A DNA stretch of 64,000 nt. Source: Streptomyces sp. (GTDB lineage: Bacteria; Actinomycetota; Actinomycetes; Streptomycetales; Streptomycetaceae). Both the position numbers and the translations under genes were made by a program. The notes below the pieces were generated by a model. That model did no database searches. It worked only from the letters and a program-made list of their open reading frames with translations, and was not told the origin of the DNA. Shown here piece after piece: positions 1 through 64,000 of the stretch. Location: contig NZ_JAPSKQ010000013.1 in NCBI RefSeq assembly GCF_031181555.1, positions 1 to 64,000 of the forward strand. Reading direction: 5' to 3'. Every line of letters starts with the position of its first letter. Within the stretch, counting starts at the first letter, position 1.

Positions 1-322
1 GGCTGAGCGCCAGCACGTTGGCGTCGTTCCAGCGGCGCGCGCCGTCCGCCGTATAGGCGTCCGTGCACAGGGCGGCCCGGACGCCCGGCACCTTGTTGGC
101 GGCGATCGACGCGCCGGTGCCGGTCCAGCAGCACACCACCGCCTGGTCCGCCGTCCCGTCGGCGACCTCGCGGGCCGCCGCCTCGGAGCAGACCGCCCAC
201 TGCGGGTCGTCCCCGGGGCTCAGGGCGCCGTGCGGGCGCACCTCGTGACCGCGCTCGCGCAGCTCGGCGAGGAGGGCGCGGGCCACGGGTTCGTCCATGT
301 CGGAGGAGACGGAGATCCGCAT
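1..322 (-). CDS. RpiB/LacA/LacB-family sugar-phosphate isomerase, 3' end missing
   Basis: The first 107 codons of a minus-strand gene that runs off the left edge; the ATG is at 322-320. The protein begins MRISVSSDMDEPVA and contains VCCWTGTGASIAANKVPG, the phosphate-binding and glycine-rich segment of RpiB-type isomerases, followed by GVRAALCTD and NDANVLAL as in that family. Members interconvert ribose 5-phosphate and ribulose 5-phosphate, or related sugar phosphates, in the cytoplasm. The catalytic Cys region appears as VVCCWTGTG. The C-terminal third is outside the window, so substrate preference cannot be judged. Family assignment is firm; the exact substrate is inferred. Confidence 0.85.
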   Translation of the reverse strand, partial: MRISVSSDMDEPVARALLAELRERGHEVRPHGALSPGDDPQWAVCSEAAAREVADGTADQAVVCCWTGTGASIAANKVPGVRAALCTDAYTADGARRWNDANVLALS

Positions 323-607
323 GCTCCCGAGCCTACCCGGCCGCGGCCGGGCAGGCCTCCGGCAGAGGCCCAGCCGTCCGGCGCGGGCCGCGCTCCGGCC
401 CCGTCGGACATGGTGCCGGGCCACCCGGCCCGGACCTGGGGCCTCCCGTCCGGGTCATGCCGGGCTCGCGGGCCCCGGCACCGTGCCTCGCTCCCCGACC
501 CGGCCCGACCCGAACGGAAGACCCTAGACTGACACCCCCACGACGTGCCGGATGACCTGCTGGAGCGCGCCGGCCCCGCCCGTCCGCCAGAGTCGAGGAG
601 CGTGCCC

Positions 608-1333
608 TTGTTCTACTACCTGCTGAAATATGTGCTGCTGGGCCCGCTGCTGAGACTGGTCTTCCGGCCTCGGATCGAGGGCCTGGAGCACGTGCCGTCG
701 TCCGGTGCCGCCATCGTGGCGGGCAACCACCTGTCGTTCTCGGACCACTTCCTGATGCCCGCGGTGCTCAGGCGGCGCATCACCTTCCTCGCGAAGGCCG
801 AGTACTTCACCGGCCCCGGTCTCAAGGGCCGGCTGACGGCGTTCTTCTTCCACAGCGCGGGGCAGATCCCGGTCGACCGCTCCGGCAAGGAGGCCGGTCG
901 GGCCGCCATCCGGGAGGGCCTCGGAGTGCTGTCCAAGGGGGAGCTGCTCGGCATCTACCCGGAGGGCACGCGGTCGCACGACGGCCGTCTCTACAAGGGC
1001 AAGGTCGGCGTCGCGGTGATGGCCCTCAAGGCGGGCGTCCCGGTGGTTCCCTGCGCGATGATCGGCACCTTCGAGGCGCAGCCGCCCGGCAAGGTCGTCC
1101 CCCGTGTCCATCCGGTGGTGATCCGCTTCGGCGAACCGCTGGACTTCTCGCGCTACGCCGGCATGGAGCACGAGAAGGCGGTCCTGCGCGCCGTCACCGA
1201 CGAGATCATGTACGCCATCCTCACCCTGTCCGGGCAGGAGTACGTCGACCGGTACGCGGCCGTCGTCAAGGCGGAGGAGACCGCGCGCACGGCGCAGGAG
1301 AAGCGCCGGTTCCCGCGCCTGCCGCAGGGCTGA
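608..1333 (+). CDS. 1-acyl-sn-glycerol-3-phosphate acyltransferase (PlsC family)
   Basis: A 241-residue PlsC-type acyltransferase that transfers an acyl chain to lysophosphatidic acid at the inner membrane face. The HX4D catalytic motif is seen as NHLSFSD (His41-Asp46) and the phosphate-binding motif as YPEGTRS near residue 119. An N-terminal hydrophobic helix (YYLLKYVLLGPLLRLVF) probably anchors it. I chose the TTG at 608 because GAGGAG at 595-600 lies seven bases upstream; the GTG at 602 is too close to that site, and the longer frame back to 545 has no family resemblance. It converges on ureD with 86 bp between the stops. Confidence 0.88.
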   Translation: MFYYLLKYVLLGPLLRLVFRPRIEGLEHVPSSGAAIVAGNHLSFSDHFLMPAVLRRRITFLAKAEYFTGPGLKGRLTAFFFHSAGQIPVDRSGKEAGRAAIREGLGVLSKGELLGIYPEGTRSHDGRLYKGKVGVAVMALKAGVPVVPCAMIGTFEAQPPGKVVPRVHPVVIRFGEPLDFSRYAGMEHEKAVLRAVTDEIMYAILTLSGQEYVDRYAAVVKAEETARTAQEKRRFPRLPQG

Positions 1334-1419
1334 CCGTCCCGGGCACACCGGCGGGGGCGACCGGGCCGGTGGCACCGCGGGATCCGGCGGCCCGACGCGT
1401 GGGCCCTGCCGGCGGACGG

Positions 1420-2178
1420 CTACCCCAGGGAGGAGAGCCCTTCGTCGAGCAGGCGGCGGAGCCGCAACGCGTCCGGCGCCACGGCGGTCACCAGGACGGC
1501 GGGCCCGGCGAGCGGAAGCACCGCGGCGCCGTCCCCCAGCCGGCGCGGACCGACCGGAGCATCCGCGAACTCGGGCCGGACGACGACGAGCTGGCCGACG
1601 GCGCGGTGTCCGGCGAGCACGGCGGGGCCGTCCCAGCCGCCCGGGGCCCCGGGCCCGCAGGCCAGCTCCTGGTCGAGGACGACGCGTCCGGCGATCCGTA
1701 CGGTCAGGCGGCCGGCGAGCGTGCCGGGGTGCTCCCCCGCGCGTCCCAGTACCTGTTCCTCGCGCAGGACGAGCCTGGCCCGGGCGGCGAGGTCGACCCG
1801 GGTGGTGACGCGCAGCTCGCTGCCCCGGGCGGATATCAACTGCTCCGGCAGCCAGTGCAGCTCGGCGCCGTCGGCGACGGTGATCCGTACGTCGTAGCGG
1901 GCCCCGCCCTTGTTCTGTCCCGGCAGGGCGAGGGTGGCCGCGGCCGATCCGACGCGCAGCCGCGCGCCCTCCTCGACCTCCGTCCGCACCGCGAAGCGGT
2001 CACCGCCGAGCGGTCCGCTCATGGCGCCGACGAGCACGACCCGCGCCTCGGCGCCGCTCCCCCGGCTCCGCCGGAGGGCCAGCGGTCCGTCGCTCTCCAG
2101 CACGGGCAGGCAGGTCCCGCCCCGGCCGTCGGAGCGGGCCCGGATCCGGGCGACGGCGCGTACGCCGGCGGTGTTCAC
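1420..2178 (-). CDS. ureD: urease accessory protein UreD
   Basis: A 252-residue UreD/UreH family scaffold, the last gene of the urease operon. It binds apo-urease and channels nickel and CO2 delivery together with UreF and UreG. Family features include [14 protein letters not shown] near the N-terminus, [31 protein letters not shown] and REEQVLGR. The GTG start at 2178-2176 overlaps the ureG stop by four bases (GTGA), a usual sign of translational coupling; the frame further upstream is antisense to nothing useful and lacks homology. Similarity is lower than for the structural subunits, as is normal for UreD. Confidence 0.88.
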
Positions 2179-2852
2179 GCCGTCCACGCGGCGAGCCGCT
2201 CCCGCACCCAGCCGGCGACGCCGGCCACCCCCTCCTCGCTGCGCAGCGACTGGAAGACCACGGGCAGAGGGGCCCGCTGCGCCTCGGCGTCGGCGGCCAT
2301 GCGGCCGAGGTCGGAGCCGACGTACGGGGCGAGGTCGGTCTTGTTGACGACCAGCAGGTCGGCGGTGGTCACCCCCGGGCCGCCCTTGCGCGGGATGTCG
2401 TCCCCGCCGGCCACGTCGATGACGAAGATCTGCGCGTCGACGAGCCCTCTGGAGAAGGTGGCGGTGAGGTTGTCCCCGCCGGACTCGACGAGGACGAGGT
2501 CCAGCGGGCCCACCTCGTCCTCCAGGTCCTCCACCGCTTCGAGGTTGGCGGAGATGTCGTCCCGGATCGCGGTGTGCGGACACGCCCCGGTCTCCACGGC
2601 GGTGATCCGCTCGGGCGGCAGCACGGCCTCACGGAGCAGGAACTCGGCGTCCTCCCGCGTATAGATGTCGTTGGTGACGACGGCGAGCGACACCTCGTCC
2701 CGCAGGGCCCGGCAGAGGGCGGCCACGGTGGCGGTCTTCCCGGACCCGACGGGGCCGCCCAGTCCGATACGGAGAGCCCGGCGGGTGCCGTCCGGGCGGC
2801 GGGCGTCGGCGCTCACGGCCCCGGGGCCGCCGTGGGCGTGGTCGAGGTGCAT
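2175..2852 (-). CDS. ureG: urease accessory GTPase UreG
   Basis: A 225-residue SIMIBI-class GTPase that drives nickel insertion into urease. The P-loop GPVGSGKT occupies residues 33-40. Further UreG signatures are [15 protein letters not shown], the metal-binding [13 protein letters not shown] (CPH motif), [12 protein letters not shown] and the guanine-specificity motif [12 protein letters not shown]. The N-terminus has a short His-containing leader (MHLDHAHGG) but not the long His-rich tail of some homologues. It follows ureF after 67 bp and overlaps ureD by four bases. With no ureE in the operon, UreG and its CPH motif are the likely nickel carriers. Confidence 0.95.
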
Positions 2853-2919
2853 GGAAATGTGGTCCTCCCTCTCTCGTGACGGTCCGGCGGCCTTCCCCGC
2901 GGGTCCTGTCCCACGGGTC

Positions 2920-3606
2920 CTATGACGCGAACAGGCGTACCGGCCACGTCGCGTGGGCCTCCGCGTCGGTCTCGAGCAGCGGCGCCGACGCCGCGGGCAG
3001 CGCGTCGCTCCCCTCGTCGGCCACCCTCCGCGCCGCCTCGACCGCCCGGTCGGCCACCCGGTCCAGCTCCGGCGCCAGCCGGGCCAGTACGCGCGTCGCG
3101 TCGAAGGGATCGAGGCCCAGCAGCCGCACCGTCGCCGTCGCCGGCCCGCTCACGCTCTCGTAGGCCGCGCAGTACGCCGCGTCGGCCGGGCCCAGTCCGG
3201 CCGCCCGTGCCGTGAGGCCCAGAACCACCGGTTGGTGCGCCCCCTTGGGGAACCGCCCCGCCAGCGCGTCCAGTTCGGCCGACGGCCAGGTCCCACGCGC
3301 CGCCCGCATGAGTTGCCGGCCCAGTCTGCGCGCGGCCGACCGGAGCGCGGGCGAGGGTGTCCTGGCGTCGGCCGCCTCGTCCAGGAGGACGGGGTCGGCG
3401 CCCAGTGCGGCCGCCGCCGCGAGCGCCGACGACACCTGTCCCGTCGTGTGGAGGCGCCCCCGGCAGAAGTCCTCCAGCGTGCTCGCCCCGGTGATCCGTC
3501 CGGCGCCGACCGCCGCCTCCGCACCGCCGGAGTGCGCGTGTCCCCCGGCGGGGAAGCGGCCGTCGGCCAGGACGAGCAGTGCGGCCCTCGGTGTCGCGGA
3601 GGCCAT
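2920..3606 (-). CDS. ureF: urease accessory protein UreF
   Basis: A 228-residue all-helical UreF protein, which bridges UreD and UreG and is thought to gate GTP hydrolysis during nickel insertion. The N-terminus reads [20 protein letters not shown], matching the conserved start of UreF (usually S-D-x-x-x-P-x-G-x-x-x-S). The mid-region [11 protein letters not shown] and the C-terminal [15 protein letters not shown] also fit. The ATG at 3606-3604 shares one base with the ureC stop (TGATG), so translation is coupled to ureC. Confidence 0.92.
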
Positions 3607-5327
3607 CAGAAGAGGAAGTACCGCTGGGCCATGGGCAGTTCGGGGGCCGGAACCGCCTCGATCAGTTCCCCGTCGATGTGCACGGCGAAGCTGTCCGGGT
3701 CGATGCGCACATCGGGCCGGGTGTCGTTCTCGCGCATGTCCGCCTTGGTCACCCCGCGTGTGGAGTCGATCGCCGTGAACCGCTTGCCCAGCCCCAGCCG
3801 TTCCGGCAGCGCGTCCTCGATCGCCGCCGGGGCGACGAAGTTCAGCGAGTTGGCGGCCGGTGCCCGGCCGGTCGCGCCGTACATCGGGCGCGGGAGGACG
3901 GGCTGCGGTGTGGGGATCGAGGCGTTGGCGTCGCCCATCTGCGCGTAGGCGATCTGCCCGCCCTTGAGGACGAGCCGGGGTTTGACCCCGAAGAACGCCG
4001 GGTCCCACAGCACCAGGTCGGCCAGCTTTCCGGTCTCGACGGAGCCGACCTCGCGGGCGAGGCCCTGGGCGAGGGCCGGGTTGATCGTGTATTTGGCGAC
4101 ATAGCGACGCACCCGGCGGTTGTCCGCGCGCCCGTCGCCCGGGAGGGCGCCGCGCCGCCGTTTCATCACATGGGCCGTCTGCCAGGTCCGCATGATCACC
4201 TCGCCGACGCGTCCCATGGCCTGGGAGTCGGAGGAGATGATCGAAATGGCGCCCAGGTCGTGCAGGACGTCCTCCGCGCCGATGGTGGACGGCCGGATCC
4301 GGGACTCGGCGAAGGCCAGGTCCTCCGGCACCGCGGGGTTCAGGTGGTGGCACACCATCAGCATGTCGAGGTGTTCCTCGGCGGTGTTGACGGTGAACGG
4401 CCGGGTCGGATTGGTCGAGCTGGGCAGGACGTGCGGCTCGGAGACCACCGTCATGATGTCCGGGGCGTGTCCGCCGCCCGCGCCCTCGGTGTGGTAGGCG
4501 TGGATGCCGCGCCCGGCGATCGCGGCGAGCGTGTCGCCCACGAATCCGGCCTCGTTGAGGGTGTCCGTGTGGATGGCGACCTGGACGCCGGTCCGCTCGG
4601 CGACGGTCAGCGAGGCGTCGATGACGGCCGGGGTCGATCCCCAGTCCTCGTGCAGTTTCAGCCCGACCGCGCCGCCCCTGATCTGGGAGAGCATCGCCTC
4701 GTGGGAGACGGTGTTGCCCTTGCCGAGCAGGCCGATGTTGAGCGGGTACGCCTCCATCGCCTCCAGCATCCGCGCCAGATGCCACGGCCCGGGGGTGACG
4801 GTGGTCGCCTTGGATCCCTCGGCGGGGCCGGTGCCGCCGCCGACCAGGGTGGTGACGCCGGAGGCCAGCGCCTCGTCGGCGGTCTGCGGGCAGATGAAGT
4901 GGACGTGCGCGTCGATGGCGCCGGCGGTCAGGATCCGCCCGTTGCCCGCGATGACCTCCGTCTCGGGGCCGATGACGAGGTCCGGGTGGACACCGTCCAT
5001 GGTGTCGGGGTTGCCCGCCTTGCCGATGCCGGTGATCCGGCCGTCCCGGATGCCGACGTCGGCCTTGACGACGCCCCAGTGGTCGACGACGACCGCACCG
5101 GTGACGACCGTGTCCGGGGTGCCGTCCGCGCGGGCGGCACGGGCCTGGCCCATGGACTCGCGGATGACCTTGCCGCCGCCGAACACGGCCTCGTCCCCGG
5201 CGAGTCCGGGGCCGCCGGAGCGGTCCTCCTCGATCTCGATCAGGAGGTCGGTGTCGGCGAGCCGGATGCGGTCGCCGGCCGTCGGGCCGAACAGGTCGGC
5301 ATAGGCGGCGCGGGAGATCTCAGGCAT
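3606..5327 (-). CDS. ureC: urease subunit alpha (catalytic)
   Basis: A 573-residue catalytic subunit that hydrolyses urea to ammonia and carbamate in the cytoplasm. Nickel ligands and catalytic residues are visible: AHVHF (two His), the carbamylated Lys in [20 protein letters not shown], the GGGHAPDI loop, the flap Cys and catalytic His in MVCHHLNP, and the Asp in [12 protein letters not shown]. The length is standard. I start at the ATG 5327-5325 ([16 protein letters not shown]), which matches the family start; longer reading is into ureB in another frame. It overlaps ureB by eight bases and ureF by one. Confidence 0.97.
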
Positions 5328-5631
5328 CGAGGGCACCCCCGGTCTCCCCGCGCAGTCCGGGCACGACACGGGCTCCGGTGAGCGGGACGAGTTCCGCCTC
5401 GACCGGGATGCCGGGTTCAAAACGTACGGCGGTTCCCGCGGGGACGTTCAGCCGCTTGCCGCGGGCCGCCGCGCGGTCGAACTCCAGGCCCGGGTTGGTC
5501 TCGGCGAAGTGGTAGTGGGAGCCGACCTGCACGGGCCGGTCGGCGGTGTTGAGGACGGTCAGCCGGGTGACCCGACGGCCCGCGTTGTAGGCGATCGGAT
5601 CGTCGGCGAACAGGATCTCTCCGGGAATCAC
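5320..5631 (-). CDS. ureB: urease subunit beta
   Basis: A 103-residue structural subunit of the urease trimer. The start [13 protein letters not shown] (GTG at 5631-5629) is the conserved UreB N-terminus, and [18 protein letters not shown] and GTAVRFEPG are family signatures. It lies 17 bp after ureA and overlaps ureC by eight bases. The subunits are separate genes here, as in most actinobacteria, with no gamma-beta fusion. Confidence 0.95.
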
Positions 5632-5648
5632 GGCGGCGGCTCCCCCCG

Positions 5649-5951
5649 TCAGACGATGGGGTCGTGGACGGTGACGAGCTTGGTGCCGTCCGGGAAGGTG
5701 GCCTCCACCTGGACGTCGTGGATCATCTCGGGGACGCCCTCCATGACGTCGTCCCGGGTGAGCAACCGGCGTCCCGACGCCATGAGTTCGGCGACGGTGC
5801 GGCCGTCCCGGGCGCCCTCGAGGATGTGCGAGGCGAGGAGAGCGACCGCCTCGGGGTGGTTCAGCCGCAGCCCGCGGGCGCGGCGCTTGGCCGCCACGTC
5901 GGCCGCGACATGGATCAGGAGCCTCTCCTGCTCGTGCGGGGTCAGTTGCAC
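5649..5951 (-). CDS. ureA: urease subunit gamma
   Basis: A 100-residue gamma subunit and the first gene of the operon. The GTG at 5951-5949 is preceded by GAGGTGG at six bases and gives the family start [20 protein letters not shown]; a second in-frame GTG at 5966 is less well placed. Diagnostic segments are [27 protein letters not shown] and [19 protein letters not shown]. The promoter must lie in the 137 bp between this start and the upstream tetR stop, which point the same way; I could not identify a convincing -35/-10 pair. Confidence 0.95.
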
Positions 5952-6088
5952 GGCGTCCCACCTCACAGTCCTCGCTCCGGGCCGCGCGGGGCCCGGTTGC
6001 CGCGGCCCCGGGGCGAGATCCCGGTGGCGTGGACCGGCAGGCTAGTCGGGCGGCGTTTCGGGGACGTTAACCGCGCCGTGATCCGGTG

Positions 6089-6718
6089 TCAGGTGTCCGC
6101 GGGGGCGCGGCCCACCGACATCAGCGCCCGCAGACCGTCGCCCAGCGTCTGCTCGGAGATCCCGCCGAAAAGGGCCATCTGGGCCGCGAAGCCCTGCACG
6201 AGCGCGATCATCGTCCGCGCCATGGCGTCGGCGTCGGCGTCGGCGGGCATCAGGCCGGCGTCCTTGTAGCTCTCGACGATCTCCCCCCAGGCCGTGCGGA
6301 CGTTCCGGTATCCGTCGCCCAGCACGACCGCCAGTTCGGGGCTGCGCGTGGTCTCCGTCCACACCTGGATCATCAGCCGCGGGAACATCCACTCGCCGCC
6401 CTCCAGGGTGGCCGGCCGCTGCTCCCGCATCCGGGCCAGGGCTCGCGGGATGAGCACATCGGGGGTGGGCGGCGGGCTCTCCTGGGCGGCCCGCTCGAAA
6501 ATGCCGCGCACCGTGTCGAGCACCTCGGTCACGATCGCGGCGATCAGTTCCTCCTTGCCGCTGAAGTACCGGTAGACGGCACCCGCGGAGAGGTCCACCT
6601 CCTTGAGCACGTCCTGCATCGAGGTGGCGTGGAAGCCGTTGCGGGCGAAGCAGGACGCGGCGCCGTCGAGGATCTGGCGGCGGCGGGCGTCGAGGTGTTC
6701 CTGGGATACGCGGGCCAT
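6089..6718 (-). CDS. TetR-family transcriptional regulator
   Basis: A 209-residue TetR protein. The N-terminal helix-turn-helix is clear: ILDGAASCFARNGFHATSMQDVLKEVDLSAGAVYRYFSGKEEL, roughly residues 15-58. The C-terminal ligand domain (about 75-205) is variable and gives no clue to its ligand. It is divergent from the membrane protein gene at 6882, and two near-identical dyad sites sit between them, so it most likely represses itself and that gene. It is not obviously tied to the urease operon downstream, although they share a direction. Confidence 0.92.
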   Translation of the reverse strand: MARVSQEHLDARRRQILDGAASCFARNGFHATSMQDVLKEVDLSAGAVYRYFSGKEELIAAIVTEVLDTVRGIFERAAQESPPPTPDVLIPRALARMREQRPATLEGGEWMFPRLMIQVWTETTRSPELAVVLGDGYRNVRTAWGEIVESYKDAGLMPADADADAMARTMIALVQGFAAQMALFGGISEQTLGDGLRALMSVGRAPADT

Positions 6719-6729
6719 GCGGCCAACTT

Positions 6730-6748
6730 AAAACGAACGTTCCTTCTT
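6730..6748. promoter_or_regulatory. candidate TetR operator, copy 1
   Basis: The stretch AAAACGAACGTTCCTTCTT is centred on the perfect palindrome GAACGTTC (6735-6742) with A-rich and T-rich flanks. It begins 12 bp upstream of the tetR start and would overlap its promoter. A nearly identical copy follows at 6787-6807. Operator function is inferred from position and symmetry. Confidence 0.6.
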
Positions 6749-6786
6749 GACAAGGAGCACCGGAAGCGGGACGGTGATGACAAAGA

Positions 6787-6807
6787 AAAACGAACGATCC
6801 TTCTTTT
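6787..6807. promoter_or_regulatory. candidate TetR operator, copy 2
   Basis: The sequence AAAACGAACGATCCTTCTTTT differs from copy 1 by a single base in the core (GATC for GTTC) and extends the A/T flanks. The two copies are about 57 bp apart centre to centre, between the tetR start and the permease start at 6882. Binding by the adjacent TetR protein is the natural inference. Confidence 0.6.
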
Positions 6808-6881
6808 TGAGCGGCCGCCGAGACGTCGGGCACCCGCCGCAGAAGCCGCTCGGCCTCCGGGAAGCACCCCAAGGAGCCCTC

Positions 6882-7913
6882 ATGCCCACCTCATCCGCCG
6901 CCTCCGCGCACCGTCCGGCCCTCTCCGTGCCGCCGCACCGGCGCGTCGTGGCCGTGATCGTGCTGATCCCCGCCCTGGTGGCGCTGGCGCTCTGGGCCTT
7001 CGCCTGGCCCGCGGCCCGTACGGCGCCCCGTGACCTGCCGCTCGGCGTGGCCGGTCCCGCCGCCGCGACCGCACCGGTGGAGCAGCGACTGGAGGGCCGG
7101 GAGGGCGCCTTCGACCTCCACCGCTACGCAGACGAGTCCGCCGCCCGGGAGGCCGTCGAGGACCGCGAGGTGTACGGCGCGGTCGTCGTCACCGAGCAGG
7201 GTCCGAAGCTGCTCACCGCCTCCGCCGCGAGCCCGGTCGTGGCCCAGACGCTGCAGCAGGCGGTGGCGGACCCGGCGTCCGCCGCCGGCGCCCGGGTCAC
7301 GACCGCGGACGTGGTGCCCGCGGCCGCGGGCGATCCGCGCGGCGCGGCCATGAACGCGAGCGTGCTGCCGCTCGCCCTGGCCGGAATCGGGGCCGGCACC
7401 GCGGTGACCCTGCTGGGGCTGCGCGGTGCGCGCGCGGCGACCGCGCTGGTGGTGTCGGCCGCCCTGGTCGGCGTGGTGGCCGCGGCGCTGGCGCAGAGCT
7501 GGCTGGAGGCCGTCCCGGGGAACTGGTGGGCCGTGGCCGGCACGTTCGGGCTGGCCGCGCTGGCCATGGGCGCGGCGGTCGCGGGACTGGCGGCGCTGAT
7601 CGGGCGGGCCGGCCTCGGGCTCGGCACCCTCCTGATCATGCTGCTCGGCAACCCCTTCTCGGGGGCGGCCTCGGCGCCGGAGATGCTGCCGGAGCCGGCC
7701 GGGGCGATCGGCCAGTGGCTGCCGCCGGGCGCGGGCGTGTCGCTGCTGCGCTCGGTGTCCTTCTTCGACGGCGCGGCCGGCACCGGCCCCGCCCTGACGC
7801 TGACCTGGTGGGCGGCGCTGGGCCTGGGCGCCGTCCTGCTCGCCGGCGCGCCGAAGCGGCGGACGGGGAACGCGGAGCCCGCACCCGGGCGGAACCCGGC
7901 CGCCGCCGGCTGA
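6882..7913 (+). CDS. multi-pass membrane protein, ABC-2/YhgE-like permease
   Basis: A 343-residue integral membrane protein. One N-terminal helix (VVAVIVLIPALVALALWAF) is followed by an extracytoplasmic domain of about 120 residues (RDLPLGVAGP to DVVPAAAGDPRG), then five or six helices towards the C-terminus. This layout is typical of the ABC-2/YhgE-type membrane proteins that often sit beside TetR repressors, for example in efflux or lipid export. I start at the ATG 6882 with AAGGAG at 6871-6876; the longer frame crosses the operator sites. No ATPase partner is adjacent, so transport function is a guess. Confidence 0.75.
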   Translation: MPTSSAASAHRPALSVPPHRRVVAVIVLIPALVALALWAFAWPAARTAPRDLPLGVAGPAAATAPVEQRLEGREGAFDLHRYADESAAREAVEDREVYGAVVVTEQGPKLLTASAASPVVAQTLQQAVADPASAAGARVTTADVVPAAAGDPRGAAMNASVLPLALAGIGAGTAVTLLGLRGARAATALVVSAALVGVVAAALAQSWLEAVPGNWWAVAGTFGLAALAMGAAVAGLAALIGRAGLGLGTLLIMLLGNPFSGAASAPEMLPEPAGAIGQWLPPGAGVSLLRSVSFFDGAAGTGPALTLTWWAALGLGAVLLAGAPKRRTGNAEPAPGRNPAAAG

Positions 7914-7989
7914 CCGGCCGCACGCCGTCGACCGACCGGACGCACGCCGCCTGCCGACCGGCCGCGAGGGTCACCGGCCGCACAGGAAC

Positions 7990-8029
7990 GGCCGTGCACT
8001 CCCGCCGCGGCGGACGGGGGTGCACGGCC
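7990..8029. terminator. bidirectional hairpin between convergent genes
   Basis: Arms GGCCGTGCAC (7990-7999) and GTGCACGGCC (8020-8029) are perfectly complementary. The next four bases also pair, giving a stem of about 14 bp. The hairpin lies between the stops of the permease (7913) and the convergent antitoxin gene (8048). Confidence 0.7.
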
Positions 8030-8047
8030 TCGTCGTCCGGCGAGGTC

Positions 8048-8335
8048 TTACGAGGTGGCCGTCCCCCGGTGCTCCGCCGCGATGCCGAACCGCTGCTGTC
8101 CACGGGAGGCGGGTGTGGCCTCGCGGACGCCGGCGACCGTACTGATCACCTGCTCCTCCGCGGGCTCCTGGAGTTCCTGGAGCTCCTCGAGCCGTCGCAG
8201 GTCATCGGCGGACACGAGGGCGACGAGGGGCTTTCCGTGCCGGGTCACGACGACGCGTTCACCGCCGTACACCACCCGGTTGATCAGGTCGGCGAGCTCA
8301 GCCCTGGCTTGCGTCACCGGAATCTCGTAGGCCAT
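8048..8335 (-). CDS. Phd/YefM-family antitoxin, orphan
   Basis: A 95-residue protein with a typical Phd/YefM N-terminal DNA-binding domain: MAYEIPVTQARAELADLINRV, VVYGGERVVVTRHGKPLVALV and SADDLRRLEEL. The C-terminal tail (from about residue 60) is the part that normally wraps a RelE- or Doc-type toxin. No toxin gene adjoins it: downstream is a convergent permease, upstream a divergent ClpP-like gene. The tail is long and hydrophilic, as for antitoxins degraded by Clp proteases. Either its toxin is encoded elsewhere or it now works as a plain repressor. Confidence 0.88.
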   Translation of the reverse strand: MAYEIPVTQARAELADLINRVVYGGERVVVTRHGKPLVALVSADDLRRLEELQELQEPAEEQVISTVAGVREATPASRGQQRFGIAAEHRGTATS

Positions 8336-8361
8336 GCGTCCATCATAACGTCACGTACGTC

Positions 8362-8378
8362 CTGTACATTTTTTACAG
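8362..8378. promoter_or_regulatory. inverted repeat between antitoxin and clpP-like genes
   Basis: CTGTA and TACAG flank a 7-bp T-rich spacer (CATTTTT) in the 106-bp divergent promoter region, the most AT-rich patch nearby. The position suits autoregulation by the Phd/YefM protein. Function is inferred only. Confidence 0.4.
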
Positions 8379-8441
8379 AGGCCGCAGAGACAGCGACGCG
8401 TGCGCCGGAGACGGCCGCGCTCTGCCACAGGAGGGGTTCGC

Positions 8442-9077
8442 ATGACCCGACCGTCCGCCCGCCACGTCCTGCCCGAGTTCACCGATCGCACGGCGTCCGG
8501 GCACCGGACGATGGATCCGTACTCGAAGCTGCTCCAGGAGCGGATCGTCCTTCTCGGGACCCGGATCGACGAGACCTCCGCGAACGACGTGATGGCCCAG
8601 TTCATGTACCTGGAGCACCAGGCACCGGACCGGGACGTCTCGCTCTACGTCAACTCCCCCGGCGGCTCGTTCCACGCCATGTCGGCGATCTACGACACGC
8701 TGCGCTACGTCACCTGCGACGTGGAGACGATCTGCCTCGGCCGGGCCGAGGGGACCGCCGCGCTGCTGCTCGCCGCCGGCACCCCGGGCAAGCGATTCGT
8801 GCTGCCCGGCGCCCGCCTGGTGCTCCGTCAGCCCGCCCTGACCGAGCCGGCACAGGGCCGGGCGAGCGATCTGGCGATCCGGGCGGAGGAGTTGGCCCGC
8901 ATCCGGTCCCGGATGGAGGAGATGCTCGTCCGGCACACGGGCCGCACCGCCGAACAGGTCCGGTCGGACATCGAGCGGGACACGGTCCTCGACGCGCGGG
9001 CGGCGGTGGACCACGGCCTGGCGGACCGGATCGTGCCCGGCCGCAGGGGCGTTCACCCCGCCACCGGCACGAGGTGA
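8442..9077 (+). CDS. ClpP-like protein lacking the catalytic Ser and His
   Basis: A 211-residue ClpP-fold protein aligning over its full length with actinobacterial ClpP2/ClpP3-type subunits: NPY-like [34 protein letters not shown] and [11 protein letters not shown]. At the nucleophile position the usual GQAAS is GRAEG, so Ser is replaced by Gly104. The usual IHQP is LRQP, so His is Arg129. The third residue is kept as Asp180 in IERD. It should therefore be proteolytically inactive and may act as a structural subunit in mixed Clp rings, like ClpR of plastids and cyanobacteria. The ATG at 8442 has GGAGGGG upstream. The small gene at 9085 follows after seven bases. Confidence 0.88.
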
Positions 9078-9084
9078 GCCGCCG

Positions 9085-9393
9085 ATGCTGCCACCGGAAC
9101 TGCCTCCCCTGCCCGCGCTGACCCGCGCGGAGGCCGAGTTGATCGACCGTTACCTCGAGGTCGTCGACCTGCTCGGCCGCATCAACCCCGCCGCGGACGG
9201 TGACACCTATCGCGGACTGCGCGCCGCACAGGCGCTGGTCGGCAAGGCCGTCGCGCTGCGCGACGCGCTGACCGTGATGCACCGGCGCGGCGAGACCGAA
9301 CTGCACTGCGCCACACTGGTCCGGGCGCTGCGGGTACTGGACGGCGAACGGCGCACCGCCCGGCTCACCCTGCCGCCGGACCCCGGCTGTTGA
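9085..9393 (+). CDS. small conserved-looking protein of unknown function, partner of the ClpP-like gene
   Basis: A 102-residue soluble protein starting at ATG 9085, seven bases after the clpP-like stop, with GAGGTG at 9069-9075. It is predicted mostly helical (AEAELIDRYLEVVDLLGRI, RAAQALVGKAVALRDALTV, ATLVRALRVLDGERR) with a Pro-rich start (LPPELPPLPAL). There is no signal peptide, membrane segment or recognised motif. Tight linkage suggests co-translation and a shared role with the ClpP-like protein, perhaps as an adaptor or subunit stabiliser. I do not recognise the family. Confidence 0.65.
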   Translation: MLPPELPPLPALTRAEAELIDRYLEVVDLLGRINPAADGDTYRGLRAAQALVGKAVALRDALTVMHRRGETELHCATLVRALRVLDGERRTARLTLPPDPGC

Positions 9394-9784
9394 CGCCCGC
9401 TCCGGTCCGGGCGGCCGCCCTCGGCGGCGGTACGTCCGGAACCGGAGCTGAAACGGACCAAATGGCGTACCCCCATCCGGCGCAGATATGCCTGCTGTTT
9501 TCGGGTCGCCGAAGTTGCACAACACGCGTACCCGGAGGGCGGAATGGGGCATTCCGATGCTGGTCCGGGGCTCCCCGGCGCTCTTGACAACGACTCGAAC
9601 AGGAAGGTGTCCACCCGAACGGGTGAGTGGTGAGTAACAACACAAATCCCCGGTTCCATTGGGATTTCGGGCGGGTCATGGGCCAAGATCCCTGACTGAC
9701 GACAAGACCCCGCCGCCGCGGCGGGGCGATCCGGGCGGACGCCGAGTCCTGCCGCCGCCCGGATGACCGGTCGACAGGAGTGGA
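9394..9784. other. intergenic leader region upstream of the NlpC/P60 gene
   Basis: About 390 bp without a gene. It contains a TTGACA hexamer at 9584-9589 without a convincing -10, and a small hairpin AAATCCC/GGGATTT at 9644-9667. Two strong GC hairpins follow: CCCCGCCGC/GCGGCGGGG at 9708-9726 and ATCCGGGCGG/CCGCCCGGAT at 9729-9764. These may end transcription from the clpP-like operon or form the 5' part of the following leader. The stretch is visibly less GC-rich around 9450-9650. Confidence 0.5.
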
Positions 9785-9925
9785 TCGGCAGGAGTGGAGG
9801 ACCCAAGCACGACGGGTCGCCGGGACCTCGGTTCCGAGCAGCCCTTGGGGTGAAGCCGCACACGTGCGGCCGGGCAACTTCGCCAGCCCGAATCCGACAG
9901 GTCATCCTTCACAGGCGGCTGACGA
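9785..9925 (+). ncRNA. c-di-AMP riboswitch (ydaO-yuaA class)
   Basis: The leader of the NlpC/P60 gene carries hallmark segments of the ydaO-yuaA class: a 5' part with GGACCCAAGCACGACGGGTCGC, GAGCAGCCCTTGGGGTGAA around 9836-9853, and the 3' conserved CCCGAATCCGACAGGTCATCC at 9888-9908. In streptomycetes this class precedes cell-wall hydrolase genes such as rpfA and NlpC/P60 genes and generally turns them off when c-di-AMP is high. Boundaries are approximate. Confidence 0.85.
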
Positions 9926-9935
9926 AGGGTTGCGC

Positions 9936-10409
9936 ATGACTGCGCTCAATCGTGTCCCGTCTCTCATGGCCCGGGCCGGCACGGCCTCGGCCCTCACCCT
10001 GGCCGCCGTGGGCGGCTCGATCGTGGTCCCGGGTGCCGCCTCGGAGGCCTCGGCCGCGAGCGCGGCCACCAAGGCCCTGCAGGTCGCCGCTTCGAAGAAG
10101 GGCTCGCCCTACAAGTGGGGCGCCACCGGGCCGTACAGGTTCGACTGCTCCGGGCTCACCCTGTACTCGTTCAAGAAGGCGGGCAAGAAGCTGCCACGCA
10201 CCGCCGCACAGCAGTACAACAAGACGCACCGCGTCTCCGCCAAGAACCGCAAGGCGGGCGACCTGGTGTTCTTCCACTCGGGCAGCAACGTCTACCACGT
10301 CGGCATCTACGCGGGTAAGGACAAGATCTGGCACGCCCCGAAGACCGGGGACGTGGTGCGCCTGCAGAAGATCTGGACCCGCAGCGTCTGGTACGGCCGG
10401 GTCAAGTGA
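9936..10409 (+). CDS. secreted NlpC/P60-family peptidoglycan endopeptidase
   Basis: A 157-residue secreted cell-wall hydrolase. A Sec-type signal peptide covers about residues 1-42, ending SEASAAS. The catalytic domain follows directly: YKWGATGPYRFDCSGL (nucleophile Cys71), HVGIYAG (His121) and IWHAPKTG (third polar residue His133). There is no LysM, SH3 or coiled-coil targeting domain, so this is a minimal enzyme cleaving peptide stems of peptidoglycan. I use the ATG at 9936 just after the riboswitch. Control by c-di-AMP links wall remodelling to germination or osmotic state. Confidence 0.92.
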   Translation: MTALNRVPSLMARAGTASALTLAAVGGSIVVPGAASEASAASAATKALQVAASKKGSPYKWGATGPYRFDCSGLTLYSFKKAGKKLPRTAAQQYNKTHRVSAKNRKAGDLVFFHSGSNVYHVGIYAGKDKIWHAPKTGDVVRLQKIWTRSVWYGRVK

Positions 10410-10497
10410 CCCGCAAGTGACCCGCGGGGGCGGCGGCTCCCCGACGCGCCGCCGCCCCGCCGGGCATGACGGGCCTCAGCGGGTCACCCGTCACCGC

Positions 10498-11130
10498 ATG
10501 GCCGAGCACCGCCCCTGCACCGCGCGCAACGAGACCCCGCTGCGGCGCGCCGACCGCAACCTCGCCGGGCTGCTCCAGGAACTGCGGCCCACCCGGACGG
10601 GTGTGCAGATCCTCTTCGCCTTCCCGCTGTCGCTCGCGTTCACCTCACGCTTCGGCTCGCTCGACACGGTGCAGCGCGTCACCTGTGTCATCACCCTGCC
10701 GCTGGCCGTGCCCGCCGCCGCGCTGTTCACCGCGCCCGCCGCGCTGCACCGTTCGTTGTCCCAGCAGGGCGCCAGGCCGCGCACCGTGCGGGTTTCGTCG
10801 CGGCCGGCCGCGGCCGGCCGCGTGGTGCTGGTGTTCACGTCCAGCGGTTCGGTGCTGCTGGTGGTGGACGTGACGACCGGCGGGGCCGGGGGCATCGCCG
10901 CGGGAGCGGGCACCTTCGTCCTCTGTCTCGGCCTGTGGGGACTGCTCCCCCGGCTGGCGCGGCGCGTGACCCCGCAGCCGCGGGCGGAGGCCGCCGGGGC
11001 GGAGCCCGGGCCCCGCGGTGCCGCGTGGCCGTGCCGAAGCGGCCGCGGGCCGTTCACGCCGCGACGGCGTCTCGCCGGTCACCCCCTCGCGGTGACGGTC
11101 CCTACAGCTCCTGCCGGCCCGCCGCCGTGA
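10498..11130 (+). CDS. DUF6328-type integral membrane protein
   Basis: A 210-residue protein of unknown function. The core ETPLRRADRNLAGLLQELRPTRTGVQILFAFPLSLAF, then FGSLDTVQRVTC and FTAPAALHRSLSQQGARP, matches the DUF6328 family of actinobacterial membrane proteins with four predicted helices. The C-terminal ~50 residues (after LARRVTPQP) are low-complexity and rich in Pro, Gly and Ala. The stop overlaps the convergent ATPase gene by 29 bp, so the 3' end may be an extension of the usual frame. The ATG at 10498 lacks a strong ribosome site. Confidence 0.72.
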   Translation: MAEHRPCTARNETPLRRADRNLAGLLQELRPTRTGVQILFAFPLSLAFTSRFGSLDTVQRVTCVITLPLAVPAAALFTAPAALHRSLSQQGARPRTVRVSSRPAAAGRVVLVFTSSGSVLLVVDVTTGGAGGIAAGAGTFVLCLGLWGLLPRLARRVTPQPRAEAAGAEPGPRGAAWPCRSGRGPFTPRRRLAGHPLAVTVPTAPAGPPP

Positions 11131-11575
11131 CCGGTTCCGTGACCGGTTCCGCGACCGGGAGGGTCCACGGCAGTTCGACGGAGACGGTCTTGCCCCCCTC
11201 ACGCGTGGGGCGGACCCTGAGCCTCCCCCCGCATTCCGCGGTCAGGCAGCGGATGATGACCAGTCCGCGGCCGTTGTCCTGCTGGACCGCGGCGGGCAGC
11301 CGCTTGGGTAAGCGGGGATGGCTGTCGGTGACACCGACGTGCAACCGCTCGTCACGGTCGAGGACCACGTCCACCGTGAAGGTGGGTGACTGCCCCAGGG
11401 TGTGCTGTACGGCGTTGGTGGCGAGTTCGGAGACGATCAGCCGGACGGTGTCGGAGACGTCCGTGTCCGCCGGCATGCCCCACTCCGCCAGCATGTCCAC
11501 CACGTAGGCACGGGCCGCGGAGACCGAGGCGGGATCGCTCGGCAGAGTGACGGATGCTTCCAGATGGTCTGCCAT
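11102..11575 (-). CDS. anti-sigma-factor-like ATP-binding protein (RsbW/HATPase_c)
   Basis: A 157-residue single-domain GHKL ATPase like the many Streptomyces RsbW/SpoIIAB-type kinases. The N box is IVSELATNAVQHT, the G1 box GVTDSHPRLP and the G2 box QQDNGRGLVII. These proteins bind sigma factors or anti-anti-sigma factors. It is divergent from the XRE/DUF397 pair, a linkage common in streptomycetes and suggestive of a regulatory trio. The ATG 11575-11573 has GGGACG upstream at a generous distance. The C-terminus has a repeat VAEPVTEPVTAA. Confidence 0.85.
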   Translation of the reverse strand: MADHLEASVTLPSDPASVSAARAYVVDMLAEWGMPADTDVSDTVRLIVSELATNAVQHTLGQSPTFTVDVVLDRDERLHVGVTDSHPRLPKRLPAAVQQDNGRGLVIIRCLTAECGGRLRVRPTREGGKTVSVELPWTLPVAEPVTEPVTAAGRQEL

Positions 11576-11702
11576 GGCGACGTCGTCCCTTTCCCACGGG
11601 ACCGCAGCCCGACACGGAGCGGATGGTTCGAGTACGGTCCCGCACTGGTGCTTCGCCGCCAGACTGCCATCACCGCACGGCGCGGGGCGGCGATCCACCG
11701 GG

Positions 11703-11712
11703 ATATGCATAT
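11703..11712. promoter_or_regulatory. AT-rich palindrome in the ATPase/XRE promoter region
   Basis: The perfect palindrome ATATGCATAT sits inside GATATGCATATATC, about 75 bp upstream of the XRE start, in an otherwise GC-rich 211-bp divergent spacer. It could be an operator for the XRE protein or promoter DNA. Confidence 0.35.
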
Positions 11713-11786
11713 ATCTGTCGCCCAAAGCGGTGAACTCTGCGACGAAAGACCGTATGCGGGCGACCCGGAAGGAGTAAGGAGGCTCC

Positions 11787-12647
11787 ATGCAGCACGGTCC
11801 CGCGGTGCGCCGTCGGAAACTGGGCGCCGAACTGCGCACGCTGCGCACCTCGGCGGGGCTCACCAGTGGTGAGGCGGCCCGGCTGGTGGGCTGGCACCAG
11901 TCGAAGGTGAGCCGGATCGAGACCGGCACGAGCGGGGTGAAACCGGCCGACGTCCGGTTACTGCTCGACGCCTACGGCGTGGCCGACCCGCAGCTGCGGG
12001 AACTGCTGCTGGTGCTGTCGGGCTCCGGCGACGGCGACGGCCGGCACCACTGGTGGCACGCCTACCGCGGCGTACTGCCGCCGACCTACCGGGACTTCAT
12101 CAGTCTGGAGTCCCAGGCGAGCGCGATGCGCACCCTGGAGACCACGGTGATCCCCGGGCTGCTGCAGACGCCGGAGTACGCGCGGGCGGTGACGCAGGCC
12201 GCGCTGGAGGGCGCTTCGGAGGAGCGGCTGGACGCCCTGGTGGAGGTGCGGCTGGCCCGGCAGGACGTGCTGCGGGCGGATCCTCCGCTGGAGTTGAGCG
12301 CGGTCCTGGACGAGGCGGTGCTGCGCCGGGAGGTCGGCGGTCCCGGTGTGATGGCCCGCCAGCTGGCGCGGCTGGTCGAGGCGGCCCGGCTGCCCCAAGT
12401 GCGGTTGCAGGTGCTGCCGTTCACCGCCGGAGCGCACATCGGCGTCACCGGCCCTTTCGTAATCTTCTCATTTTCGCGCACTTCTGATCTGGATGTGGTT
12501 GTTCTCGACCACTTGACGAGTAGCCTCTATCTGGAGCGGAAAGAAGACCTCCGGGCCTACTCGGAGGCCTTCAACGCCCTTTCGATCCACGCCCTTTCAC
12601 CCGAGGACTCGTTGGATTTCATCGCCGGTACAGCCGCCGGCGCGTAA
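11787..12647 (+). CDS. XRE-family regulator with DUF5753 domain, TTA codon present
   Basis: A 286-residue regulator. The helix-turn-helix is at about residues 12-65 (LGAELRTLRTSAGLTSGEAARLVGWHQSKVSRIETG), and the rest is the DUF5753 domain typical of Streptomyces WhiJ-like regulators (YRDFISLESQASAMRTLETTVIPGLLQTPEYARA). Leu58 in ADVRLLLDAYG is encoded by TTA (11958-11960), so translation should depend on the bldA leucyl-tRNA. GGAGG lies just before the ATG. Around 12455-12560 codon use turns AT-rich (TCA, TTT, AGT), unlike the rest. The DUF397 gene follows after nine bases. Confidence 0.9.
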   Translation: MQHGPAVRRRKLGAELRTLRTSAGLTSGEAARLVGWHQSKVSRIETGTSGVKPADVRLLLDAYGVADPQLRELLLVLSGSGDGDGRHHWWHAYRGVLPPTYRDFISLESQASAMRTLETTVIPGLLQTPEYARAVTQAALEGASEERLDALVEVRLARQDVLRADPPLELSAVLDEAVLRREVGGPGVMARQLARLVEAARLPQVRLQVLPFTAGAHIGVTGPFVIFSFSRTSDLDVVVLDHLTSSLYLERKEDLRAYSEAFNALSIHALSPEDSLDFIAGTAAGA

Positions 12648-12656
12648 GGAGGCACG

Positions 12657-12881
12657 ATGCCTGCACCGCCTCGGACCGTTCCTTCCAGCCTCGACCTGCA
12701 CGGTGTGCGGTGGCTGCGCAGCAGCTACAGCACGGGCGCGAACAACTGCGTCGAGACGGCCCGGCCGGCCTTCGGCCCCCTGGCCGGACTGCTCGCCGTG
12801 CGCGACTCCAAGGCCCCGGCCGGGCCCGCGCTGCTCTTCTCCCCCGGGAGCTGGGCGGAGTTCGTGACCGCGGTCCGCTGA
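12657..12881 (+). CDS. DUF397-domain small protein
   Basis: A 74-residue DUF397 protein: LHGVRWLRSSYSTGANNCVETA is the diagnostic start, then VRDSKAPAGPALLFSPGSWAEFV. DUF397 genes nearly always follow an XRE/DUF5753 gene in streptomycetes, where the pair resembles a toxin-antitoxin or regulator/effector couple. AAGGAGG at 12645-12651 gives a strong ribosome site for ATG 12657. Confidence 0.9.
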   Translation: MPAPPRTVPSSLDLHGVRWLRSSYSTGANNCVETARPAFGPLAGLLAVRDSKAPAGPALLFSPGSWAEFVTAVR

Positions 12882-12949
12882 TCACCGGTCGTCCGACGAC
12901 CCGACCGATCAGCCCTTCGCCGGGCGACGCACGGCCGTGCCACGCCGAC

Positions 12950-14077
12950 TCATGGCCGCGTTTCGCCGATCACCCGTACAGCGCGTTCGATCTCTGCCCC
13001 GGACAGGTCCGCGCGGGCGGTCAGTCTGAGCCGTGAGATGCCGTCGGGCACGGAAGGAGGACGGAAGCAGCCCACGGACAGGCCGGCCGCCCGGCAGTCG
13101 GCCGCCCATCGCACGGCCTGCTCCGGGGAAGGGGCGCGCACGGAGACGACCGCGGCGTCCGGGCGCACCGCTCCCAGCCCCGCGGCCGTCAGCCGGGTGT
13201 GCAGCTCGCGCGCCACCTCGCCCGCCCGTGCCGCGCGCCCGGGTTCGCGGCGCAGCAGCCGCAGCGCCGCCAGGGCCGCCCCCGCCGCCGCGGGGGCCAG
13301 ACCCGTGTCGAAGATGAACGTCCGTGCCGCGTTGACCAGGTGCTCGATCACCCGGGCCGGGCCGAGCACCGCCCCGCCCTGACTGCCGAGCGACTTGGAC
13401 AGCGTGACCGTCACGACGACGTCGTCGGCGCCCGCGATCCCCGCCGCGTGCGGGGCGCCCCGGCCGCCGTCGCCGAGCACGCCGAGGCCGTGGGCGTCGT
13501 CGAGCACCAGCCCCGCACCGTGCTCCCGGCACGCCTCGGCCAGCGCGGCGAGCGGGGCGGCGTCGCCGTCCACCGAGAAGACCGTGTCGGAGACGGCGAC
13601 GGCCGGTCCGTCGTGCGCGTCCAGTGCCTTGCGCACCGCGTCGGGGTCGGCGTGCGCGGCGACCTGTGTCGTACCGCGGGCCAGCCGGCAGCCGTCGATG
13701 AGCGAGGCGTGGTTGCCCGCGTCGGAGACGATCAGGGAGCCGTGCGGGGCCAGCGCGGTGACCGCGGCGAGGTTGGCCGCGTAACCGGAGGAGAAGACCA
13801 GGGCCGCCTCGAAACCGCAGAAGCCGGCCAGCTCGCGCTCCAGCTCGGCGTGGAGTTCGGTGGTGCCGGTGACGAGCCGTGAGCCGGTGGCTCCGCCGCC
13901 CCAGGTCCGCGCGGCCCGTGCCGCGCCCTCGGTGACCTCGGGATGACGGGCCAGGCCGAGGTAGTCGTTGCTCGCCAGGTCGAGGAGGGGCGCGTCGGCC
14001 GCCCGCGGGCGCAGCGTCCGCACGAGTCCGGCGCGGCGGCGCAGATCCGCCTGCTCGTCGATCCAGCCGAACGCCAT
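12950..14077 (-). CDS. bioF: 8-amino-7-oxononanoate synthase
   Basis: A 375-residue PLP enzyme that condenses pimeloyl-ACP (or -CoA) with L-alanine in the first committed ring-forming step of biotin synthesis. Family features: [64 protein letters not shown] and the PLP lysine in [11 protein letters not shown]. The length is normal. It is divergent from bioB with 147 bp between, so the two transcripts probably share a control site. Confidence 0.93.
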
Positions 14078-14138
14078 GGGTCCTCCGGGGCTTTTGTAGG
14101 CAGTGCACAGACACTAGCGGGACGGCCGACGGACCACT

Positions 14139-14156
14139 GTGTGGCAATACCCACAC
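14139..14156. promoter_or_regulatory. inverted repeat between bioF and bioB
   Basis: GTGTGG and CCACAC flank the 6-bp spacer CAATAC, about midway in the divergent promoter region (62 bp from bioF, 69 bp from bioB). The position fits a biotin-responsive repressor site. Actinobacteria use TetR-type BioQ rather than BirA for this, but I cannot match a known consensus. Confidence 0.4.
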
Positions 14157-14224
14157 CTCGAAGCGGCTCTGTTGTACGAACTCTCCTTGGCCCGAGCGGG
14201 TCGAGTAGGACAGGATCGGCTCTC

Positions 14225-15451
14225 ATGGACCTGCTGAACACGCTGGTGGACAAGGGGCTTCGGCGCGAGACGCCGACCCGTGGGGAAGCGCTGGCCGTCC
14301 TCGCGACGTCCGACGACGACCTGCTCGACGTGGTGGCCGCGGCCGGGAAGGTGCGGCGGCACTGGTTCGGCCGACGGGTGAAACTCAACTATCTGGTCAA
14401 CCTCAAGTCCGGCCTGTGCCCGGAGGACTGCTCCTACTGTTCCCAGCGGCTCGGCTCCAAGGCCGACATCCTGAAGTACACCTGGCTCAAGCCGGACGAG
14501 GCGTCGAAGGCCGCCGCCGCCGGACTCGCGGGCGGTGCGAAGCGGGTGTGCCTGGTGGCCAGCGGTCGCGGTCCGACCGACCGCGACGTGGACCGGGTCT
14601 CCGACACCATCAAGGCGATCAAGGAGCAGAACGAGGGCGTCGAGGTGTGCGCCTGCCTCGGCCTGCTCTCCGACGGCCAGGCCGAACGGCTGCGCGAGGC
14701 GGGCGCGGACGCCTACAACCACAACCTCAACACCTCCGAGTCCACCTACGGGGACATCACCACCACGCACACCTACGCCGATCGCGTGGACACCGTGCAG
14801 AAGGCGCACGCGGCGGGGCTCTCCGCCTGCTCCGGGCTGATCGCCGGTATGGGCGAGTCCGACGAGGACCTGGTCGACGTGGTCTTCGCGCTGCGCGAGC
14901 TGGACCCGGACTCGGTACCGGTCAACTTCCTGATCCCGATGGAGGGCACCCCGCTGGCGAAGGACTGGCACCTGACGCCGCAGCGGTGCCTGCGGATCCT
15001 GGCGATGGTGCGGTTCGTCTGCCCGGACGTCGAGGTGCGGATCGCGGGCGGCCGCGAGGTGCACCTGCGCACGATGCAGCCGCTCGCGCTCCACCTGGCC
15101 AACTCGATCTTCCTCGGCGACTACCTCACCAGTGAGGGCCAGGCGGGCAGGGCCGACCTGGAGATGATCGCGGACGCCGGGTTCGAGGTGGAGGGCACCG
15201 ACCGGGTGACCCTGCCGGAGCACCGGGCGGGCGGCGGATGCGGCTCGCACGAGGGCGACGGGTGCGGGACGCACGAAGGCGCCGGGTGCGGGACGCACGA
15301 GGGCGGCGGGGTGTGCGGTGCGGCACCGGCGGGTGCGGGCTCCTGTGCGGGTACGGACGGGGAGACCGTGCGCCGGGCCGACGAGCCGCGCACCGATCTG
15401 GTCGCCGTCCGCCGCCGGGGCGCCGGAACGGACCTCGCGCCCAATGCCTGA
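14225..15451 (+). CDS. bioB: biotin synthase with Cys/His-repeat C-terminal tail
   Basis: A radical-SAM enzyme that inserts sulfur into dethiobiotin. The iron-sulfur cysteines are Cys65, Cys69 and Cys72 in [12 protein letters not shown], and the second-cluster region and barrel motifs ([42 protein letters not shown]) are intact. The enzyme proper ends near residue 333. Beyond it, residues 338-361 are three 8-residue repeats of the form GCGTHEGx, followed by more Cys-containing and disordered sequence to residue 408. The ATG at 14225 matches the family start. It overlaps bioA by eight bases. Confidence 0.95.
15236..15307 (+). repeat. three 24-bp tandem repeats in bioB
   Basis: Units at 15236-15259, 15260-15283 and 15284-15307 encode [16 protein letters not shown] and GCGTHEGG. 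The copies differ at few positions, which indicates recent expansion or gene conversion. The products are spaced Cys and His residues that look metal-binding. Confidence 0.9.
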
Positions 15452-16724
15452 GCTCTCCCTCGCCGGACTGCTGGAGCTCGACCGGCGGCACGTCTGGCAT
15501 CCGTACGGGCCCATGCCGGGCCGCCGGGAACCGCTCGTCGTGGAGTCGGCGAGCGGGGTGCGGCTGAAGCTCGCCGACGGTTCGGGCGAGCTGGTCGACG
15601 GGATGTCGTCCTGGTGGTCGGCGATCCACGGCTACAACCACCCGGTACTGAACGAGGCCGCCCGCGAGCAGCTCGCGCGGATGAGCCATGTGATGTTCGG
15701 CGGGCTCACGCACGAGCCCGCCGTCCGGCTGGCGAAGCTCCTCGTCGACGTGTCGCCCGACGGCCTGGAGCACGTCTTCCTCGCCGACTCGGGATCGGTG
15801 TCGGTCGAGGTCGCGGTCAAGATGTGCCTGCAGTACTGGCGTTCGCTGGGCCGGCCGGAGAAGCGGCGGCTGCTGACCTGGCGGGGCGGCTACCACGGCG
15901 ACACCTGGCAGCCGATGTCCGTGTGCGACCCCGAGGGCGGGATGCACGAGCTGTGGACCGGGGTGCTGCCGCGTCAGGTGTTCGCCGAGGCCCCGCCCGC
16001 CGCGTACGAGGAGTCCTACGCCGACCGTCTGCGGGAGATGGTCGAACGGCACGCCGGTGAGCTGGCCGCGGTGATCGTGGAGCCGGTGGTGCAGGGCGCG
16101 GGCGGGATGCGGTTCCACTCCCCCGCGTATCTGCGGGTGCTGCGCGAGGCGTGCGACGCGCACGACGTGCTGCTGGTGTTCGACGAGATCGCGACCGGGT
16201 TCGGGCGCACGGGTGCCCTGTTCGCGGCGGACCACGCGGCGGTGGCCCCGGACGTGATGTGCGTGGGCAAGGCGCTGACCGGCGGCTATCTGACCATGGC
16301 GGCGACGCTGTGCACCGCGCGGGTGGCCGACGGCATCTCGCGCGGTGAGGTGCCGGTGCTGGCGCACGGGCCGACGTTCATGGGCAACCCGCTGGCGGCG
16401 GCCGTGGCCTGTGCCTCCGTCGAGCTGCTGCTCGGACAGGACTGGCGCGCGGAGGTCAAGCGGATCGAGGCGGGCCTGCGGGACGGGCTGGCGCCGGCGG
16501 CACGGCTGCCGGGGGTCCGGGACGTGCGGGTGCTGGGCGCCATCGGTGTCGTCCAGCTCGATCACGCCGTGGACATGGACGCGGCCACCCGGGCCGCGGT
16601 GCGCGAAGGTGTGTGGCTGCGGCCGTTCCGGGACCTGATCTACACCATGCCGCCGTACGTCACGGGCGACGCGGACGTGGCGCTGATCGCGCGGGCGGTG
16701 TGTGCGGCCGCGGAGGAGGGATGA
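15444..16724 (+). CDS. bioA: adenosylmethionine--8-amino-7-oxononanoate transaminase
   Basis: A 426-residue class III aminotransferase that makes 7,8-diaminopelargonate using SAM as amino donor. Signatures: [10 protein letters not shown] at the N-terminus, [40 protein letters not shown] and the PLP lysine in [14 protein letters not shown] 15444 overlaps the bioB stop by eight bases, which argues for coupling and against the longer upstream frame. The bioD ATG follows one base after the stop. Confidence 0.95.
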
Positions 16725-16725
16725 C

Positions 16726-17442
16726 ATGCCGGTACTGGTGATCACGGGCACGGGCACCGAGGTCGGCAAGACGGTGGTGACGGCCGCGGTCGCGGCGACG
16801 GCGTTGTCGGCCGGCCGGTCGGTGGCCGTGCTGAAGGCGGCGCAGACGGGCGTGGGACCCGACGAGCCCGGGGACGCCGACGAGGTCGCCCGGCTCGCCG
16901 GTGCCGTGACGGCGGACGAACTCGCCCGCTATCCGGATCCGTTGGCGCCGGCCACGGCCGCCCGCCGGGCCGGCCGGGCACCGGTGCATCCGCACGACGT
17001 CGCCGAACGGGCCGCCAAGCTGGCCACCGAGCACGATCTGGTGCTGGTGGAGGGCGCGGGCGGGCTGCTCGTGCGGTTCGACGCGGCCGGCGGGACGCTG
17101 GCGGACGCGGCGGGGCTGCTGGCGGCGCCGGTGCTGGTGGTGGCGTCGGCGGGTCTCGGCACCCTCAACGCCACCGAGCTGACGACCCGTGAGCTGCGCG
17201 GACGCGGGCTCGATCCGGCGGGGGTCGTGATCGGCAGCTGGCCCGCACAGCCCGATCTGGCCTCGCGCTGCAATCTGCTGGACCTGCCGGACGTGACCGG
17301 GGTCCCGCTGCTGGGCGCGGTACCGGCCGGGTCGGCGGCCCTGGACCCGGCCGGCTTCCGGGCGTCGGCACCGCACTGGCTGGCGCCCCGGCTGGACGGG
17401 ACGTGGGACGCGGAGGCGTTCCGGGTGCGGGAGGCCCCCTGA
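16726..17442 (+). CDS. bioD: dethiobiotin synthetase
   Basis: A 238-residue ATP-dependent carboxylase that closes the ureido ring. The P-loop GTGTEVGKT is at residues 8-16, with [19 protein letters not shown] and a GTLNATELT segment as in BioD. GGAGGAGGG at 16712-16720 precedes the ATG. It is the last gene of bioB-bioA-bioD; with bioF opposite, the four late biotin steps are complete in this window. Confidence 0.95.
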
Positions 17443-17447
17443 CGGCG

Positions 17448-17501
17448 GCGGGAGGCGCGCGGGAAACACCCCGGCGGCGGGGAGGTGCGAGCGCCTCCCG
17501 C
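17448..17501 (+). terminator. inverted repeat after the bio operon
   Basis: GCGGGAGGCGC (17448-17458) and GCGCCTCCCGC (17491-17501) are perfectly complementary over 11 bp with a 32-base loop that itself contains a small CCCCGG/GGGG fold. It lies six bases after the bioD stop and may slow or end transcription before the methyltransferase gene. Confidence 0.5.
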
Positions 17502-17592
17502 GGGGGAGAATCGCGGTGAGGCCCGTCCCGGGGAGGACCCCGTGCCTCCCCGGCCTTCCGGCTTCTTCCCCATGAGCAGGGAGGTACCCGCC

Positions 17593-18285
17593 ATGTCCGC
17601 CGGCTCCGCGAAGGTGGCGCGGGATCCCGTGCACCACCCGCTGTTCGCCCGCTGCTACGCCCGGATCAGCGTCACCGCCGAGACCCGGGCGGGAATGGCC
17701 GAGGTGCGCAGGCGGCTGCTCGGCGGGCTGTCCGGGCGGGTGATCGAGGTGGGCGCGGGCAACGGCCTGAACTTCGCGCACTATCCGGGCACCGTCTCGC
17801 AGGTCGTCGCCATCGAACCGGAGCAGACGCTGCGGAAGCAGGCCGTGCGGGCCGCCCTGCGCGCCCAGGTGCCGGTGGACGTGGCACCGGGCGTGGCGGA
17901 GGCGCTGCCGGTCAAGAGCGAGGCGTTCGACGCGGGGGTGCTCTCCCTGGTGCTGTGCAGCGTGCGGGACGTGCCGCGGGCGCTCGCGGAGCTCAGGCGG
18001 GTGCTGCGGCCGGGCGGCGAACTGCGGTTCTTCGAGCACGGCCGGGGCGGTGGCCGCGTCATGGCCTTCACCCAGCGCGCCCTGGACCGCACGGTGTGGC
18101 CGCCGCTGGCCGGCGGGTGCCATCTGTCCCGGGACCCGGTCGGCGCGCTGCGGGAGGCGGGGTTCGAGCTCGGCCCCTACCGGCGGACGCTGATGCCGGA
18201 GAGCGGGCCGAGGCTGCCCACCTCCTACTGCGTCACCGGTACCGCGTGGCGCCCGGTGACCGACGCGGCGGACGCCGGGCGCTGA
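17593..18285 (+). CDS. class I SAM-dependent methyltransferase
   Basis: A 230-residue Methyltransf_11/25-type enzyme. The SAM-binding motif I is VIEVGAGNGLNFAHYP (about residues 48-63), motif II is VVAIEPE, and the later LSLVLCSVRDVPRALAELRRVLRPGGELRFFEH matches the post-motifs of UbiE-like methyltransferases. The substrate is unknown. ATG 17593 has GGGAGG at 17578-17583; an earlier in-frame ATG at 17572 is less well spaced. It converges directly on the toxin gene, whose stop is the next base. Confidence 0.88.
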   Translation: MSAGSAKVARDPVHHPLFARCYARISVTAETRAGMAEVRRRLLGGLSGRVIEVGAGNGLNFAHYPGTVSQVVAIEPEQTLRKQAVRAALRAQVPVDVAPGVAEALPVKSEAFDAGVLSLVLCSVRDVPRALAELRRVLRPGGELRFFEHGRGGGRVMAFTQRALDRTVWPPLAGGCHLSRDPVGALREAGFELGPYRRTLMPESGPRLPTSYCVTGTAWRPVTDAADAGR

Positions 18286-18660
18286 TCACTCGCTCCAGCG
18301 GCGCAGCTCGGCCGCGATGTCGTCGACGGACGCCTCGCCGCTCTTGACCAGCCGGGCCAGATCACGGACCTGCTCCGGCGAGGTGACGACCTTCAGACCG
18401 CTGGCGACGAGATAGGCGTACGCGACCGCGGAGGCGAACAGGGCGTTGGAGCGCTCCAGCGCCGGGACGTGGATCAGCAGCTGGAGGAGGGCCGCGGCGC
18501 GGGCGTGCGGGCTGTCGTAGACGGGGATGTCGAATATCTCCGCCTGGTGGCGCGCGACGGCGGCGACGAGGGCTCCCCAGTCGGTGACCTGGGGGTCTCC
18601 CGGTGTCTGCTGCTCGGCGAGCATCAGCAGCCAGGCGAGGTCGATGCGCAGGTCGCTCAA
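18286..18660 (-). CDS. Fic/Doc-like toxin component with degenerate active-site motif
   Basis: A 124-residue helical protein resembling the Doc/Fic toxins annotated widely in streptomycetes: DLAWLLMLAEQQTPGDPQVTDWGALVAAVARHQAEIF, then HVPALERSNALFASAVAYAYLVASG. In true Doc the latter reads HxFxDGNKRTAL; here the Gly, Asn and Lys are missing, so the AMP-transfer or kinase activity may be lost or altered. It starts four bases after the RHH antitoxin gene, so the two form an operon. Identification as a toxin rests on gene pairing plus this weak motif. Confidence 0.7.
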   Translation of the reverse strand: MSDLRIDLAWLLMLAEQQTPGDPQVTDWGALVAAVARHQAEIFDIPVYDSPHARAAALLQLLIHVPALERSNALFASAVAYAYLVASGLKVVTSPEQVRDLARLVKSGEASVDDIAAELRRWSE

Positions 18661-18664
18661 CGGC

Positions 18665-18940
18665 TCAGGGGCGACCTTCGCGCGTGCCCTCGCGGTCCTC
18701 CCGTGCCCTCGACGCCGCTCGCGCGGCGGGACCCCCGTCGAACTCCTCGGCGAAGACGGCCTCGTACTGCTTCATGAAGTCGGCGGCGGCCTCGACGAAC
18801 GCGCGGCCGGCCTCGCCGGTGTCCTGCAGGACCAGTTCCTCGATGTAGCGGTTCACGCTCATCCCGCGGGCCAGGGCGCGCTCCCGCGCCGCTCGGGCGG
18901 TGCCCTCGTCCACGCGCACGTTCAGCTGGGTCTTCGCCAT
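18665..18940 (-). CDS. ribbon-helix-helix antitoxin
   Basis: A 91-residue protein with an Arc/CopG ribbon-helix-helix N-terminus: TQLNVRVDEGTARAARERALARGMSVNRYIEELV. The C-terminal half (FVEAAADFMKQYEAVFAEEF and a charged tail) would bind and neutralise the downstream Doc-like protein. The gene order antitoxin then toxin, with a 4-bp gap, is typical. Two GCTAGC half-sites just upstream suggest autoregulation. Confidence 0.85.
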   Translation of the reverse strand: MAKTQLNVRVDEGTARAARERALARGMSVNRYIEELVLQDTGEAGRAFVEAAADFMKQYEAVFAEEFDGGPAARAASRAREDREGTREGRP

Positions 18941-18948
18941 GCCCCGAA

Positions 18949-18968
18949 GCTAGCGCCGGAACGCTAGC
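18949..18968. promoter_or_regulatory. paired GCTAGC sites upstream of the antitoxin gene
   Basis: GCTAGC occurs at 18949-18954 and again at 18963-18968, a 14-bp period, each followed by G/ACCGG. The first site begins nine bases upstream of the antitoxin ATG. RHH proteins bind such short palindromes as cooperative dimers, so this is a likely operator. Confidence 0.5.
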
Positions 18969-19140
18969 ACCGGCAAGGGCGCCCGGCCCCGCCGAGAGGT
19001 GTGTGCCCCTTACACCGGTGTCGGGGGCCAGACCCGGGGCGGAGAGGGACCTGCACCCACGGGGGATACCGGGTGTGGGACGGGTCACATTACGCTCGGA
19101 CGCGACGAGCGGACCTGACGTCCACCCGGAGGAGGCGGCC

Positions 19141-19971
19141 TTGTCCACACCTGCTGCGGAGCACGCTCCCGGCCTCGCGTCGGCCGACGGGATCGCGGCC
19201 CGCGCCCGCGGTCTGACCAAGGCGTACGGCTCGGGCGAGACGGCCGTGATCGCCCTGGACTCGGTGGATGTGGACATCGTGCGCGGGCGGTTCACCGCGG
19301 TGATGGGGCCGTCGGGCTCGGGGAAGTCGACGCTGATGCACTGCCTGGCGGGACTCGACACCGTTTCGGCCGGCCAGGTGTGGCTCGGGAACACCGAGAT
19401 CACGGGTCTGAAGGACAGTGAGCTGACCCGGCTGCGCCGGGACCGGGTCGGGTTCATGTTCCAGTCGTTCAACCTCATCCCGACCCTGAACGCGCTGGAG
19501 AACATCACCCTGCCGATGGACATCGCGGGGCGGAAGCCCGACCGGCAGTGGCTGGACCGGGTCATCGACACGCTCGGTCTCCGGGACCGGCTGCGGCACC
19601 GGCCCGCGCAGCTCTCCGGCGGACAGCAGCAGCGCGTGGCCTGCGCGCGGGCGCTGGCCTCCCGGCCCGAGCTGATCTTCGCGGACGAACCGACCGGCAA
19701 CCTCGACTCGCGGGCCGGCCTGGAGGTGCTCGGCTTCCTGCGGGAGGCCGTGGACCGGCTGCACCAGACCGTCGTGATGGTCACCCACGACCCGGGCGCC
19801 GCCGCCCATTCCGATCTGGTGCTCTTCCTGGCGGACGGCCGGATCGTCGACGAGATGCGGCGCCCCACGGCAGAGGCGGTGCTGGAACGGATGAAGCGCT
19901 TCGACGTGATCCGCGCCCCCTCCGGCGAGGGGGCCCTCCGATCGGACGGTCCGGCCCCGGACAAGGACTGA
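19141..19971 (+). CDS. ABC transporter ATPase (MacB/LolD type)
   Basis: A 276-residue ATPase. Walker A is GPSGSGKST, the Q-loop FMFQSFNLIPTL, the signature LSGGQQQR, Walker B ELIFADEPTGNLDS and the switch VTHDP. The LIPTLNALENITLP segment is typical of the MacB/LolD/FtsE-like class that drives mechanotransmission rather than transport through a channel. I use the TTG at 19141 because GGAGGAGG ends five bases before it; the longer frame has no homology. The FtsX-like permease starts four bases after the stop. Confidence 0.92.
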   Translation: MSTPAAEHAPGLASADGIAARARGLTKAYGSGETAVIALDSVDVDIVRGRFTAVMGPSGSGKSTLMHCLAGLDTVSAGQVWLGNTEITGLKDSELTRLRRDRVGFMFQSFNLIPTLNALENITLPMDIAGRKPDRQWLDRVIDTLGLRDRLRHRPAQLSGGQQQRVACARALASRPELIFADEPTGNLDSRAGLEVLGFLREAVDRLHQTVVMVTHDPGAAAHSDLVLFLADGRIVDEMRRPTAEAVLERMKRFDVIRAPSGEGALRSDGPAPDKD

Positions 19972-19975
19972 GGCC

Positions 19976-22543
19976 GTGCTGAAGGCGACGCTCCGGAGCT
20001 TTCTCGCGCACAAGGGACGGCTGTTGCTGTCCGCGCTGGCCGTCGTCCTGTCCGTGGCGTTCGTCGCGGGCAGCCTGATCTTCTCCGACACGGTCTCGCG
20101 CACCTTCGACCGGCTCTTCGCGTCCAGCTCCGCCGATGTGACCGTCTCCCCCCGGGACGACCTGGAGTCGTCGGTGCCCACGGGCGCGGTGCGGACGCTG
20201 CCGGCCTCGCTCGCCGGGCAGCTGACCGGCATCGACGGGGTCGAGTCGGCCCACCCGGACGTCGAGGCCGAGAACATCACGGTCGTCGACGGCGACAACG
20301 AGTCGGTGGGGCCGACGACGGGCGCGCCCACCATCGCCGTGGACTGGTACGTCAGCGAGCGCAGCGTCGTGGAGCTGACCTCCGGCCGCACCCCGCGCGG
20401 AGACGGTGAGGCCGTGCTCGACGCGGACACGGCCGACGCCAAGGGCGTGGAGATCGGGGACACGCTGTCCGTGCACGCCCAGCCCGGCACGTTCCGGGTG
20501 GAGGTCGTCGGCATCGCCACGTTCACCACCACGAACCCCGGTGCGGCGCTCGTCTTCCTGGATCCCGAGGTCGCCGCGACCAGGCTGCTGGGCTCGGCGG
20601 ACCGGGCCACGAGCATCTCGGTCGACGCGGCGCCGGGGGTGACCGACGCGGAGCTGAAGCGCCGTGTCACCGCGGAGCTCGGCGCCGGGACCTACGCCGT
20701 CGAGACCGCCGACGAGCAGGCCCGGACGGCCGCCGACGAACTCGGCGGGTTCCTCGACGTGGTCAAGTACGTGATGCTCGGCTTCGCCGGGATCGCGGTC
20801 CTGGTCGGCGTCTTCCTGATCGTCAACACCTTCTCGATGCTGATCGCCCAGCGCACCCGTGAACTCGGCCTGCTGCGGGCGCTCGGAGCCGACCGGCGGC
20901 AGGTCCGCCGGTCCGTGCTCACCGAGGCGGTGCTGCTCGGTCTGGTCGGCTCGACGCTGGGGCTGGCGGCCGGCATCGGGCTCGCCTTCGGGCTGATCCG
21001 GCTCATGAGCGCGTTCGGCATGAACCTGAAGACCGCGGAGATGGTCATCGGGTGGGCCACGCCCGTCACCGCGTACGCGGTCGGTGTCGGCGTCACCTTC
21101 GCGGCCGCTTACCTCCCGGCCCGCCGCGCGGCGGGCGTGTCGCCGATGGCCGCGCTCGCCGACGCCGAGATCGCCGGGGTCGGCCGGCCGCTGCGCATGC
21201 GCGCGGGGGCGGGCTCCGTGGTGGGTGCGCTCGGCGCCGCCGCGCTGATCGGGTGCGTGGTCTGCGGCGAGACGTCGACGGCGGCCTCCCTGCTGGGGAT
21301 CGGGGTGGTCCTCACGCTGGTCGCGACCGTCATCGCCGGGCCGCTGCTGGTGCGGCCGGTGATCCGGGTCCTGGGCGCGGCCTTCCCCGCGCTGTTCGGC
21401 CCGGTCGGCCGGATGAGCCAGCGCAACGCCCTGCGCAACCCCCGCCGCACCGGCGCCACCGCGGCCGCGCTGATGGTGGGGCTCGCCCTGGTGGGCGGCA
21501 TGTCGGTGGCCAGCGCCTCGATGTCCCGCTCCTTCGACGAGCAGATCGACAGGACGCTGGGTGCCGACTTCGTGATCCAGAACGCCAACTTCGTGCCGTT
21601 CTCCCAGGAGGTCACCGAACGGGTGCGGGACACGGAGGGCGTGGGGCTCGTCGTCCGGCAGCGGTTCGCGCCGCTGGCGGTACGACTGCCGGACGGGGAA
21701 CGGATCGAGACCACCGCCGCCGGATACGACGACCGGGTCGACGACGTCGCACGCGTGACCTACGCGCGCGGCGACACGGCGGCGGCCCTCGCGGACGGCA
21801 ACCTCGCCATGGACGCCGGCTTCGCCGCGGAGCACGACGTCCGCGTCGGCAGCACGGTCCCGGTGGAGTTCCCCGGCGGGAGGCGCACCGAGCTGACGGT
21901 GGCCGCCCTCACCGACTTGGAGGGCGGCGGGGGCTTCGGAACGCGGGGCGGGCTGTTCCTCGGCATCGCGACGGTCGAGGAGTACGTGCCGGGCGGGCAG
22001 GACTCCGCGCTGTACGTCAACGCGGCCGGCGGCACGAGCGCGGACGAACTGCGCGACCGCCTGGAGACGGCGCTCGACCCGTATCCGCAGGTGCGGGCCC
22101 GGGACCAGGCCGACTACAAGGAGCTGGTGCACGACCAGATCGCGGTCCTGCTGTACCTCGTCTACGCCCTGCTGGGACTGGCGATCATCATCGCGGTGCT
22201 CGGGGTGGTCAACACCCTCGCGCTGTCGGTGGTGGAGCGGACCCGGGAGATCGGACTGCTGCGGGCGATCGGCCTGTCCCGGCGGCAGCTGCGCCGGATG
22301 ATCCGGCTGGAGTCGGTGGTGATCGCGGTCTTCGGCGCGGTCCTGGGACTCGCGCTGGGGCTGGTGTGGGGCCTGTGCGTCCAGCAGGTACTGGCGCTGC
22401 AGGACATGACCGCACTCGCCGTCCCCTGGGGCACCGTCGTGGCGGTCGTCATCGGCTCGGCGGTCGTCGGCATCGCGGCGGCACTGCTGCCGGCGCTGCG
22501 GGCGTCGCGGATGAACGTGCTGGAGGCGATCGCGCACGCATGA
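19976..22543 (+). CDS. FtsX/MacB-like ABC permease with two periplasmic-type domains
   Basis: An 855-residue permease from GTG 19976. An N-terminal helix (LLLSALAVVLSVAFVAGSLIF) is followed by a large extracytoplasmic domain, an FtsX core of three helices (about residues 258-400), two more helices, a second extracytoplasmic domain (from about 520) and a second FtsX core (about 720-850). This duplicated layout is typical of actinobacterial exporters of peptides, lipoproteins or antibiotics. It forms an operon with the preceding ATPase. The substrate is unknown. Confidence 0.92.
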   Translation: MLKATLRSFLAHKGRLLLSALAVVLSVAFVAGSLIFSDTVSRTFDRLFASSSADVTVSPRDDLESSVPTGAVRTLPASLAGQLTGIDGVESAHPDVEAENITVVDGDNESVGPTTGAPTIAVDWYVSERSVVELTSGRTPRGDGEAVLDADTADAKGVEIGDTLSVHAQPGTFRVEVVGIATFTTTNPGAALVFLDPEVAATRLLGSADRATSISVDAAPGVTDAELKRRVTAELGAGTYAVETADEQARTAADELGGFLDVVKYVMLGFAGIAVLVGVFLIVNTFSMLIAQRTRELGLLRALGADRRQVRRSVLTEAVLLGLVGSTLGLAAGIGLAFGLIRLMSAFGMNLKTAEMVIGWATPVTAYAVGVGVTFAAAYLPARRAAGVSPMAALADAEIAGVGRPLRMRAGAGSVVGALGAAALIGCVVCGETSTAASLLGIGVVLTLVATVIAGPLLVRPVIRVLGAAFPALFGPVGRMSQRNALRNPRRTGATAAALMVGLALVGGMSVASASMSRSFDEQIDRTLGADFVIQNANFVPFSQEVTERVRDTEGVGLVVRQRFAPLAVRLPDGERIETTAAGYDDRVDDVARVTYARGDTAAALADGNLAMDAGFAAEHDVRVGSTVPVEFPGGRRTELTVAALTDLEGGGGFGTRGGLFLGIATVEEYVPGGQDSALYVNAAGGTSADELRDRLETALDPYPQVRARDQADYKELVHDQIAVLLYLVYALLGLAIIIAVLGVVNTLALSVVERTREIGLLRAIGLSRRQLRRMIRLESVVIAVFGAVLGLALGLVWGLCVQQVLALQDMTALAVPWGTVVAVVIGSAVVGIAAALLPALRASRMNVLEAIAHA

Positions 22544-23030
22544 GCCGCAGACGCGCGTGCCGCCGCGCGGCGACGGCGGAGGGGGCCCGCGCGCGGAAGG
22601 CCCCGCGGAAGGTGCGCGCGTGTGGGACCGGCACGGACCCGCACACGCGGAAAGCGGCCCGGGCCCGCACGCGTGCGGGGCGGCCGAGAGCAGGGAACGG
22701 CGACCGGATCCCCTCCGCCACGGGCCCGCACGCGTGCGGGTGGCCCGCGGCGGGAACGCACGCCGGGGCACGGGGTCTGCGCACGCGGAAACGGCACGGA
22801 ACCCGCATGCGACGCCGTGCCCGACTTGAGCACGCGGGGGAGCGGCACGGGTCTGCGCACACGCGGAGAGCAGCACGGACGCGCACGCCCGTGGAAGCGG
22901 CACGGCGCGTGCGAGACGCACGGGACGTGCACGCGCGGGTCCGCGGTGGTGAGCGACCGGACCGCGCGGCCACGTGGTCCACATCGTGAAACGCCGTGTC
23001 GCCGGCGACCGCGTGTGCTGTGATCACCGC
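22544..23030. repeat. repeat-rich intergenic region
   Basis: Nearly 490 bp with no supportable gene. It is full of degenerate CGCACACGCGGAAAGCGGCACGG-like words, for example near 22640, 22779, 22833 and 22857. It also holds two identical 16-bp palindromes, CCCGCACGCGTGCGGG, at 22664-22679 and 22725-22740, each followed by GGCC within a few bases. The structure looks like decayed tandem repeats; open frames across it on both strands are low-complexity and unlike proteins. Confidence 0.7.
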
Positions 23031-23492
23031 ATGATCGAACTGCGCATACGGGCCGCCGGGCCCGAGGACCTCGACACCGTGCTGGCCTTCTGGAAGGTGG
23101 CCGCCGAGGGCACGAGCATCAGCGACGACCGGGCCGGCGTCGAGCGACTGGTCGCCCGCGACCCCGAGGCACTGATCCTCGCCGTGGAGGTCCCCCCGCT
23201 CGGGCAGGGCCGAGAGCAGGGGAGGGACGGGGACCTGGTCGGCACGGTGATCGCCGGCTTCGACGGCTGGCGCTGCCACCTGTACCGGCTGGCGGTGCAC
23301 CCGGACCACCGACGCCAGGGGATCGCCTCCGCCCTGCTGGCCGCCGCGGAGGAGCGGTTCGTACGGCTCGGCGGGCGCCGCGCGGACGCCATGGTGCTCC
23401 AGCGCAACGAGACCGCGCACCGTGCCTGGGGCGCCGCGGGGTACGCGCCGGAGGAACGGTGGCGTCGCTGGGTGAAGCCGCTCACCGGGTGA
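23031..23492 (+). CDS. GNAT-family N-acetyltransferase
   Basis: A 153-residue GNAT enzyme. The acetyl-CoA loop is visible as VHPDHRRQGIASALLAAAE after the LYRLAV strand, and the C-terminal RNETAHRAWGAAGYAPEERWRRWVKPL is typical of small-molecule acetyltransferases. A loop insert PPLGQGREQGRDGDL separates two core strands. The substrate cannot be predicted. ATG 23031 fits the domain start (IELRIRAAGPEDLD). Confidence 0.87.
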   Translation: MIELRIRAAGPEDLDTVLAFWKVAAEGTSISDDRAGVERLVARDPEALILAVEVPPLGQGREQGRDGDLVGTVIAGFDGWRCHLYRLAVHPDHRRQGIASALLAAAEERFVRLGGRRADAMVLQRNETAHRAWGAAGYAPEERWRRWVKPLTG

Positions 23493-23663
23493 CGCACGGC
23501 GTGATCCACGGCCCGACGACACTCCTTTGCTGATTCTTTACCCCCGGGGGGCCACTCGGTCATCCATGAAAGGTTGTGTGCGTCCGCCCATGGGCGAGCC
23601 TCCCGGTCCGCGACATCGCGCGTCCGTCCCCCTCCCGTCCGACCATGGGACGGGGGTGACCCG

Positions 23664-25067
23664 ATGACCGAAGTGCTCCTCCTTCTGGTGGCGATCCTGC
23701 TCTCACTCGCCTGCGGTGTCTTCGTCGCGGCCGAGTTCTCCCTCACCACGGTCGAACGCGCCGAGCTGGAGCATGCCGCCGAGCGCGGCGAGCGGGGAGC
23801 CCCGGGGGCGCTCAAGGCCGTACGGAATCTGACCTTCCAGCTCTCCGGGGCGCAGCTCGGCATCACGGTCACCAACCTGGTGGTCGGCATGCTCGCCGAG
23901 CCGTCGATCGCGGCGCTGATCGCGGGCCCGCTGGAGGACGTCGGCGTCTCCGGCTCGGCGGCGCGCTCCCTCGCGCTGGTGATCGGTACGGCCCTGTCGA
24001 CCGTGTTCCTGATGGTGGTCGGCGAGCTCGTGCCGAAGAACTGGGCGATCTCGTCGCCGCTGGCCGTGGCCAAGCGGGTGGGCAACGCACAGCGCTGGTT
24101 CAGTGCCGCCTTCCGGCCCTTCATCACCCACTTGAACAACACGGCCAACCGCATGGTGCGCCGCATCGGCGTCGAGCCCGCCGAGGAACTGGCGTCCGCG
24201 CGCGGACCCCAGGAGCTCGCGGCGCTCGCCCGGCACTCCGCGAGGGAGGGCGTGCTGGAGCCGGACACCGCCGAACTGTTCGTCCGCACGCTGAACCTCG
24301 TCGACCTCACCGCGGAGAACGTGATGACCCCGCGCGTCCAGGTCGTCGCCCTGGAGGTCCAGGCGACCTGCGAGGACGTGGCGAACGTGACCCGGGCGAC
24401 CGGGCTGTCCCGGTTCCCCGTCTACCGCGGCACCCTCGACTCGGTGGTCGGGACCGCGCACGTCAAGGACGTGCTGACGGTGCCCGCGGAGCGCCGTGCG
24501 CGGGTCCCCGTGTCCGAGATGATGCGCGAACCGCTCCTGGTGCCCGAGTCGCTCACCGTCGACCGGCTGCTGGACCGGCTCTCCGGGCGGCGCACCATGG
24601 CCGTGGTGATCGACGAGTACGGCGGCACGGCGGGCGTGGCCACACTGGAGGACATCGTCGAGGAGGTCGTCGGCGAGGTCCGCGACGAGCACGACCCGCA
24701 CGAGACCCCCGACCTCGTCCGGGCGGGTACCGACGAGGACGGCCGCACGCTCTTCTCCGCCGACGGCTCCGCCCGCGTGGACCAGCTCGCCCGGATCGGC
24801 CTGCGGGTGCCGGAGGGGCCGTACGAGACCCTCGCCGGGCTCGTGGCGACCGAGCTCGGCCGCATCCCGGCCGTCGGCGACACCTTCGAGGTCGTCGGCT
24901 GGCGGCTGGAGGTACTGGACGCCACCGGCCGCCGCGCGGCCCGCGTCCTCATGCACGCTCCCCCCGACGACACGCACCCCACCGATCCGGGGGCGGACGG
25001 GACCGCGCCCCCGAAGACGCACACGCGGACGGCCCGGGCGACGGACGAGAAGGGGGCACGGCGATGA
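23664..25067 (+). CDS. CNNM/CorC-type membrane protein with CBS pair and CorC_HlyC domain
   Basis: A 467-residue hemolysin C-like protein linked to divalent cation (Mg2+/Co2+) transport. The DUF21 domain with about four helices spans roughly residues 1-190 (LSLACGVFVAAEFSL, QLGITVTNLVVGMLAEP, ELVPKNWAI). Two CBS domains follow (VMTPRVQVVAL, RTMAVVIDEYGGTAGVATLEDIVEEVVGE), then a CorC_HlyC domain (FSADGSARVDQLARIG, ELGRIPAVGD). The C-terminus is a polar tail. Its ATGA stop/start overlap with the next gene indicates coupling. Confidence 0.92.
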   Translation: MTEVLLLLVAILLSLACGVFVAAEFSLTTVERAELEHAAERGERGAPGALKAVRNLTFQLSGAQLGITVTNLVVGMLAEPSIAALIAGPLEDVGVSGSAARSLALVIGTALSTVFLMVVGELVPKNWAISSPLAVAKRVGNAQRWFSAAFRPFITHLNNTANRMVRRIGVEPAEELASARGPQELAALARHSAREGVLEPDTAELFVRTLNLVDLTAENVMTPRVQVVALEVQATCEDVANVTRATGLSRFPVYRGTLDSVVGTAHVKDVLTVPAERRARVPVSEMMREPLLVPESLTVDRLLDRLSGRRTMAVVIDEYGGTAGVATLEDIVEEVVGEVRDEHDPHETPDLVRAGTDEDGRTLFSADGSARVDQLARIGLRVPEGPYETLAGLVATELGRIPAVGDTFEVVGWRLEVLDATGRRAARVLMHAPPDDTHPTDPGADGTAPPKTHTRTARATDEKGARR

Positions 25068-26077
25068 CCGCCGTACAGTTGCTGATCGGTCTGGCGACCC
25101 TCGTCCTCAACGCCTTCTTCGTGGGTGCCGAGTTCGCGCTGATCTCGGTCCGCCGCAGCCAGATCGAGCCGTACGCCGATCAGGGCGACCGGCGCGCCAG
25201 GAGCGTGCTGTGGGGTCTGGAGCACGTGTCCGCGCTGATGGCGGCCGCGCAGCTCGGCATCACCCTGTGCACCCTGATCCTGGGCGTCGTCGCCGAGCCG
25301 GCCATCGAGCATCTGCTGGAACCGGTGTTCCACGCGGTGGGTGTCCCGGAGGGCGCGGGACACGCGATGTCCTTCGTGATCGCGCTGACGCTCGCGACGT
25401 ATCTGCACATGCTGCTCGGCGAGATGGTGCCGAAGAACATCGCGCTCGCCGAGCCGGTGCGCAGCGCGCTGCTGCTGGGTCCGCCCCTGGTGGCGCTGTC
25501 CCGGGCGCTGCGCCCGGTGATCTTCACGGTCAACGCCTTCGCCAACACCCTGCTGAAGCTGCTGCGGGTCGAGGCGCGGAACGAGGTCGTGGCGTCCTAC
25601 TCGGACGCCGAGCTGGCCCGTATCGTGAGGGACTCCGGCGAGGCCGGCCTGATCGACGAACGCGCGCGGGAACGCCTGCACGACGCGCTGGAACTGGGCC
25701 GACGGTCGGTGCGGGACGTGGTGCTGCCACTGGAGCGCGTGGTCTACGCGCGCGTGGGGGTCACCCCCGAGGGGCTGGAGGAGCTGTCGGCCCGGTCCGG
25801 GTTCTCCCGTTTCCCCGTGGTGGACGAGGGGCGGCGGATCGTCGGCTACCTCCACGTGAAGGACGCCCTCGACGCCTCACCGCGGGATCTGCCGTTCCGG
25901 CTGCGGGACATGCGACCCATCGCACGGGTGCGCGAGAGCACACCGCTGGACGACGTCCTGGCGGCGATGCGGGGCACCCGTACGCACCTGGCGGCCGTGA
26001 TCGGGGCCGACGGGCGGCTGGCGGGGCTGGTCACGATGGAGGACGTCCTGCGGGAGCTGTTCGGGCAGCGGACCTGA
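25064..26077 (+). CDS. CNNM/CorC-type membrane protein without CorC_HlyC domain
   Basis: A 337-residue paralogue of the preceding gene with DUF21 (LATLVLNAFFVGAEFALISV, AAQLGITLCTLILGVVAEP, MVPKNIALAEP) and a CBS pair (SGFSRFPVVDEG, THLAAVIGADGRLAGLVTMEDVLRELFG). It ends right after the second CBS domain, lacking the CorC_HlyC module. Such long/short pairs are common in actinobacteria and probably form hetero-oligomers. It overlaps the upstream gene by four bases. Confidence 0.92.
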   Translation: MTAVQLLIGLATLVLNAFFVGAEFALISVRRSQIEPYADQGDRRARSVLWGLEHVSALMAAAQLGITLCTLILGVVAEPAIEHLLEPVFHAVGVPEGAGHAMSFVIALTLATYLHMLLGEMVPKNIALAEPVRSALLLGPPLVALSRALRPVIFTVNAFANTLLKLLRVEARNEVVASYSDAELARIVRDSGEAGLIDERARERLHDALELGRRSVRDVVLPLERVVYARVGVTPEGLEELSARSGFSRFPVVDEGRRIVGYLHVKDALDASPRDLPFRLRDMRPIARVRESTPLDDVLAAMRGTRTHLAAVIGADGRLAGLVTMEDVLRELFGQRT

Positions 26078-26152
26078 GCGGGGCGGGGGCCGGGCGGACC
26101 GGGGAGGTCGACCGACCGGCAGGTATGTGCACGGGATACCATCTCTGTCGCC

Positions 26153-26929
26153 ATGCAGACGAACCCCACTCACACCAGCCTCGTCGCCCTCGGTGACTCC
26201 TTCACCGAGGGCATGTCGGACCTGCTGCCCGACGGCACGTACCGGGGCTGGGCCGATCTCCTGGCCGCGCGGATGGCGGCCGTCCAACCCGGTTTCCGGT
26301 ACGCCAACCTCGCGGTGCGCGGCAAGCTGATCCGGCAGATCGTCGACGAGCAGGTGGAGGTCGCGGCGGCCATGCGGGCCGACGTGGTCACCCTGGTCGG
26401 CGGGCTCAACGACACCCTGCGGCCCAAGTGCGACATGGGACTGGTGCGGGACCTGCTGACCGAGGCCGTGGAACGGCTGGCCCCGAACTGCAAGCAGCTG
26501 GTGCTGATGCGCAGCCCGGGCCGCCAGGGGCCGGTCCTGGAGCGCTTCCGGCCGCGCATGGAGGCGCTGTTCGCCTGTGTCGACGAACTCGCCGAGCGGC
26601 ACGGCGCGCTGGTCGTCGACCTGTACGGGGCGCCCTCGCTCGGGGACCCCCGGCTGTGGGACGTGGACCGGCTGCACCTGACCGCGGAGGGCCACCGCAG
26701 GGTCGCGGAGGCGGTGTGGCAGACGCTCGGCTACCCGGCCGAGGACCCCGAATGGCACCTGCCGCCGGAGGCGACGCTGCCGCCGCACTGGGTGGCGCGA
26801 CGGGTCGAGGACGCCCGGTTCGCCCGCCGTCACCTGCTGCCGTGGATCGGCCGCCGGCTCACCGGCCGCTCCTCGGGCGACGGCCTGCCGCCCAAGCGCC
26901 CCGAACTGCTGCCGTACGAGAGCACGTAG
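26153..26929 (+). CDS. SGNH/GDSL-family hydrolase
   Basis: A 258-residue cytoplasmic esterase-like protein. The four SGNH blocks are present: GDSFTEGMSD (nucleophile Ser), NLAVRGK (Gly), VTLVGGLNDTL (Asn) and WDVDRLHLTAEGHR (Asp and His). There is no signal peptide. The C-terminal ~50 residues after the last block are basic. A short GGTAT/ATACC inverted repeat (26122-26140) lies just upstream. The substrate is unknown. Confidence 0.9.
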   Translation: MQTNPTHTSLVALGDSFTEGMSDLLPDGTYRGWADLLAARMAAVQPGFRYANLAVRGKLIRQIVDEQVEVAAAMRADVVTLVGGLNDTLRPKCDMGLVRDLLTEAVERLAPNCKQLVLMRSPGRQGPVLERFRPRMEALFACVDELAERHGALVVDLYGAPSLGDPRLWDVDRLHLTAEGHRRVAEAVWQTLGYPAEDPEWHLPPEATLPPHWVARRVEDARFARRHLLPWIGRRLTGRSSGDGLPPKRPELLPYEST

Positions 26930-27019
26930 CGGTTCCGGCCCCCGACCCGGCCCCTTGTAGCTTCGGACGAACCACCCCGCGGCGCTGGCCTGCACGAATC
27001 ACCAGTAAACTCCGTACAC

Positions 27020-28462
27020 GTGACTGCTGCGCCCGCCAAGCCCCGTATCCCGAACGTCCTCGCCGGACGCTACGCCTCCGCCGAGCTCGCCACGCTCTGG
27101 TCCCCCGAGCAGAAGGTGAAGCTGGAGCGGCAGCTCTGGCTCGCCGTGCTGCGGGCCCAGAAGGACCTCGGGATCGAGGTGCCGGACGCGGCGATCGCCG
27201 ACTACGAGCGTGTCCTCGACCAGGTCGACCTGGCGTCCATCGCCGAGCGCGAGAAGGTCACCCGGCACGACGTGAAGGCACGGATCGAGGAGTTCAACGA
27301 CCTCGCCGGGCACGAGCACGTGCACAAGGGCATGACCTCCCGCGACCTCACCGAGAACGTCGAACAGCTGCAGATCCGGCTCTCGCTGGAGCTGATGCGC
27401 GACCGCACGGTGGCCGTGCTGGCGCGGCTGGGCAGGCTGGCCGGCGAGTACGGCGAGCTGGTCATGGCCGGCCGTTCGCACAACGTGGCCGCGCAGGCCA
27501 CCACCCTCGGCAAGCGGTTCGCCACCGCCGCCGACGAGCTGCTCGTCGCGTACGGCAGGGTGGAGGAGCTGCTGGGCCGCTACCCGCTGCGCGGCATCAA
27601 GGGCCCGGTGGGAACGGCGCAGGACATGCTGGACCTGCTCGGCGGCGACGCGGGCAGGCTGGCGGAGCTGGAGCGGCGGATCGCCGGGCACCTGGGCTTC
27701 TCCGAGGCGTTCACCTCGGTCGGCCAGGTGTACCCGCGCTCGCTGGACTACGAGGTGGTGACCGCGCTGGTGCAGCTGGCGGCGGCGCCGTCGTCGCTGG
27801 CGAAGACGATCCGGCTGATGGCCGGGCACGAGCTGGTCACCGAGGGCTTCAAGCCGGGCCAGGTCGGCTCCTCCGCGATGCCGCACAAGATGAACACCCG
27901 CTCCTGCGAGCGCGTGAACGGCCTGATGGTGATCCTGCGCGGCTACGCGTCGATGACCGGCGAGCTGGCGGGCGACCAGTGGAACGAGGGCGACGTGTCC
28001 TGCTCCGTGGTGCGCCGGGTCGCGCTGCCGGACGCGTTCTTCGCGCTCGACGGCCTGCTGGAGACGTTCCTGACGGTGCTCGACGAGTTCGGCGCCTTCC
28101 CGGCCGTCGTGGCCCGGGAACTGGACCGCTACCTGCCGTTCCTGGCCACCACCAAGGTGCTGATGGGAGCGGTGCGCGCGGGCGTCGGACGCGAGGTCGC
28201 GCACGAGGCGATCAAGGAGAACGCCGTCGCCACGGCCCTGGCGATGCGCGAGCGGGGTGCCGAGCGCAACGACCTCCTCGACAAGCTCGCCGCCGACGAG
28301 CGGCTGCCGCTCGACCGGGGTGAACTGGAGGCGCTGATGGCGGACAAGCTGTCCTTCACGGGCGCCGCGAGCGACCAGGTCGCCGCCGTCGTGGGCCGCA
28401 TCGACGCGATCGTGAAGCAGCACCCGGCCGCCGCCGGTTACACCCCCGGGGCGATCCTCTGA
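27020..28462 (+). CDS. purB: adenylosuccinate lyase
   Basis: A 480-residue fumarase-superfamily enzyme that cleaves SAICAR and adenylosuccinate in purine synthesis. The superfamily signature is GSSAMPHKMNTRSCERV, with the catalytic-base loop GRSHNVAAQATTLGKRF and the substrate region TSRDLTENVEQ. GTG 27020 gives a start (VTAAPAKPRIPNVLAGRYAS) that matches the family. The mismatch glycosylase gene follows immediately. Confidence 0.95.
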   Translation: MTAAPAKPRIPNVLAGRYASAELATLWSPEQKVKLERQLWLAVLRAQKDLGIEVPDAAIADYERVLDQVDLASIAEREKVTRHDVKARIEEFNDLAGHEHVHKGMTSRDLTENVEQLQIRLSLELMRDRTVAVLARLGRLAGEYGELVMAGRSHNVAAQATTLGKRFATAADELLVAYGRVEELLGRYPLRGIKGPVGTAQDMLDLLGGDAGRLAELERRIAGHLGFSEAFTSVGQVYPRSLDYEVVTALVQLAAAPSSLAKTIRLMAGHELVTEGFKPGQVGSSAMPHKMNTRSCERVNGLMVILRGYASMTGELAGDQWNEGDVSCSVVRRVALPDAFFALDGLLETFLTVLDEFGAFPAVVARELDRYLPFLATTKVLMGAVRAGVGREVAHEAIKENAVATALAMRERGAERNDLLDKLAADERLPLDRGELEALMADKLSFTGAASDQVAAVVGRIDAIVKQHPAAAGYTPGAIL

Positions 28463-28506
28463 CGCGCTTCACCTCCGAGGAGCTGCAGGCCGCCCGCGAC
28501 CGGCTG

Positions 28507-29004
28507 GTGCCGGACGTGGTCGCGGACGGCCTGCGCGTGCTGTTCTGCGGCATCAACCCGGGCCTGATGACGGCCGCCACGGGTCACCACTTCGCCCGCC
28601 CCGGCAACCGCTTCTGGCCCGCGCTGCACCGCTCCGGCTTCACGCCGAGGCTGCTGAAGCCGTCGGAGCAGGAGGAGTTGCCGTCGTACGGGCTCGGCAT
28701 CACCAACGTCGTGGCGCGGGCGACCGCGCGGGCCGACGAACTGAGCGCCGAGGAGTACCGGGAGGGCGGGCGGCTGCTCGCCCTGAAGGTGGCCCGGCTC
28801 CGTCCGCGGTGGCTGGCCGTGCTGGGGGTCACCGCGTACCGGGCCGCGTTCGACGACCGGAAGGCGCGGGTGGGGCCGCAGGCGCGGACGATCGGCGACA
28901 CGCGTGTGTGGGTGCTGCCCAATCCGAGCGGGCTGAACGCGCACTGGACGCCGGCGACCCTGGCCGAGGAGTTCGCGCGGCTGCGGGAGGCGGCCCAGCG
29001 GTAG
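28507..29004 (+). CDS. mug: G/U mismatch-specific uracil/thymine-DNA glycosylase (Mug family)
   Basis: A Mug/TDG-type base-excision enzyme. The active-site segment VLFCGINPGLMTAATGHHFARPGNRFWPAL is near the N-terminus, and VLPNPSGLNAHW is the family's C-terminal motif. The conservative start is GTG 28507. However, the in-frame upstream codons (TRFTSEELQAARDRL) look like the conserved N-terminus of homologues, and the only initiator-like codon before them is a CTG at 28459-28461 overlapping the purB TGA. The true start is therefore uncertain and may be non-canonical. Confidence 0.88.
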   Translation: MPDVVADGLRVLFCGINPGLMTAATGHHFARPGNRFWPALHRSGFTPRLLKPSEQEELPSYGLGITNVVARATARADELSAEEYREGGRLLALKVARLRPRWLAVLGVTAYRAAFDDRKARVGPQARTIGDTRVWVLPNPSGLNAHWTPATLAEEFARLREAAQR

Positions 29005-29024
29005 GCGCCGGACCGCGCTGCCGG

Positions 29025-29750
29025 TCAGGCGTCCCTGCGGCGCAGGCTCCACGCTCCCGCCAGCAGCGCCGCGGCCGCCCACAGCGCGGTCACCGCGAGC
29101 CCCGACCAGGGGCCCAGCGTTCCCTCGTGGGTCTGCTGGAGGACCAGCAGACCGGCCCTGTCGGGCATGAAGTCGACGACCGTGCCGGCCGCGTCGCCGA
29201 TCACGAAGGACACGACGAGGATGAAGGGGATCAGAAGGGAGAGGGTGGCCACACCGCTGCGCAGCAGGGTCGCGAGGCCCGCGGCGAACAGGGCCGTCAG
29301 CGCGAGGTAGACGCCACCGCCCACGACCGCGCGCGCCTGCTCGCCCCCGGTGAGCCCGTCCGCCGCGGAACCCAGTCCCGCGCGTGCCGCGAGGAGCGCG
29401 GCGAGGGAGGTCAGCAGCCCGACGGCGAGCGCCGGTACGGCGATCGCCGTCGCCTTGGCCGCGAACCAGCGGCCGCGCTGCGGGACCGCCGCCAGAGAGA
29501 CGCGCAGGGCGCCGCCCCGGAACTCCGACGACACGGCCATGGCGCCGAAGGAGATCGCGGCGATCTGGCCCGGCATGACGCCGGACAGGGCGGTGAACAG
29601 CGGGTCGAAGTCGGGGTCCGAGGCGTCCGACACACCGGCGATCGCGGAGAACGCCGTGGTCGCCGCGAACAGCGCCAGGAGGGCCCCGAGGAGCGAGCGG
29701 AGCGTGCGGATCTTCAGCCACTCGGACCGGAGTACGGGTGCGAACTGCAT
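29025..29750 (-). CDS. ABC-2-type transporter permease
   Basis: A 241-residue membrane protein with six predicted helices. The N-terminus VLRSEWLKIRTLRSLLGALLALFAATT is typical of ABC-2 permeases, and a cytoplasmic turn SSEFRGGALRVSLAAVPQRGRWFAAK follows helix two. Its start lies two bases after the stop of the ATPase gene. Together they resemble streptomycete drug or lantibiotic-type exporters. The substrate is unknown. Confidence 0.88.
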   Translation of the reverse strand: MQFAPVLRSEWLKIRTLRSLLGALLALFAATTAFSAIAGVSDASDPDFDPLFTALSGVMPGQIAAISFGAMAVSSEFRGGALRVSLAAVPQRGRWFAAKATAIAVPALAVGLLTSLAALLAARAGLGSAADGLTGGEQARAVVGGGVYLALTALFAAGLATLLRSGVATLSLLIPFILVVSFVIGDAAGTVVDFMPDRAGLLVLQQTHEGTLGPWSGLAVTALWAAAALLAGAWSLRRRDA

Positions 29751-29752
29751 GG

Positions 29753-30673
29753 TCAGACCTCCTGGGGCTGTGCGGTGAACTCGGTCTCGGCCGCGGTCAG
29801 GTCCAGATAGGCCTGTTCCAGCGTGCCTTCGTCCGCCGCGAGTTCGAGGATCGGCACCCCTGCGGCGGAGGCGAGGCGTCCGATGTCGTCCACCCGCGCG
29901 TCCGGCACGGTCCAGTGCCCGTCCGGGTGTTCCACCACGTCGTGACCGTGCCGGGCGAGGGCGCTCTTGAGGGCAGTGGGGTCGGAGGTGCGGACGCGGA
30001 CGGTGGGCCGCACGCGTGCGTGGATGAACTCCCGCACCGGGGTGTCGGCCAGCAGACGGCCCCGCCCGAGGACGACGAGGTGGTCGGCGAAGGAGGCGGT
30101 CTCGTTCATCAGGTGGCTGGAAACCAGGACGGTCCGCCCCTCGTCCGCGAGCCGGCGCAGCAGGGTGCGGATCCACACGATGCCTTCCGGGTCCAGGCCG
30201 TTGGAGGGCTCGTCGAGCATGACCACCTCCGGGTCGCCGAGCAGCGCGGCGGCGATGCCCAGCCGCTGGCGCATGCCCAGGGAGTAGGTCCGCACCCGGT
30301 GGCGCGCCACCGGGCCCAGGCCGGTCTCCTCCAGCACCTCGTCGACCCGGCGGCCCGGGATGCGGTTGCTCGCCGCCAGGACGCGCAGGTGATCGCGGCC
30401 GGTGCGGGAGCCGTGCGCCGCCTGCGCGTCGAGCAGGGCGCCGACACGGCGCAGGGGCTCCTGGAGGGTGGCGTAGGGACGTCCGCCGATGGTGGCGGAG
30501 CCGGACGTCGGGTGGTCGAGGCCGAGCACCAGGCGCATGGTGCTGGACTTGCCGGCGCCGTTGGGGCCGAGGAAGCCGGTGACACGGCCGGGCAGGACGC
30601 GGAAGGTGAGGTGGTCGACGGCTCGCCGGGTGCCGTACTCCTTGGTGAGGTTCTGGACGTCGATGCTGGTCAT
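29753..30673 (-). CDS. ABC transporter ATPase (ABC-2 exporter class)
   Basis: A 306-residue ATPase of the DrrA/BcrA type. Walker A GPNGAGKSS, Q-loop LLDAQAAHGSRTGRDHL, signature YSLGMRQRLGIAAALL, Walker B VVMLDEPSNGLDPEG and switch VSSHLM. A C-terminal domain of about 90 residues (from VREFIHARVRPTVRV) is typical of this class. It is divergent from a histidine kinase/response regulator pair 110 bp away, so that system is a candidate regulator. Confidence 0.92.
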   Translation of the reverse strand: MTSIDVQNLTKEYGTRRAVDHLTFRVLPGRVTGFLGPNGAGKSSTMRLVLGLDHPTSGSATIGGRPYATLQEPLRRVGALLDAQAAHGSRTGRDHLRVLAASNRIPGRRVDEVLEETGLGPVARHRVRTYSLGMRQRLGIAAALLGDPEVVMLDEPSNGLDPEGIVWIRTLLRRLADEGRTVLVSSHLMNETASFADHLVVLGRGRLLADTPVREFIHARVRPTVRVRTSDPTALKSALARHGHDVVEHPDGHWTVPDARVDDIGRLASAAGVPILELAADEGTLEQAYLDLTAAETEFTAQPQEV

Positions 30674-30728
30674 GTACGTCAGCCTGGCCGCCCGGGCGCG
30701 TTCGGGGCCTCCCCCGGACGTGGAGATC

Positions 30729-30750
30729 GCCTCCCCCGCGCGGGGGAGGC
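30729..30750. promoter_or_regulatory. 22-bp perfect palindrome between ABC transporter and two-component genes
   Basis: The palindrome runs GCCTCCCCCGC then its exact complement GCGGGGGAGGC. A partial copy of the left arm (GCCTCCCCCGG) lies at about 30709-30719. It sits in the 109-bp divergent control region, 33 bp before the kinase start. It may be a response-regulator site or a hairpin in the kinase 5' leader. Confidence 0.45.
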
Positions 30751-30782
30751 CGGTGGCCGGCGCCGACTGGCACGATGACGCA

Positions 30783-31949
30783 ATGGCCACCGTCCTGCGT
30801 CCGCTCCTGCGAGGGACGACGTACACCCGTCTGCTGCACCTGTGGGTGCCCGCGCTGCCGTTCAGCGTGTGGATGTTCATCCATCCGTCCCTGTGGGTGC
30901 CCGCGCTCGTGCTGGTCCCGCTGGGGCTGGTCCCGGCGGTCCGCAGGGGCGAGGGCGTGCAGGCCAGGCTGCTGCTGACGCCCAGCGAGCGGGAGCCGGG
31001 GATCTCCGAGGAGCCGTCGGCGACGTGGCGGGACCGGCTGCGCACCGCGCTGTGGCTCGCGGTGCGGGTGGCGCTGGCGGGGGTGACGACGGTCGCCACG
31101 GTCTGGCTGCCGCTCCTGGCCTACTCCGCGGGCGAGGTCGCCGCGGGGGGCACCCCCGAGGGCGTGCCCGTGCTGGAGGACGCTCGACCGCACTGGGCCT
31201 ACGCCCTGCTGGTGCCGCTCCCCCTGATCGTGCTGTACGCGGTGGTGGTGGGGCTCGGCGAGCTGGTCACCGCCGCCGCGCGCCGGCTGCTCGGCCCCTC
31301 CCCCGCCGAACGCCTGGCCGCCCTGGAGGCCAGGACCGAACAGCTCCTGGAGCGCACCCGCATCGCACGCGAGCTGCACGATTCCATCGGCCACGCCCTG
31401 ACCGTCGCCGTCGTGCAGGCCGGCGCCGCACGGGCGGCGGGCGATCCCGGCTTCACCGACCGGGCGCTGGACGCCATCGAGGAGACCGGCCGGGCCGCCC
31501 TGGAGGACCTGGAGCGGGTCCTCGGCATCCTGCGCGAGCCGGAGACGCCCGTGAGCGGCCGGCCCACGCTCGCGGACGCCGGCCGCCTGCTGGAGTCCGC
31601 GCGGGCCTCCGGGGCGAAGGTCGACGCCGAGGTGACCGGTCCTCTGGACACCGTGCCCGGCCCGGTCTCCCGCGAGGGCTACCGCATCCTGCAGGAGTCG
31701 CTGACCAACGCGCTCCGGCACGCGGGGACGGTCCCCGTGCGGGTCCGGATCCGCGTCGACGGCGGCACGCTCCTGCTGGAGGTCCGCAACCCGCTGACGG
31801 AGGACGTACCCGGCCCCGGGCGCGGCAGCGGGCTGCGCGGCATACGGGAGCGCGCCGCGCTGCTCGGGGGCCGCGCGCGTACGGGGCCGGACGAGGGCGA
31901 CTGGGCGGTGCGGGCCGAACTGCCGCTGAGCGGGCCCGAGTCGTGTTGA
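30783..31949 (+). CDS. sensor histidine kinase (HisKA_3/NarL class)
   Basis: A 388-residue membrane kinase. About four helices span residues 15-165 (WVPALPFSVWMFI, LWVPALVLVPLGLVP, LAVRVALAGVTTVATVWLPLLAY, ALLVPLPLIVLYAVVVGLGEL). The H-box RIARELHDSIGHAL carries His199. The GHKL ATPase has an N box ILQESLTNALRHAG and G box GRGSGLRGIRERAALLGG. ATG 30783 is chosen at the domain boundary. It pairs with the regulator 14 bp downstream. Confidence 0.92.
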   Translation: MATVLRPLLRGTTYTRLLHLWVPALPFSVWMFIHPSLWVPALVLVPLGLVPAVRRGEGVQARLLLTPSEREPGISEEPSATWRDRLRTALWLAVRVALAGVTTVATVWLPLLAYSAGEVAAGGTPEGVPVLEDARPHWAYALLVPLPLIVLYAVVVGLGELVTAAARRLLGPSPAERLAALEARTEQLLERTRIARELHDSIGHALTVAVVQAGAARAAGDPGFTDRALDAIEETGRAALEDLERVLGILREPETPVSGRPTLADAGRLLESARASGAKVDAEVTGPLDTVPGPVSREGYRILQESLTNALRHAGTVPVRVRIRVDGGTLLLEVRNPLTEDVPGPGRGSGLRGIRERAALLGGRARTGPDEGDWAVRAELPLSGPESC

Positions 31950-31963
31950 TCTAGGCTGGCCGG

Positions 31964-32626
31964 ATGCCGGTCACCGTTCTGCTCGTCGACGACGAACCCC
32001 TCGTGCGCGCGGGGCTGCGAGCCGTGCTGGAGGCACAGCCCGACATCGAGGTGGTCGGGGAGGCGGCCGACGGGGCGGCGGTGATCCCGCTGGTGCGGCA
32101 GCTGCGGCCGGACGTGGTCGCCATGGACGTGCGCATGCCGTTGCTGGACGGGATCGAGGCCACGCGCGCGCTGCTGCGGACGGTCGGGGAGCCGCCGAAG
32201 ATCCTCGTGGTGACGACGTTCGAGAACGACGAGTACGTCTACGAGGCGCTGCGTGCCGGGGCCGACGGGTTCCTGCTGAAGCGGGCGCGGCCCGCGGAGA
32301 TCGTGCACGCGGTGCGGCTGGTCGCCGAGGGCGAGTCACTGCTGTTCCCCGCCTCGGTGCGCCGGCTCGCGGCCGAGTACGGCGACGGCGGCGGCAACCG
32401 CGCGGCGCGGGCCGTACTGGAGCGGGCGCGGCTGACCGGGCGTGAGGCGGAGGTGCTGCGGCTGATGGCGCGGGGGCTGTCGAACGCGGAGATCGCCGCC
32501 CGGCTGGTGGTGGGCACGGAGACCGTGAAGTCGCATGTGAGCGCCGTGCTGGCGAAGCTCGGGGCGCGGGACCGCACGCAGGCGGTGATCGTGGCGTACG
32601 AGTCGGGGTTCGTGGCGCCGAGGTGA
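31964..32626 (+). CDS. LuxR/NarL-type response regulator
   Basis: A 220-residue regulator. The receiver domain has the acidic pair Asp9-Asp10 and the phosphoacceptor Asp55 in VVAMDVRMP; the conserved Thr and Lys are in VVTTF and LLKRARP. The LuxR helix-turn-helix is [48 protein letters not shown]. It acts with the preceding kinase. The divergent ABC exporter is the likeliest target. Confidence 0.95.
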
Positions 32627-32732
32627 GCCGTGTCCGCGGGGCGGGGCGGAGGCGGCCGTGCCCGGAAGTCGCCGGGGTGCGCCGCGCCGAGTACCATCCG
32701 GCCCACGTGCGCATGAGCTGGGAGGACGGACG

Positions 32733-33890
32733 GTGGGTCGGCTGACCGGCGGGGACCCCTCGCTGCTGCGAAGGATCAACTCCGCGGTGGTGCTGCACGC
32801 GTTGCGGGCCACGGACTGCGCGACGCTGACCGAGATCACCCGGGTGACGGGCCTGTCCCGGCCGACCGTCGAGGGCGTCGTGGAAGGGCTCATCGAGGCG
32901 GGCCTCGTCGTCGAGAAGGCGGCCGAGGAGGGTGCCGCGCGACGGCAGGGAAGGCCCGCGCGGCGGTTCCGGTTCCGCGCGGAGGCCGGGCATCTGCTGG
33001 GCCTGGAGATCGGCGCGCACCGGGTGGCCGCGCTGCTGGCCGACCTGGACGGCCGGGTGATCGGCGCCCAGGCCAGGGACGTCGACGAGACGGTCGAGGC
33101 CGACGAGCGGCTGGAGCGGCTGCGCACCGCCGTCGCCGAGTTGCTGCGCCGGGCCGGTGTCGCGCGCGGCGCCCTGCGGGCCGTGGGTGTGGGCACGCCG
33201 GGGATCGTCGAGGCCGACGGAACGGTGCGGCTGGGCACGGCGCTGCCCGGATGGACGGGGCTGGGCCTCGGAGAGCGTCTGAGCCGATTCTTCAAGTGCC
33301 CGGTACTGGTGGAGAACGACGCCAACACGGCCGTCGTCGCCGAGCACTGGAAGGGCGTCGCCAAGGAGACCGACGACGTGGTGTTCGTGCTGGCCGGGCT
33401 GAGCCCGGGAGCCGGTTCACTGATCGGCGGGCGGTTGCACCGGGGGTACGGCGGGGCGGCCGGCGAGATCGGGGCGCTGCACCTGCTGGGCCGGGAGGCG
33501 ACCCCGGAGACGCTGCTGTCCACCACGGACGAGCCGCTGCACCCGCTCGACGAGCAGGCGGTCGCCGAGGTCTTCGCCCGGGCCCGCGAGGGCGACACGC
33601 GGGCGCTCGCGGCGGTGGACCGCTTCATCCAGCGGCTCGTGCACGACGTGGCGGCGCTGGTGCTGGCCCTCGACCCGGAGCTGGTGGTGATCGGCGGCTG
33701 GGCGGCCGGCCTGGACGGGGTCCTGGAGCCGCTGCGCCGCGAACTGGCCCGCTACTGCCTGCGACCGCCCAGGGTCGCCCTGTCCCTCCTCGGCGAGGCG
33801 GCGGTGGCGACGGGCGCGCTGCGGCTCGCCCTGGACCACGTGGAGGAGCAGCTCTTCGCGGTGGAGGGCACGGTGACGGCGCGTCGGTGA
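32733..33890 (+). CDS. ROK-family transcriptional regulator
   Basis: A 385-residue NagC/XylR-like protein. The N-terminal winged helix is RINSAVVLHALRATDCATLTEITRVTGLSRPTVEGVVEGLIEAGLV. The ROK domain has GLEIGAHRVAALLADL, VGVGTPGIVE, VENDANTAVVAEHW and GRLHRGYGGAAGEIGAL. The zinc-binding CxCGxxGC segment normally after AGEIGH is absent (GEIGALHLLGREATPETLL), so sugar phosphorylation is unlikely. GTG 32733 has GGAGG seven bases upstream. No sugar transporter gene adjoins it. Confidence 0.9.
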   Translation: MGRLTGGDPSLLRRINSAVVLHALRATDCATLTEITRVTGLSRPTVEGVVEGLIEAGLVVEKAAEEGAARRQGRPARRFRFRAEAGHLLGLEIGAHRVAALLADLDGRVIGAQARDVDETVEADERLERLRTAVAELLRRAGVARGALRAVGVGTPGIVEADGTVRLGTALPGWTGLGLGERLSRFFKCPVLVENDANTAVVAEHWKGVAKETDDVVFVLAGLSPGAGSLIGGRLHRGYGGAAGEIGALHLLGREATPETLLSTTDEPLHPLDEQAVAEVFARAREGDTRALAAVDRFIQRLVHDVAALVLALDPELVVIGGWAAGLDGVLEPLRRELARYCLRPPRVALSLLGEAAVATGALRLALDHVEEQLFAVEGTVTARR

Positions 33891-33965
33891 GGGGCCGGTA
33901 CGCCGGTGGCGGCCTGCCGGCCCCGCGGCGCCCGGGAGCGCGGCGGGGCCGGGACACCGCGGCGC

Positions 33966-34727
33966 TCAGGAGGCGGCGCGCTCGGGCCCGTGGTGGATCT
34001 CCACGCCGCCGAAGTCGCCGAACGTCAGCCGGCAGGTGTCCGCGCGGTAGGTGGCCACGGAGAGCGCGGCGGTGCGGCCCCGGGCGGTGAAGCGGGTGGT
34101 GACGACGAGGACGGGCGCGCCCGGCAGGCGGTCCAGTTCCCTGGCGTCGTCCGCGCGGGCGGAGCCGAGCTCCACGGCGTTCTCCTGCCGCTCCAGTTCC
34201 AGGCGCTGCAGTTCACGCAGCACCGCACGCGCGCGTGCCGCGCCGGACGGCGCGTCGATGCCGGAGAGGTCGGGCACCGAGTCGGCCGGGACGTAGAGCA
34301 GTTCGGCCGCGACGGGCTGGCCGTGCGACACGCGGGAGCGGCGCACGATGTGCACGGGCTCCTCGCGGCCGGTCACCAGGGCCTCGGCGACGGCCGCGGG
34401 CGGCACCTCGAGCGTGCAGTCGAGGGGCTGCCAGGCGTCGTCCGGCCCGCCCGGCCAGGCGTGCTGTGCCGTGCCGACGGACACGCCCATGCGCGGCGGC
34501 GCGACGGTCGTGCCCACACCGCGGCGGCGCTGCAGCCTGCCCTCCAGTTCGAGCTGTTCCAGGGCCTGCCGGAGCGTGGCCCGGGCGACGCCGAAGCGGG
34601 CGGCGAGGTCGCGCTCGTTGGGCAGGATCTCGCCCACCGAGAACTCCGAGTCCAGCGCCTCGCTGAGCACGGTCTTGAGGTGCCAGTACTTCGGTTCCGG
34701 CACCGTTTCCAGCTGCGTGGTCCCCAC
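33966..34727 (-). CDS. GntR/HutC-family regulator with UTRA domain
   Basis: A 253-residue regulator. The winged helix-turn-helix (about residues 10-75) reads PKYWHLKTVLSEAL, PNERDLAARFGVARATLRQALEQLELEGRLQRRRGVGT. The effector-binding UTRA domain spans about 90-245 (VHIVRRSRVSHGQPVAAELLYVPAD). GTG 34727 has GGAGG upstream. An AT-rich region with a dyad lies in front of it. Its ligand and targets are not evident from its neighbours. Confidence 0.9.
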   Translation of the reverse strand: MGTTQLETVPEPKYWHLKTVLSEALDSEFSVGEILPNERDLAARFGVARATLRQALEQLELEGRLQRRRGVGTTVAPPRMGVSVGTAQHAWPGGPDDAWQPLDCTLEVPPAAVAEALVTGREEPVHIVRRSRVSHGQPVAAELLYVPADSVPDLSGIDAPSGAARARAVLRELQRLELERQENAVELGSARADDARELDRLPGAPVLVVTTRFTARGRTAALSVATYRADTCRLTFGDFGGVEIHHGPERAAS

Positions 34728-34790
34728 CCTGTCCTCCGCGATCGCCGTGTCCGGCGGCGTTTTTAGCGCCCTTGTTTATTAAAGGTTGTT

Positions 34791-34804
34791 TCACTTATCA
34801 GTGA
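34791..34804. promoter_or_regulatory. dyad TCACT-TATC-AGTGA upstream of gntR
   Basis: A perfect 5-bp inverted repeat with a 4-bp spacer lies in an unusually AT-rich stretch (34760-34810) about 65 bp upstream of the gntR start. It is a candidate autoregulatory operator for the GntR protein; its length and spacing fit the family, but no consensus was matched. Confidence 0.45.
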
Positions 34805-34923
34805 CGATAGGACGCCCCCCACCCTTGGTCAATACCAATCCCCGACCCGCTTGCGCGTGGCGTGATCGCGCTGACACGGAGCGTCAGGGCGTGTTCGCGT
34901 CCGGCCGCGCCCCTCCGGACGCG

Positions 34924-34953
34924 CCGAGGCCCCCGCCGCGGCGGGGGCCTCGG
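34924..34953 (-). terminator. 30-bp perfect palindrome, sigJ-type gene terminator
   Basis: The arm CCGAGGCCCCCGCCG is followed directly by its exact complement. It starts 22 bp past the stop of the sigma factor gene in its reading direction, as expected of an intrinsic-like terminator. Confidence 0.75.
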
Positions 34954-34974
34954 TGCGCGGACGCCGGTCGTCCG

Positions 34975-35859
34975 TCAGGCGGCGGCCAGCGAACGCAGCT
35001 TGTCGGGGTTGCGGATGACGTACACCGTCCGGATGCGCCCGTCGGCGACGTCGAGCTGGAAGACGGAGTCGGGCTTGTCGCCGGACAGGGCGAGCACCGC
35101 GGGGCCGCCGTTGAGCTCCACGAAGCGGAAGGAGAGGTCCGGAACGCTCTTGCGGGCGGCTCCGAGGAGGAAGCGGCCCACGTGGTCGGCGCTCTGGAGG
35201 ACCCGCAGCGGGGCGCGCGCCTTGCCGCCGCTGTCGCCGACGAGGTGCACGTCCGGGGCGAGCAGCTCCATCAGCGCCTCCAGGTCGCCGCCGCTCGCCG
35301 CGGCCAGGAACCGCTCGGTGAGGTCGCGGCGCCGGGCGGGGTCGACCTCGTAGCGCGGGCGCCGCTCCTCGACGTGCTTGCGGGCGCGCCCGGCGAGCTG
35401 GCGCACAGCCGGTTCACCGCGGTCGAGCATGGCCGCGATGTCGGCGTACGGGTAGCCGAACGCCTCCCGCAGCACGAAGACCGCGCGCTCCAGCGGCGAC
35501 AGGGACTCCAGGACGACGAGGACGGCGAGGGAGACGGAGTCGGCGAGCACGGCCTGTTCGGCGGTGTCCGGAGCGGTGTCGCCGAAGTCGGTGAGGTAGG
35601 GCTCCGGCAGCCACGGGCCGACGTAGGTCTCGCCGCGCGCCTTGATCTGGCGCAGCCGGTCGATGGCGAGGCGGGTGGTGATGCGCACCAGGAAACCGCG
35701 CGGCTCGCGCACACCGGAGCGGTCGCCGCCCGACCAGCGCAGCCACGCGTCCTGGACCACGTCCTCCGCGTCGGCCACCCGGCCCAGCATGCGGTAGGCG
35801 ACTCCCAGGAGAACGGGACGGTGCTCTTCGAAGACATCGGTCACGGTGTCGGTGGTCAC
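34975..35859 (-). CDS. SigJ-type (ECF41-like) RNA polymerase sigma factor
   Basis: A 294-residue ECF sigma factor. Region 2 (EEHRPVLLGVAYRMLGRVADAEDVVQDAWLRW) and region 4 (LSPLERAVFVLREAFGYPYADIAAMLDRGEPAVRQLAGRARKHV) are followed from about residue 180 by a SnoaL-like C-terminal domain (FLAAASGGDLEALMELLAPDVHLVGDSGG, and ending YVIRNPDKL). That fused domain is the hallmark of the ECF41/SigJ group and modulates activity in place of a separate anti-sigma factor. GTG 35859 is the start. It is divergent from an alpha/beta hydrolase gene. Confidence 0.92.
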   Translation of the reverse strand: MTTDTVTDVFEEHRPVLLGVAYRMLGRVADAEDVVQDAWLRWSGGDRSGVREPRGFLVRITTRLAIDRLRQIKARGETYVGPWLPEPYLTDFGDTAPDTAEQAVLADSVSLAVLVVLESLSPLERAVFVLREAFGYPYADIAAMLDRGEPAVRQLAGRARKHVEERRPRYEVDPARRRDLTERFLAAASGGDLEALMELLAPDVHLVGDSGGKARAPLRVLQSADHVGRFLLGAARKSVPDLSFRFVELNGGPAVLALSGDKPDSVFQLDVADGRIRTVYVIRNPDKLRSLAAA

Positions 35860-35958
35860 GGCACCATCCCAGCCGACCCGCGCAGCCGTGTCCAGGCGGA
35901 ACGGTGCGTGCCGGTACGGAGGGCCACCGACCGGTGACGAGCGCGGGGAGGCAAGGGT

Positions 35959-35980
35959 CTACCCGTGGGTAGCAATTGCT
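35959..35980. promoter_or_regulatory. overlapping palindromes in the sigma factor/hydrolase promoter region
   Basis: CTACCC-GT-GGGTAG (35959-35972) abuts and shares two bases with the perfect palindrome AGCAATTGCT (35971-35980). They sit 100 bp from the sigma gene start and 64 bp before the hydrolase start. They could be binding sites or core promoter DNA; no experimental consensus was matched. Confidence 0.4.
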
Positions 35981-36043
35981 GACAAGCTGTCTACGACGCC
36001 GGGCGGCGTCCGATCCCGCGAGTCCCAGACGAGGAGCACCCTC

Positions 36044-36877
36044 ATGTCCGCGACCGTCTCCTTCAAGGTCACCTCCCCCCTCGGCCCGCAGACCGTGACC
36101 CTGTCCTACGCGCGCGCGGGCCGCGGCGAACCGCTGCTCCTGCTCCACGGCATCGGTCACCACCGACAGGCCTGGGACCCGGTGACGGACATCCTGGCGA
36201 CCGAGCGCGAGGTGATCGCCGTGGACCTGCCCGGCTTCGGCGTCTCCCCGTCGCTGCCCGACGGCCTCGCCCACGACCTGCCGACCATGAGCGCCGCGCT
36301 CGGCGCCCTGTGCGAGGCGCTGGAGCTGAACCGGCCGCATGTCGCGGGCAACTCGCTCGGCGGTCTGCTGGCCCTGGAGATGGGCCGCGAGAAGCTCGTG
36401 CGGTCCGTCACCGCGCTCTCCCCCGCCGGTTTCTGGACCCGGGCCGAGCGGCGGTACGCCTTCGCCGTGCTGCTCGGCATGCGGCGGATCGCCGAACGGA
36501 TGCCGCTCCCGCTGGTCGAGCGCCTCTCCCGTTCCACGGCCGGCCGGACGGCACTGACCAGCACCATCTACGCCCGCCCGGGGCGCCGTTCGCCCGAGGC
36601 CGTGGTCGCCGAGACGCTCGCGCTCGCCGGCGCCACCGGCTTCGCCGAAACCCTCCGCGCGGGCGCCACCGTGCAGTTCACCGACGACGTGCCCGGCGTC
36701 CCCGTGACCGTCGCCTGGGGCGCCCGGGACCGGCTGCTCGTCCCCCGGCAGGGCGTCCGCGCCAAGCGGATCATCCCCCGGGCCCGGCTGATCCGGCTGC
36801 CCGGCTGCGGCCACGTCCCGATGAACGACGACCCGGCGCTGGTCGCGCGCGTCATCCTCGACGGCAGCCGCCGCTGA
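36044..36877 (+). CDS. alpha/beta-fold hydrolase
   Basis: A 277-residue hydrolase. The oxyanion segment LLLLHGIGHHRQAWDPV, the nucleophile elbow VAGNSLGG (Ser), the acid in VAWGARDRLL (Asp) and the His in LPGCGHVPMNDDP form a complete triad. ATG 36044 has GAGGAG at 36031-36036. Being divergent from a SigJ-type sigma factor it may be a stress-response enzyme. The substrate is unknown. Confidence 0.9.
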   Translation: MSATVSFKVTSPLGPQTVTLSYARAGRGEPLLLLHGIGHHRQAWDPVTDILATEREVIAVDLPGFGVSPSLPDGLAHDLPTMSAALGALCEALELNRPHVAGNSLGGLLALEMGREKLVRSVTALSPAGFWTRAERRYAFAVLLGMRRIAERMPLPLVERLSRSTAGRTALTSTIYARPGRRSPEAVVAETLALAGATGFAETLRAGATVQFTDDVPGVPVTVAWGARDRLLVPRQGVRAKRIIPRARLIRLPGCGHVPMNDDPALVARVILDGSRR

Positions 36878-36947
36878 AGGCCGTACGGCGGATCCCGCGG
36901 GTGGCCGGGGGCGCTCCGGACCCGCCGTCCCCTCTAATGTCCCTGAC

Positions 36948-38474
36948 ATGACGTCACCGCACACCGCCTCCGGAGGGGACCCCGCATCCTCCGCCTGGGA
37001 GTTGCTCCTGCCCGCCGCCTCCGCACCGGCACGCGCGCGTGGCCGTTCACTGCGGGCGGCGCTGCGCGAGGCGGTGCGGTCGGGCCGGCTGGCGCCGGGG
37101 ACCCGGCTGCCGTCGAGCCGTGATCTGGCCGCCGACCTCGGAGTGTCCCGCGGGCTGATCACCGAGGCGTACGAGCAGTTGACGGCGGAGGGCTATCTGC
37201 GTTCCGGCCGGGGCGCCGGGACGTGGGTGGGGGACGCGGTACGGGCCGCCCGGCCGCACGCGCACGACCTCGCCCCGCGATCCCCGGGCGCCCGCGCCGA
37301 CTTCGTCCCCGGCACCCCCGACCTGTCGCTGTTCCCGCGCTCCGCCTGGGCCGCGGCGCAGCGGAACGTGCTGGCGGACCTTCCGCACCGGGAGCTGGAC
37401 TATCCCGATCCGCGCGGCCTGCCCCGGCTGCGCACGGCGCTGGCCGAACTGCTCGCGCGGCGCCGGGGCGTGGTGGCCGATCCCGAGCGGATCGTGGTGG
37501 TCTCCGGGGTCGCGCAGGCCATGACGCTGCTGGGATTCGCGCTCCACGCGCGCGGGCTGCGCGCGGTCGGCGTGGAGGACCCCGGCAGCCCGCAGCACGA
37601 CGCCCTGTACGCCTCGGCCGGGGTCACCGCCGTTCCCGTGCCCGTGGACGGCGAGGGACCGGCCATGGAGCCGCTGCGGGCGTCGGGGGTACGGGCGGTC
37701 GTCGCGACGCCGGCGCACCAGTTCCCCACCGGCATCGCGTACTCCGCGCGGCGCCGGGCCGAACTGCTCGACTGGGCGCGGTCCGTGGACGGGATCGTCC
37801 TGGAGGACGACTACGACGGCGACTTCCGCTACGACCGCGCACCCGTCGGCGCGCTCCAGGGACTCGACCCCGAGCACGTGGCGTACACCGGCTCGGTCAG
37901 CAAGTCCCTCGCCCCGGGGCTGCGGCTCGGCTGGCTGCTGGTGCCGCGGTCGTGGGCCGAGGAGGTGGTGGAGCGCAAGCGGACCATGGACCTCGGTCAT
38001 CCGGCCCTGGACCAGGCGCTGTTCGCGCGGTTCCTGGAACGCGGCGACTACGACCGCCAGCTGCGCCGCTGCCAGCGCGCCTACCGCGAGCGGCGCGACG
38101 CCCTGGTCGCCGCCCTCGGCACGCACTTCCCGGGCGCCGAGGTGTCCGGGATCGCGGCGGGGCTGCACGCCATCGCCTCGCTGCCGAAGCGGTACGGGCC
38201 GCAGGAGCGCTTCCTCGCACGCGTGGCGGAGGCCGGTGTGGCGGTGCGCCCGCTCACGGACTACACGCACACCGGTGCGGCACACGACGACGGGGCGGAC
38301 AAGGCCGTGCGGCTCGTGCTGGGGTACGCGCACGTGCCGCCCGCACGGATCCACGAGGGTGTCCGGCTGATGGCCGAGGCCGTCACCGGCCGAGGGCCGG
38401 TGCACGCAGCCTCCCCCGCCCGCACGATCAGTTGTTCACCCGGGGTTCGCGTGCGAGCCGCGTCGCCCGAGTAG
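36948..38474 (+). CDS. MocR/PdxR-type regulator (GntR HTH fused to aminotransferase domain)
   Basis: A 508-residue protein. The N-terminal GntR winged helix (about residues 25-95: RSLRAALREAVRSGRLAPGTRLPSSRDLAADLGVSRGLITEAYEQL) is fused to a fold-type I aminotransferase domain with VEDPGSPQHD, LEDDYDGDFRYD and the PLP lysine in YTGSVSKSLAPGLRLGW. Such proteins sense PLP or amino-acid derivatives. The last ~30 residues overlap a PHO-box-like repeat and look like non-conserved tail. No pdx gene is adjacent. Confidence 0.9.
   Translation: MTSPHTASGGDPASSAWELLLPAASAPARARGRSLRAALREAVRSGRLAPGTRLPSSRDLAADLGVSRGLITEAYEQLTAEGYLRSGRGAGTWVGDAVRAARPHAHDLAPRSPGARADFVPGTPDLSLFPRSAWAAAQRNVLADLPHRELDYPDPRGLPRLRTALAELLARRRGVVADPERIVVVSGVAQAMTLLGFALHARGLRAVGVEDPGSPQHDALYASAGVTAVPVPVDGEGPAMEPLRASGVRAVVATPAHQFPTGIAYSARRRAELLDWARSVDGIVLEDDYDGDFRYDRAPVGALQGLDPEHVAYTGSVSKSLAPGLRLGWLLVPRSWAEEVVERKRTMDLGHPALDQALFARFLERGDYDRQLRRCQRAYRERRDALVAALGTHFPGAEVSGIAAGLHAIASLPKRYGPQERFLARVAEAGVAVRPLTDYTHTGAAHDDGADKAVRLVLGYAHVPPARIHEGVRLMAEAVTGRGPVHAASPARTISCSPGVRVRAASPE
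38434..38455 (+). promoter_or_regulatory. PHO box (PhoP direct repeat) upstream of phoD
   Basis: Two adjacent 11-bp units, GTTCACCCGGG (38434-38444) and GTTCGCGTGCG (38445-38455), match the Streptomyces PhoP direct-repeat pattern (GTTCACC-like start every 11 bases). The site lies 65 bp before the phoD start, inside the 3' end of the mocR frame. Phosphate-starvation control of phoD is the expected outcome. Confidence 0.65.
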
Positions 38475-38520
38475 GTGTGGCAGCGCACATCGGCCGGATC
38501 CCGTCCCTGGAGGCGCATCC

Positions 38521-40107
38521 ATGTCACACCGTCCGTTCCCGGACCGCCGCGCGGTCCTGCGCGGCTCCCTCGCGGCCTCGGCGGCCCTGACCCTGCCCAC
38601 CGCGCTCGGCGCGGCGCCCGCCTTCGCCCGGTCCGGGCGTCCGCGGGCCGACTGGGGCGTGCAGACGGGCGACGTGACCCGTGACTCCGGGCTGGTGTGG
38701 GTGCGTTCCGACCGCCCGGCCCGGATGATCGTCGAGACGTCGGCGACCGAGTCGTTCCGCCGTCCGCGCAGATGGCACGGTCCGCTGCTCGGCGCGGGCA
38801 CGGACTTCACCGGCACCACCCGGCTGCGGGGACTGCCGCCCGGCGAGCAGATCCACTACCGCGTGCTGCTCGCCGACCCCGACGACCCGCGCCGCACCGG
38901 CGAACCGGTCACCGGCACGTTCCGCACGGTGCCGGCGAGGCGGCGCGCCGGTGTGCGGTTCGTGTGGTCGGGCGACCTGGCCGGGCAGGGCTGGGGCATC
39001 AACCCCGACTTCGGCGGCTACCGCATCTTCGACGCGATGGCGCGGCTCGACCCGGACTTCTTCCTGTTCAGCGGCGACACCGTCTACGCCGACGGTCCCA
39101 TCGCCGCCACCGCCACCCTGCCGGACGGCAGCACCTGGCGGAACATCACCACCGAGGAGAAGTCCAAGGTCGCCGAGACCCTCGCCGAGTTCCGGGGCAA
39201 CTTCCGCTACAACCTGCTCGACGAGAACCTGCGCCGGTTCAACGCCCAGGTGCCGTCCATCGTGCAGTGGGACGACCACGAGGTGCGCAACAACTGGTAC
39301 CCCGGCCAGCGGATCGCGGACACGGACACCCGGTACACGGAGAAGAGCGTCGATGTGCTGGCGGCCCGGGCGCGGCGCGCGTTCGGCGAGTACTTCCCGA
39401 TGTCCACGCTGCGGCCGGGTGCCCGGGAGGGGCGGGTGTACCGGGTGCTGCGGCAGGGGCCGCTGCTCGACGTGTTCGTGCTGGACATGCGGACGTACCG
39501 CAACCCCAACTCCCCCGGTGACCAGACCGTCGACCCGCAGGGCATCCTCGGGCGCGAGCAACTGGAGTGGCTCAAGCGGGAACTGGCGCGGTCGCGGGCG
39601 GTGTGGAAGGTGATCGCCGCCGACATGCCGATCGGCCTCGTCGTGTCCGACACGAGCGAGGGCCGCAAGCACGTCGAGGCGGTGGCCCAGGGCGACCCGG
39701 GGGCGCCACTGGGACGGGAGCTGCAGATCGCGGAGCTGCTGCGGTTCATCAAGCACCGGCGGATCACCGGCACGGTGTGGCTGACGGCCGACGTGCACCA
39801 CACCTCGGCCCAGCACTACCAGCCCTCACGGGCCGCGTTCGGCGACTTCGAGCCGTTCTGGGAGTTCGTCTCCGGTCCGCTGAACGCGGGCGCCTTCCCG
39901 GCCAGCGCGCTCGACGGCACCTTCGGTCCGGAGCGGGTGTTCGTGAAGGCGCCCACCGCGTCGAACGTCTCGCCCGCCGGCGGCTACCAGTTCTTCGGTG
40001 AGGTGGACATCGACGGCGACAGCGGCGTGCTGACGGTGCGGATGCGGGAGCAGGACGGCACCGTGCTGTTCACGCAGACGCTGCAGCCGGGCCTGGTCGG
40101 TCAGTAG
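38521..40107 (+). CDS. phoD: alkaline phosphatase D, Tat-secreted
   Basis: A 528-residue PhoD-family phosphodiesterase/phosphatase. The N-terminus PDRRAVLRGSLAASAALTLPTAL has a twin-arginine motif and hydrophobic core, ending near PAFARS. An N-terminal beta domain is followed by the metallophosphatase core: FSGDTVYADGP, QWDDHEVRNNWYPGQ, LDMRTYRNPN and LTADVHHTSA supply Fe/Ca ligands. It liberates phosphate outside the cell. The PHO-box-like repeat just upstream fits PhoP induction. Confidence 0.93.
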   Translation: MSHRPFPDRRAVLRGSLAASAALTLPTALGAAPAFARSGRPRADWGVQTGDVTRDSGLVWVRSDRPARMIVETSATESFRRPRRWHGPLLGAGTDFTGTTRLRGLPPGEQIHYRVLLADPDDPRRTGEPVTGTFRTVPARRRAGVRFVWSGDLAGQGWGINPDFGGYRIFDAMARLDPDFFLFSGDTVYADGPIAATATLPDGSTWRNITTEEKSKVAETLAEFRGNFRYNLLDENLRRFNAQVPSIVQWDDHEVRNNWYPGQRIADTDTRYTEKSVDVLAARARRAFGEYFPMSTLRPGAREGRVYRVLRQGPLLDVFVLDMRTYRNPNSPGDQTVDPQGILGREQLEWLKRELARSRAVWKVIAADMPIGLVVSDTSEGRKHVEAVAQGDPGAPLGRELQIAELLRFIKHRRITGTVWLTADVHHTSAQHYQPSRAAFGDFEPFWEFVSGPLNAGAFPASALDGTFGPERVFVKAPTASNVSPAGGYQFFGEVDIDGDSGVLTVRMREQDGTVLFTQTLQPGLVGQ

Positions 40108-40154
40108 CGCAACAAAACAGACATAGGGAGTCTTTACTCGCCAGTCACAGTGCG

Positions 40155-40168
40155 TTCGTGATCACGAA
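40155..40168. promoter_or_regulatory. 14-bp perfect palindrome upstream of the ACT-GNAT gene
   Basis: TTCGTGATCACGAA lies 25 bp before the ATG at 40193, in an 85-bp AT-richer spacer after phoD. This is a strong operator-like dyad, and its closeness to the start suggests repression. The regulator is unknown. Confidence 0.55.
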
Positions 40169-40192
40169 ACACGATTCCTTCACAGTGGCTGC

Positions 40193-41536
40193 ATGAGTCG
40201 AGACATGTCTGAAGCGACACGCACCCGGCACGGACGCCCCGCACACCACCGGTGGAACCCGGCCGGACTCGCCGAGCTGTGCACGGCGGCGTTCCACACA
40301 TGGTGGGCACGGCGCCACGGACACGCGCCGCCGGCACACGATACCGGCGGCGCCCGGCCGCCGTCCGCCGAGGCGGAGGAGGCGACCGGGCCGGCCGCGC
40401 CGTCACCCGCCGGCGCGGCCCGGGGCGGCGGCGTGCTGTGGCGGATGCGGACGACGGTGAAGGACGCCCCGGGTTCGCTGGCCGCCCTGTGCACGGCGCT
40501 GGCCGGGCTGCGGGTCGACATCCTCAGCCTGCAGACGCACCCGCTGGGCGAGGGCACGGTGGACGAGTTCCTGCTGCGGGTCCCGGCCGATCTGACCGGA
40601 TCCGATCTCACCGGGGCGGTGTCGCGCGCCGGGGGTGCGGACACCTGGATCGAGCGGGCCGACGCCCACGATCTGGTGGACGCCCCGACCCGGGTGCTGG
40701 GACTGGCCGCGCGCACCGCCCAGGACGCGGCGGAACTGCCGCTGGCGCTGCGGCAGCTGCTGGGGCGGTGCACGATCCGTTCGCTTCCCGCCGCACCGGC
40801 CGGCGGGCACGGGACGGCGCCGGCCGTGCCGGTGGAGGGGGTCCTGGAGGACACCGTGATGCGGCTGCGCGCCCCGGAGGGCGGAGTGATCACCGTGGAA
40901 CGGCCGTACCTGCCGTTCACCCCGACCGAGTTCGCCCGGGCCCGGGCACTGGTGGACCTGGACGCCCGGCTCGGCCCGAGGATCCCGCACGGCCGGGACG
41001 TGCTCACGCTGCCCGAGGGCAGCGACATCTCCGTACGCCGGGCGGACACCGGCGACCTCCGGGCGGCCCGGGCGATGCACGAGCGGTGCTCGGAGCGGAC
41101 CCTGCGCATGCGGTACCACGGGCCGGTCGACGACGCGGACCGCTATCTGAACCACCTGCTCGGTCCGCGCTTCGGGCGGACGCTCGCCGCGCAGACGGCC
41201 TCCGGACGCATCGTCGGCCTCGGGCATCTGCTGTGGGACGGCGACGAGACCGAGGTGGCGCTGATCGTGGAGGACGCCTGGCAGCGCCGGGGCATCGGCG
41301 GCGAACTCCTCGCACGGCTGGTCGCCCTGGCCGCCGACGCCGGCTGCGCCACCGTGTACGCCGTGACGCAGGCGTCCAACACCGGCATGGTCGCCGCGAT
41401 GCGCGGTCTCGGACTCCCCCTCGACTACCAGATCGAGGAGGGCACCCTGGTCGTCACGGCCCGCCTGGACGCCGAGCCGGCCGCGGGCCGCCTCTCCGAG
41501 CTCCGCGGCCGGCGGACGGGGATCGGCCGGCCGTAG
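40193..41536 (+). CDS. ACT-domain-containing GNAT acetyltransferase
   Basis: A 447-residue protein. After a variable N-terminus (1-85), an ACT domain occupies about 85-160 (MRTTVKDAPGSLAALCTALAGLRVDILSLQTHPLGEGTVDEFLLRVP), and a GNAT domain about 280-430 (VRRADTGDLRAARAMHERCS, VALIVEDAWQRRGIGGELLARLVALA). This is the architecture of actinobacterial amino-acid-regulated protein lysine acetyltransferases, which modify enzymes such as acyl-CoA synthetases in response to amino acids. The target and ligand here are inferred. An ATG at 40205 is an alternative start. Confidence 0.88.
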   Translation: MSRDMSEATRTRHGRPAHHRWNPAGLAELCTAAFHTWWARRHGHAPPAHDTGGARPPSAEAEEATGPAAPSPAGAARGGGVLWRMRTTVKDAPGSLAALCTALAGLRVDILSLQTHPLGEGTVDEFLLRVPADLTGSDLTGAVSRAGGADTWIERADAHDLVDAPTRVLGLAARTAQDAAELPLALRQLLGRCTIRSLPAAPAGGHGTAPAVPVEGVLEDTVMRLRAPEGGVITVERPYLPFTPTEFARARALVDLDARLGPRIPHGRDVLTLPEGSDISVRRADTGDLRAARAMHERCSERTLRMRYHGPVDDADRYLNHLLGPRFGRTLAAQTASGRIVGLGHLLWDGDETEVALIVEDAWQRRGIGGELLARLVALAADAGCATVYAVTQASNTGMVAAMRGLGLPLDYQIEEGTLVVTARLDAEPAAGRLSELRGRRTGIGRP

Positions 41537-41553
41537 TTCCTCGTACGGCGGCA

Positions 41554-41592
41554 CGTCGGTCCGCCCGGCGGGTGCTGCCGGGCGGACCGACG
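41554..41592. terminator. bidirectional 16-bp stem terminator
   Basis: Arms CGTCGGTCCGCCCGGC (41554-41569) and its exact complement (41577-41592) with a 7-base loop lie between the converging ACT-GNAT and PLP-enzyme genes. Confidence 0.8.
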
Positions 41593-41605
41593 GGTGCGCG
41601 AAGCC

Positions 41606-42793
41606 TCAGCCCTGCGCCAGTGCCTCCGGGCGGGCCGTCGTGCCGGCCCGCTCCCCCAGGGCCCCGTCCAGGTCGGCCCACAGGTCCTCGACGTCCTCCA
41701 GGCCGACCGAGAGCCGCAGCAGCCGGTCGCTCACTCCGGCGTTCCTGCGGTCGTCGGCGTCGACGATGCGGTGGCTGATGGACGCCGGGTGCTGGATGAG
41801 GGAGTCCACGCTGCCGAGGCTCACCGCCGGGGTGATCAGCCGTACGCCGCCGATCACCCGGTGCGGGTCGCCGTGCACCTCGAAGGAGACCATCGCCCCG
41901 CCGATGCGGGGGTAGTGCACCCGGGCCACGCGCGGGTCGGCGGCGAGCCGGCGGGCGAGTTCGGCGGCGCTCGCGGACGCGGCCCGCACCCGCACCGGCA
42001 GGGTCGACAGGCCCCGCAGCAGCAGATAGCCGGCCAGCGGGTGCAGCACGCCGCCCGTGGCGAACCGCACCTGACGCAGCCGCCCGGCGAGTTCCTCGTC
42101 GCAGGCCACCACGCCCGCCAGCACGTCCCCGTGCCCGCCGAGGTACTTGGTGGCGCTGTGCAGCACCAGCCGCGCCCCGTGCTCGGCCGGGCGCTGGAGG
42201 ACCGGGGTGGCGAAGGTGTTGTCGACGAGCAGCGGTACGGAGCCGCAGGCGTGGGCGACGGCCCGCAGGTCGATCTCGGCGAGCGTGGGGTTGGCCGGGG
42301 ACTCGACCAGCACCAGACCGGTGTCCGGGCGCAGCGCGTCGGCGACCCCGGCCGGGTCGGTCCAGGTGACCTCGGAGCCGAGCAGTCCGGCGGTCAGCAG
42401 GTGGTCGCTGCATCCGTACAGGGGCCGTACCGCAACGACGTGGCGCAGGCCCGCCGAGCCGCGGACCAGCAGGACGGCGCTGAGCGCGGCCATGCCGCTG
42501 GCGAACGCGACCGCCGACTCGGTGCCCTCGAGGCGGGCCAGGGCGGTCTCGAAGCGGGCGACGGTCGGGTTGCCGAGCCGTCCGTAGACCGGCGGGCCGT
42601 CCGGCTCGGCGCCGGTGGTGGCGAAGGCGTCGATCCGGTCGGCCTCGCCGCGGCTGTCGTACGAGGGGTAGGTGGTGGACAGGTCGATCGGCGGGGCGTG
42701 CAGCCCCTGACCGGCGAGGTCGTCCCGGCCCGCGTGCACGGCCTCGGTGTCGAGTGCCCTCTTGGTGGTGTGCGTGTCCATGCCCAGGTCCAT
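41606..42793 (-). CDS. cystathionine gamma-synthase/lyase-family PLP enzyme
   Basis: A 395-residue Cys/Met-metabolism PLP enzyme. Signatures: [56 protein letters not shown] and the PLP lysine in [16 protein letters not shown]; the end has [15 protein letters not shown]. It may be a cystathionine gamma-synthase, gamma-lyase or methionine gamma-lyase; sequence alone does not decide. I start at ATG 42793 ([10 protein letters not shown]); ATG 42781 is equally possible. It is divergent from an Lrp regulator 60 bp away. Confidence 0.88.
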
Positions 42794-42853
42794 GGACGGA
42801 AGGGTGAACACCGAACGGGTCACCGGAGCCGGTCCCCGTGTTACGTTCGGCCC

Positions 42854-43345
42854 GTGGCCGAATCTGTCGTACTGGATCCGGTGGACCTCCATCTGCTGCG
42901 GCTGTTGCAGAACGACGCCCGGACGACGTACCGGGATCTCGCCGCGCAGGTCGGGGTCGCGCCGTCGACCTGCCTGGACCGGGTGACCCGGTTGCGCCGG
43001 TCCGGCGTGATCCTCGGGCACCGGCTGAAGCTGGATCCGGCCAAGCTGGGGCGGGGCCTGCAGGCGCTGCTGTCGGTTCAGGTCAGGCCGCACCGGCGGG
43101 AGCTGGTGGGACCCTTCGTGGAGCGGATCAGGGCGCTGCCCGAGTCGCTGACCGTGTTCCATCTGACCGGTCCCGACGACTACCTCGTGCACGTCGCGGT
43201 CGCGGACATGGCGGATCTGCAGCGGCTGGTGCTCGACGAGTTCACGGCGCGGCGGGAGGTGGCGCGGGTGGAGACCCGGCTGATCTTCCAGCAGTGGGAC
43301 TGCGGGCCGCTGCTGCCGCCTTCGCCCTCGGCGCAAACCGGGTGA
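42854..43345 (+). CDS. Lrp/AsnC-family regulator, divergent from the PLP enzyme
   Basis: A 163-residue Lrp protein. The helix-turn-helix is LDPVDLHLLRLLQNDARTTYRDLAAQVGVAPSTCLDRVTRLRRSGVI, followed by an AsnC effector domain (about 65-145: SVQVRPHRRELVGPFVERI, GPDDYLVHVAVADMADLQRLV). GTG 42854 is the start. The 60-bp divergent spacing with the Cys/Met enzyme gene makes that gene the probable target. The DUF885 gene follows 32 bp downstream. Confidence 0.9.
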   Translation: MAESVVLDPVDLHLLRLLQNDARTTYRDLAAQVGVAPSTCLDRVTRLRRSGVILGHRLKLDPAKLGRGLQALLSVQVRPHRRELVGPFVERIRALPESLTVFHLTGPDDYLVHVAVADMADLQRLVLDEFTARREVARVETRLIFQQWDCGPLLPPSPSAQTG

Positions 43346-43377
43346 CGTGCCGCGGGCCCCGTACCAGGATGGTCCGC

Positions 43378-45066
43378 ATGTCTCAGACCCACAGCGCGCT
43401 GCCCCGTCAGGTCGCCGACTCCTACGTCGACGAGCTCATCGCCCTCGACCCGGTCACCGGAACCTTCCTCGGCGTGAAGGAGAGTTCCTCCCGCCTGCCC
43501 GATCTCTCGCCCGCCGGCCAGGAGGCGCTCGCCGAGCTCCAGCGGGCCACGCTCGCGCGACTCGACGAGGCCGAGCGCCTCCCCGGCGCGGACAGCGGCA
43601 TCGAGCGCCGCTGCGCCCGCCTGCTGCGCGAGCGGCTCACCGCGGAGCTGGCCGTGCACGAGGCCGGCGAGGGGCTGCGTTCGGTCGGCAACCTGGGCAC
43701 GGTCGCGCACTCGGTGCGCGAGGTGTTCACGGTGACGCCGACGCAGACGGAGGAGGACTGGTCGCAGGTCACCGAGCGGCTGCGCGCGGTGCCGGCCGCG
43801 CTGGCCGGCTACCGGGAGTCCCTCGCGCTCGGCCTGGAGCGCAAGCTGTACGCGGCTCCGCGCCCGACGGCCACGTTCGTCGAGCAGCTCACCGAGTGGG
43901 CGGACACCGGCGAGGGCCGCGGCTGGTTCGAGGACTTCGCCTCGGCCGGTCCGGACGCGCTGCGCGCGGACCTGGACGAGGCGGCTCGCGCGGCCACCGC
44001 CGCCGTCGTGGAACTGCGGGACTGGATGCGCGACGTGTACGCGCCGGCGATCGAGGGCGCGCCGAACACCGTGGGCCGGGAGCGCTACGCCCGCTGGGCC
44101 CGCTACTTCAACGGCACCGATCTGGACCTGGACGAGGCGTACGCGTACGGCTGGTCCGAGTACCACCGGCTGCTCGGCGAGATGAGGAAGGAGGCCGAGA
44201 AGATCCTGCCGGGCGCCGAGACCCCGTGGGTGGCGCTGGCGCACCTCGACGAGCACGGCCGGCACATCGAGGGCGTCGACGAGGTCCGCGACTGGCTCCA
44301 GGGCGTGATGGACCGGGCGATCGAGTCCCTGGACGGCACCCACTTCGACCTCGCCGAGCGGGTACGGAGGGTGGAGTCGCGGATCGCCCCGCCGGGCAGC
44401 GCGGCGGCGCCGTACTACACGCCTCCGTCGGAGGACTTCTCCCGGCCGGGCTGCACCTGGCTGCCCACGATGGGCCTGACCCGCTTCCCGGTCTACGACC
44501 TGGTCTCCACCTGGTACCACGAGGGCGTCCCCGGACACCACCTCCAGCTGGCGCAGTGGGTGCACGTGGCCGAGGACCTCTCCCGCTACCAGGCCTCCGT
44601 GGGCATGGTCAGCGCCAACGCCGAGGGCTGGGCACTGTACGCGGAGCGGCTGATGGACGAACTCGGCTTCCTCGCGGACGCCGAGGAGCGGCTGGGCTAC
44701 CTGGACGCGCAGATGATGCGGGCGGCCCGGGTCATCGTCGACATCGGCATGCACCTGGAGCTCGAGATCCCGGCGGACTCGCCGTTCCGTCCGGGCGAGC
44801 GCTGGACGCCGGAGCTGGCGCAGGAGTTCTTCGGGGCGCACAGCAGCCGCCCGGCGGACTTCGTGGAGAGCGAACTGACCCGTTATCTGACGATTCCGGG
44901 TCAGGCGATCGGCTACAAGCTCGGCGAGCGGGCGTGGCTGCTGGGCCGGGAGAACGCCCGCAAGCGGCACGGCGACGCCTTCGACCTCAAGGCCTGGCAC
45001 ATGGCGGCCCTGTCCCAGGGTTCGCTGGGCCTGGACGACCTGGTGGACGAGCTGTCGGCGCTGTGA
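43378..45066 (+). CDS. DUF885 family metallopeptidase-like protein
   Basis: A 562-residue DUF885 protein. The zinc-binding helix is WYHEGVPGHHLQLAQ (HExxPGHH) and a second acidic segment is SANAEGWALYAERLMDELG, as in M3/M32-like gluzincins. No signal peptide is seen, so it is probably cytoplasmic and may act on peptides. ATG 43378 gives the start MSQTHSALPRQVADSYVDELIAL; ATG 43369 is in frame and possible. It converges on the SDR gene. Confidence 0.88.
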   Translation: MSQTHSALPRQVADSYVDELIALDPVTGTFLGVKESSSRLPDLSPAGQEALAELQRATLARLDEAERLPGADSGIERRCARLLRERLTAELAVHEAGEGLRSVGNLGTVAHSVREVFTVTPTQTEEDWSQVTERLRAVPAALAGYRESLALGLERKLYAAPRPTATFVEQLTEWADTGEGRGWFEDFASAGPDALRADLDEAARAATAAVVELRDWMRDVYAPAIEGAPNTVGRERYARWARYFNGTDLDLDEAYAYGWSEYHRLLGEMRKEAEKILPGAETPWVALAHLDEHGRHIEGVDEVRDWLQGVMDRAIESLDGTHFDLAERVRRVESRIAPPGSAAAPYYTPPSEDFSRPGCTWLPTMGLTRFPVYDLVSTWYHEGVPGHHLQLAQWVHVAEDLSRYQASVGMVSANAEGWALYAERLMDELGFLADAEERLGYLDAQMMRAARVIVDIGMHLELEIPADSPFRPGERWTPELAQEFFGAHSSRPADFVESELTRYLTIPGQAIGYKLGERAWLLGRENARKRHGDAFDLKAWHMAALSQGSLGLDDLVDELSAL

Positions 45067-45093
45067 TCCGGCCGTGGGGCCGGGGCGGCGCCG

Positions 45094-45939
45094 TCAGCGC
45101 CGGAAACCGCCCTCCGAGTCGATGACCTGACCGGTGATCCAGTCCGCCTCGTCCGTGGCCAGCCACGCGATGAGGCGGGCGGGGTCGTCGGGCATGCCCC
45201 AGCGCCCGGCGGGGAAGCGCGCGGCGACGGCCTCGTAGGCGTCGCCGGTGAGGTAGTCCGTGTCGACCGGGCCGGGGTTGACGGTGTTCACCGTGACCGC
45301 GTGCTCGGCGAGCGTGGTCGCCAGGGAGCGGGTGATGGAGGCGAGCGCGCCCTTCTGGAGGGCGTAGGCGATCTCGCCCGGCATGCCGCCGGCGATGTCC
45401 TGCCCGGAGGTCATCATCACCACGCGCCCGCCCGGGGTGCGCGGAGGCAGAGCGGCGCGGTGGCGGGCGTGGGCCTGGACGAGCAGCAGCACCGAGCGGG
45501 TGTCGACCGCCCAGTGGGCGTCCAGCATCCCCGTGTCGATCGTGTCGAGGGTGCCGTCGGAGCCGCTGAGGGCATGGTTGGCGACGAGGATGTCGAGCCG
45601 TCCGCCGAGCGCCGCGGCGGCCCGGGCGTGCAGTTCGGCGGGGACGTCCGGATCGGCGAGGTCGCCCGGCCCGGCGACCACCCGTGCGCCGGGGTCGCCC
45701 TGGGCCTCCCGCACGGAGGCGGTCACCTCCTCGATCCGGTCGGCGCCCCAGGGCATGGCGGCGTCGTGCGGCACGTGGTGGTGCAGGTAGACGCTCGCGC
45801 CGTGGGCGGCGAGGCGCCGGGCCACGGCGTGTCCGATGCCGCCGCGTCTGCTGGCCCCGGTGACCAGCGCGGTCCGGCCGCGCAGGGGCAGGGGGTCACG
45901 GCGGAGTGCTTCGGGGGCGGGATGCGGGAGTCTGGGCAT
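45094..45939 (-). CDS. short-chain dehydrogenase/reductase
   Basis: A 281-residue SDR. The cofactor loop is ALVTGASRRGGIGHAVA, the NNAG-like motif is LVANHAL, the catalytic Ser is in VVMMTSGQDIAGG and the Tyr/Lys in YALQKGALASIT. The end NTVNPGPVDTDYL, DEADWITGQVIDSEGGF is classical. The two-residue expansion in the glycine loop (TGASRRGGIG) places it with 3-oxoacyl-ACP-reductase-like SDRs. ATG 45939 matches the start of homology. Confidence 0.9.
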   Translation of the reverse strand: MPRLPHPAPEALRRDPLPLRGRTALVTGASRRGGIGHAVARRLAAHGASVYLHHHVPHDAAMPWGADRIEEVTASVREAQGDPGARVVAGPGDLADPDVPAELHARAAAALGGRLDILVANHALSGSDGTLDTIDTGMLDAHWAVDTRSVLLLVQAHARHRAALPPRTPGGRVVMMTSGQDIAGGMPGEIAYALQKGALASITRSLATTLAEHAVTVNTVNPGPVDTDYLTGDAYEAVAARFPAGRWGMPDDPARLIAWLATDEADWITGQVIDSEGGFRR

Positions 45940-46118
45940 GGTCGCCCATGATGGAGGACGCGGTGGACCGGCGCACCCCGTTTTCCGCCGCGGTCCCCTC
46001 GTGTGTCCGTGCCGCGGCCGGGCGGACCGCGCAACGGCCGGGGCGAGCGTGCGTCGCACGTGGCCGGCGCTTGTGCGGCACAACCCACCGGGTCGGCCGC
46101 GTGTTTGAACCCGGGGGT

Positions 46119-46613
46119 TCAGCAGCCGCAGTCCCCGGCGTCCACCGGTGCCGTCAGGGGGTCGGGGGCACGGCGCCCGCGGCCCCGCGAGGTCTCGAAC
46201 GCGAAGCCCTCGCGCACCCAGTACTCGAAGCCGCCGAGCATCTCCTTGACCCGGTGGCCGAGTTCGGCGAGGGCGAGCGCGGCGCGGGTGGCGCCGTCGC
46301 AGCCGGGGCCCCAGCAGTACGTCACGACCGGCACCGACGGGTCCAGGAGTTCCGCGGCCCGCTCGGGGACGAGCGCGGTGGGCAGGTGGACCGCGCCCGG
46401 GACACGGCCCCGGTCCCAGGCCTCGGTGGAGCGGGAGTCCACCAGGACGAACCCGGGATCTCCGCCGGCCGCGAGGGCGGCGGCCACGTCGGAGACGTCG
46501 GTGTGGAACGCGAGGCTCGCACGGAAGTGGGCGGCGGCCACGGCCGGGGCGGCGGGGGCGACGCGCAGCACGGGGTTCACGGTGGTGGCAGGGGTCATGG
46601 CGGTAGAGGTCAT
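46119..46613 (-). CDS. rhodanese-like sulfurtransferase
   Basis: A 164-residue single-domain rhodanese: FVLVDSRSTEAWDRGRVPGAVHLPT is the N-terminal signature, and the active-site loop is VVTYCWGPGCDGATRAALALAELG. A further Cys pair ends the protein (DAGDCGC). There are two in-frame ATGs (46613 and 46598); neither has a strong ribosome site. It is divergent from an Lrp regulator with a 93-bp spacer, a common streptomycete pairing. Substrate and acceptor are unknown. Confidence 0.87.
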   Translation of the reverse strand: MTSTAMTPATTVNPVLRVAPAAPAVAAAHFRASLAFHTDVSDVAAALAAGGDPGFVLVDSRSTEAWDRGRVPGAVHLPTALVPERAAELLDPSVPVVTYCWGPGCDGATRAALALAELGHRVKEMLGGFEYWVREGFAFETSRGRGRRAPDPLTAPVDAGDCGC

Positions 46614-46706
46614 GACAGAGAAACTACGGCCGCGAAACCCCGGGCAGAAGGGACATTCCCCGGCCTCGGTCTTGATCGGGCGTGGATCCCCTGCTATCCC
46701 TCGGGA

Positions 46707-47153
46707 ATGACCGCGTATTCCCCGGACGCCACCGACTGGCGCATTCTCGACGTCCTCCAGCGGGAGGGGCGGGCCAGTTTCGCCGAGCTGGCCCGTGCCG
46801 TCTCCATGTCCGCGAGCGCGGTCACCGAGCGGGTGCGGCGCATGGAGGAGGCCGGGGTCATCCAGGGGTACGCGGCGGTGGTGGACCCGGAGCGGATCGG
46901 CCTGCCGGTCCTGGCCTTCGTCCGGCTGCGCTATCCGACCGGCAACTACAAGCCGTTCCACGACCTCGTCGCCGCGACGCCCGAGATCCTGGAGGCGCAC
47001 CACGTCACGGGTGACGACTGCTTCGTCATCAAGGTCGCCGCCCGTTCGATGCGGCATCTGGAGGAGGTGTCGGGCCGGATCGGCGCGCTGGGGTCGGTGA
47101 CCACCAGCGTCGTCTACTCCTCGCCGCTGCCGCGCCGCGCGCTGGGGCGCTGA
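46707..47153 (+). CDS. Lrp/AsnC-family regulator, divergent from the rhodanese gene
   Basis: A 148-residue Lrp protein with DATDWRILDVLQREGRASFAELARAVSMSASAVTERVRRMEEAGVI as the helix-turn-helix and an AsnC-type effector domain (AFVRLRYPTGNYKPFHDLVAATPEILEAHHVTGDDCFVIKVAARSM). The divergent rhodanese gene is the probable target, suggesting sulfur amino acids as ligand. It converges on sbcC, whose stop is 31 bp away. Confidence 0.9.
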   Translation: MTAYSPDATDWRILDVLQREGRASFAELARAVSMSASAVTERVRRMEEAGVIQGYAAVVDPERIGLPVLAFVRLRYPTGNYKPFHDLVAATPEILEAHHVTGDDCFVIKVAARSMRHLEEVSGRIGALGSVTTSVVYSSPLPRRALGR

Positions 47154-47184
47154 CGCCGCGGACGCGCACGGCCTCCGTCCGGAG

Positions 47185-50178
47185 TCAGCGGACCCCGCGC
47201 TGCCGCAGCGCCGACCCCGAGCGGCCCTTCACGACCTCCAGCTGGGCGTGGATCCGCCGCCGCAGATCGGCGACGTGGCTGACGATGCCCACGCTGCGGT
47301 CGCGTTCGCGCAGCGAGTCCAGGACGTCCAGGACCTCGTCGAGGGTCTGGTCGTCGAGGCTGCCGAAGCCCTCGTCGATGAAGAGGGTGTCCAGCCGGAC
47401 CCCGCCCGCCTCGTCGGTGACGACGTCGGCGAGGCCGAGGGCGAGGGCGAGCGAGGCGAAGAACGTCTCGCCGCCCGAGAGGGTCGCCGTGTCGCGCTCC
47501 CGGCCGGTCCAGGCGTCCACGACGTGCAGGCCGAGTCCGCTGCGGCCGCGTCCGGTGCGGTCGTCGGAGTGGACGAGGGTGTAGCGGCCGGACGACATGC
47601 GGTGCAGGCGTACCGTCGCGGCGGCGGCGACCTGCTCCAGGCGTGCCGCCAGGACGTACGACTCCAGGCGCATCCTGCGCTCGTTGTCGGCCGAGGTGCC
47701 CGCGGCGAGGCCGGCCATGCGGGCCACGCGGTCGTACTCCTCGCGCAGCGGCCCCAGCCGGCGCACCGAGGCGGTGGCCCGTGCGGAGAGCCGGTCGAGC
47801 TCGGTGCAGCGGCGGGCGGCCGCGTCGCGCGCGGAGGCCGCCTCGCGCACCCGGCGGGCCGCGTCCTCGGCGGTCCGCTGCGCGGAGGCGGGATCGGCGG
47901 GCGGCCGCTGTGCGGCGGCCGCGGTCTCCGGTTCGGCGAGGACGGCACGGACGGCGGCCTCCTCGTGCCGCCAGGCGTCCAGGCGCCGCTGCAGTTCGCG
48001 GTGGGCGGTGTCGTCGAGGAGGGCGTCGGCCGCGGCCTGCGGGGTGTCGAAGCCCGCGCGGAAGGCGGCGTCGGCGAGCCGGGCGTCGGCGTCCTTGAGC
48101 CGCTGGGCCGCGTCCTCGGCGGCTCGGGCGGCGTCGGCGGCGTCCGTGAGCCGGGTGACGCTCCGCTCCAGCTGCTCGGCGCGCGCGGCCACGCTGGTCG
48201 CGGCCCCCCGTGCCTGGGCCAGTTCCTCCTCCAGGGCGGCCTTCTCACGGTCCAGCCGGTCGCGGTGGCCCACCCGGGAGGCGGCCCGGACCGCCGCCTC
48301 CCGCTGGGCGACGACCCGCAGCTCGTGCTCGTGCTCCGCCCGGCGCATCTCTTCCCGGGCGGAGTGCAGGTCCGAGGCGGCGGCCCGGGCCTCGGCGTAC
48401 TGGCCCTCCAACTCCTGCGCCGCGAGGGCGAGTTCTTCGGTGGGCGTGTCACCGGCCTCCGCGCCGGCGGCGGCCAGCGCCTCGCGTACGGCGCCGAGGC
48501 GCCGCTCGGCCTCGGCGCGCTGTTCCTCTGCGCGCTGGTAGCCGGCCAGGGCGCGCTCCTCCGCCTCGCGGCCGACGTGTCCGTCGACCTTGCGGGCGGG
48601 GGCGGGGTGTTCGGTGGCGCCGCAGACCGCGCAGGGCGCACCGTCGGCGAGGCCCGCGGCCAGTTCGGCGGCGATGCCGCTCAGGCGCTGTTCCTTGAGG
48701 TCGAGCCAGTGCTGCTTGGCCTTCAGAGCCTGTTCCCGGGCGGCGCGGACCTGTTCGGCGGCCCTCTCCACGTCCTCGGCCAGCCGGTCGCGCGTCCGTG
48801 CCGCGTTCAGCCGCCTCTGCGCGGGGTCGCGTCGTACGGCGAGTTCACCGGCCCTGGTCTCGGCCTGCTGCGCGGCCTCGATGCGGGCCTGGAGACCGGC
48901 CCTGGTTTCCTCCCAGCCCGCGAGCCAGCTCTCCGCGTCGTGCAGCACCTCCTCGTCGGCGCGCTCCTGACGCTCCAGCCCGGCCCGCTCCTCGAGGAGT
49001 TCCGCCAGCCTCCGCTCGGCCCGGCGGGCCGACTCCAGCCCGCCCAGTTCCTCGGCGGCGCGGCGGGCGGCGGCCGCGAGCCCGGCCGCTCCCTCGTCCG
49101 CGAAGGACGCCGGGAGCAGGGCACGCGCGTGTGCCTCGGCGGCGGCCGCCCGGCGGTGCTCCGCGTCGGCGGCGTCCCGCAGTTCCAGGGCGGGGGCGAC
49201 CGCCTCGGCCTTGCGGGCCCGCTCCATGCGCGCCTGTGCCTCCCGGTGGTCTCCGGCCCGTTCCCAAAGCCGCGCCGCCCGCTCCCGCGCCTCGGCGAAC
49301 CGCCGCTGCAGGCGGTCCCGTTCGCGTACGTCGTCCAGGACCCGGTCGGCGGCGGCCTGGGCGGACTCGGCGGCGGCGAGGCGGCAGTGGGCGACGGCGA
49401 GCTGTTCGCGCGCGGTGCTGCGGGCCACGGCGGCCGCGCTCAGCACCGCCTCGGCCAGCCCCGGTTCGCCCGGCGCCAGTTCGGGCAGCTCCAGGACGCC
49501 GCCCGCCGCCTGCTGCATGCGGTGCGCGTCGGCCAGCAGGGCCGCGTCGCCGTCCCGTACCCGGGCCTCGGCGGCACGTCGGCGTTCGGCGAGGCGCTTC
49601 TCCACGTCGGCGAAGCGGCGGGTGTCGAAGAGGCGCCCCAGCAGCTTGCCGCGCGCCTCGGCGTCGGCGCGCAGGAAGCGCGCGAAGTCGCCCTGGGGCA
49701 GCAGCACGACCTGGCAGAACTGCTCCCGGCTCATGCCGAGGAGCTGGGTGATCTCCTCGCCGATCTCCTGGTGTGAACGGCTGAGGTCCTTCCAGGTGCC
49801 CGAGGCCGCGTCGCGCTCGCGCAGCCAGGTCTGGGCCTTGTCCAGCGTGGTGCCCGTGCCGCGCTTCTTCGGGCGCTCCCAGGGCGGTTGCCGGGTGATC
49901 TCCAACCGGCGTCCGGCGACGGTGAGTTCGAGGGTGACCGAGGTACGGGTTCCCGGTGCGGCGTGGTCGCTGCGCAGGGTCGTGCCCTGGCCGCTCTGCC
50001 GGGCCCCGGGGACGGAGCCGTACAGGGCGTAGCAGACGGCGTCCAGCACCGAGGTCTTCCCGGCGCCGGTGGGGCCGTGCAGCAGGAAGAGCCCGGCGGC
50101 GGACAGTTCGTCGAAGTCGACGGTCTGGGAGTCCCCGAAGGGCCCGAAGGCGGTGATGTCCAGCCGGTGCAGCCTCAC
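47185..50178 (-). CDS. sbcC: exonuclease subunit SbcC
   Basis: A 997-residue SMC-like ATPase that, with SbcD, processes hairpins and DNA ends. Walker A GPTGAGKTS is at residues 35-43. Long coiled coils flank a zinc hook GAPCAVCGATEHP at about residue 520, and the C-terminal signature TLSGGETFFASLALALGLADV and Walker B LDTLFIDEGFGSLD complete the ATPase. GTG 50178 overlaps the sbcD stop by four bases (GTGA). Much longer readings of this frame upstream are not coding. Confidence 0.95.
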   Translation of the reverse strand: MRLHRLDITAFGPFGDSQTVDFDELSAAGLFLLHGPTGAGKTSVLDAVCYALYGSVPGARQSGQGTTLRSDHAAPGTRTSVTLELTVAGRRLEITRQPPWERPKKRGTGTTLDKAQTWLRERDAASGTWKDLSRSHQEIGEEITQLLGMSREQFCQVVLLPQGDFARFLRADAEARGKLLGRLFDTRRFADVEKRLAERRRAAEARVRDGDAALLADAHRMQQAAGGVLELPELAPGEPGLAEAVLSAAAVARSTAREQLAVAHCRLAAAESAQAAADRVLDDVRERDRLQRRFAEARERAARLWERAGDHREAQARMERARKAEAVAPALELRDAADAEHRRAAAAEAHARALLPASFADEGAAGLAAAARRAAEELGGLESARRAERRLAELLEERAGLERQERADEEVLHDAESWLAGWEETRAGLQARIEAAQQAETRAGELAVRRDPAQRRLNAARTRDRLAEDVERAAEQVRAAREQALKAKQHWLDLKEQRLSGIAAELAAGLADGAPCAVCGATEHPAPARKVDGHVGREAEERALAGYQRAEEQRAEAERRLGAVREALAAAGAEAGDTPTEELALAAQELEGQYAEARAAASDLHSAREEMRRAEHEHELRVVAQREAAVRAASRVGHRDRLDREKAALEEELAQARGAATSVAARAEQLERSVTRLTDAADAARAAEDAAQRLKDADARLADAAFRAGFDTPQAAADALLDDTAHRELQRRLDAWRHEEAAVRAVLAEPETAAAAQRPPADPASAQRTAEDAARRVREAASARDAAARRCTELDRLSARATASVRRLGPLREEYDRVARMAGLAAGTSADNERRMRLESYVLAARLEQVAAAATVRLHRMSSGRYTLVHSDDRTGRGRSGLGLHVVDAWTGRERDTATLSGGETFFASLALALGLADVVTDEAGGVRLDTLFIDEGFGSLDDQTLDEVLDVLDSLRERDRSVGIVSHVADLRRRIHAQLEVVKGRSGSALRQRGVR

Positions 50179-51338
50179 CGGGCCACCTCCCGTACCGCCT
50201 CGTCCGCGCGGACCGCGTCGAAGGCGTCCCGCAGGACGGCGCGTTCGTGCTCGTCGGGGCCGGCGCCGCGCACATGGGCCACGAAGTCCTCGGCGATCTG
50301 CTGGTCGCCGCGGCCGGCGAGGCGGCGGGCGTAGGACACCCCGGGGTCGTCCGCCGGCCGGTCCGGGGCGAAGACGAGGCTGAGGGTGTGCGGGAAGCGC
50401 TCGGTCAGCCGGGCCATGGGGTCGGCCGGGCGGACCGGGTCGGTGAGCGTCGCCTCGACCCACGCCTCCTCGTGCCGCGCCAGTGCGGGATCGGCGAGCA
50501 GTTCCTCCAGGGTGCCGCGGATCCGGGCCAGGGCGCGCGGCACCGGGCAGTCGACGCGCTCCGCGGTGACGGCCCCGTCGGCGTCCAGGTCGATCAGCCA
50601 CATGCTCTTGCGGTGGTCGGCCTCCGAGAAGGAGTACGGCAGCGGGGAGCCGGAGTAGCGCACCCGCTCGGTGAGGGTCTGGCAGCCGTGCAGGTGCCCG
50701 AGCGCCACGTAGTCGACGCCGTCGAACACCCCGGCGGGCACGGCGGCCACTCCCCCGACGGTGATGTCCCGCTCGCTGTCGCTGGGCCGGCCGCCGGTGA
50801 CGAAGGCGTGTGCGAGGACGACGGAACGGGTGCCGCGCGCGCGTGCGGCGAGGTCGGCGCGGACCCGGTCCATGGCGGCGGCGAGCACCGTCTCGTGGCC
50901 GGCCTTCTCCACGCCGAACTCGTCCTTCACCAGAGCGGGTTCGAGGTACGGCAGCCCGTAGAAGGCGACATCGCCGTGGGGGTCGGACAGCACCACGGGC
51001 GTGCCGCACGCGGACGGTTCGGTGCGCAGATGGATGCCCGCGCGCCCGATGAGCCCGGCGCCGACGCCGAGACGGCGGGCCGAGTCGTGGTTGCCGGAGA
51101 TCATCACCGTCGGCACGCCGAGACCGGCGAGGCGGTGCAGGGCGTCGTCGAACAGCTCGACCGCGGCGAGCGGCGGCACCGCGCGGTCGTACACGTCTCC
51201 CGACACGACCACCGCGTCCACGTCGCGCTCCCGCACGGTGGTGACGAGGTGGTCGACGAACGCGGCCTGGGCACCGAGCATGTTGACCCGGTGGAACGCC
51301 CGGCCGAGATGCCAGTCGGAAGTGTGCAGCAGTCTCAT
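50175..51338 (-). CDS. sbcD: exonuclease subunit SbcD
   Basis: A 387-residue Mre11-type nuclease. Phosphodiesterase motifs: LHTSDWHLGR, VVSGDVYDRAVP, MISGNHDSARR, VLAHAFVTGG and ALGHLHGCQ. A C-terminal capping domain follows (RVRYSGSPLPYSFSEADHRKSMWLIDL). It is the first gene of the sbcDC operon and is translationally coupled to sbcC. The terminator hairpin at 51426-51447 separates it from yigZ. Confidence 0.95.
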   Translation of the reverse strand: MRLLHTSDWHLGRAFHRVNMLGAQAAFVDHLVTTVRERDVDAVVVSGDVYDRAVPPLAAVELFDDALHRLAGLGVPTVMISGNHDSARRLGVGAGLIGRAGIHLRTEPSACGTPVVLSDPHGDVAFYGLPYLEPALVKDEFGVEKAGHETVLAAAMDRVRADLAARARGTRSVVLAHAFVTGGRPSDSERDITVGGVAAVPAGVFDGVDYVALGHLHGCQTLTERVRYSGSPLPYSFSEADHRKSMWLIDLDADGAVTAERVDCPVPRALARIRGTLEELLADPALARHEEAWVEATLTDPVRPADPMARLTERFPHTLSLVFAPDRPADDPGVSYARRLAGRGDQQIAEDFVAHVRGAGPDEHERAVLRDAFDAVRADEAVREVAR

Positions 51339-51425
51339 GATTCCCGCAGGGTATCCGCCGGGCCCGACGGCACGGGCGGTTACTCCCGTATCGCTCCGTC
51401 ACGGCCCGGCCCGGTCGTGCCCGGC

Positions 51426-51447
51426 ACGCGCCCGGAGGCGGGCGCGT
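51426..51447 (-). terminator. hairpin between yigZ and sbcD
   Basis: Arms ACGCGCCCG and CGGGCGCGT with a 4-base loop GAGG, starting 15 bp past the yigZ stop in its direction of reading. Confidence 0.7.
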
Positions 51448-51461
51448 ACGGCCGGTGCCCG

Positions 51462-52088
51462 TCACGCGTCCCCGTACGCCTCTCCGCCGAGCTCGAACCC
51501 GGCCGTGCCCGCGGTCGCGTCGGCGAGCCAGGCGCGGAAGGCGGCCACGTCGGCGTCCGGGAGGCCGATCTCGATCGTGACCTCCTCGCCGTAGTGCACG
51601 CCCCGCACCTCGCGGCCGGTGGCGCGCAGGTCGTTCTGGACCTTGCCGGCCCGCTGGTGGTCGACGGTCACCGTGGCCAGCCGGAAGCGGCGCCGGGTGA
51701 TCGTGCCGAGGGTGTCCAGGGCCTCGCCGACGGCGCCGCCGTACGCGCGGATGAGGCCGCCGGCGCCGAGCTTGACGCCGCCGTAGTAGCGGGTGACGAC
51801 GGCGACGACGTACCGCATGTCGCGGCGGAGCAGCATCTGGAGCATGGGGACGCCCGCGGTGCCGCCGGGCTCGCCGTCGTCGCTGGCCTTCTGGGTCGAG
51901 GCGTCGGCACCGATGACGTACGCCCAGCAGTTGTGGGTGGCGTCGGCGTGCTCCTTGCGCACGGCGGCGACGAAGTCCTGCGCCTCCTGCTCGGTGGCCG
52001 CCGGAGCGAGGGCGCACAGGAAGCGGGAGCGGTTGATCTCGATCTCGTGCACACCCGCGCGCGCGACGGTGCGGTACTCGTCCTGCAT
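51462..52088 (-). CDS. YigZ/IMPACT family protein
   Basis: A 208-residue UPF0029/IMPACT protein. The diagnostic segments are NRSRFLCALAPAATEQEAQDFVAAVRKEHADATHNCWAYVIG, KASDDGEPGGTAGVPML and VVAVVTRYYGGVKLGAGGLIRAYGGAVGEAL. The N-terminal domain is of the ribosomal S5 fold; the C-terminal is EF-G domain V-like. The bacterial role is unresolved; the eukaryotic relative inhibits Gcn2. Confidence 0.92.
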   Translation of the reverse strand: MQDEYRTVARAGVHEIEINRSRFLCALAPAATEQEAQDFVAAVRKEHADATHNCWAYVIGADASTQKASDDGEPGGTAGVPMLQMLLRRDMRYVVAVVTRYYGGVKLGAGGLIRAYGGAVGEALDTLGTITRRRFRLATVTVDHQRAGKVQNDLRATGREVRGVHYGEEVTIEIGLPDADVAAFRAWLADATAGTAGFELGGEAYGDA

Positions 52089-52129
52089 CCGGCCAGCCTA
52101 TGCGCCGCCGCGCGGGCCGGCCGCCCCGG

Positions 52130-52672
52130 TCAGCGCTTCCCGCCCCGGGGCACGGTCACCGACGTCAGCAGCGCGGTGCCGGGGGCGAGGTCCCGCCAGT
52201 CGGCGCCGCGCCAGGACAGGACGGCGACGGCACAGGTCGGGAACTTCTCGCGGACGCGGTCCAGGGTGTCGTCCAGGCCGTCGCCGGCCAGCGTCAGGAC
52301 CAGGTCCTCCAGGCCGGGGTTGTGGCCGACCAGCAGCAGCGTCTCGACGTCGGCCGGCGTCTCGTGCACCACGGCCAGCAGTTCGGGGACGCCGGCGGCG
52401 TACAGCCGCGGGTCGTACCGGACCGGCGGGGGCGTGCCCCACTGCGCGGCGGCCAGTTCCCAGGTCCGGCGGGCCCGTACGGCGGTGGAGCACAGCGCGA
52501 GGCCCGGCAGGCAGTCGGCCTCGGCGAGCGCGCGTCCGGCGGCGGGGGCGTCCCTGCGGCCGCGCGGCGCGAGGGGGCGCTCGTGGTCGGTGACGCCCCC
52601 CGGTCGGGCGGACTTGGCGTGGCGCAGGACGACCAGGCGGCGCAGCGGTCCCGCCCCGGCGCGCTCGATCAT
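52130..52672 (-). CDS. SixA-type histidine phosphatase
   Basis: A 180-residue phosphoglycerate-mutase-superfamily phosphatase. The catalytic RHG-like motif is VVLRHAKSARPGG (phospho-acceptor His), with STAVRARRTWELAA and LLVGHNPGLEDLV supplying the second His. Short SixA-like enzymes dephosphorylate phosphohistidine proteins or small phosphates. ATG 52672 overlaps the stop of the upstream gene (ATGA). Confidence 0.88.
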   Translation of the reverse strand: MIERAGAGPLRRLVVLRHAKSARPGGVTDHERPLAPRGRRDAPAAGRALAEADCLPGLALCSTAVRARRTWELAAAQWGTPPPVRYDPRLYAAGVPELLAVVHETPADVETLLLVGHNPGLEDLVLTLAGDGLDDTLDRVREKFPTCAVAVLSWRGADWRDLAPGTALLTSVTVPRGGKR

Positions 52673-53433
52673 GCCGGGGAGCCCAGGTCGCGGGTGAGGT
52701 CGAGGCCGAGCAGCCGGTCCGCGTAGGCGTACGTCTCGAAGCGGGCGCCGTCCGCCAGGTCCGGGACGGTCTCCACCGCGCGCAGGACGCGGAGCACACC
52801 GGTCGCGTCGAGGTCGTCCTCCCAGGCGGTCCGCAGGTCCGCGCGCACCTGGTCGGGGATGGGGCGTGAGGGCCTGTGCGCCCAGGCGGCGACCGCGCGG
52901 CGCCAGTGGGCGAGGGTGTCGCCGGCGTCGTCCAGGGTGGCCGTGCCGACCCGCAGGGGTGTGCTTCTGGGACGCGCGAGCAGGGCGAGGCGCAGCACGG
53001 CGGGGTCGGCTTCGCCGGGGGGGCCGGACGCCTCCCAGTGGACGGGGGCCACGGCGATGCGCACTCCGTCGGGTGCCGCGCCGCCCTCGCTCACCACGTG
53101 CAGGACCTGTGCCTCGCCCAGGCCGGTGCCCGCGTCCCGGCCGTCCTCGAAGGGCCGGACGCCGAGTGCCGCGCCCGCCGCGCGCAGTTCCGCCTGCTGC
53201 CGTTCGCCGGTGAGCAGCGCCCACACCGGGGTGCCGCCGAGCTCCAGGGCGCGCACGAGCAGGTCGGCGACGAGCAGCACGCGCAGGTTCGTCGGGTCGA
53301 GCCCGCGCGTGTGGGCCTGGACGCGGGTCAGGCCCCGCCGGGCGGGGGCGGCGTCCACGAGTTCGCCGGTTCGGGCGTCGATGATGCGCAGCACGAGGCG
53401 AGCGTAGGCGCGCGAGCGGTCGTACGCAGGCAT
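52669..53433 (-). CDS. unknown protein, degenerate CysRS/MshC-like
   Basis: A 254-residue protein of unknown function coupled to the SixA gene by a four-base overlap. The N-terminal part (VLRIIDARTGELV, then GLDPTNLRVLLVADLLVRALELGGTPVW) resembles the start of cysteinyl-tRNA synthetase/MshC, where the HIGH motif reads PYDxTHLGHA; here it is DPTNLRV, so the catalytic His residues are missing. The C-terminal WEDDLDATGVLRVLRAVETVPDLADGARFETYAYADRLLGLDL also recalls the helical part of that family. There is no KMSKS. This is my own alignment by eye. ATG 53433 is the chosen start. Confidence 0.6.
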   Translation of the reverse strand: MPAYDRSRAYARLVLRIIDARTGELVDAAPARRGLTRVQAHTRGLDPTNLRVLLVADLLVRALELGGTPVWALLTGERQQAELRAAGAALGVRPFEDGRDAGTGLGEAQVLHVVSEGGAAPDGVRIAVAPVHWEASGPPGEADPAVLRLALLARPRSTPLRVGTATLDDAGDTLAHWRRAVAAWAHRPSRPIPDQVRADLRTAWEDDLDATGVLRVLRAVETVPDLADGARFETYAYADRLLGLDLTRDLGSPA

Positions 53434-53558
53434 CTCGCCCGCTTTTCGGGCCGCCGTGGCGGATCCGGGCCGGACGTACGGCCGCCGCCGGGAATCACCG
53501 CGCACCCCGGGTCGTTCCCGGGAGAACAGCACCTTCACGACGCTCCGGGAGGCCGACG

Positions 53559-53966
53559 GTGTACGGCGACGAGGCAACGGTCCGCAAGATCCTCACCGAG
53601 CTCGGTGACACCTGGGCCGTGGTGGGCCTGTCGTCGAACCGGCAGCGCGCGGCGTACGGCGTCGCCCAGGTGCTGCAGCGCTTCGGCAAGCGCGTGGTGC
53701 CGGTGCACCCGAAGGCCGAGACGGTGCACGGCGAGCGGGGGTACGCCTCGCTCGCGGACATCCCCTTCGACGTGGACGTCGTGGACGTGTTCGTCAACAG
53801 CGACCTGGCCGGAGCCGTCGCGGACGAGGCGGTGGCCAAGGGCGCCGGCGCGGTGTGGTTCCAACTCGGCGTCATCGACGAGGCGGCCTGCGAGCGCACC
53901 CGTGCGGCGGGGCTGGAGATGGTCATGGACCGCTGCCCGGCGATCGAGATACCCCGGCTCCGCTGA
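53559..53966 (+). CDS. CoA-binding protein (YccU-like)
   Basis: A 135-residue single Rossmann-fold CoA-binding-domain protein: TWAVVGLSSNRQRAAYGVAQVLQRFGKRVVPVHPKA, then SLADIPFDVDVVDVFVNSDLAGAVADEAVAKGAGAVWFQLGVIDEAACERTRAAGLEMVMDRCPAIE, the latter with the conserved MDRCP. It may sense acyl-CoA or act as a CoA-linked regulator. GTG 53559 has GGGAGG six bases upstream. A MITE-like repeat begins right after the stop. Confidence 0.9.
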   Translation: MYGDEATVRKILTELGDTWAVVGLSSNRQRAAYGVAQVLQRFGKRVVPVHPKAETVHGERGYASLADIPFDVDVVDVFVNSDLAGAVADEAVAKGAGAVWFQLGVIDEAACERTRAAGLEMVMDRCPAIEIPRLR

Positions 53967-53967
53967 G

Positions 53968-54073
53968 GCCTGTCCGGCGGATCACGCCAAGGGCGCGGGA
54001 CACTCCCGCCGCCCCGCTCACCCGTGCTCGCGAAGTGCCGTCGGTCTCCCCCGGCTTGATCCGCCGGACGGGT
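53968..54073. mobile_element. short MITE-like element with 13-bp inverted ends
   Basis: GTCCGGCGGATCA (53972-53984) and TGATCCGCCGGAC (54057-54069) are perfectly complementary, with imperfect extension (CCT at the left, GGG at the right). The element is about 105 bp and has no coding capacity. The end sequence resembles, from memory, termini of IS5-family elements common in Streptomyces, so this may be a remnant or MITE. It lies between the CoA-binding gene and the pobA remnant. Confidence 0.5.
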
Positions 54074-54149
54074 CCCGGGCCGTTTCGTGCGGATCGTCCG
54101 GTCGCCGGTCCGGGCGTGCCGCCGACGGGGCCCCGGGGCACGGTCCGGC

Positions 54150-54434
54150 CCCTTGCAGGGTGGCCGGTACGACGCCTTCCTGCTCGGGGACGCGCTGGCC
54201 GCCCGGCTCACGAAGGGCGACGACAGCGCACTGGCCGGCTACTCCTCGGCGTGCCTGCGACGCGTGTGGGACCACCAGGAGTTCTCGCAGTGGCCGTCCG
54301 AGCCGTTCCACGGCACCGCGGCGGGGGACCCGTTGCGCGCCGGCACCACGCTCGCCCGGCTGCGCCGCCTGTGCGCCTCCCCCGGCGCCGCCGCCTTCGC
54401 GGAGCAGTACCCGGGCACGGCCGCGCGGTACTGA
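54150..54434 (+). pseudogene. C-terminal remnant of 4-hydroxybenzoate 3-monooxygenase
   Basis: About 90 codons resemble the C-terminus of PobA-type flavoprotein hydroxylases: RYDAFLLGDALAARL, ALAGYSSACLRRVWDHQEFSQW, RAGTTLARLRRLCASPGAAAFAEQYPG. The FAD-binding N-terminal ~300 residues are absent and no start of a full gene lies upstream. The MITE-like repeat ends 77 bp before, so insertion or associated deletion may have removed the 5' part. An open frame from 54087 spans it but the first 20 residues have no homology. Confidence 0.65.
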
Positions 54435-54441
54435 GCCCCCG

Positions 54442-54801
54442 TCAGTCGTGCGGCGGCCGGTTGCCGAGCCGGTGGTCGGCCACGTTCAGCGCCTCCTCCA
54501 CCAGCCGCCGCAGATGGCCGTCGCGCAGTGAGTAGACCACCCGGCGGCCCTCCTTGCGCGTGTCCACCAGCCCCGCGAGACGCAGCCGCGCCAGATGCTG
54601 GCTGACCGCCGGCCGCGCCGCGCCGCACGCCTCGGTGAGCGTGGTGACGTCGGCCTCGCCGCCGGTCAGGGCGTGCAGCAGGGTCAGCCGGGTGCGGTCG
54701 CCGAGCAGCGCGAGAAGTTCCGCCGCGAGCGCGAACTGCTCCTCGCCAGGAGTGCGTGGGTGCGCATCCTGCGCGGATGACAGGTGCTTGCGTGCGCTCA
54801 T
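54442..54801 (-). CDS. ArsR-family transcriptional regulator
   Basis: A 119-residue winged-helix repressor: ELLALLGDRTRLTLLHALTGGEADVTTLTEACGAARPAVSQHLARLRLAGLVDTRKEGRRVVYSLRDGHLRRLVEEAL. Metal ligands could be the Cys in TEACGA and the His residues near the C-terminus (NVADHRLGNRPPHD); the ELCVC motif of arsenic sensors is absent. It is divergent from a CDF transporter 61 bp away, which suggests zinc or nickel sensing. ATG 54801 is preferred; GTG 54807 is also possible. Confidence 0.9.
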   Translation of the reverse strand: MSARKHLSSAQDAHPRTPGEEQFALAAELLALLGDRTRLTLLHALTGGEADVTTLTEACGAARPAVSQHLARLRLAGLVDTRKEGRRVVYSLRDGHLRRLVEEALNVADHRLGNRPPHD

Positions 54802-54862
54802 ACGCACATAATGGCTCCGTGGGCGTCACCACGTCCACCTCGCGCACCGGAAGGGGATCGAC

Positions 54863-55924
54863 GTGAGCCGGGAGCACGCACACCACCACCACGAGCCCGG
54901 ACCGGAGCACGGCCACCGGCACCCCCGGGCGTCCCTGCGCCACCGCCTCGCCCATCTCCTCACCCCCCACTCCCACGAGACCGCGGACAAGCTGGACCCC
55001 GCCCTCGAGTCCTCGGTCCGGGGCATGCGCGCGCTGTGGGTCTCGCTGGTGGTGCTCGGCGCGACCGCGCTGGCGCAGGCGGCCGTGGTGGCCGTCTCGG
55101 GCTCGGTGGCGCTGCTCGGCGACACGGTGCACAACACGGCGGACGCGCTGACCGCCGTACCGCTGGGCATCGCCTTCGTGCTGGGGCGGCGCGCCGCCAC
55201 CCGCCGCTTCACCTACGGCTACGGACGGGCCGAGGACCTGGCCGGCATCCTCATCGTGCTGACCATCGCGGCGTCCGCCGCCTTCGCCGGCTGGACCGCG
55301 CTCGGCCGTCTCCTCGACCCGCGCCCCGTCGAGCATCTCCCGGCGGTCGCCGTCGCGGCGCTCGTCGGGTTCGCGGGCAACGAGTGGGTGGCCCGCTACC
55401 GCATCCGCGTCGGCCGCGCCATCGGCTCGGCCGCCCTGGTCGCCGACGGGCTGCACGCCCGCACGGACGGGTTCACCTCGCTGGCCGTGCTGCTGGGCGC
55501 CGGCGGCGCGGCCCTCGGGTGGCAGCTCGCGGACCCGGTCGTGGGGCTGGTGATCACGGCGGCGATCGCGCTGGTCCTGCGGGACGCCGCGCGGGAGGTT
55601 TTCCGGCGGGTGATGGACGCCGTCGACCCGGCGCTGGTGGACCGGGCCGAGCGGGCGCTGACGCGGGTCCCGGGGGTGCGTGGGGTGGGCGAGCTGCGGC
55701 TGCGCTGGATCGGCCACCGGCTGCGCGCCGAGGTGGCGGTCGTGGTGGACGGCGGGGCGACGGTGCGCGAGGCCCACCGCATCGCGGTCGCCGCGGAACA
55801 CGCCCTGCTGCACGCCGTACCGCGCCTCACCGCGGCCCTGGTCCACGCCGATCCGGAACCGGTGCCGGGCGAGGCGGACCCGCACCTCGCGCTGGCCCAT
55901 CACGGGGTGCGTCAGACGTCCTGA
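54863..55924 (+). CDS. cation diffusion facilitator family transporter
   Basis: A 353-residue CDF exporter. The N-terminus is His-rich (SREHAHHHHEPGPEHGHRH), a likely metal buffer. Six transmembrane helices follow, with the metal-site motifs GDTVHNTADAL (HxxxD in TM2) and DGLHARTDGF (HxxxD in TM5); this HD-HD pattern is typical of zinc transporters. A C-terminal cytoplasmic domain spans about 265-353. GTG 54863 has AAGGGG upstream. Paired with the divergent ArsR gene, it makes a metal-resistance unit. Confidence 0.93.
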   Translation: MSREHAHHHHEPGPEHGHRHPRASLRHRLAHLLTPHSHETADKLDPALESSVRGMRALWVSLVVLGATALAQAAVVAVSGSVALLGDTVHNTADALTAVPLGIAFVLGRRAATRRFTYGYGRAEDLAGILIVLTIAASAAFAGWTALGRLLDPRPVEHLPAVAVAALVGFAGNEWVARYRIRVGRAIGSAALVADGLHARTDGFTSLAVLLGAGGAALGWQLADPVVGLVITAAIALVLRDAAREVFRRVMDAVDPALVDRAERALTRVPGVRGVGELRLRWIGHRLRAEVAVVVDGGATVREAHRIAVAAEHALLHAVPRLTAALVHADPEPVPGEADPHLALAHHGVRQTS

Positions 55925-55961
55925 CCGGGCGGCCTGAACGGCGACCGCGGCGGAGCGCCCC

Positions 55962-56519
55962 TCAGGCGATCCCCAGCCCTTCCAGGACGACCGATCCCGG
56001 AAGCTCCGCGAACGCCTTGCCCGGCACCAGCAGCTTGCCCCGGCGCCGGCCGCTGCCCACGAGCACGTACGGCAGGTCGACGACGGCCGCGTCCACCAGC
56101 ACCGGCCAGTCGTCCGGCAGCCCGATCGGGGTGATGCCGCCGTACTCCATGCCGGTCTCCCCCGTCGCCGTGTCCATCGGGGCGAAGGACGCCTTGCGGG
56201 CACCGAGCCGACGGCGCACCACCCCGTTGACGTCGACCCGGGTGGTGGACAGCACGACACAGGCGGCGAGCGTGCTCCCACCGCCGCGCTTGCCCTCGAC
56301 CACCACGCAGTTCGCCGACCGCTCCAGCAGGTCCCGGCCGTAGTGCTCCACGAAGACGGCGGTGTCGGCCCAGCGCGGGTCGGTGTCGACGTAGAGGATC
56401 CGGTCGGCGGGGACGCCGCCGCTCCAACCGCGGACGGCGCCGGCCACCGCGGGGGTGAGCTCGTCGAGGCAGTCGGGGGCGGGGGTGGCGTGGTCGAAGT
56501 CTCCGATGGGTGCGCGCAT
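55962..56519 (-). CDS. YbaK/EbsC-type aminoacyl-tRNA deacylase
   Basis: A 185-residue YbaK/ProX-domain protein. Fitting segments are ANCVVVEGKRGGGSTLAACVVLSTTRVDVNGVVRRRLGARKASFAPMD, GMEYGGITPIGLP and VLVGSGRRRGKLLVPGKAF. The catalytic Lys and the GGxxPxG loop (GGITPIG) are visible. These enzymes hydrolyse mischarged tRNA such as Cys-tRNA(Pro). Which amino acid is cleared here is unknown. Confidence 0.88.
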   Translation of the reverse strand: MRAPIGDFDHATPAPDCLDELTPAVAGAVRGWSGGVPADRILYVDTDPRWADTAVFVEHYGRDLLERSANCVVVEGKRGGGSTLAACVVLSTTRVDVNGVVRRRLGARKASFAPMDTATGETGMEYGGITPIGLPDDWPVLVDAAVVDLPYVLVGSGRRRGKLLVPGKAFAELPGSVVLEGLGIA

Positions 56520-56561
56520 GGCCGCACCGTAACAGCCGTCCGGCGGCCGTCGGAGGGGGTC

Positions 56562-57134
56562 TCAGCGCACGGGCGGCACCGAGACCGTCATGATCATCTC
56601 CGTCGGTACGTCGCCCCGATTGCCGTAGGTGTGCGCGGTGTCGGCCTCGAAGGAGACACTCGCGCCGGCCGGCACGCGATGCTCCACCCCGTCGACGGTG
56701 AGCGCCAGCTCCCCGGACGTGACGTGGACGAGTTCGACCGTGCCGGTGGGGTGCGGATCGGAGTCGCTGCTCTCGCCCGGCATGAGCCGCCAGTCCCACA
56801 TCTCCAGCGGGCCGGGGGCCTCGGTGCCCGCGAGCAGCCGGTTGTAGCTTCCGGCCTCGGTGTGCCAGAGCCGCACGGCCTGGTCGGCGGGGACGATCCG
56901 GACCTTCGGGCCCCGCTCGTAGTCGAGCAGGGTGGTGATGCTGACGCCGAGCGCGTCGCCGATCTTGACCACCGTGCCGATGCTCGGGTTGGTGCGGGCC
57001 TGCTCGATCTGGATGAGCATGCCGCGGCTGACGCCCGCCCGCGCCGCCAGCGCGTCCAGGGTGAAGCCGCGCTCGGTGCGCCAGCGTTTGACGTTGCGCG
57101 CCAGGGACTGGGTCAGCACATCGAGGTCCGACAC
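56562..57134 (-). CDS. XRE-family regulator with cupin domain
   Basis: A 190-residue regulator: helix-turn-helix at about residues 10-65 (ARNVKRWRTERGFTLDALAARAGVSRGMLIQIEQARTNPSIGTVVKIGDALGV) and a C-terminal cupin barrel (about 110-190: PHPTGTVELVHVTSGELALTVDGVEHRVPAGASVSFEADTAHTYGNRG). GTG 57134 has GGAAGGG at a good distance, better than the upstream frame start. It is divergent from an EamA transporter gene with 102 bp between, so the pair is a likely regulator-target unit, as often seen for amino-acid exporters. Confidence 0.9.
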   Translation of the reverse strand: MSDLDVLTQSLARNVKRWRTERGFTLDALAARAGVSRGMLIQIEQARTNPSIGTVVKIGDALGVSITTLLDYERGPKVRIVPADQAVRLWHTEAGSYNRLLAGTEAPGPLEMWDWRLMPGESSDSDPHPTGTVELVHVTSGELALTVDGVEHRVPAGASVSFEADTAHTYGNRGDVPTEMIMTVSVPPVR

Positions 57135-57236
57135 GTTCCGACCCTTCCGTTCAATGGAGTGGATCACAGAGTACAATTCATTCGACTACGGTGTGGTGCA
57201 CCCGATCGTTCACCGCACTGTACTGCGAGGCTCGCC

Positions 57237-58094
57237 GTGACAGCACTCTTCGCCCTGGCCACCAGCCTGCTGTGGGGCCTGGCCGACTTCGGCGGCGGGC
57301 TGCTGACCCGGCGCACCCCCGCGCTCACCGTGGTCGTGGTCTCGCAGTCCGTCGCGGTGGCCGTGCTCGGCGTGATCGTGGCCGCGACCGGCGCCTGGAG
57401 CGAGGCGGGAGCGCGGCTGTGGTTCGCCGTGGCCGCCGGTCTCGTGGGCCCGGTGGCGATGCTCGCCTTCTACAGGGCGCTCGCCCTGGGACCGATGGGC
57501 GTCGTCTCGCCGCTCGGTTCGCTCGGCGTGGCCGTGCCGGTCGGCGTGGGGCTGGTGCTGGGCGAGCGGCCGGGGGTGCCGCAGTTCGCGGGCGTCCTGG
57601 TCGCCGTGGCCGGTGTCGCCCTGGCCGGCGGTCCGCAGTTCCGGGGCGCGCCGGTGCAGCGGCAGGCCGTCCTCCTCACCCTGCTCGCCGCGTTCGGGTT
57701 CGGCGCGGTGATGGCGCTGATCGCCGAGGCGTCGACCACCCTCACCGGTCTCTTCCTCGCCCTGTTCGTGCAGCGGGTCACCAACGTCGCGGCGGGCGGC
57801 CTCGCCCTGTACGTCTCGGTGCGGCGCGGCGGCCCCGCCCTCGCGCCGGGCGGATTCCCGTGGCGCTCGCTCCCGGCGCTCGCGTTCGTCGGGCTCGCGG
57901 ACGTGGCGGCCAACGGCACGTACTCGATCGCCGCGCAGACCGGTCCGGTCACCGTGGCCGCGGTGCTCGCCTCGCTCTACCCGGTGGTGACCGCCGTCGC
58001 CGCCCGCGGCTTCCTCAGTGAGCGGCTGCGCGCGGTCCAGACGGCCGGCGCGGGGCTCGCCCTGGTGGGGTCGGTGCTTCTCGCGACGGGGTGA
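57237..58094 (+). CDS. EamA/DMT-superfamily transporter
   Basis: A 285-residue drug/metabolite transporter with ten predicted helices and two EamA repeats (FALATSLLWGLADFGGGLLTRR, and LTLLAAFGFGAVMALIAEASTT onwards). Conserved pieces are LAFYRALALGPMGVVSPLGS and YSIAAQTGPVTVAAVLASLYPVVTAVAARGFLSERL. GTG 57237 is the start. A TACAAT hexamer at 57172-57177 may be its -10 box. The substrate is unknown; the XRE-cupin neighbour hints at amines or amino acids. Confidence 0.92.
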   Translation: MTALFALATSLLWGLADFGGGLLTRRTPALTVVVVSQSVAVAVLGVIVAATGAWSEAGARLWFAVAAGLVGPVAMLAFYRALALGPMGVVSPLGSLGVAVPVGVGLVLGERPGVPQFAGVLVAVAGVALAGGPQFRGAPVQRQAVLLTLLAAFGFGAVMALIAEASTTLTGLFLALFVQRVTNVAAGGLALYVSVRRGGPALAPGGFPWRSLPALAFVGLADVAANGTYSIAAQTGPVTVAAVLASLYPVVTAVAARGFLSERLRAVQTAGAGLALVGSVLLATG

Positions 58095-58105
58095 GAGGGC
58101 GCGTC

Positions 58106-58903
58106 TCAGCTCCCGGGTTCCAGTTCGGCGAGCCGGGCCGCGCCGTCCCCGTCCAGTGCGGCGAGCCGGGCCGCGCTCTCCTCGTCCAGGTCCGACAGGG
58201 CCCGCAGCTGCTCCGGGGTGACCCCCTCCGGAATCGGTACGGGCGCCGGGGTGCGCAGGGGCGGCTGCCAGCCGTCGGCGGGGGTCCAGCGGCGCACCAC
58301 ACGGGCCGGGGCGCCCGCGACCACGGCGTGGTCGGGCACCGTGCCCCGGACCACCGCACCCGCGGCCACCACCACGTTCCGTCCGATCCGCGCCCCCGGC
58401 AGGATCACCGCACCGGTGCCGATCCAGCACCCGGGGCCGATCCGCACCGGCTCCATCCGCGGCCACTGCTTGCCGATGGGCTCGTGCGGATCGTCGTAGG
58501 AGTGGTTGGTGGAGGTGACGTAGACGTACGGCCCGAAGTAGCAGTCGCTGCCGATCGTGACGGTCGTGTCGGCGATGACATGGCTGCCGCGGCCCAGGAC
58601 GACCCCGTCGCCGATGCGCAGGATCGGCTCGGGGCCCAGGTCGAGGCCGGGCATCAGACCGGCGGTGAGGGTGACCTGTTCGCCCACGATGCAGTGGGCG
58701 CCGACGTGGATCCAGGGTTCGCCGAAGATCGTGCCGAGCGGGAAGGCGAGCCTGGTACCCGTTCCCATGGAACCGAAGCGGAAGCGGCCGGGGTGCTCGG
58801 CGGTCACCGAGCCCGTGCGCTGCACCCAGGACCAGCCCGCGTGGACCGCGCGCTGCGCGAGGCGGCGCGGCCAGGACGAGAACGTGTTCTTGCTCTTCGG
58901 CAC
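58106..58903 (-). CDS. left-handed beta-helix acyltransferase
   Basis: A 265-residue hexapeptide-repeat (LbH) O-acyltransferase of the WbbJ/NodL type. Repeats run from about residue 65 to 210 (VGAHCIVGEQVTLTAGL, IGDGVVLGRGSHVIADTTVTIGSDCYFGPYV, ARIGRNVVVAAGAVVRG); VYVTSTNHSYDDP carries the catalytic-site His and Asp typical of the group, and VVAGAPARVVR ends the helix. A variable Pro-rich C-terminal tail follows. GTG 58903 is the start. It ends 12 bp from the convergent EamA stop. Confidence 0.88.
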   Translation of the reverse strand: MPKSKNTFSSWPRRLAQRAVHAGWSWVQRTGSVTAEHPGRFRFGSMGTGTRLAFPLGTIFGEPWIHVGAHCIVGEQVTLTAGLMPGLDLGPEPILRIGDGVVLGRGSHVIADTTVTIGSDCYFGPYVYVTSTNHSYDDPHEPIGKQWPRMEPVRIGPGCWIGTGAVILPGARIGRNVVVAAGAVVRGTVPDHAVVAGAPARVVRRWTPADGWQPPLRTPAPVPIPEGVTPEQLRALSDLDEESAARLAALDGDGAARLAELEPGS

Positions 58904-59010
58904 CCGCTCACCGTAGTCGGCGGGCGCGGCGCCGGTGGGCCGGTGACCCTGTGATCTTCACCCCATGGTGTTGGCGTACGGTGCCTCCATCATCCGACGA
59001 GGAGGCGACG

Positions 59011-59544
59011 ATGACGCACCAGGCGCTGATCACCGGCATCGGCGGCAAGGAGCCGCGCGTGGAGGAGGGGGTGTTCGTGGCGCCCACGGCCGCGGTGATC
59101 GGGGACGTGACGCTGCACGCGGGGGCGAGCGTCTGGTACGGGGCCGTACTGCGCGGCGACGTCGAGCGGATCTCCGTCGGCGCGAGCAGCAACGTCCAGG
59201 ACAACTGCACGCTCCACGCCGACCCCGGCTTCCCGGTCAGCGTGGGCGAGCGCGTCTCCATCGGGCACAACGCCGTGGTGCACGGCGCGACCGTCGGGGA
59301 CGACTGCCTGATCGGCATGGGGGCCACGGTGCTCAACGGCGCGGTGATCGGCGCGGGTTCCCTCGTCGCCGCGCAGGCGCTGGTGCCGCAGGGCATGGAG
59401 GTGCCGCCGGGGTCGCTCGTCGCGGGGGTGCCGGCGAAGGTGCGGCGGGAGCTGACCGAGGAGGAGCGCGCGGGGCTGACGCTCAACGGCACCATGTACG
59501 CGGAGCTGGCGAAGGCCCACCGCGACGTGCACGGCAGGCCGTAG
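59011..59544 (+). CDS. gamma-class carbonic anhydrase-like protein
   Basis: A 177-residue hexapeptide-repeat protein of the YrdA/CaiE family. GDVTLHAGASVWYGAVLRGDVERISVGASSNVQDNCTLHADPG, IGHNAVVHGATVGDDCLIGMGATVLNGAVIGAGSLVAAQALVPQGMEVPPGSLVAGVPAKVRREL. The zinc His ligands are found in the NCTLHAD, GHNAVVHG segments. ATG 59011 has GAGGAGG upstream. CO2 hydration is plausible but not proven for this subgroup. Confidence 0.92.
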   Translation: MTHQALITGIGGKEPRVEEGVFVAPTAAVIGDVTLHAGASVWYGAVLRGDVERISVGASSNVQDNCTLHADPGFPVSVGERVSIGHNAVVHGATVGDDCLIGMGATVLNGAVIGAGSLVAAQALVPQGMEVPPGSLVAGVPAKVRRELTEEERAGLTLNGTMYAELAKAHRDVHGRP

Positions 59545-59556
59545 CGCTCAGTCGGT

Positions 59557-59580
59557 GCCGGGGACCGGACGGTCCCCGGC
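59557..59580. terminator. bidirectional hairpin between carbonic anhydrase and xfp genes
   Basis: Arms GCCGGGGACC and GGTCCCCGGC pair perfectly around the 4-base loop GGAC. The hairpin lies between the converging stops at 59544 and 59583. Confidence 0.78.
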
Positions 59581-59582
59581 GC

Positions 59583-61961
59583 TCACGCGTCCCAGCTCCA
59601 CTCGGCGACCTCCGGCAGGTCGGTGCCGTGCTCGCGGATCCAGGCGTGGTGCCGGGTGCGCGCGTCGGCCATCCGCTGGCGCACGGCGGCGGCGCGCACC
59701 GCGAGGCCGGGGACGCGGTCGATGACGTCCATGACCAGCCGGTAGCGGTCGAGGTCGTTGCGGACGACCATGTCGAAGGGCGTGGTCGTGGTGCCGGATT
59801 CCTTGTAGCCGCGCACGTGCAGGTGCCGGTGGCCGTTGCGGCGGTAGGCGAGGCGGTGGATCAGCCACGGATAGCCGTGGTAGGCGAAGATCACCGGCTT
59901 GTCGGCGGTGAACAGGCCGTCGTACTCGAAGTCGGTCATGCCGTGCGGGTGCTCCTCGCGGGGCATCAGCCGGGCGATGTCGACGACGTTCACCACGCGG
60001 ACCGCCAGCTCCGGCAGGTTGCGGCGCAGCAGTTGCGCGGCGGCCAGCACCTCCTGGGTCGGCACGTCGCCGGCACAGCCCAGCACCACGTCGGGTGCGC
60101 CGCCGTTCTCGGTGCCGGCCCACTCCCAGATCCCGGCGCCCCGGGCGCAGTGGACGCGCGCCTCGTCGATCGGCAGCCAGTCGTAGCACGGCTGCTTCCC
60201 GGCCACGATCACGTTGACGTGGTCGCGGCTGCGCAGCGCGTGGTCCGCGACGGACAGCAGGGTGTTGGCGTCCGGCGGCAGATAGACCCGTACGACCTCG
60301 GGGCTCTTGTTGAGCACGTGGTCGACGAAGCCGGGGTCCTGGTGGGAGAAGCCGTTGTGGTCCTGGCGCCACACGTGCGAGGTGAGCAGGTAGTTGAGGG
60401 AGGCGATGGGCGCGCGCCAGGGCAGCTCCCGCGAGGTCTTCAGCCACTTGATGTGCTGGTTGACCATCGAGTCGACGATGTGCACGAACGCCTCGTAGGA
60501 GGAGAACAGCCCGTGCCGGCCGGTGAGGAGGTAGCCCTCCAGCCAGCCCTGGCAGAGGTGTTCGGAGAGGATCTCCATCACCCGGCCGTGCCGGTCGAGG
60601 TGCTCGTCGGTGTCGAGGGTGCCGGCCTGCCAGGCCTTGCCGCTGGCGTCGAACACGGCCTGCAGCCGGTTGGAGGCGGTCTCGTCCGGGCCCACGAGCC
60701 GGAAGTCCCGCCGGTCCGCGGTGTCCTTCATCACCTGTCCGAGGAGATCGCCGAGGATCCGGGTGGGCTCGTGCAGTGTGGTGCCGGGCTTGTCGACGGG
60801 GACGGCGAAGCCGTCGAGGGACGGCATCGGCAGTTCGCGCACCAGCAGCCCGCCGTTGGCGTACGGGGTGGCGCCGAGGCGCCGGGCGCCCTCGGGGACG
60901 CAGGCGAGGACGTCCGCGACGGGCCGGCCCGCGTCGTCGAACAGTTCCTCGGGCCGGTACGACTTCAGCCAGGCCTCCAGTTGCCGCAGGTGCTCGGGGT
61001 TGTCGCGGACGCCGGCGAGCGGCACCTGGTGGGAGCGCCAGGTTCCCTCGACGGGCTGTCCGTCCACCTCGGCGGGGCCGGTCCAGCCCTTCGGGGTGCG
61101 CAGCACGATCACGGGCCAGCGCACGCGCTCGGTCGCGCCGTCCTCGCGGGCGGCGCGCTGTGCCCCGGCGATGCGGTCCAGCGCGGTGTCCATGGCGTGC
61201 GCCATCGCGCGGTGGACGGCGGTCGGGTCGTCGCCGCTCACGTGGATCGGCTCGTGGCCGTAGCCGCGCAGCAGTGCGTCGAGTTCGGCCTCGGGCAGGC
61301 GGGCCAGGACCGTCGGGTTGGCGATCTTGTAACCGTTGAGGTGCAGGATCGGCAGGACGGCGCCGTCGTGGACCGGGTCGAGGAACTTGTTGGAGTGCCA
61401 GGACGCGGCCAGCGGCCCGGTCTCCGCCTCGCCGTCGCCGATCACGCAGGCGACCAGCAGGCCGGGGTTGTCGAGGGCGGCGCCGTAGGCGTGGGCGAGG
61501 GAGTATCCGAGTTCGCCGCCCTCGTGGAGGGAGCCGGGGACCTCGGGGGCCACGTGGCTGGGCACACCGCCGGGGAAGGAGAACTGCCGGAAGAGCCGCT
61601 CCATGCCCGCCGCGTCCCGGCCGACGTCCGGATACGTCTCGCTGTAGCTGCCCTCCAGCCAGGAGTTGGCCAGGACGGAGGGGCCGCCGTGGCCCGGCCC
61701 CCAGACGCACAGCGCGTCCAGTCCACGCCTCGCGATCACCCGGTTGAGGTGGGTGTACACCAGGTTCAGCCCGGGTGAGGTGCCCCAGTGTCCGAGCAGC
61801 CGCGGCTTGATGTGCCCGGGTTCGAGGGGCTCGGTCAGCAGCGGGTTCGCCAGCAGGTAGATCTGTCCCGCCGCCAGGTAGTTGGCGGCCCGCCAGTGGG
61901 CGTCCAGCGTGCGCAGTTCCTCGTCGCTCAGTACGGTCCGGGTGTCCAGGTCCTCGGGCAT
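59583..61961 (-). CDS. xfp: xylulose-5-phosphate/fructose-6-phosphate phosphoketolase
   Basis: A 792-residue thiamine-diphosphate enzyme that cleaves xylulose 5-phosphate or fructose 6-phosphate to acetyl phosphate. Signatures: [71 protein letters not shown] and [12 protein letters not shown]. The C-terminal half has [17 protein letters not shown] and [16 protein letters not shown]. The length is typical. ATG 61961 has GGAG upstream. It shares a 437-bp divergent control region with the following stress-type genes. Confidence 0.95.
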
Positions 61962-62238
61962 GGATGACTCCGTGGGGGGTCGACGTGGGTGGTCGGGCGG
62001 TGGCGGCGGGTGGGTGAACGGCGCACGTCGCGCTCCGCGTCGGGCGTCAGGACGGGGTACCAGTCTCGTGCGCTTCGACACCCCCCGCGCGCCCGGACAG
62101 CGGCATGTGGCGCAATCCGCGCGGGCGGACGAGGCGGCACGGACCGGAGCGGGTGACGGCGGCCGGGGCGACGCCTTCGTACCGCGCCCCCAGCGGTGCG
62201 TGCACCGTCGGCTTCGTCCCGGCCCGGGACCGGCGGCA

Positions 62239-62253
62239 GGGACCGCTGGTCCC
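62239..62253. promoter_or_regulatory. dyad GGGACC-N3-GGTCCC
   Basis: A 6-bp perfect inverted repeat with a 3-bp spacer. GGGAC/GTCCC half-sites recall the DevR/DosR box, but the spacer is one base longer than that consensus. Its role is a hypothesis. Confidence 0.4.
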
Positions 62254-62311
62254 GAACCGGCGCCGAACGGCCCCGCGCGGCGCCCGGGCAGGGCCGGGTG
62301 CCCTTCCCCCA

Positions 62312-62325
62312 GGGCCGTACGGCCC
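62312..62325. promoter_or_regulatory. 14-bp perfect palindrome GGGCCGTACGGCCC
   Basis: It lies 74 bp before the CNB gene start. From memory, GGGCC-N4-GGCCC dyads are reported for OsdR, the streptomycete DevR homologue that controls stress and dormancy genes of this type. That link has not been checked here. Confidence 0.45.
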
Positions 62326-62398
62326 ATGGCCCGGGACGCGGTGCCGCAGGAGGCTGGGAGCACAACACCAGTCCGTGACGTCGTCCGGGAGGCCCGCC

Positions 62399-62863
62399 GT
62401 GTTCGCTCCCCCGTCCCCCAGCATGCCGCGCGCCCTGCCCGCCGAGCACCGGGCGCGGCTCCTGCAGGCCGCCCACGAGGTGTCCTTCCCGCAAGGGACC
62501 CGGCTGTTCGAGGAGGGCGGCCGCGCGGACCGGTTCTGGGTGATCCGCACCGGTTCCGTCGACCTCGACATGCATGTGCCCGGCCGCCGGGCCGCCGTCA
62601 TCGAACGTCTCGGGCACAACGAACTCGTGGGCTGGTCCTGGCTGTTCGCCCCGCACGTCTGGCACCTGGGCGCCGAGGCGGCCACTCCCGTACGGGCCCA
62701 CGAGTTCGACGCCGCGGCCGTCCGCGCGCTGTGCCGGGACGACCCCGGGTTCGGACGGGACATCACCCGGTGGGTCGGCGATGTGCTCGCCCACCGGCTG
62801 CACGCCGCCCGGATCCGGTTGCTGGACCTGTACGGCCCGTACGGCGCCGGCAGCGGCGTCTGA
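62399..62863 (+). CDS. cyclic nucleotide-binding-domain protein without DNA-binding domain
   Basis: A 154-residue protein consisting of one cNMP-binding barrel: [81 protein letters not shown]. The C-terminus ends near the hinge helix, so no Crp-type helix-turn-helix is present. It may sense a nucleotide or lipid and act through partners. GTG 62399 with GGGAGG six bases upstream is preferred over GTG 62375 and ATG 62423. It is followed by the CBS-BON gene 73 bp downstream. Confidence 0.82.
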
Positions 62864-62936
62864 GGACGGTGGCGCCGGCGGACCCGGCCGTCGCAGCGAG
62901 CCGTGGTGAGCAGTGAGCGAGGAACGAGGAGAGACC

Positions 62937-64000
62937 GTGCACGGTGTGCCGCACATCGTCGGTGACGTCATGACCCGGTCGGTGGCCTCCGTCGGACGGG
63001 AGACCGCCTTCCAGGAGATCGTCCGGCCGACGCGGGACCGGAGGGTGAGCACCCTGCCCGTGCTGGAGGGCGGGAACCTGGTCGTCGGCGTCGTCTTTGA
63101 GGCGGACCTGCTGCCCAAGGAGGAGTTCCGGGACAGCGATCCCGACCGGCGGACGCACCTGCGCCGCCTCCCGGACCTGTGGAAGGCGGGGGCGTTGAGC
63201 GCGGAGGAGCTGATGACCTCCCCGGCCGTCACGGTCCGGGCCGGCGTGACGCTCGCGGACGCCGCCGGCCTCACGGCCCGCCACCGGGTGAAGCGGCTGC
63301 CGGTGGTGGACGAACGGGGCGCGCTGGAGGGCGTGGTCAGCCGTGCCGACCTGCTCGAGGTGTTCCTGCGCGACGACGAGGACCTGGCCGAGCAGGTACG
63401 GCGCGAGGTGGTGGCGCATCTGTTCCCCGGGCCGGGATCAGCGGTGCGGGTGGAGGTGCGCGACGGTGTGGTCCGGCTGGTGGGCCGGGTCCGGGACACC
63501 GCGCGGGTGCCCGCGGCGGCCCGGCTGATCCGGGCCGTGGAGGGCGTCGTCGCCGTGGAGTTCGCACCGACAGGGGTACCGACCGGGGCGGGCCGGCGAG
63601 GACTTTGGCCCGGCCACCCCGCACGGTCCGTTGCGATGCGGCGGTCAGCCTCCCGGGCGCAGGGTCCAGACGACGGTCATCTCGCCGGTGACCGCCCCGT
63701 CCTCGCGGCGGATGGCGATCGACACCGGGAACTCGGGGCGACGGCCCGCGTCCAGTTCGGCCACGACCTCCGCGGCCGGGCGGCCGAGGGTCGCGGTGGC
63801 GGTGACGGGCCCCATCGCCAGCTTCTTGTAGGCGATCTCGGCGCGGACGGCCAGCGGCACGGCGCGCGAGAGCTGGTCCCCGAACGCGGCGAGCACGATC
63901 GCGCCGCTCGCCGACTCGCCGAGCGTGAACATCGCACCGGCGTGCGGCCCGCCCACGTGGTTGTGGTACTCGCCCTGGTCCGGCAGGGCCACCACGGCCC
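62937..64000 (+). CDS. CBS-pair and BON-domain protein, no stop codon in the window
   Basis: From GTG 62937 (with AACGAGGAGAGACC upstream) the frame encodes a CBS pair: IVGDVMTRSVASVGRETAFQEIV, STLPVLEGGNLVVGVVFEADLL, then [50 protein letters not shown] domain follows: VRREVVAHLFPGPGSAVRVEVRDGVVRLVGRVRD, RLIRAVEGVVAVEF, ending near residue 210. Beyond about 63580 there is no stop in this frame as far as base 64000, and the sequence is antisense to the thioesterase gene. I support the domains to 63580; the extension is doubtful. Confidence 0.75.
   Translation, partial: MHGVPHIVGDVMTRSVASVGRETAFQEIVRPTRDRRVSTLPVLEGGNLVVGVVFEADLLPKEEFRDSDPDRRTHLRRLPDLWKAGALSAEELMTSPAVTVRAGVTLADAAGLTARHRVKRLPVVDERGALEGVVSRADLLEVFLRDDEDLAEQVRREVVAHLFPGPGSAVRVEVRDGVVRLVGRVRDTARVPAAARLIRAVEGVVAVEFAPTGVPTGAGRRGLWPGHPARSVAMRRSASRAQGPDDGHLAGDRPVLAADGDRHRELGATARVQFGHDLRGRAAEGRGGGDGPHRQLLVGDLGADGQRHGARELVPERGEHDRAARRLAEREHRTGVRPAHVVVVLALVRQGHHG
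63645..64000 (-). CDS. hotdog-fold thioesterase, DUF4442-like, 5' end missing
   Basis: The C-terminal ~118 codons of a minus-strand gene entering from the right edge: AVVALPDQGEYHNHVGGPHAGAMFTLGESASGAIVLAAFGDQL, then AEIAYKKLAMGPVTATATLG, ending GEMTVVWTLRPGG. The HNHVGGPHAG segment is the active-site region of YiiD/PaaI-like thioesterases. Codons continue in frame past the GTG at 63995, so the start is outside. It overlaps the extended CBS-BON frame antisense. Confidence 0.83.
   Translation of the reverse strand, partial: AVVALPDQGEYHNHVGGPHAGAMFTLGESASGAIVLAAFGDQLSRAVPLAVRAEIAYKKLAMGPVTATATLGRPAAEVVAELDAGRRPEFPVSIAIRREDGAVTGEMTVVWTLRPGG

Follow-up and report, generated by a model that had tools for sequence, protein, structure and literature searches.

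The window, that is the whole 64,000-nucleotide stretch analysed (Streptomyces sp. assembly GCF_031181555.1, contig NZ_JAPSKQ010000013.1, positions 1 to 64,000), carries a gene for a ClpP-family protein, which is followed by a small gene on the same strand and preceded by a divergent gene related to Phd/YefM antitoxins. The name ClpPx is used here for the product of the open reading frame at 8442-9077 on the plus strand, and the small gene is referred to as the partner. The features of the locus are:

8048-8335, minus strand: Phd/YefM antitoxin-like gene, 95 amino acids, C-terminal RFGIAAEHR, divergent from clpPx
8355-8378, plus strand: operator-like element GTACGTCCTGTACATTTTTTACAG, with two GTAC cores 9 bp apart and a TACAG half-site
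8442-9077, plus strand: clpPx, ClpP2-type ring subunit of 211 amino acids, assigned from Pfam match, alignment, tree and model
8751-8753, 8826-8828 and 8979-8981, plus strand: codons of the ClpPx triad positions Gly104, Arg129 and Asp180
9078-9084, plus strand: spacer of 7 nt between the clpPx stop and the partner ATG
9085-9393, plus strand: partner gene, 102 amino acids, predicted helical, motif PALTxAE near the N terminus

An earlier note on this DNA had described clpPx and the partner, and its 7-bp gap and 102 residues are exact, the clpPx stop ending at 9077 and the partner ATG standing at 9085. Its picture was nevertheless incomplete, since the third, Phd/YefM-like gene and the operator-like element at 8355-8378 had been missed.

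ClpPx matches Pfam CLP_protease (PF00574) with 208.6 bits, the cut-off being 20.2, and aligns with the Mtb ClpP2 chain 5dzk over 199 residues with zero gaps (E 2.9e-66). In this alignment the catalytic Ser falls on Gly104, the His on Arg129 and the Asp on Asp180, which is the assignment that the earlier note had made by eye; the intact Ser-His pair elsewhere that might have overturned it does not occur in the register of the Mtb ClpP2 alignment. At the same columns ClpP1, ClpP2 and ClpP3 of the same genome all read SHD. The window protein thus lacks the Ser-His-Asp set of an active serine protease. Its predicted fold is that of ClpP (model pLDDT 72) and aligns to ClpP structures with Z of about 26, among them 6nah_A (Z 26.4, 175 residues, 1.5 A) and S. 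hawaiiensis 8xon_I (Z 25.9, 183 residues, 2.9 A). ClpPx is 53% identical to ClpP2 and 43% to ClpP3 of its own genome, and in a 21-row tree a branch with 100/100 support splits the genome's own ClpP1 and ClpP3 from the ClpP2, ClpP4 and ClpPx rows. Judged by this tree and these identities, ClpPx is a ClpP2-type protein.

The source assembly (6.8 Mb, 87% complete) holds five ClpP-family genes, arranged as two adjacent pairs, which we named ClpP1P2 and ClpP3P4 from sequence type and order, and ClpPx as the sole singleton. By elimination, ClpPx is therefore probably the product of clpP5 of the Streptomyces literature, and the earlier statement that the locus belongs to no clear named system would then need correcting. 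The clpP5 gene of S. lividans is described as monocistronic (PMC9765437), which is at odds with the conserved second gene 3' of clpPx. The chromosomal copy of clpPx sits in a conserved region running from urease to biotin genes, outside any cluster.

To follow the triad through the genus, an even draw of 120 Streptomyces genomes, each at least 90% complete, was used. A full-length ClpPx reading frame is present in 95 of the 96 loci recovered; the remaining one (L108, ClpPx deleted) was left out of the counts of triad, tree, pocket, dN/dS and scaffold residues, and rows L177 and L187, which end about 10 residues early, were kept among the 95. Ser-His-Asp is intact in 35 of the 95, and in the other 60 one or more of the triad residues are missing, in 26 combinations, His being the commonest site (replaced by Gln, Arg, Ser or Glu). 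The earlier note had allowed for substitutions unique to this strain, a mark of decay; with 60/95 orthologues broken and the partner adjoining in 96/96 loci, this is not what we find. Its further question, whether the Gly/Arg replacements and the partner gene are conserved, is answered differently for the two, since the partner adjoins everywhere and the exact Gly/Arg pair is confined to near relatives (3/80 named loci, 5/25 order-search loci and 1/95 even-set rows). Because 35 orthologues still carry Ser-His-Asp, catalysis is optional in this family, the Gly/Arg pair being one of many breaks and not a single ancestral loss. A tree of ClpPx and partner, built from 96 rows (the 95 and the window) with the triad columns removed, requires at least 11 changes between the intact and the lost state, of which starred branches force 4, and one 34-row clade is entirely triad-lost with its reading frames still kept. 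A ClpPx-like gene (57% identity) in genome G009 (L211) has the triad ARE. The reading that ClpPx is an ordinary active accessory ClpP, the window copy being exceptional or using other residues, can appeal to the 35 intact orthologues as well as to the five cluster-type copies and the other-family copy described below; with triad residues lost tree-wide in 60/95, and no in-register Ser-His pair in the window copy, we regard it as very improbable.

Triads are intact in the ClpP1 (20/20), ClpP2 (20/20) and ClpP3 (30/30) controls, and ClpP4 has His replaced by Gly in 30/30 loci (L276-L305), with one also showing Asp to Glu and none of the 30 fully intact; these ClpP1-ClpP4 loci were taken from high-listed matches and are not a random draw. 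Streptomyces ClpP4 therefore resembles ClpPx in lying on the ClpP2 side and in having lost a triad residue, but differs in that the loss is uniform in the sample and that its operon mate is an intact ClpP3. The uniform His to Gly change suggests that each core may in general combine a catalytic subunit with a docking one. The ClpP3P4 operon is under PopR control (PMC9765437). The genome's own ClpP4 copy is L276, also found at L003:2079-2648, and the neighbouring ClpP3 is intact in all 30 loci, so that a well-studied operon includes a dead subunit. ClpP4 is present in 26/35 intact-triad and 16/61 lost-triad ClpPx rows (Fisher p 6e-6; the window is included among the 61 lost rows). A functional link of triad state with ClpP3P4 was considered and rejected, since the starred branches yield only 4 independent contrasts, on average 0.9 in the same direction, 0.1 in the opposite one and 3.0 with no difference; the association is treated as shared descent because these contrasts are too few.

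Asp25, Tyr69, Asn71, Gly74, Gly75, Gly139, Asp143, Glu150 and Arg153 are invariant in 61/61 lost rows. Arg179, which we take to be the ring-ring sensor arginine of other ClpPs, is kept in 60/61 and the adjoining Asp180 in 46/61. The retention of Arg179, like the model, bears out the earlier remark that fold motifs and oligomer contacts are intact. In S. hawaiiensis ClpP2hp an ATPase-docking pocket has been mutated at S94, Y96 and Y116 (PMC9765437); mapped by offset from the catalytic Ser, these correspond to Ser67, Tyr69 and Tyr89 of the window ClpPx. Over the 96 rows Ser67 is found in 74, Tyr69 in 96 and Tyr or Phe at position 89 in 82, the last position being looser among triad-lost rows. 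Median pairwise dN/dS, a crude Nei-Gojobori estimate (NG86) on GC-rich genes that is good for comparison only, is 0.44 for lost and 0.34 for intact ClpPx as against 0.13 for ClpP2, and 0.25-0.27 for the partner regardless of triad state. On these values and the invariant residues, ClpPx is under weaker constraint than ClpP2 yet not free, and its scaffold and ATPase-docking pocket are constrained while the triad is lost repeatedly.

The partner adjoins clpPx 3' on the same strand in 80/80 named Streptomyces loci, which are the best 80 of 431 relatives and hence biased to close ones, and lies directly downstream in 96/96 loci of the even draw. There the spacer is exactly 7 nt in 64/96 and 5-8 nt in 87/96, from which we infer that the two genes are translationally coupled. 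A partner homologue occurs in 100/120 even-draw genomes, 95 of them with a full-length ClpPx beside it and one with an internally deleted copy (G104). Of the remainder, G059, G084 and G103 show no ClpPx in the stretch fetched, and G015 has the cluster type only. In four of the 100 the partner lacks an intact ClpPx. A deleted or shortened ClpPx stands beside a partner reading frame in L108, L066, L120 and L135. Twenty of the 120 genomes have no partner match, and in 19 of these the best ClpP matches, among the matches listed, score no better than ClpP2 (E 1e-63 to 1e-69); the twentieth is G009, where the stretch 3' of the ClpPx-like gene reads N. In the order draw 110/145 genomes matched, all of the same genus, and the partner was not found in the other four genera of the draw by a single-sequence search. 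Five further genomes of that draw (G131, G147, G155, G202 and G222) have broken or partial sets, which speaks against the genes forming one module.

Such losses invite the view that clpPx is a dispensable paralogue under relaxed selection, heading for loss and kept by chance linkage. The erosion of the triad in 26 combinations and a dN/dS above that of ClpP2 would fit, as would the 20 genomes lacking a partner match (in 19 the listed ClpP matches reach ClpP2 level only), the deleted or shortened copies and the broken sets of the order draw. We nevertheless consider this unlikely given the full-length reading frame in 95/96 loci, scaffold residues invariant in every lost row, the 34-row lost clade that keeps its reading frames and an operator-like element found upstream of every clpPx inspected (see below).

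The partner itself gave no convincing match, only weak chance ones, in Pfam, NCBIfam, PHROGs, PADLOC or the PDB sequences. Its model has three helices at modest confidence (pLDDT 68), in line with the earlier description of it as helical, and the best structural matches of this model are unrelated helical hairpins (Z 8.7). Of 4560 row pairs, 4130 show stronger conservation of the partner than of ClpPx, the mean identities being 0.735 and 0.669.

The Phd-like protein of the window scores 54.3 bits against the YefM/Phd family PF02604 (cut-off 29.8), and its gene is present in 65/67 long named loci. The RFGIAAEHR stretch at its C terminus is conserved; the motif RFG[ILV] occurs near the C terminus in 198 of 217 sequences from overlapping locus sets. 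GTAC-N5-GTAC is found in 97/97 regions upstream of clpPx, the window and L108 being counted in. The 24-mer GTACGTCCTGTACATTTTTTACAG has one match in the 6.8-Mb assembly at up to 3 mismatches, and its reversed control none. A perfect TGTAC-N5-GTACA was tried as the definition of the operator and rejected; it gives 12 sites in the genome and, because the first arm in the window reads CGTAC, misses the window's own site, for which reason the longer 24-bp element was adopted. In some loci (e.g. L075) other DNA parts phd from clpPx, and by eye the element stays beside clpPx.

The palindromes bound by YefM of E. coli have TGTACA cores with a spacing of 12 bp (PMC7730913 and PMC3303803), and PMC3303803 names a pair of operator-contacting arginines, which R11 and R32 of the Phd-like protein match by eye. 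Family membership, these arginines and the GTAC-core element beside the gene are thus shared with the YefM/Phd type II antitoxins, from which the locus differs in its core spacing (9 bp instead of 12) and in having, in place of a toxin neighbour, the divergent clpPx-partner pair. The Phd-like gene is surrounded by genes for an ABC-2 membrane protein, a TetR protein, ClpPx and the partner, and no toxin family was matched among the seven other neighbour genes scanned. A cognate toxin in the same operon, which defines a type II system, is accordingly not seen here. The protein is probably a repressor of clpPx and the partner, to judge from its family and the element.

Alternatively, the partner might be the real effector, toxin-like or regulatory, held in check by the Phd-like protein, with ClpPx just turning over the antitoxin. 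A YefM/Phd-like gene with no recognised toxin, the stronger conservation of the partner and its occurrence without an intact ClpPx would all suit such an arrangement, and co-expression in E. coli of ClpX with some of the ClpPs of S. cattleya lowered the stability of RelB2, an antitoxin from that species (PMC4989188). The partner and the Phd-like gene are, however, on opposite strands, unlike the usual type II pairs, no toxin family was matched, and near the three partners that stand alone no Phd match is seen; we think the arrangement improbable.

A partner profile search of the class found it in 28/296 genomes, five of them outside the genus. In one, G502 of another family, a Phd-like gene, a ClpP with an intact triad and the partner occur together; in three genomes of family f17 the partner occurs with neither a ClpP nor a Phd match in the surrounding 5 kb or so, and the fifth is a fragment. 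The stand-alone partner homologues L241, L242 and L243 (58-60%), which come from an actinobacterial family other than that of Streptomyces, have no ClpP nearby; by eye LysR- and GNAT-type genes lie beside L242 and L243 and a GAF/histidine-kinase-like gene near L241.

A second type of locus was found in 5/392 Streptomyces genomes (L246, L252, L253, L210 and L309). Its ClpP is a ClpP2 duplicate, 81-86% identical to the genome's own ClpP2 and with Ser-His-Asp intact in 5/5, and the accompanying genes, Phd-like (60-67%) and partner (48-51%), are homologous to their counterparts at the ClpPx locus. The spacer between ClpP and partner is 55-110 nt in three of these loci. GTAC-N5-GTAC stands beside the Phd-like gene in all five as well as in G502. 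The best evidence that the Phd-like gene, the element and the partner form a set is that they accompany different ClpP2-type proteins. All five second-type loci are adjoined by thioesterase-like and PKS genes, the families being confirmed in part, and in the one locus read further NRPS and tailoring genes follow. RHH-Doc like toxin-antitoxin genes near the Phd-like gene of L244 were also considered, and looked by eye like separate pairs.

The PKS-linked loci raise the question of self-resistance, and tolerance to ClpP-active compounds through the ClpPx set is possible. ClpPx and partner could form a cassette that protects Clp against natural products directed at ClpP; a subunit with no reactive Ser-His pair might, for instance, escape trapping by covalent inhibitors, or it might pull the target ring out of drug-activated complexes. 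An extra ClpP is used or proposed for self-resistance in two known cases, ClpP-ADEP of S. hawaiiensis, which disrupts ADEP-activated ClpP1 complexes (PMC12607617), and mtaL of the MTA cluster, a clpP gene among those for the biosynthesis of metaze B, a ClpP inhibitor (PMC13386464). That in all five second-type loci the partner and Phd-like genes keep company with a duplicated ClpP2, next to genes for a thioesterase and a PKS, points the same way. In contrast to ClpP-ADEP, which is ClpP1-like and near its cluster, ClpPx is of the ClpP2 kind, and its gene belongs to the conserved chromosomal stretch from urease to biotin genes and to no cluster; moreover, all five cluster-type ClpPs keep Ser-His-Asp, so that triad loss is not needed in them. 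As an account of clpPx this is a possibility to be kept in mind, and one that we would not favour.

Two parts of the general picture, the existence of the gene and the idea of a dead subunit in a Clp core, are already known. ClpR of cyanobacteria and plastids is a catalytically dead ring subunit of a mixed ClpP core and carries an insertion in the protein body relative to ClpP. The loss of catalytic residues in the window ClpPx and in 60/95 orthologues is reminiscent of it. In ClpPx, however, the loss is not fixed, the lineage is a different one and the gap-free 199-residue alignment to Mtb ClpP2 leaves no room for such an insertion; for the last two reasons ClpPx is not a ClpR. The earlier proposal of a regulatory subunit analogous to ClpR is supported in part, as regards a triad-less ClpP fold with a conserved scaffold, a tightly linked conserved gene and a structural or regulatory ring role, which would fit. 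A closer comparison is Streptomyces ClpP2, which lies on the same side of the tree as ClpPx, has a similar docking pocket and can dispense with its Ser in the housekeeping core (PMC9765437), but which has SHD in all 20 controls, is 53% identical and is paired with ClpP1.

We favour, at a probability of about 0.55, the reading that clpPx and the partner form an operon under a toxin-less YefM/Phd-type repressor, and that it supplies a catalysis-optional, ATPase-docking ClpPx together with a small cofactor. In ClpP1P2 of S. hawaiiensis and S. lividans only the Ser of ClpP1 is needed and ClpP2 docks the ATPases (PMC9765437), so that a ClpP2-type subunit can afford to lose its triad; the uniform His to Gly change in ClpP4 agrees with this. 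We infer that ClpPx pairs with ClpP1, docks ATPases and binds the partner. A ClpPx ring would stack on a catalytic ring of ClpP1, or of ClpP3 where present, in the manner of ClpP2 in the housekeeping ClpP1P2 core, and offer ClpX or ClpC a different docking face, whereby the same catalytic ring could differ in its specificity or in its sensitivity to inhibitors. As a cofactor, the partner would perhaps assist the assembly or docking of ClpP2-type rings, and the Phd/YefM-like protein would repress both the operon and itself through the element.

Several observations run against this reading. ClpPx evolves faster than ClpP2, and position 89 is looser in lost rows; some partners occur alone or with no intact ClpPx, some sets are broken or partial, and second-type spacers are longer in three loci; the GTAC spacing differs from that of yefM, and clpP5 of S. 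lividans is called monocistronic (PMC9765437).

Since proteases commonly degrade antitoxins, the amount of ClpPx could depend on Clp or Lon activity through a labile Phd-like protein, and given also the lower stability of RelB2 when ClpPs are co-expressed with ClpX, a feedback between Clp activity and the clpPx operon is plausible by analogy. More speculatively, and we put it forward as a tentative idea with the odds against it, the three genes might constitute a protease switch, in which a Clp-labile, toxin-less antitoxin represses an alternative, catalysis-optional docking ring and its cofactor; as part of the core genome in most Streptomyces the set would re-tune ClpP1 under stress or in the face of neighbours' ClpP-active products, and PKS clusters would have acquired it, with a fresh ClpP2 copy at its centre, for self-protection.

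An operon for an extra, triad-eroded ring subunit in most sampled Streptomyces may represent an overlooked means of re-tuning Clp. With a triad-optional ClpP2-side subunit, a conserved partner whose family is undescribed, and a probable repressor and operator, its role is now testable. The second-type PKS loci are candidate clusters for ClpP-active products, and the PKS-linked copies (5/392 genomes) may help to recognise other clusters with products that possibly target Clp. A literature search, in which subscription journals were thinly covered and which is hence weak evidence of absence, found nothing on the erosion of the triad, on the family of the partner, on a Phd-like gene and element at a clpP locus or on the ClpP4 change, and no paper on SCO1237-SCO1239. 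A HATPase-type gene at 11102-11629 on the minus strand of the window accompanies clpPx in 66/67 long loci; perhaps, as a guess, it is the SspH/SCO1241 regulator of PMC9137472.
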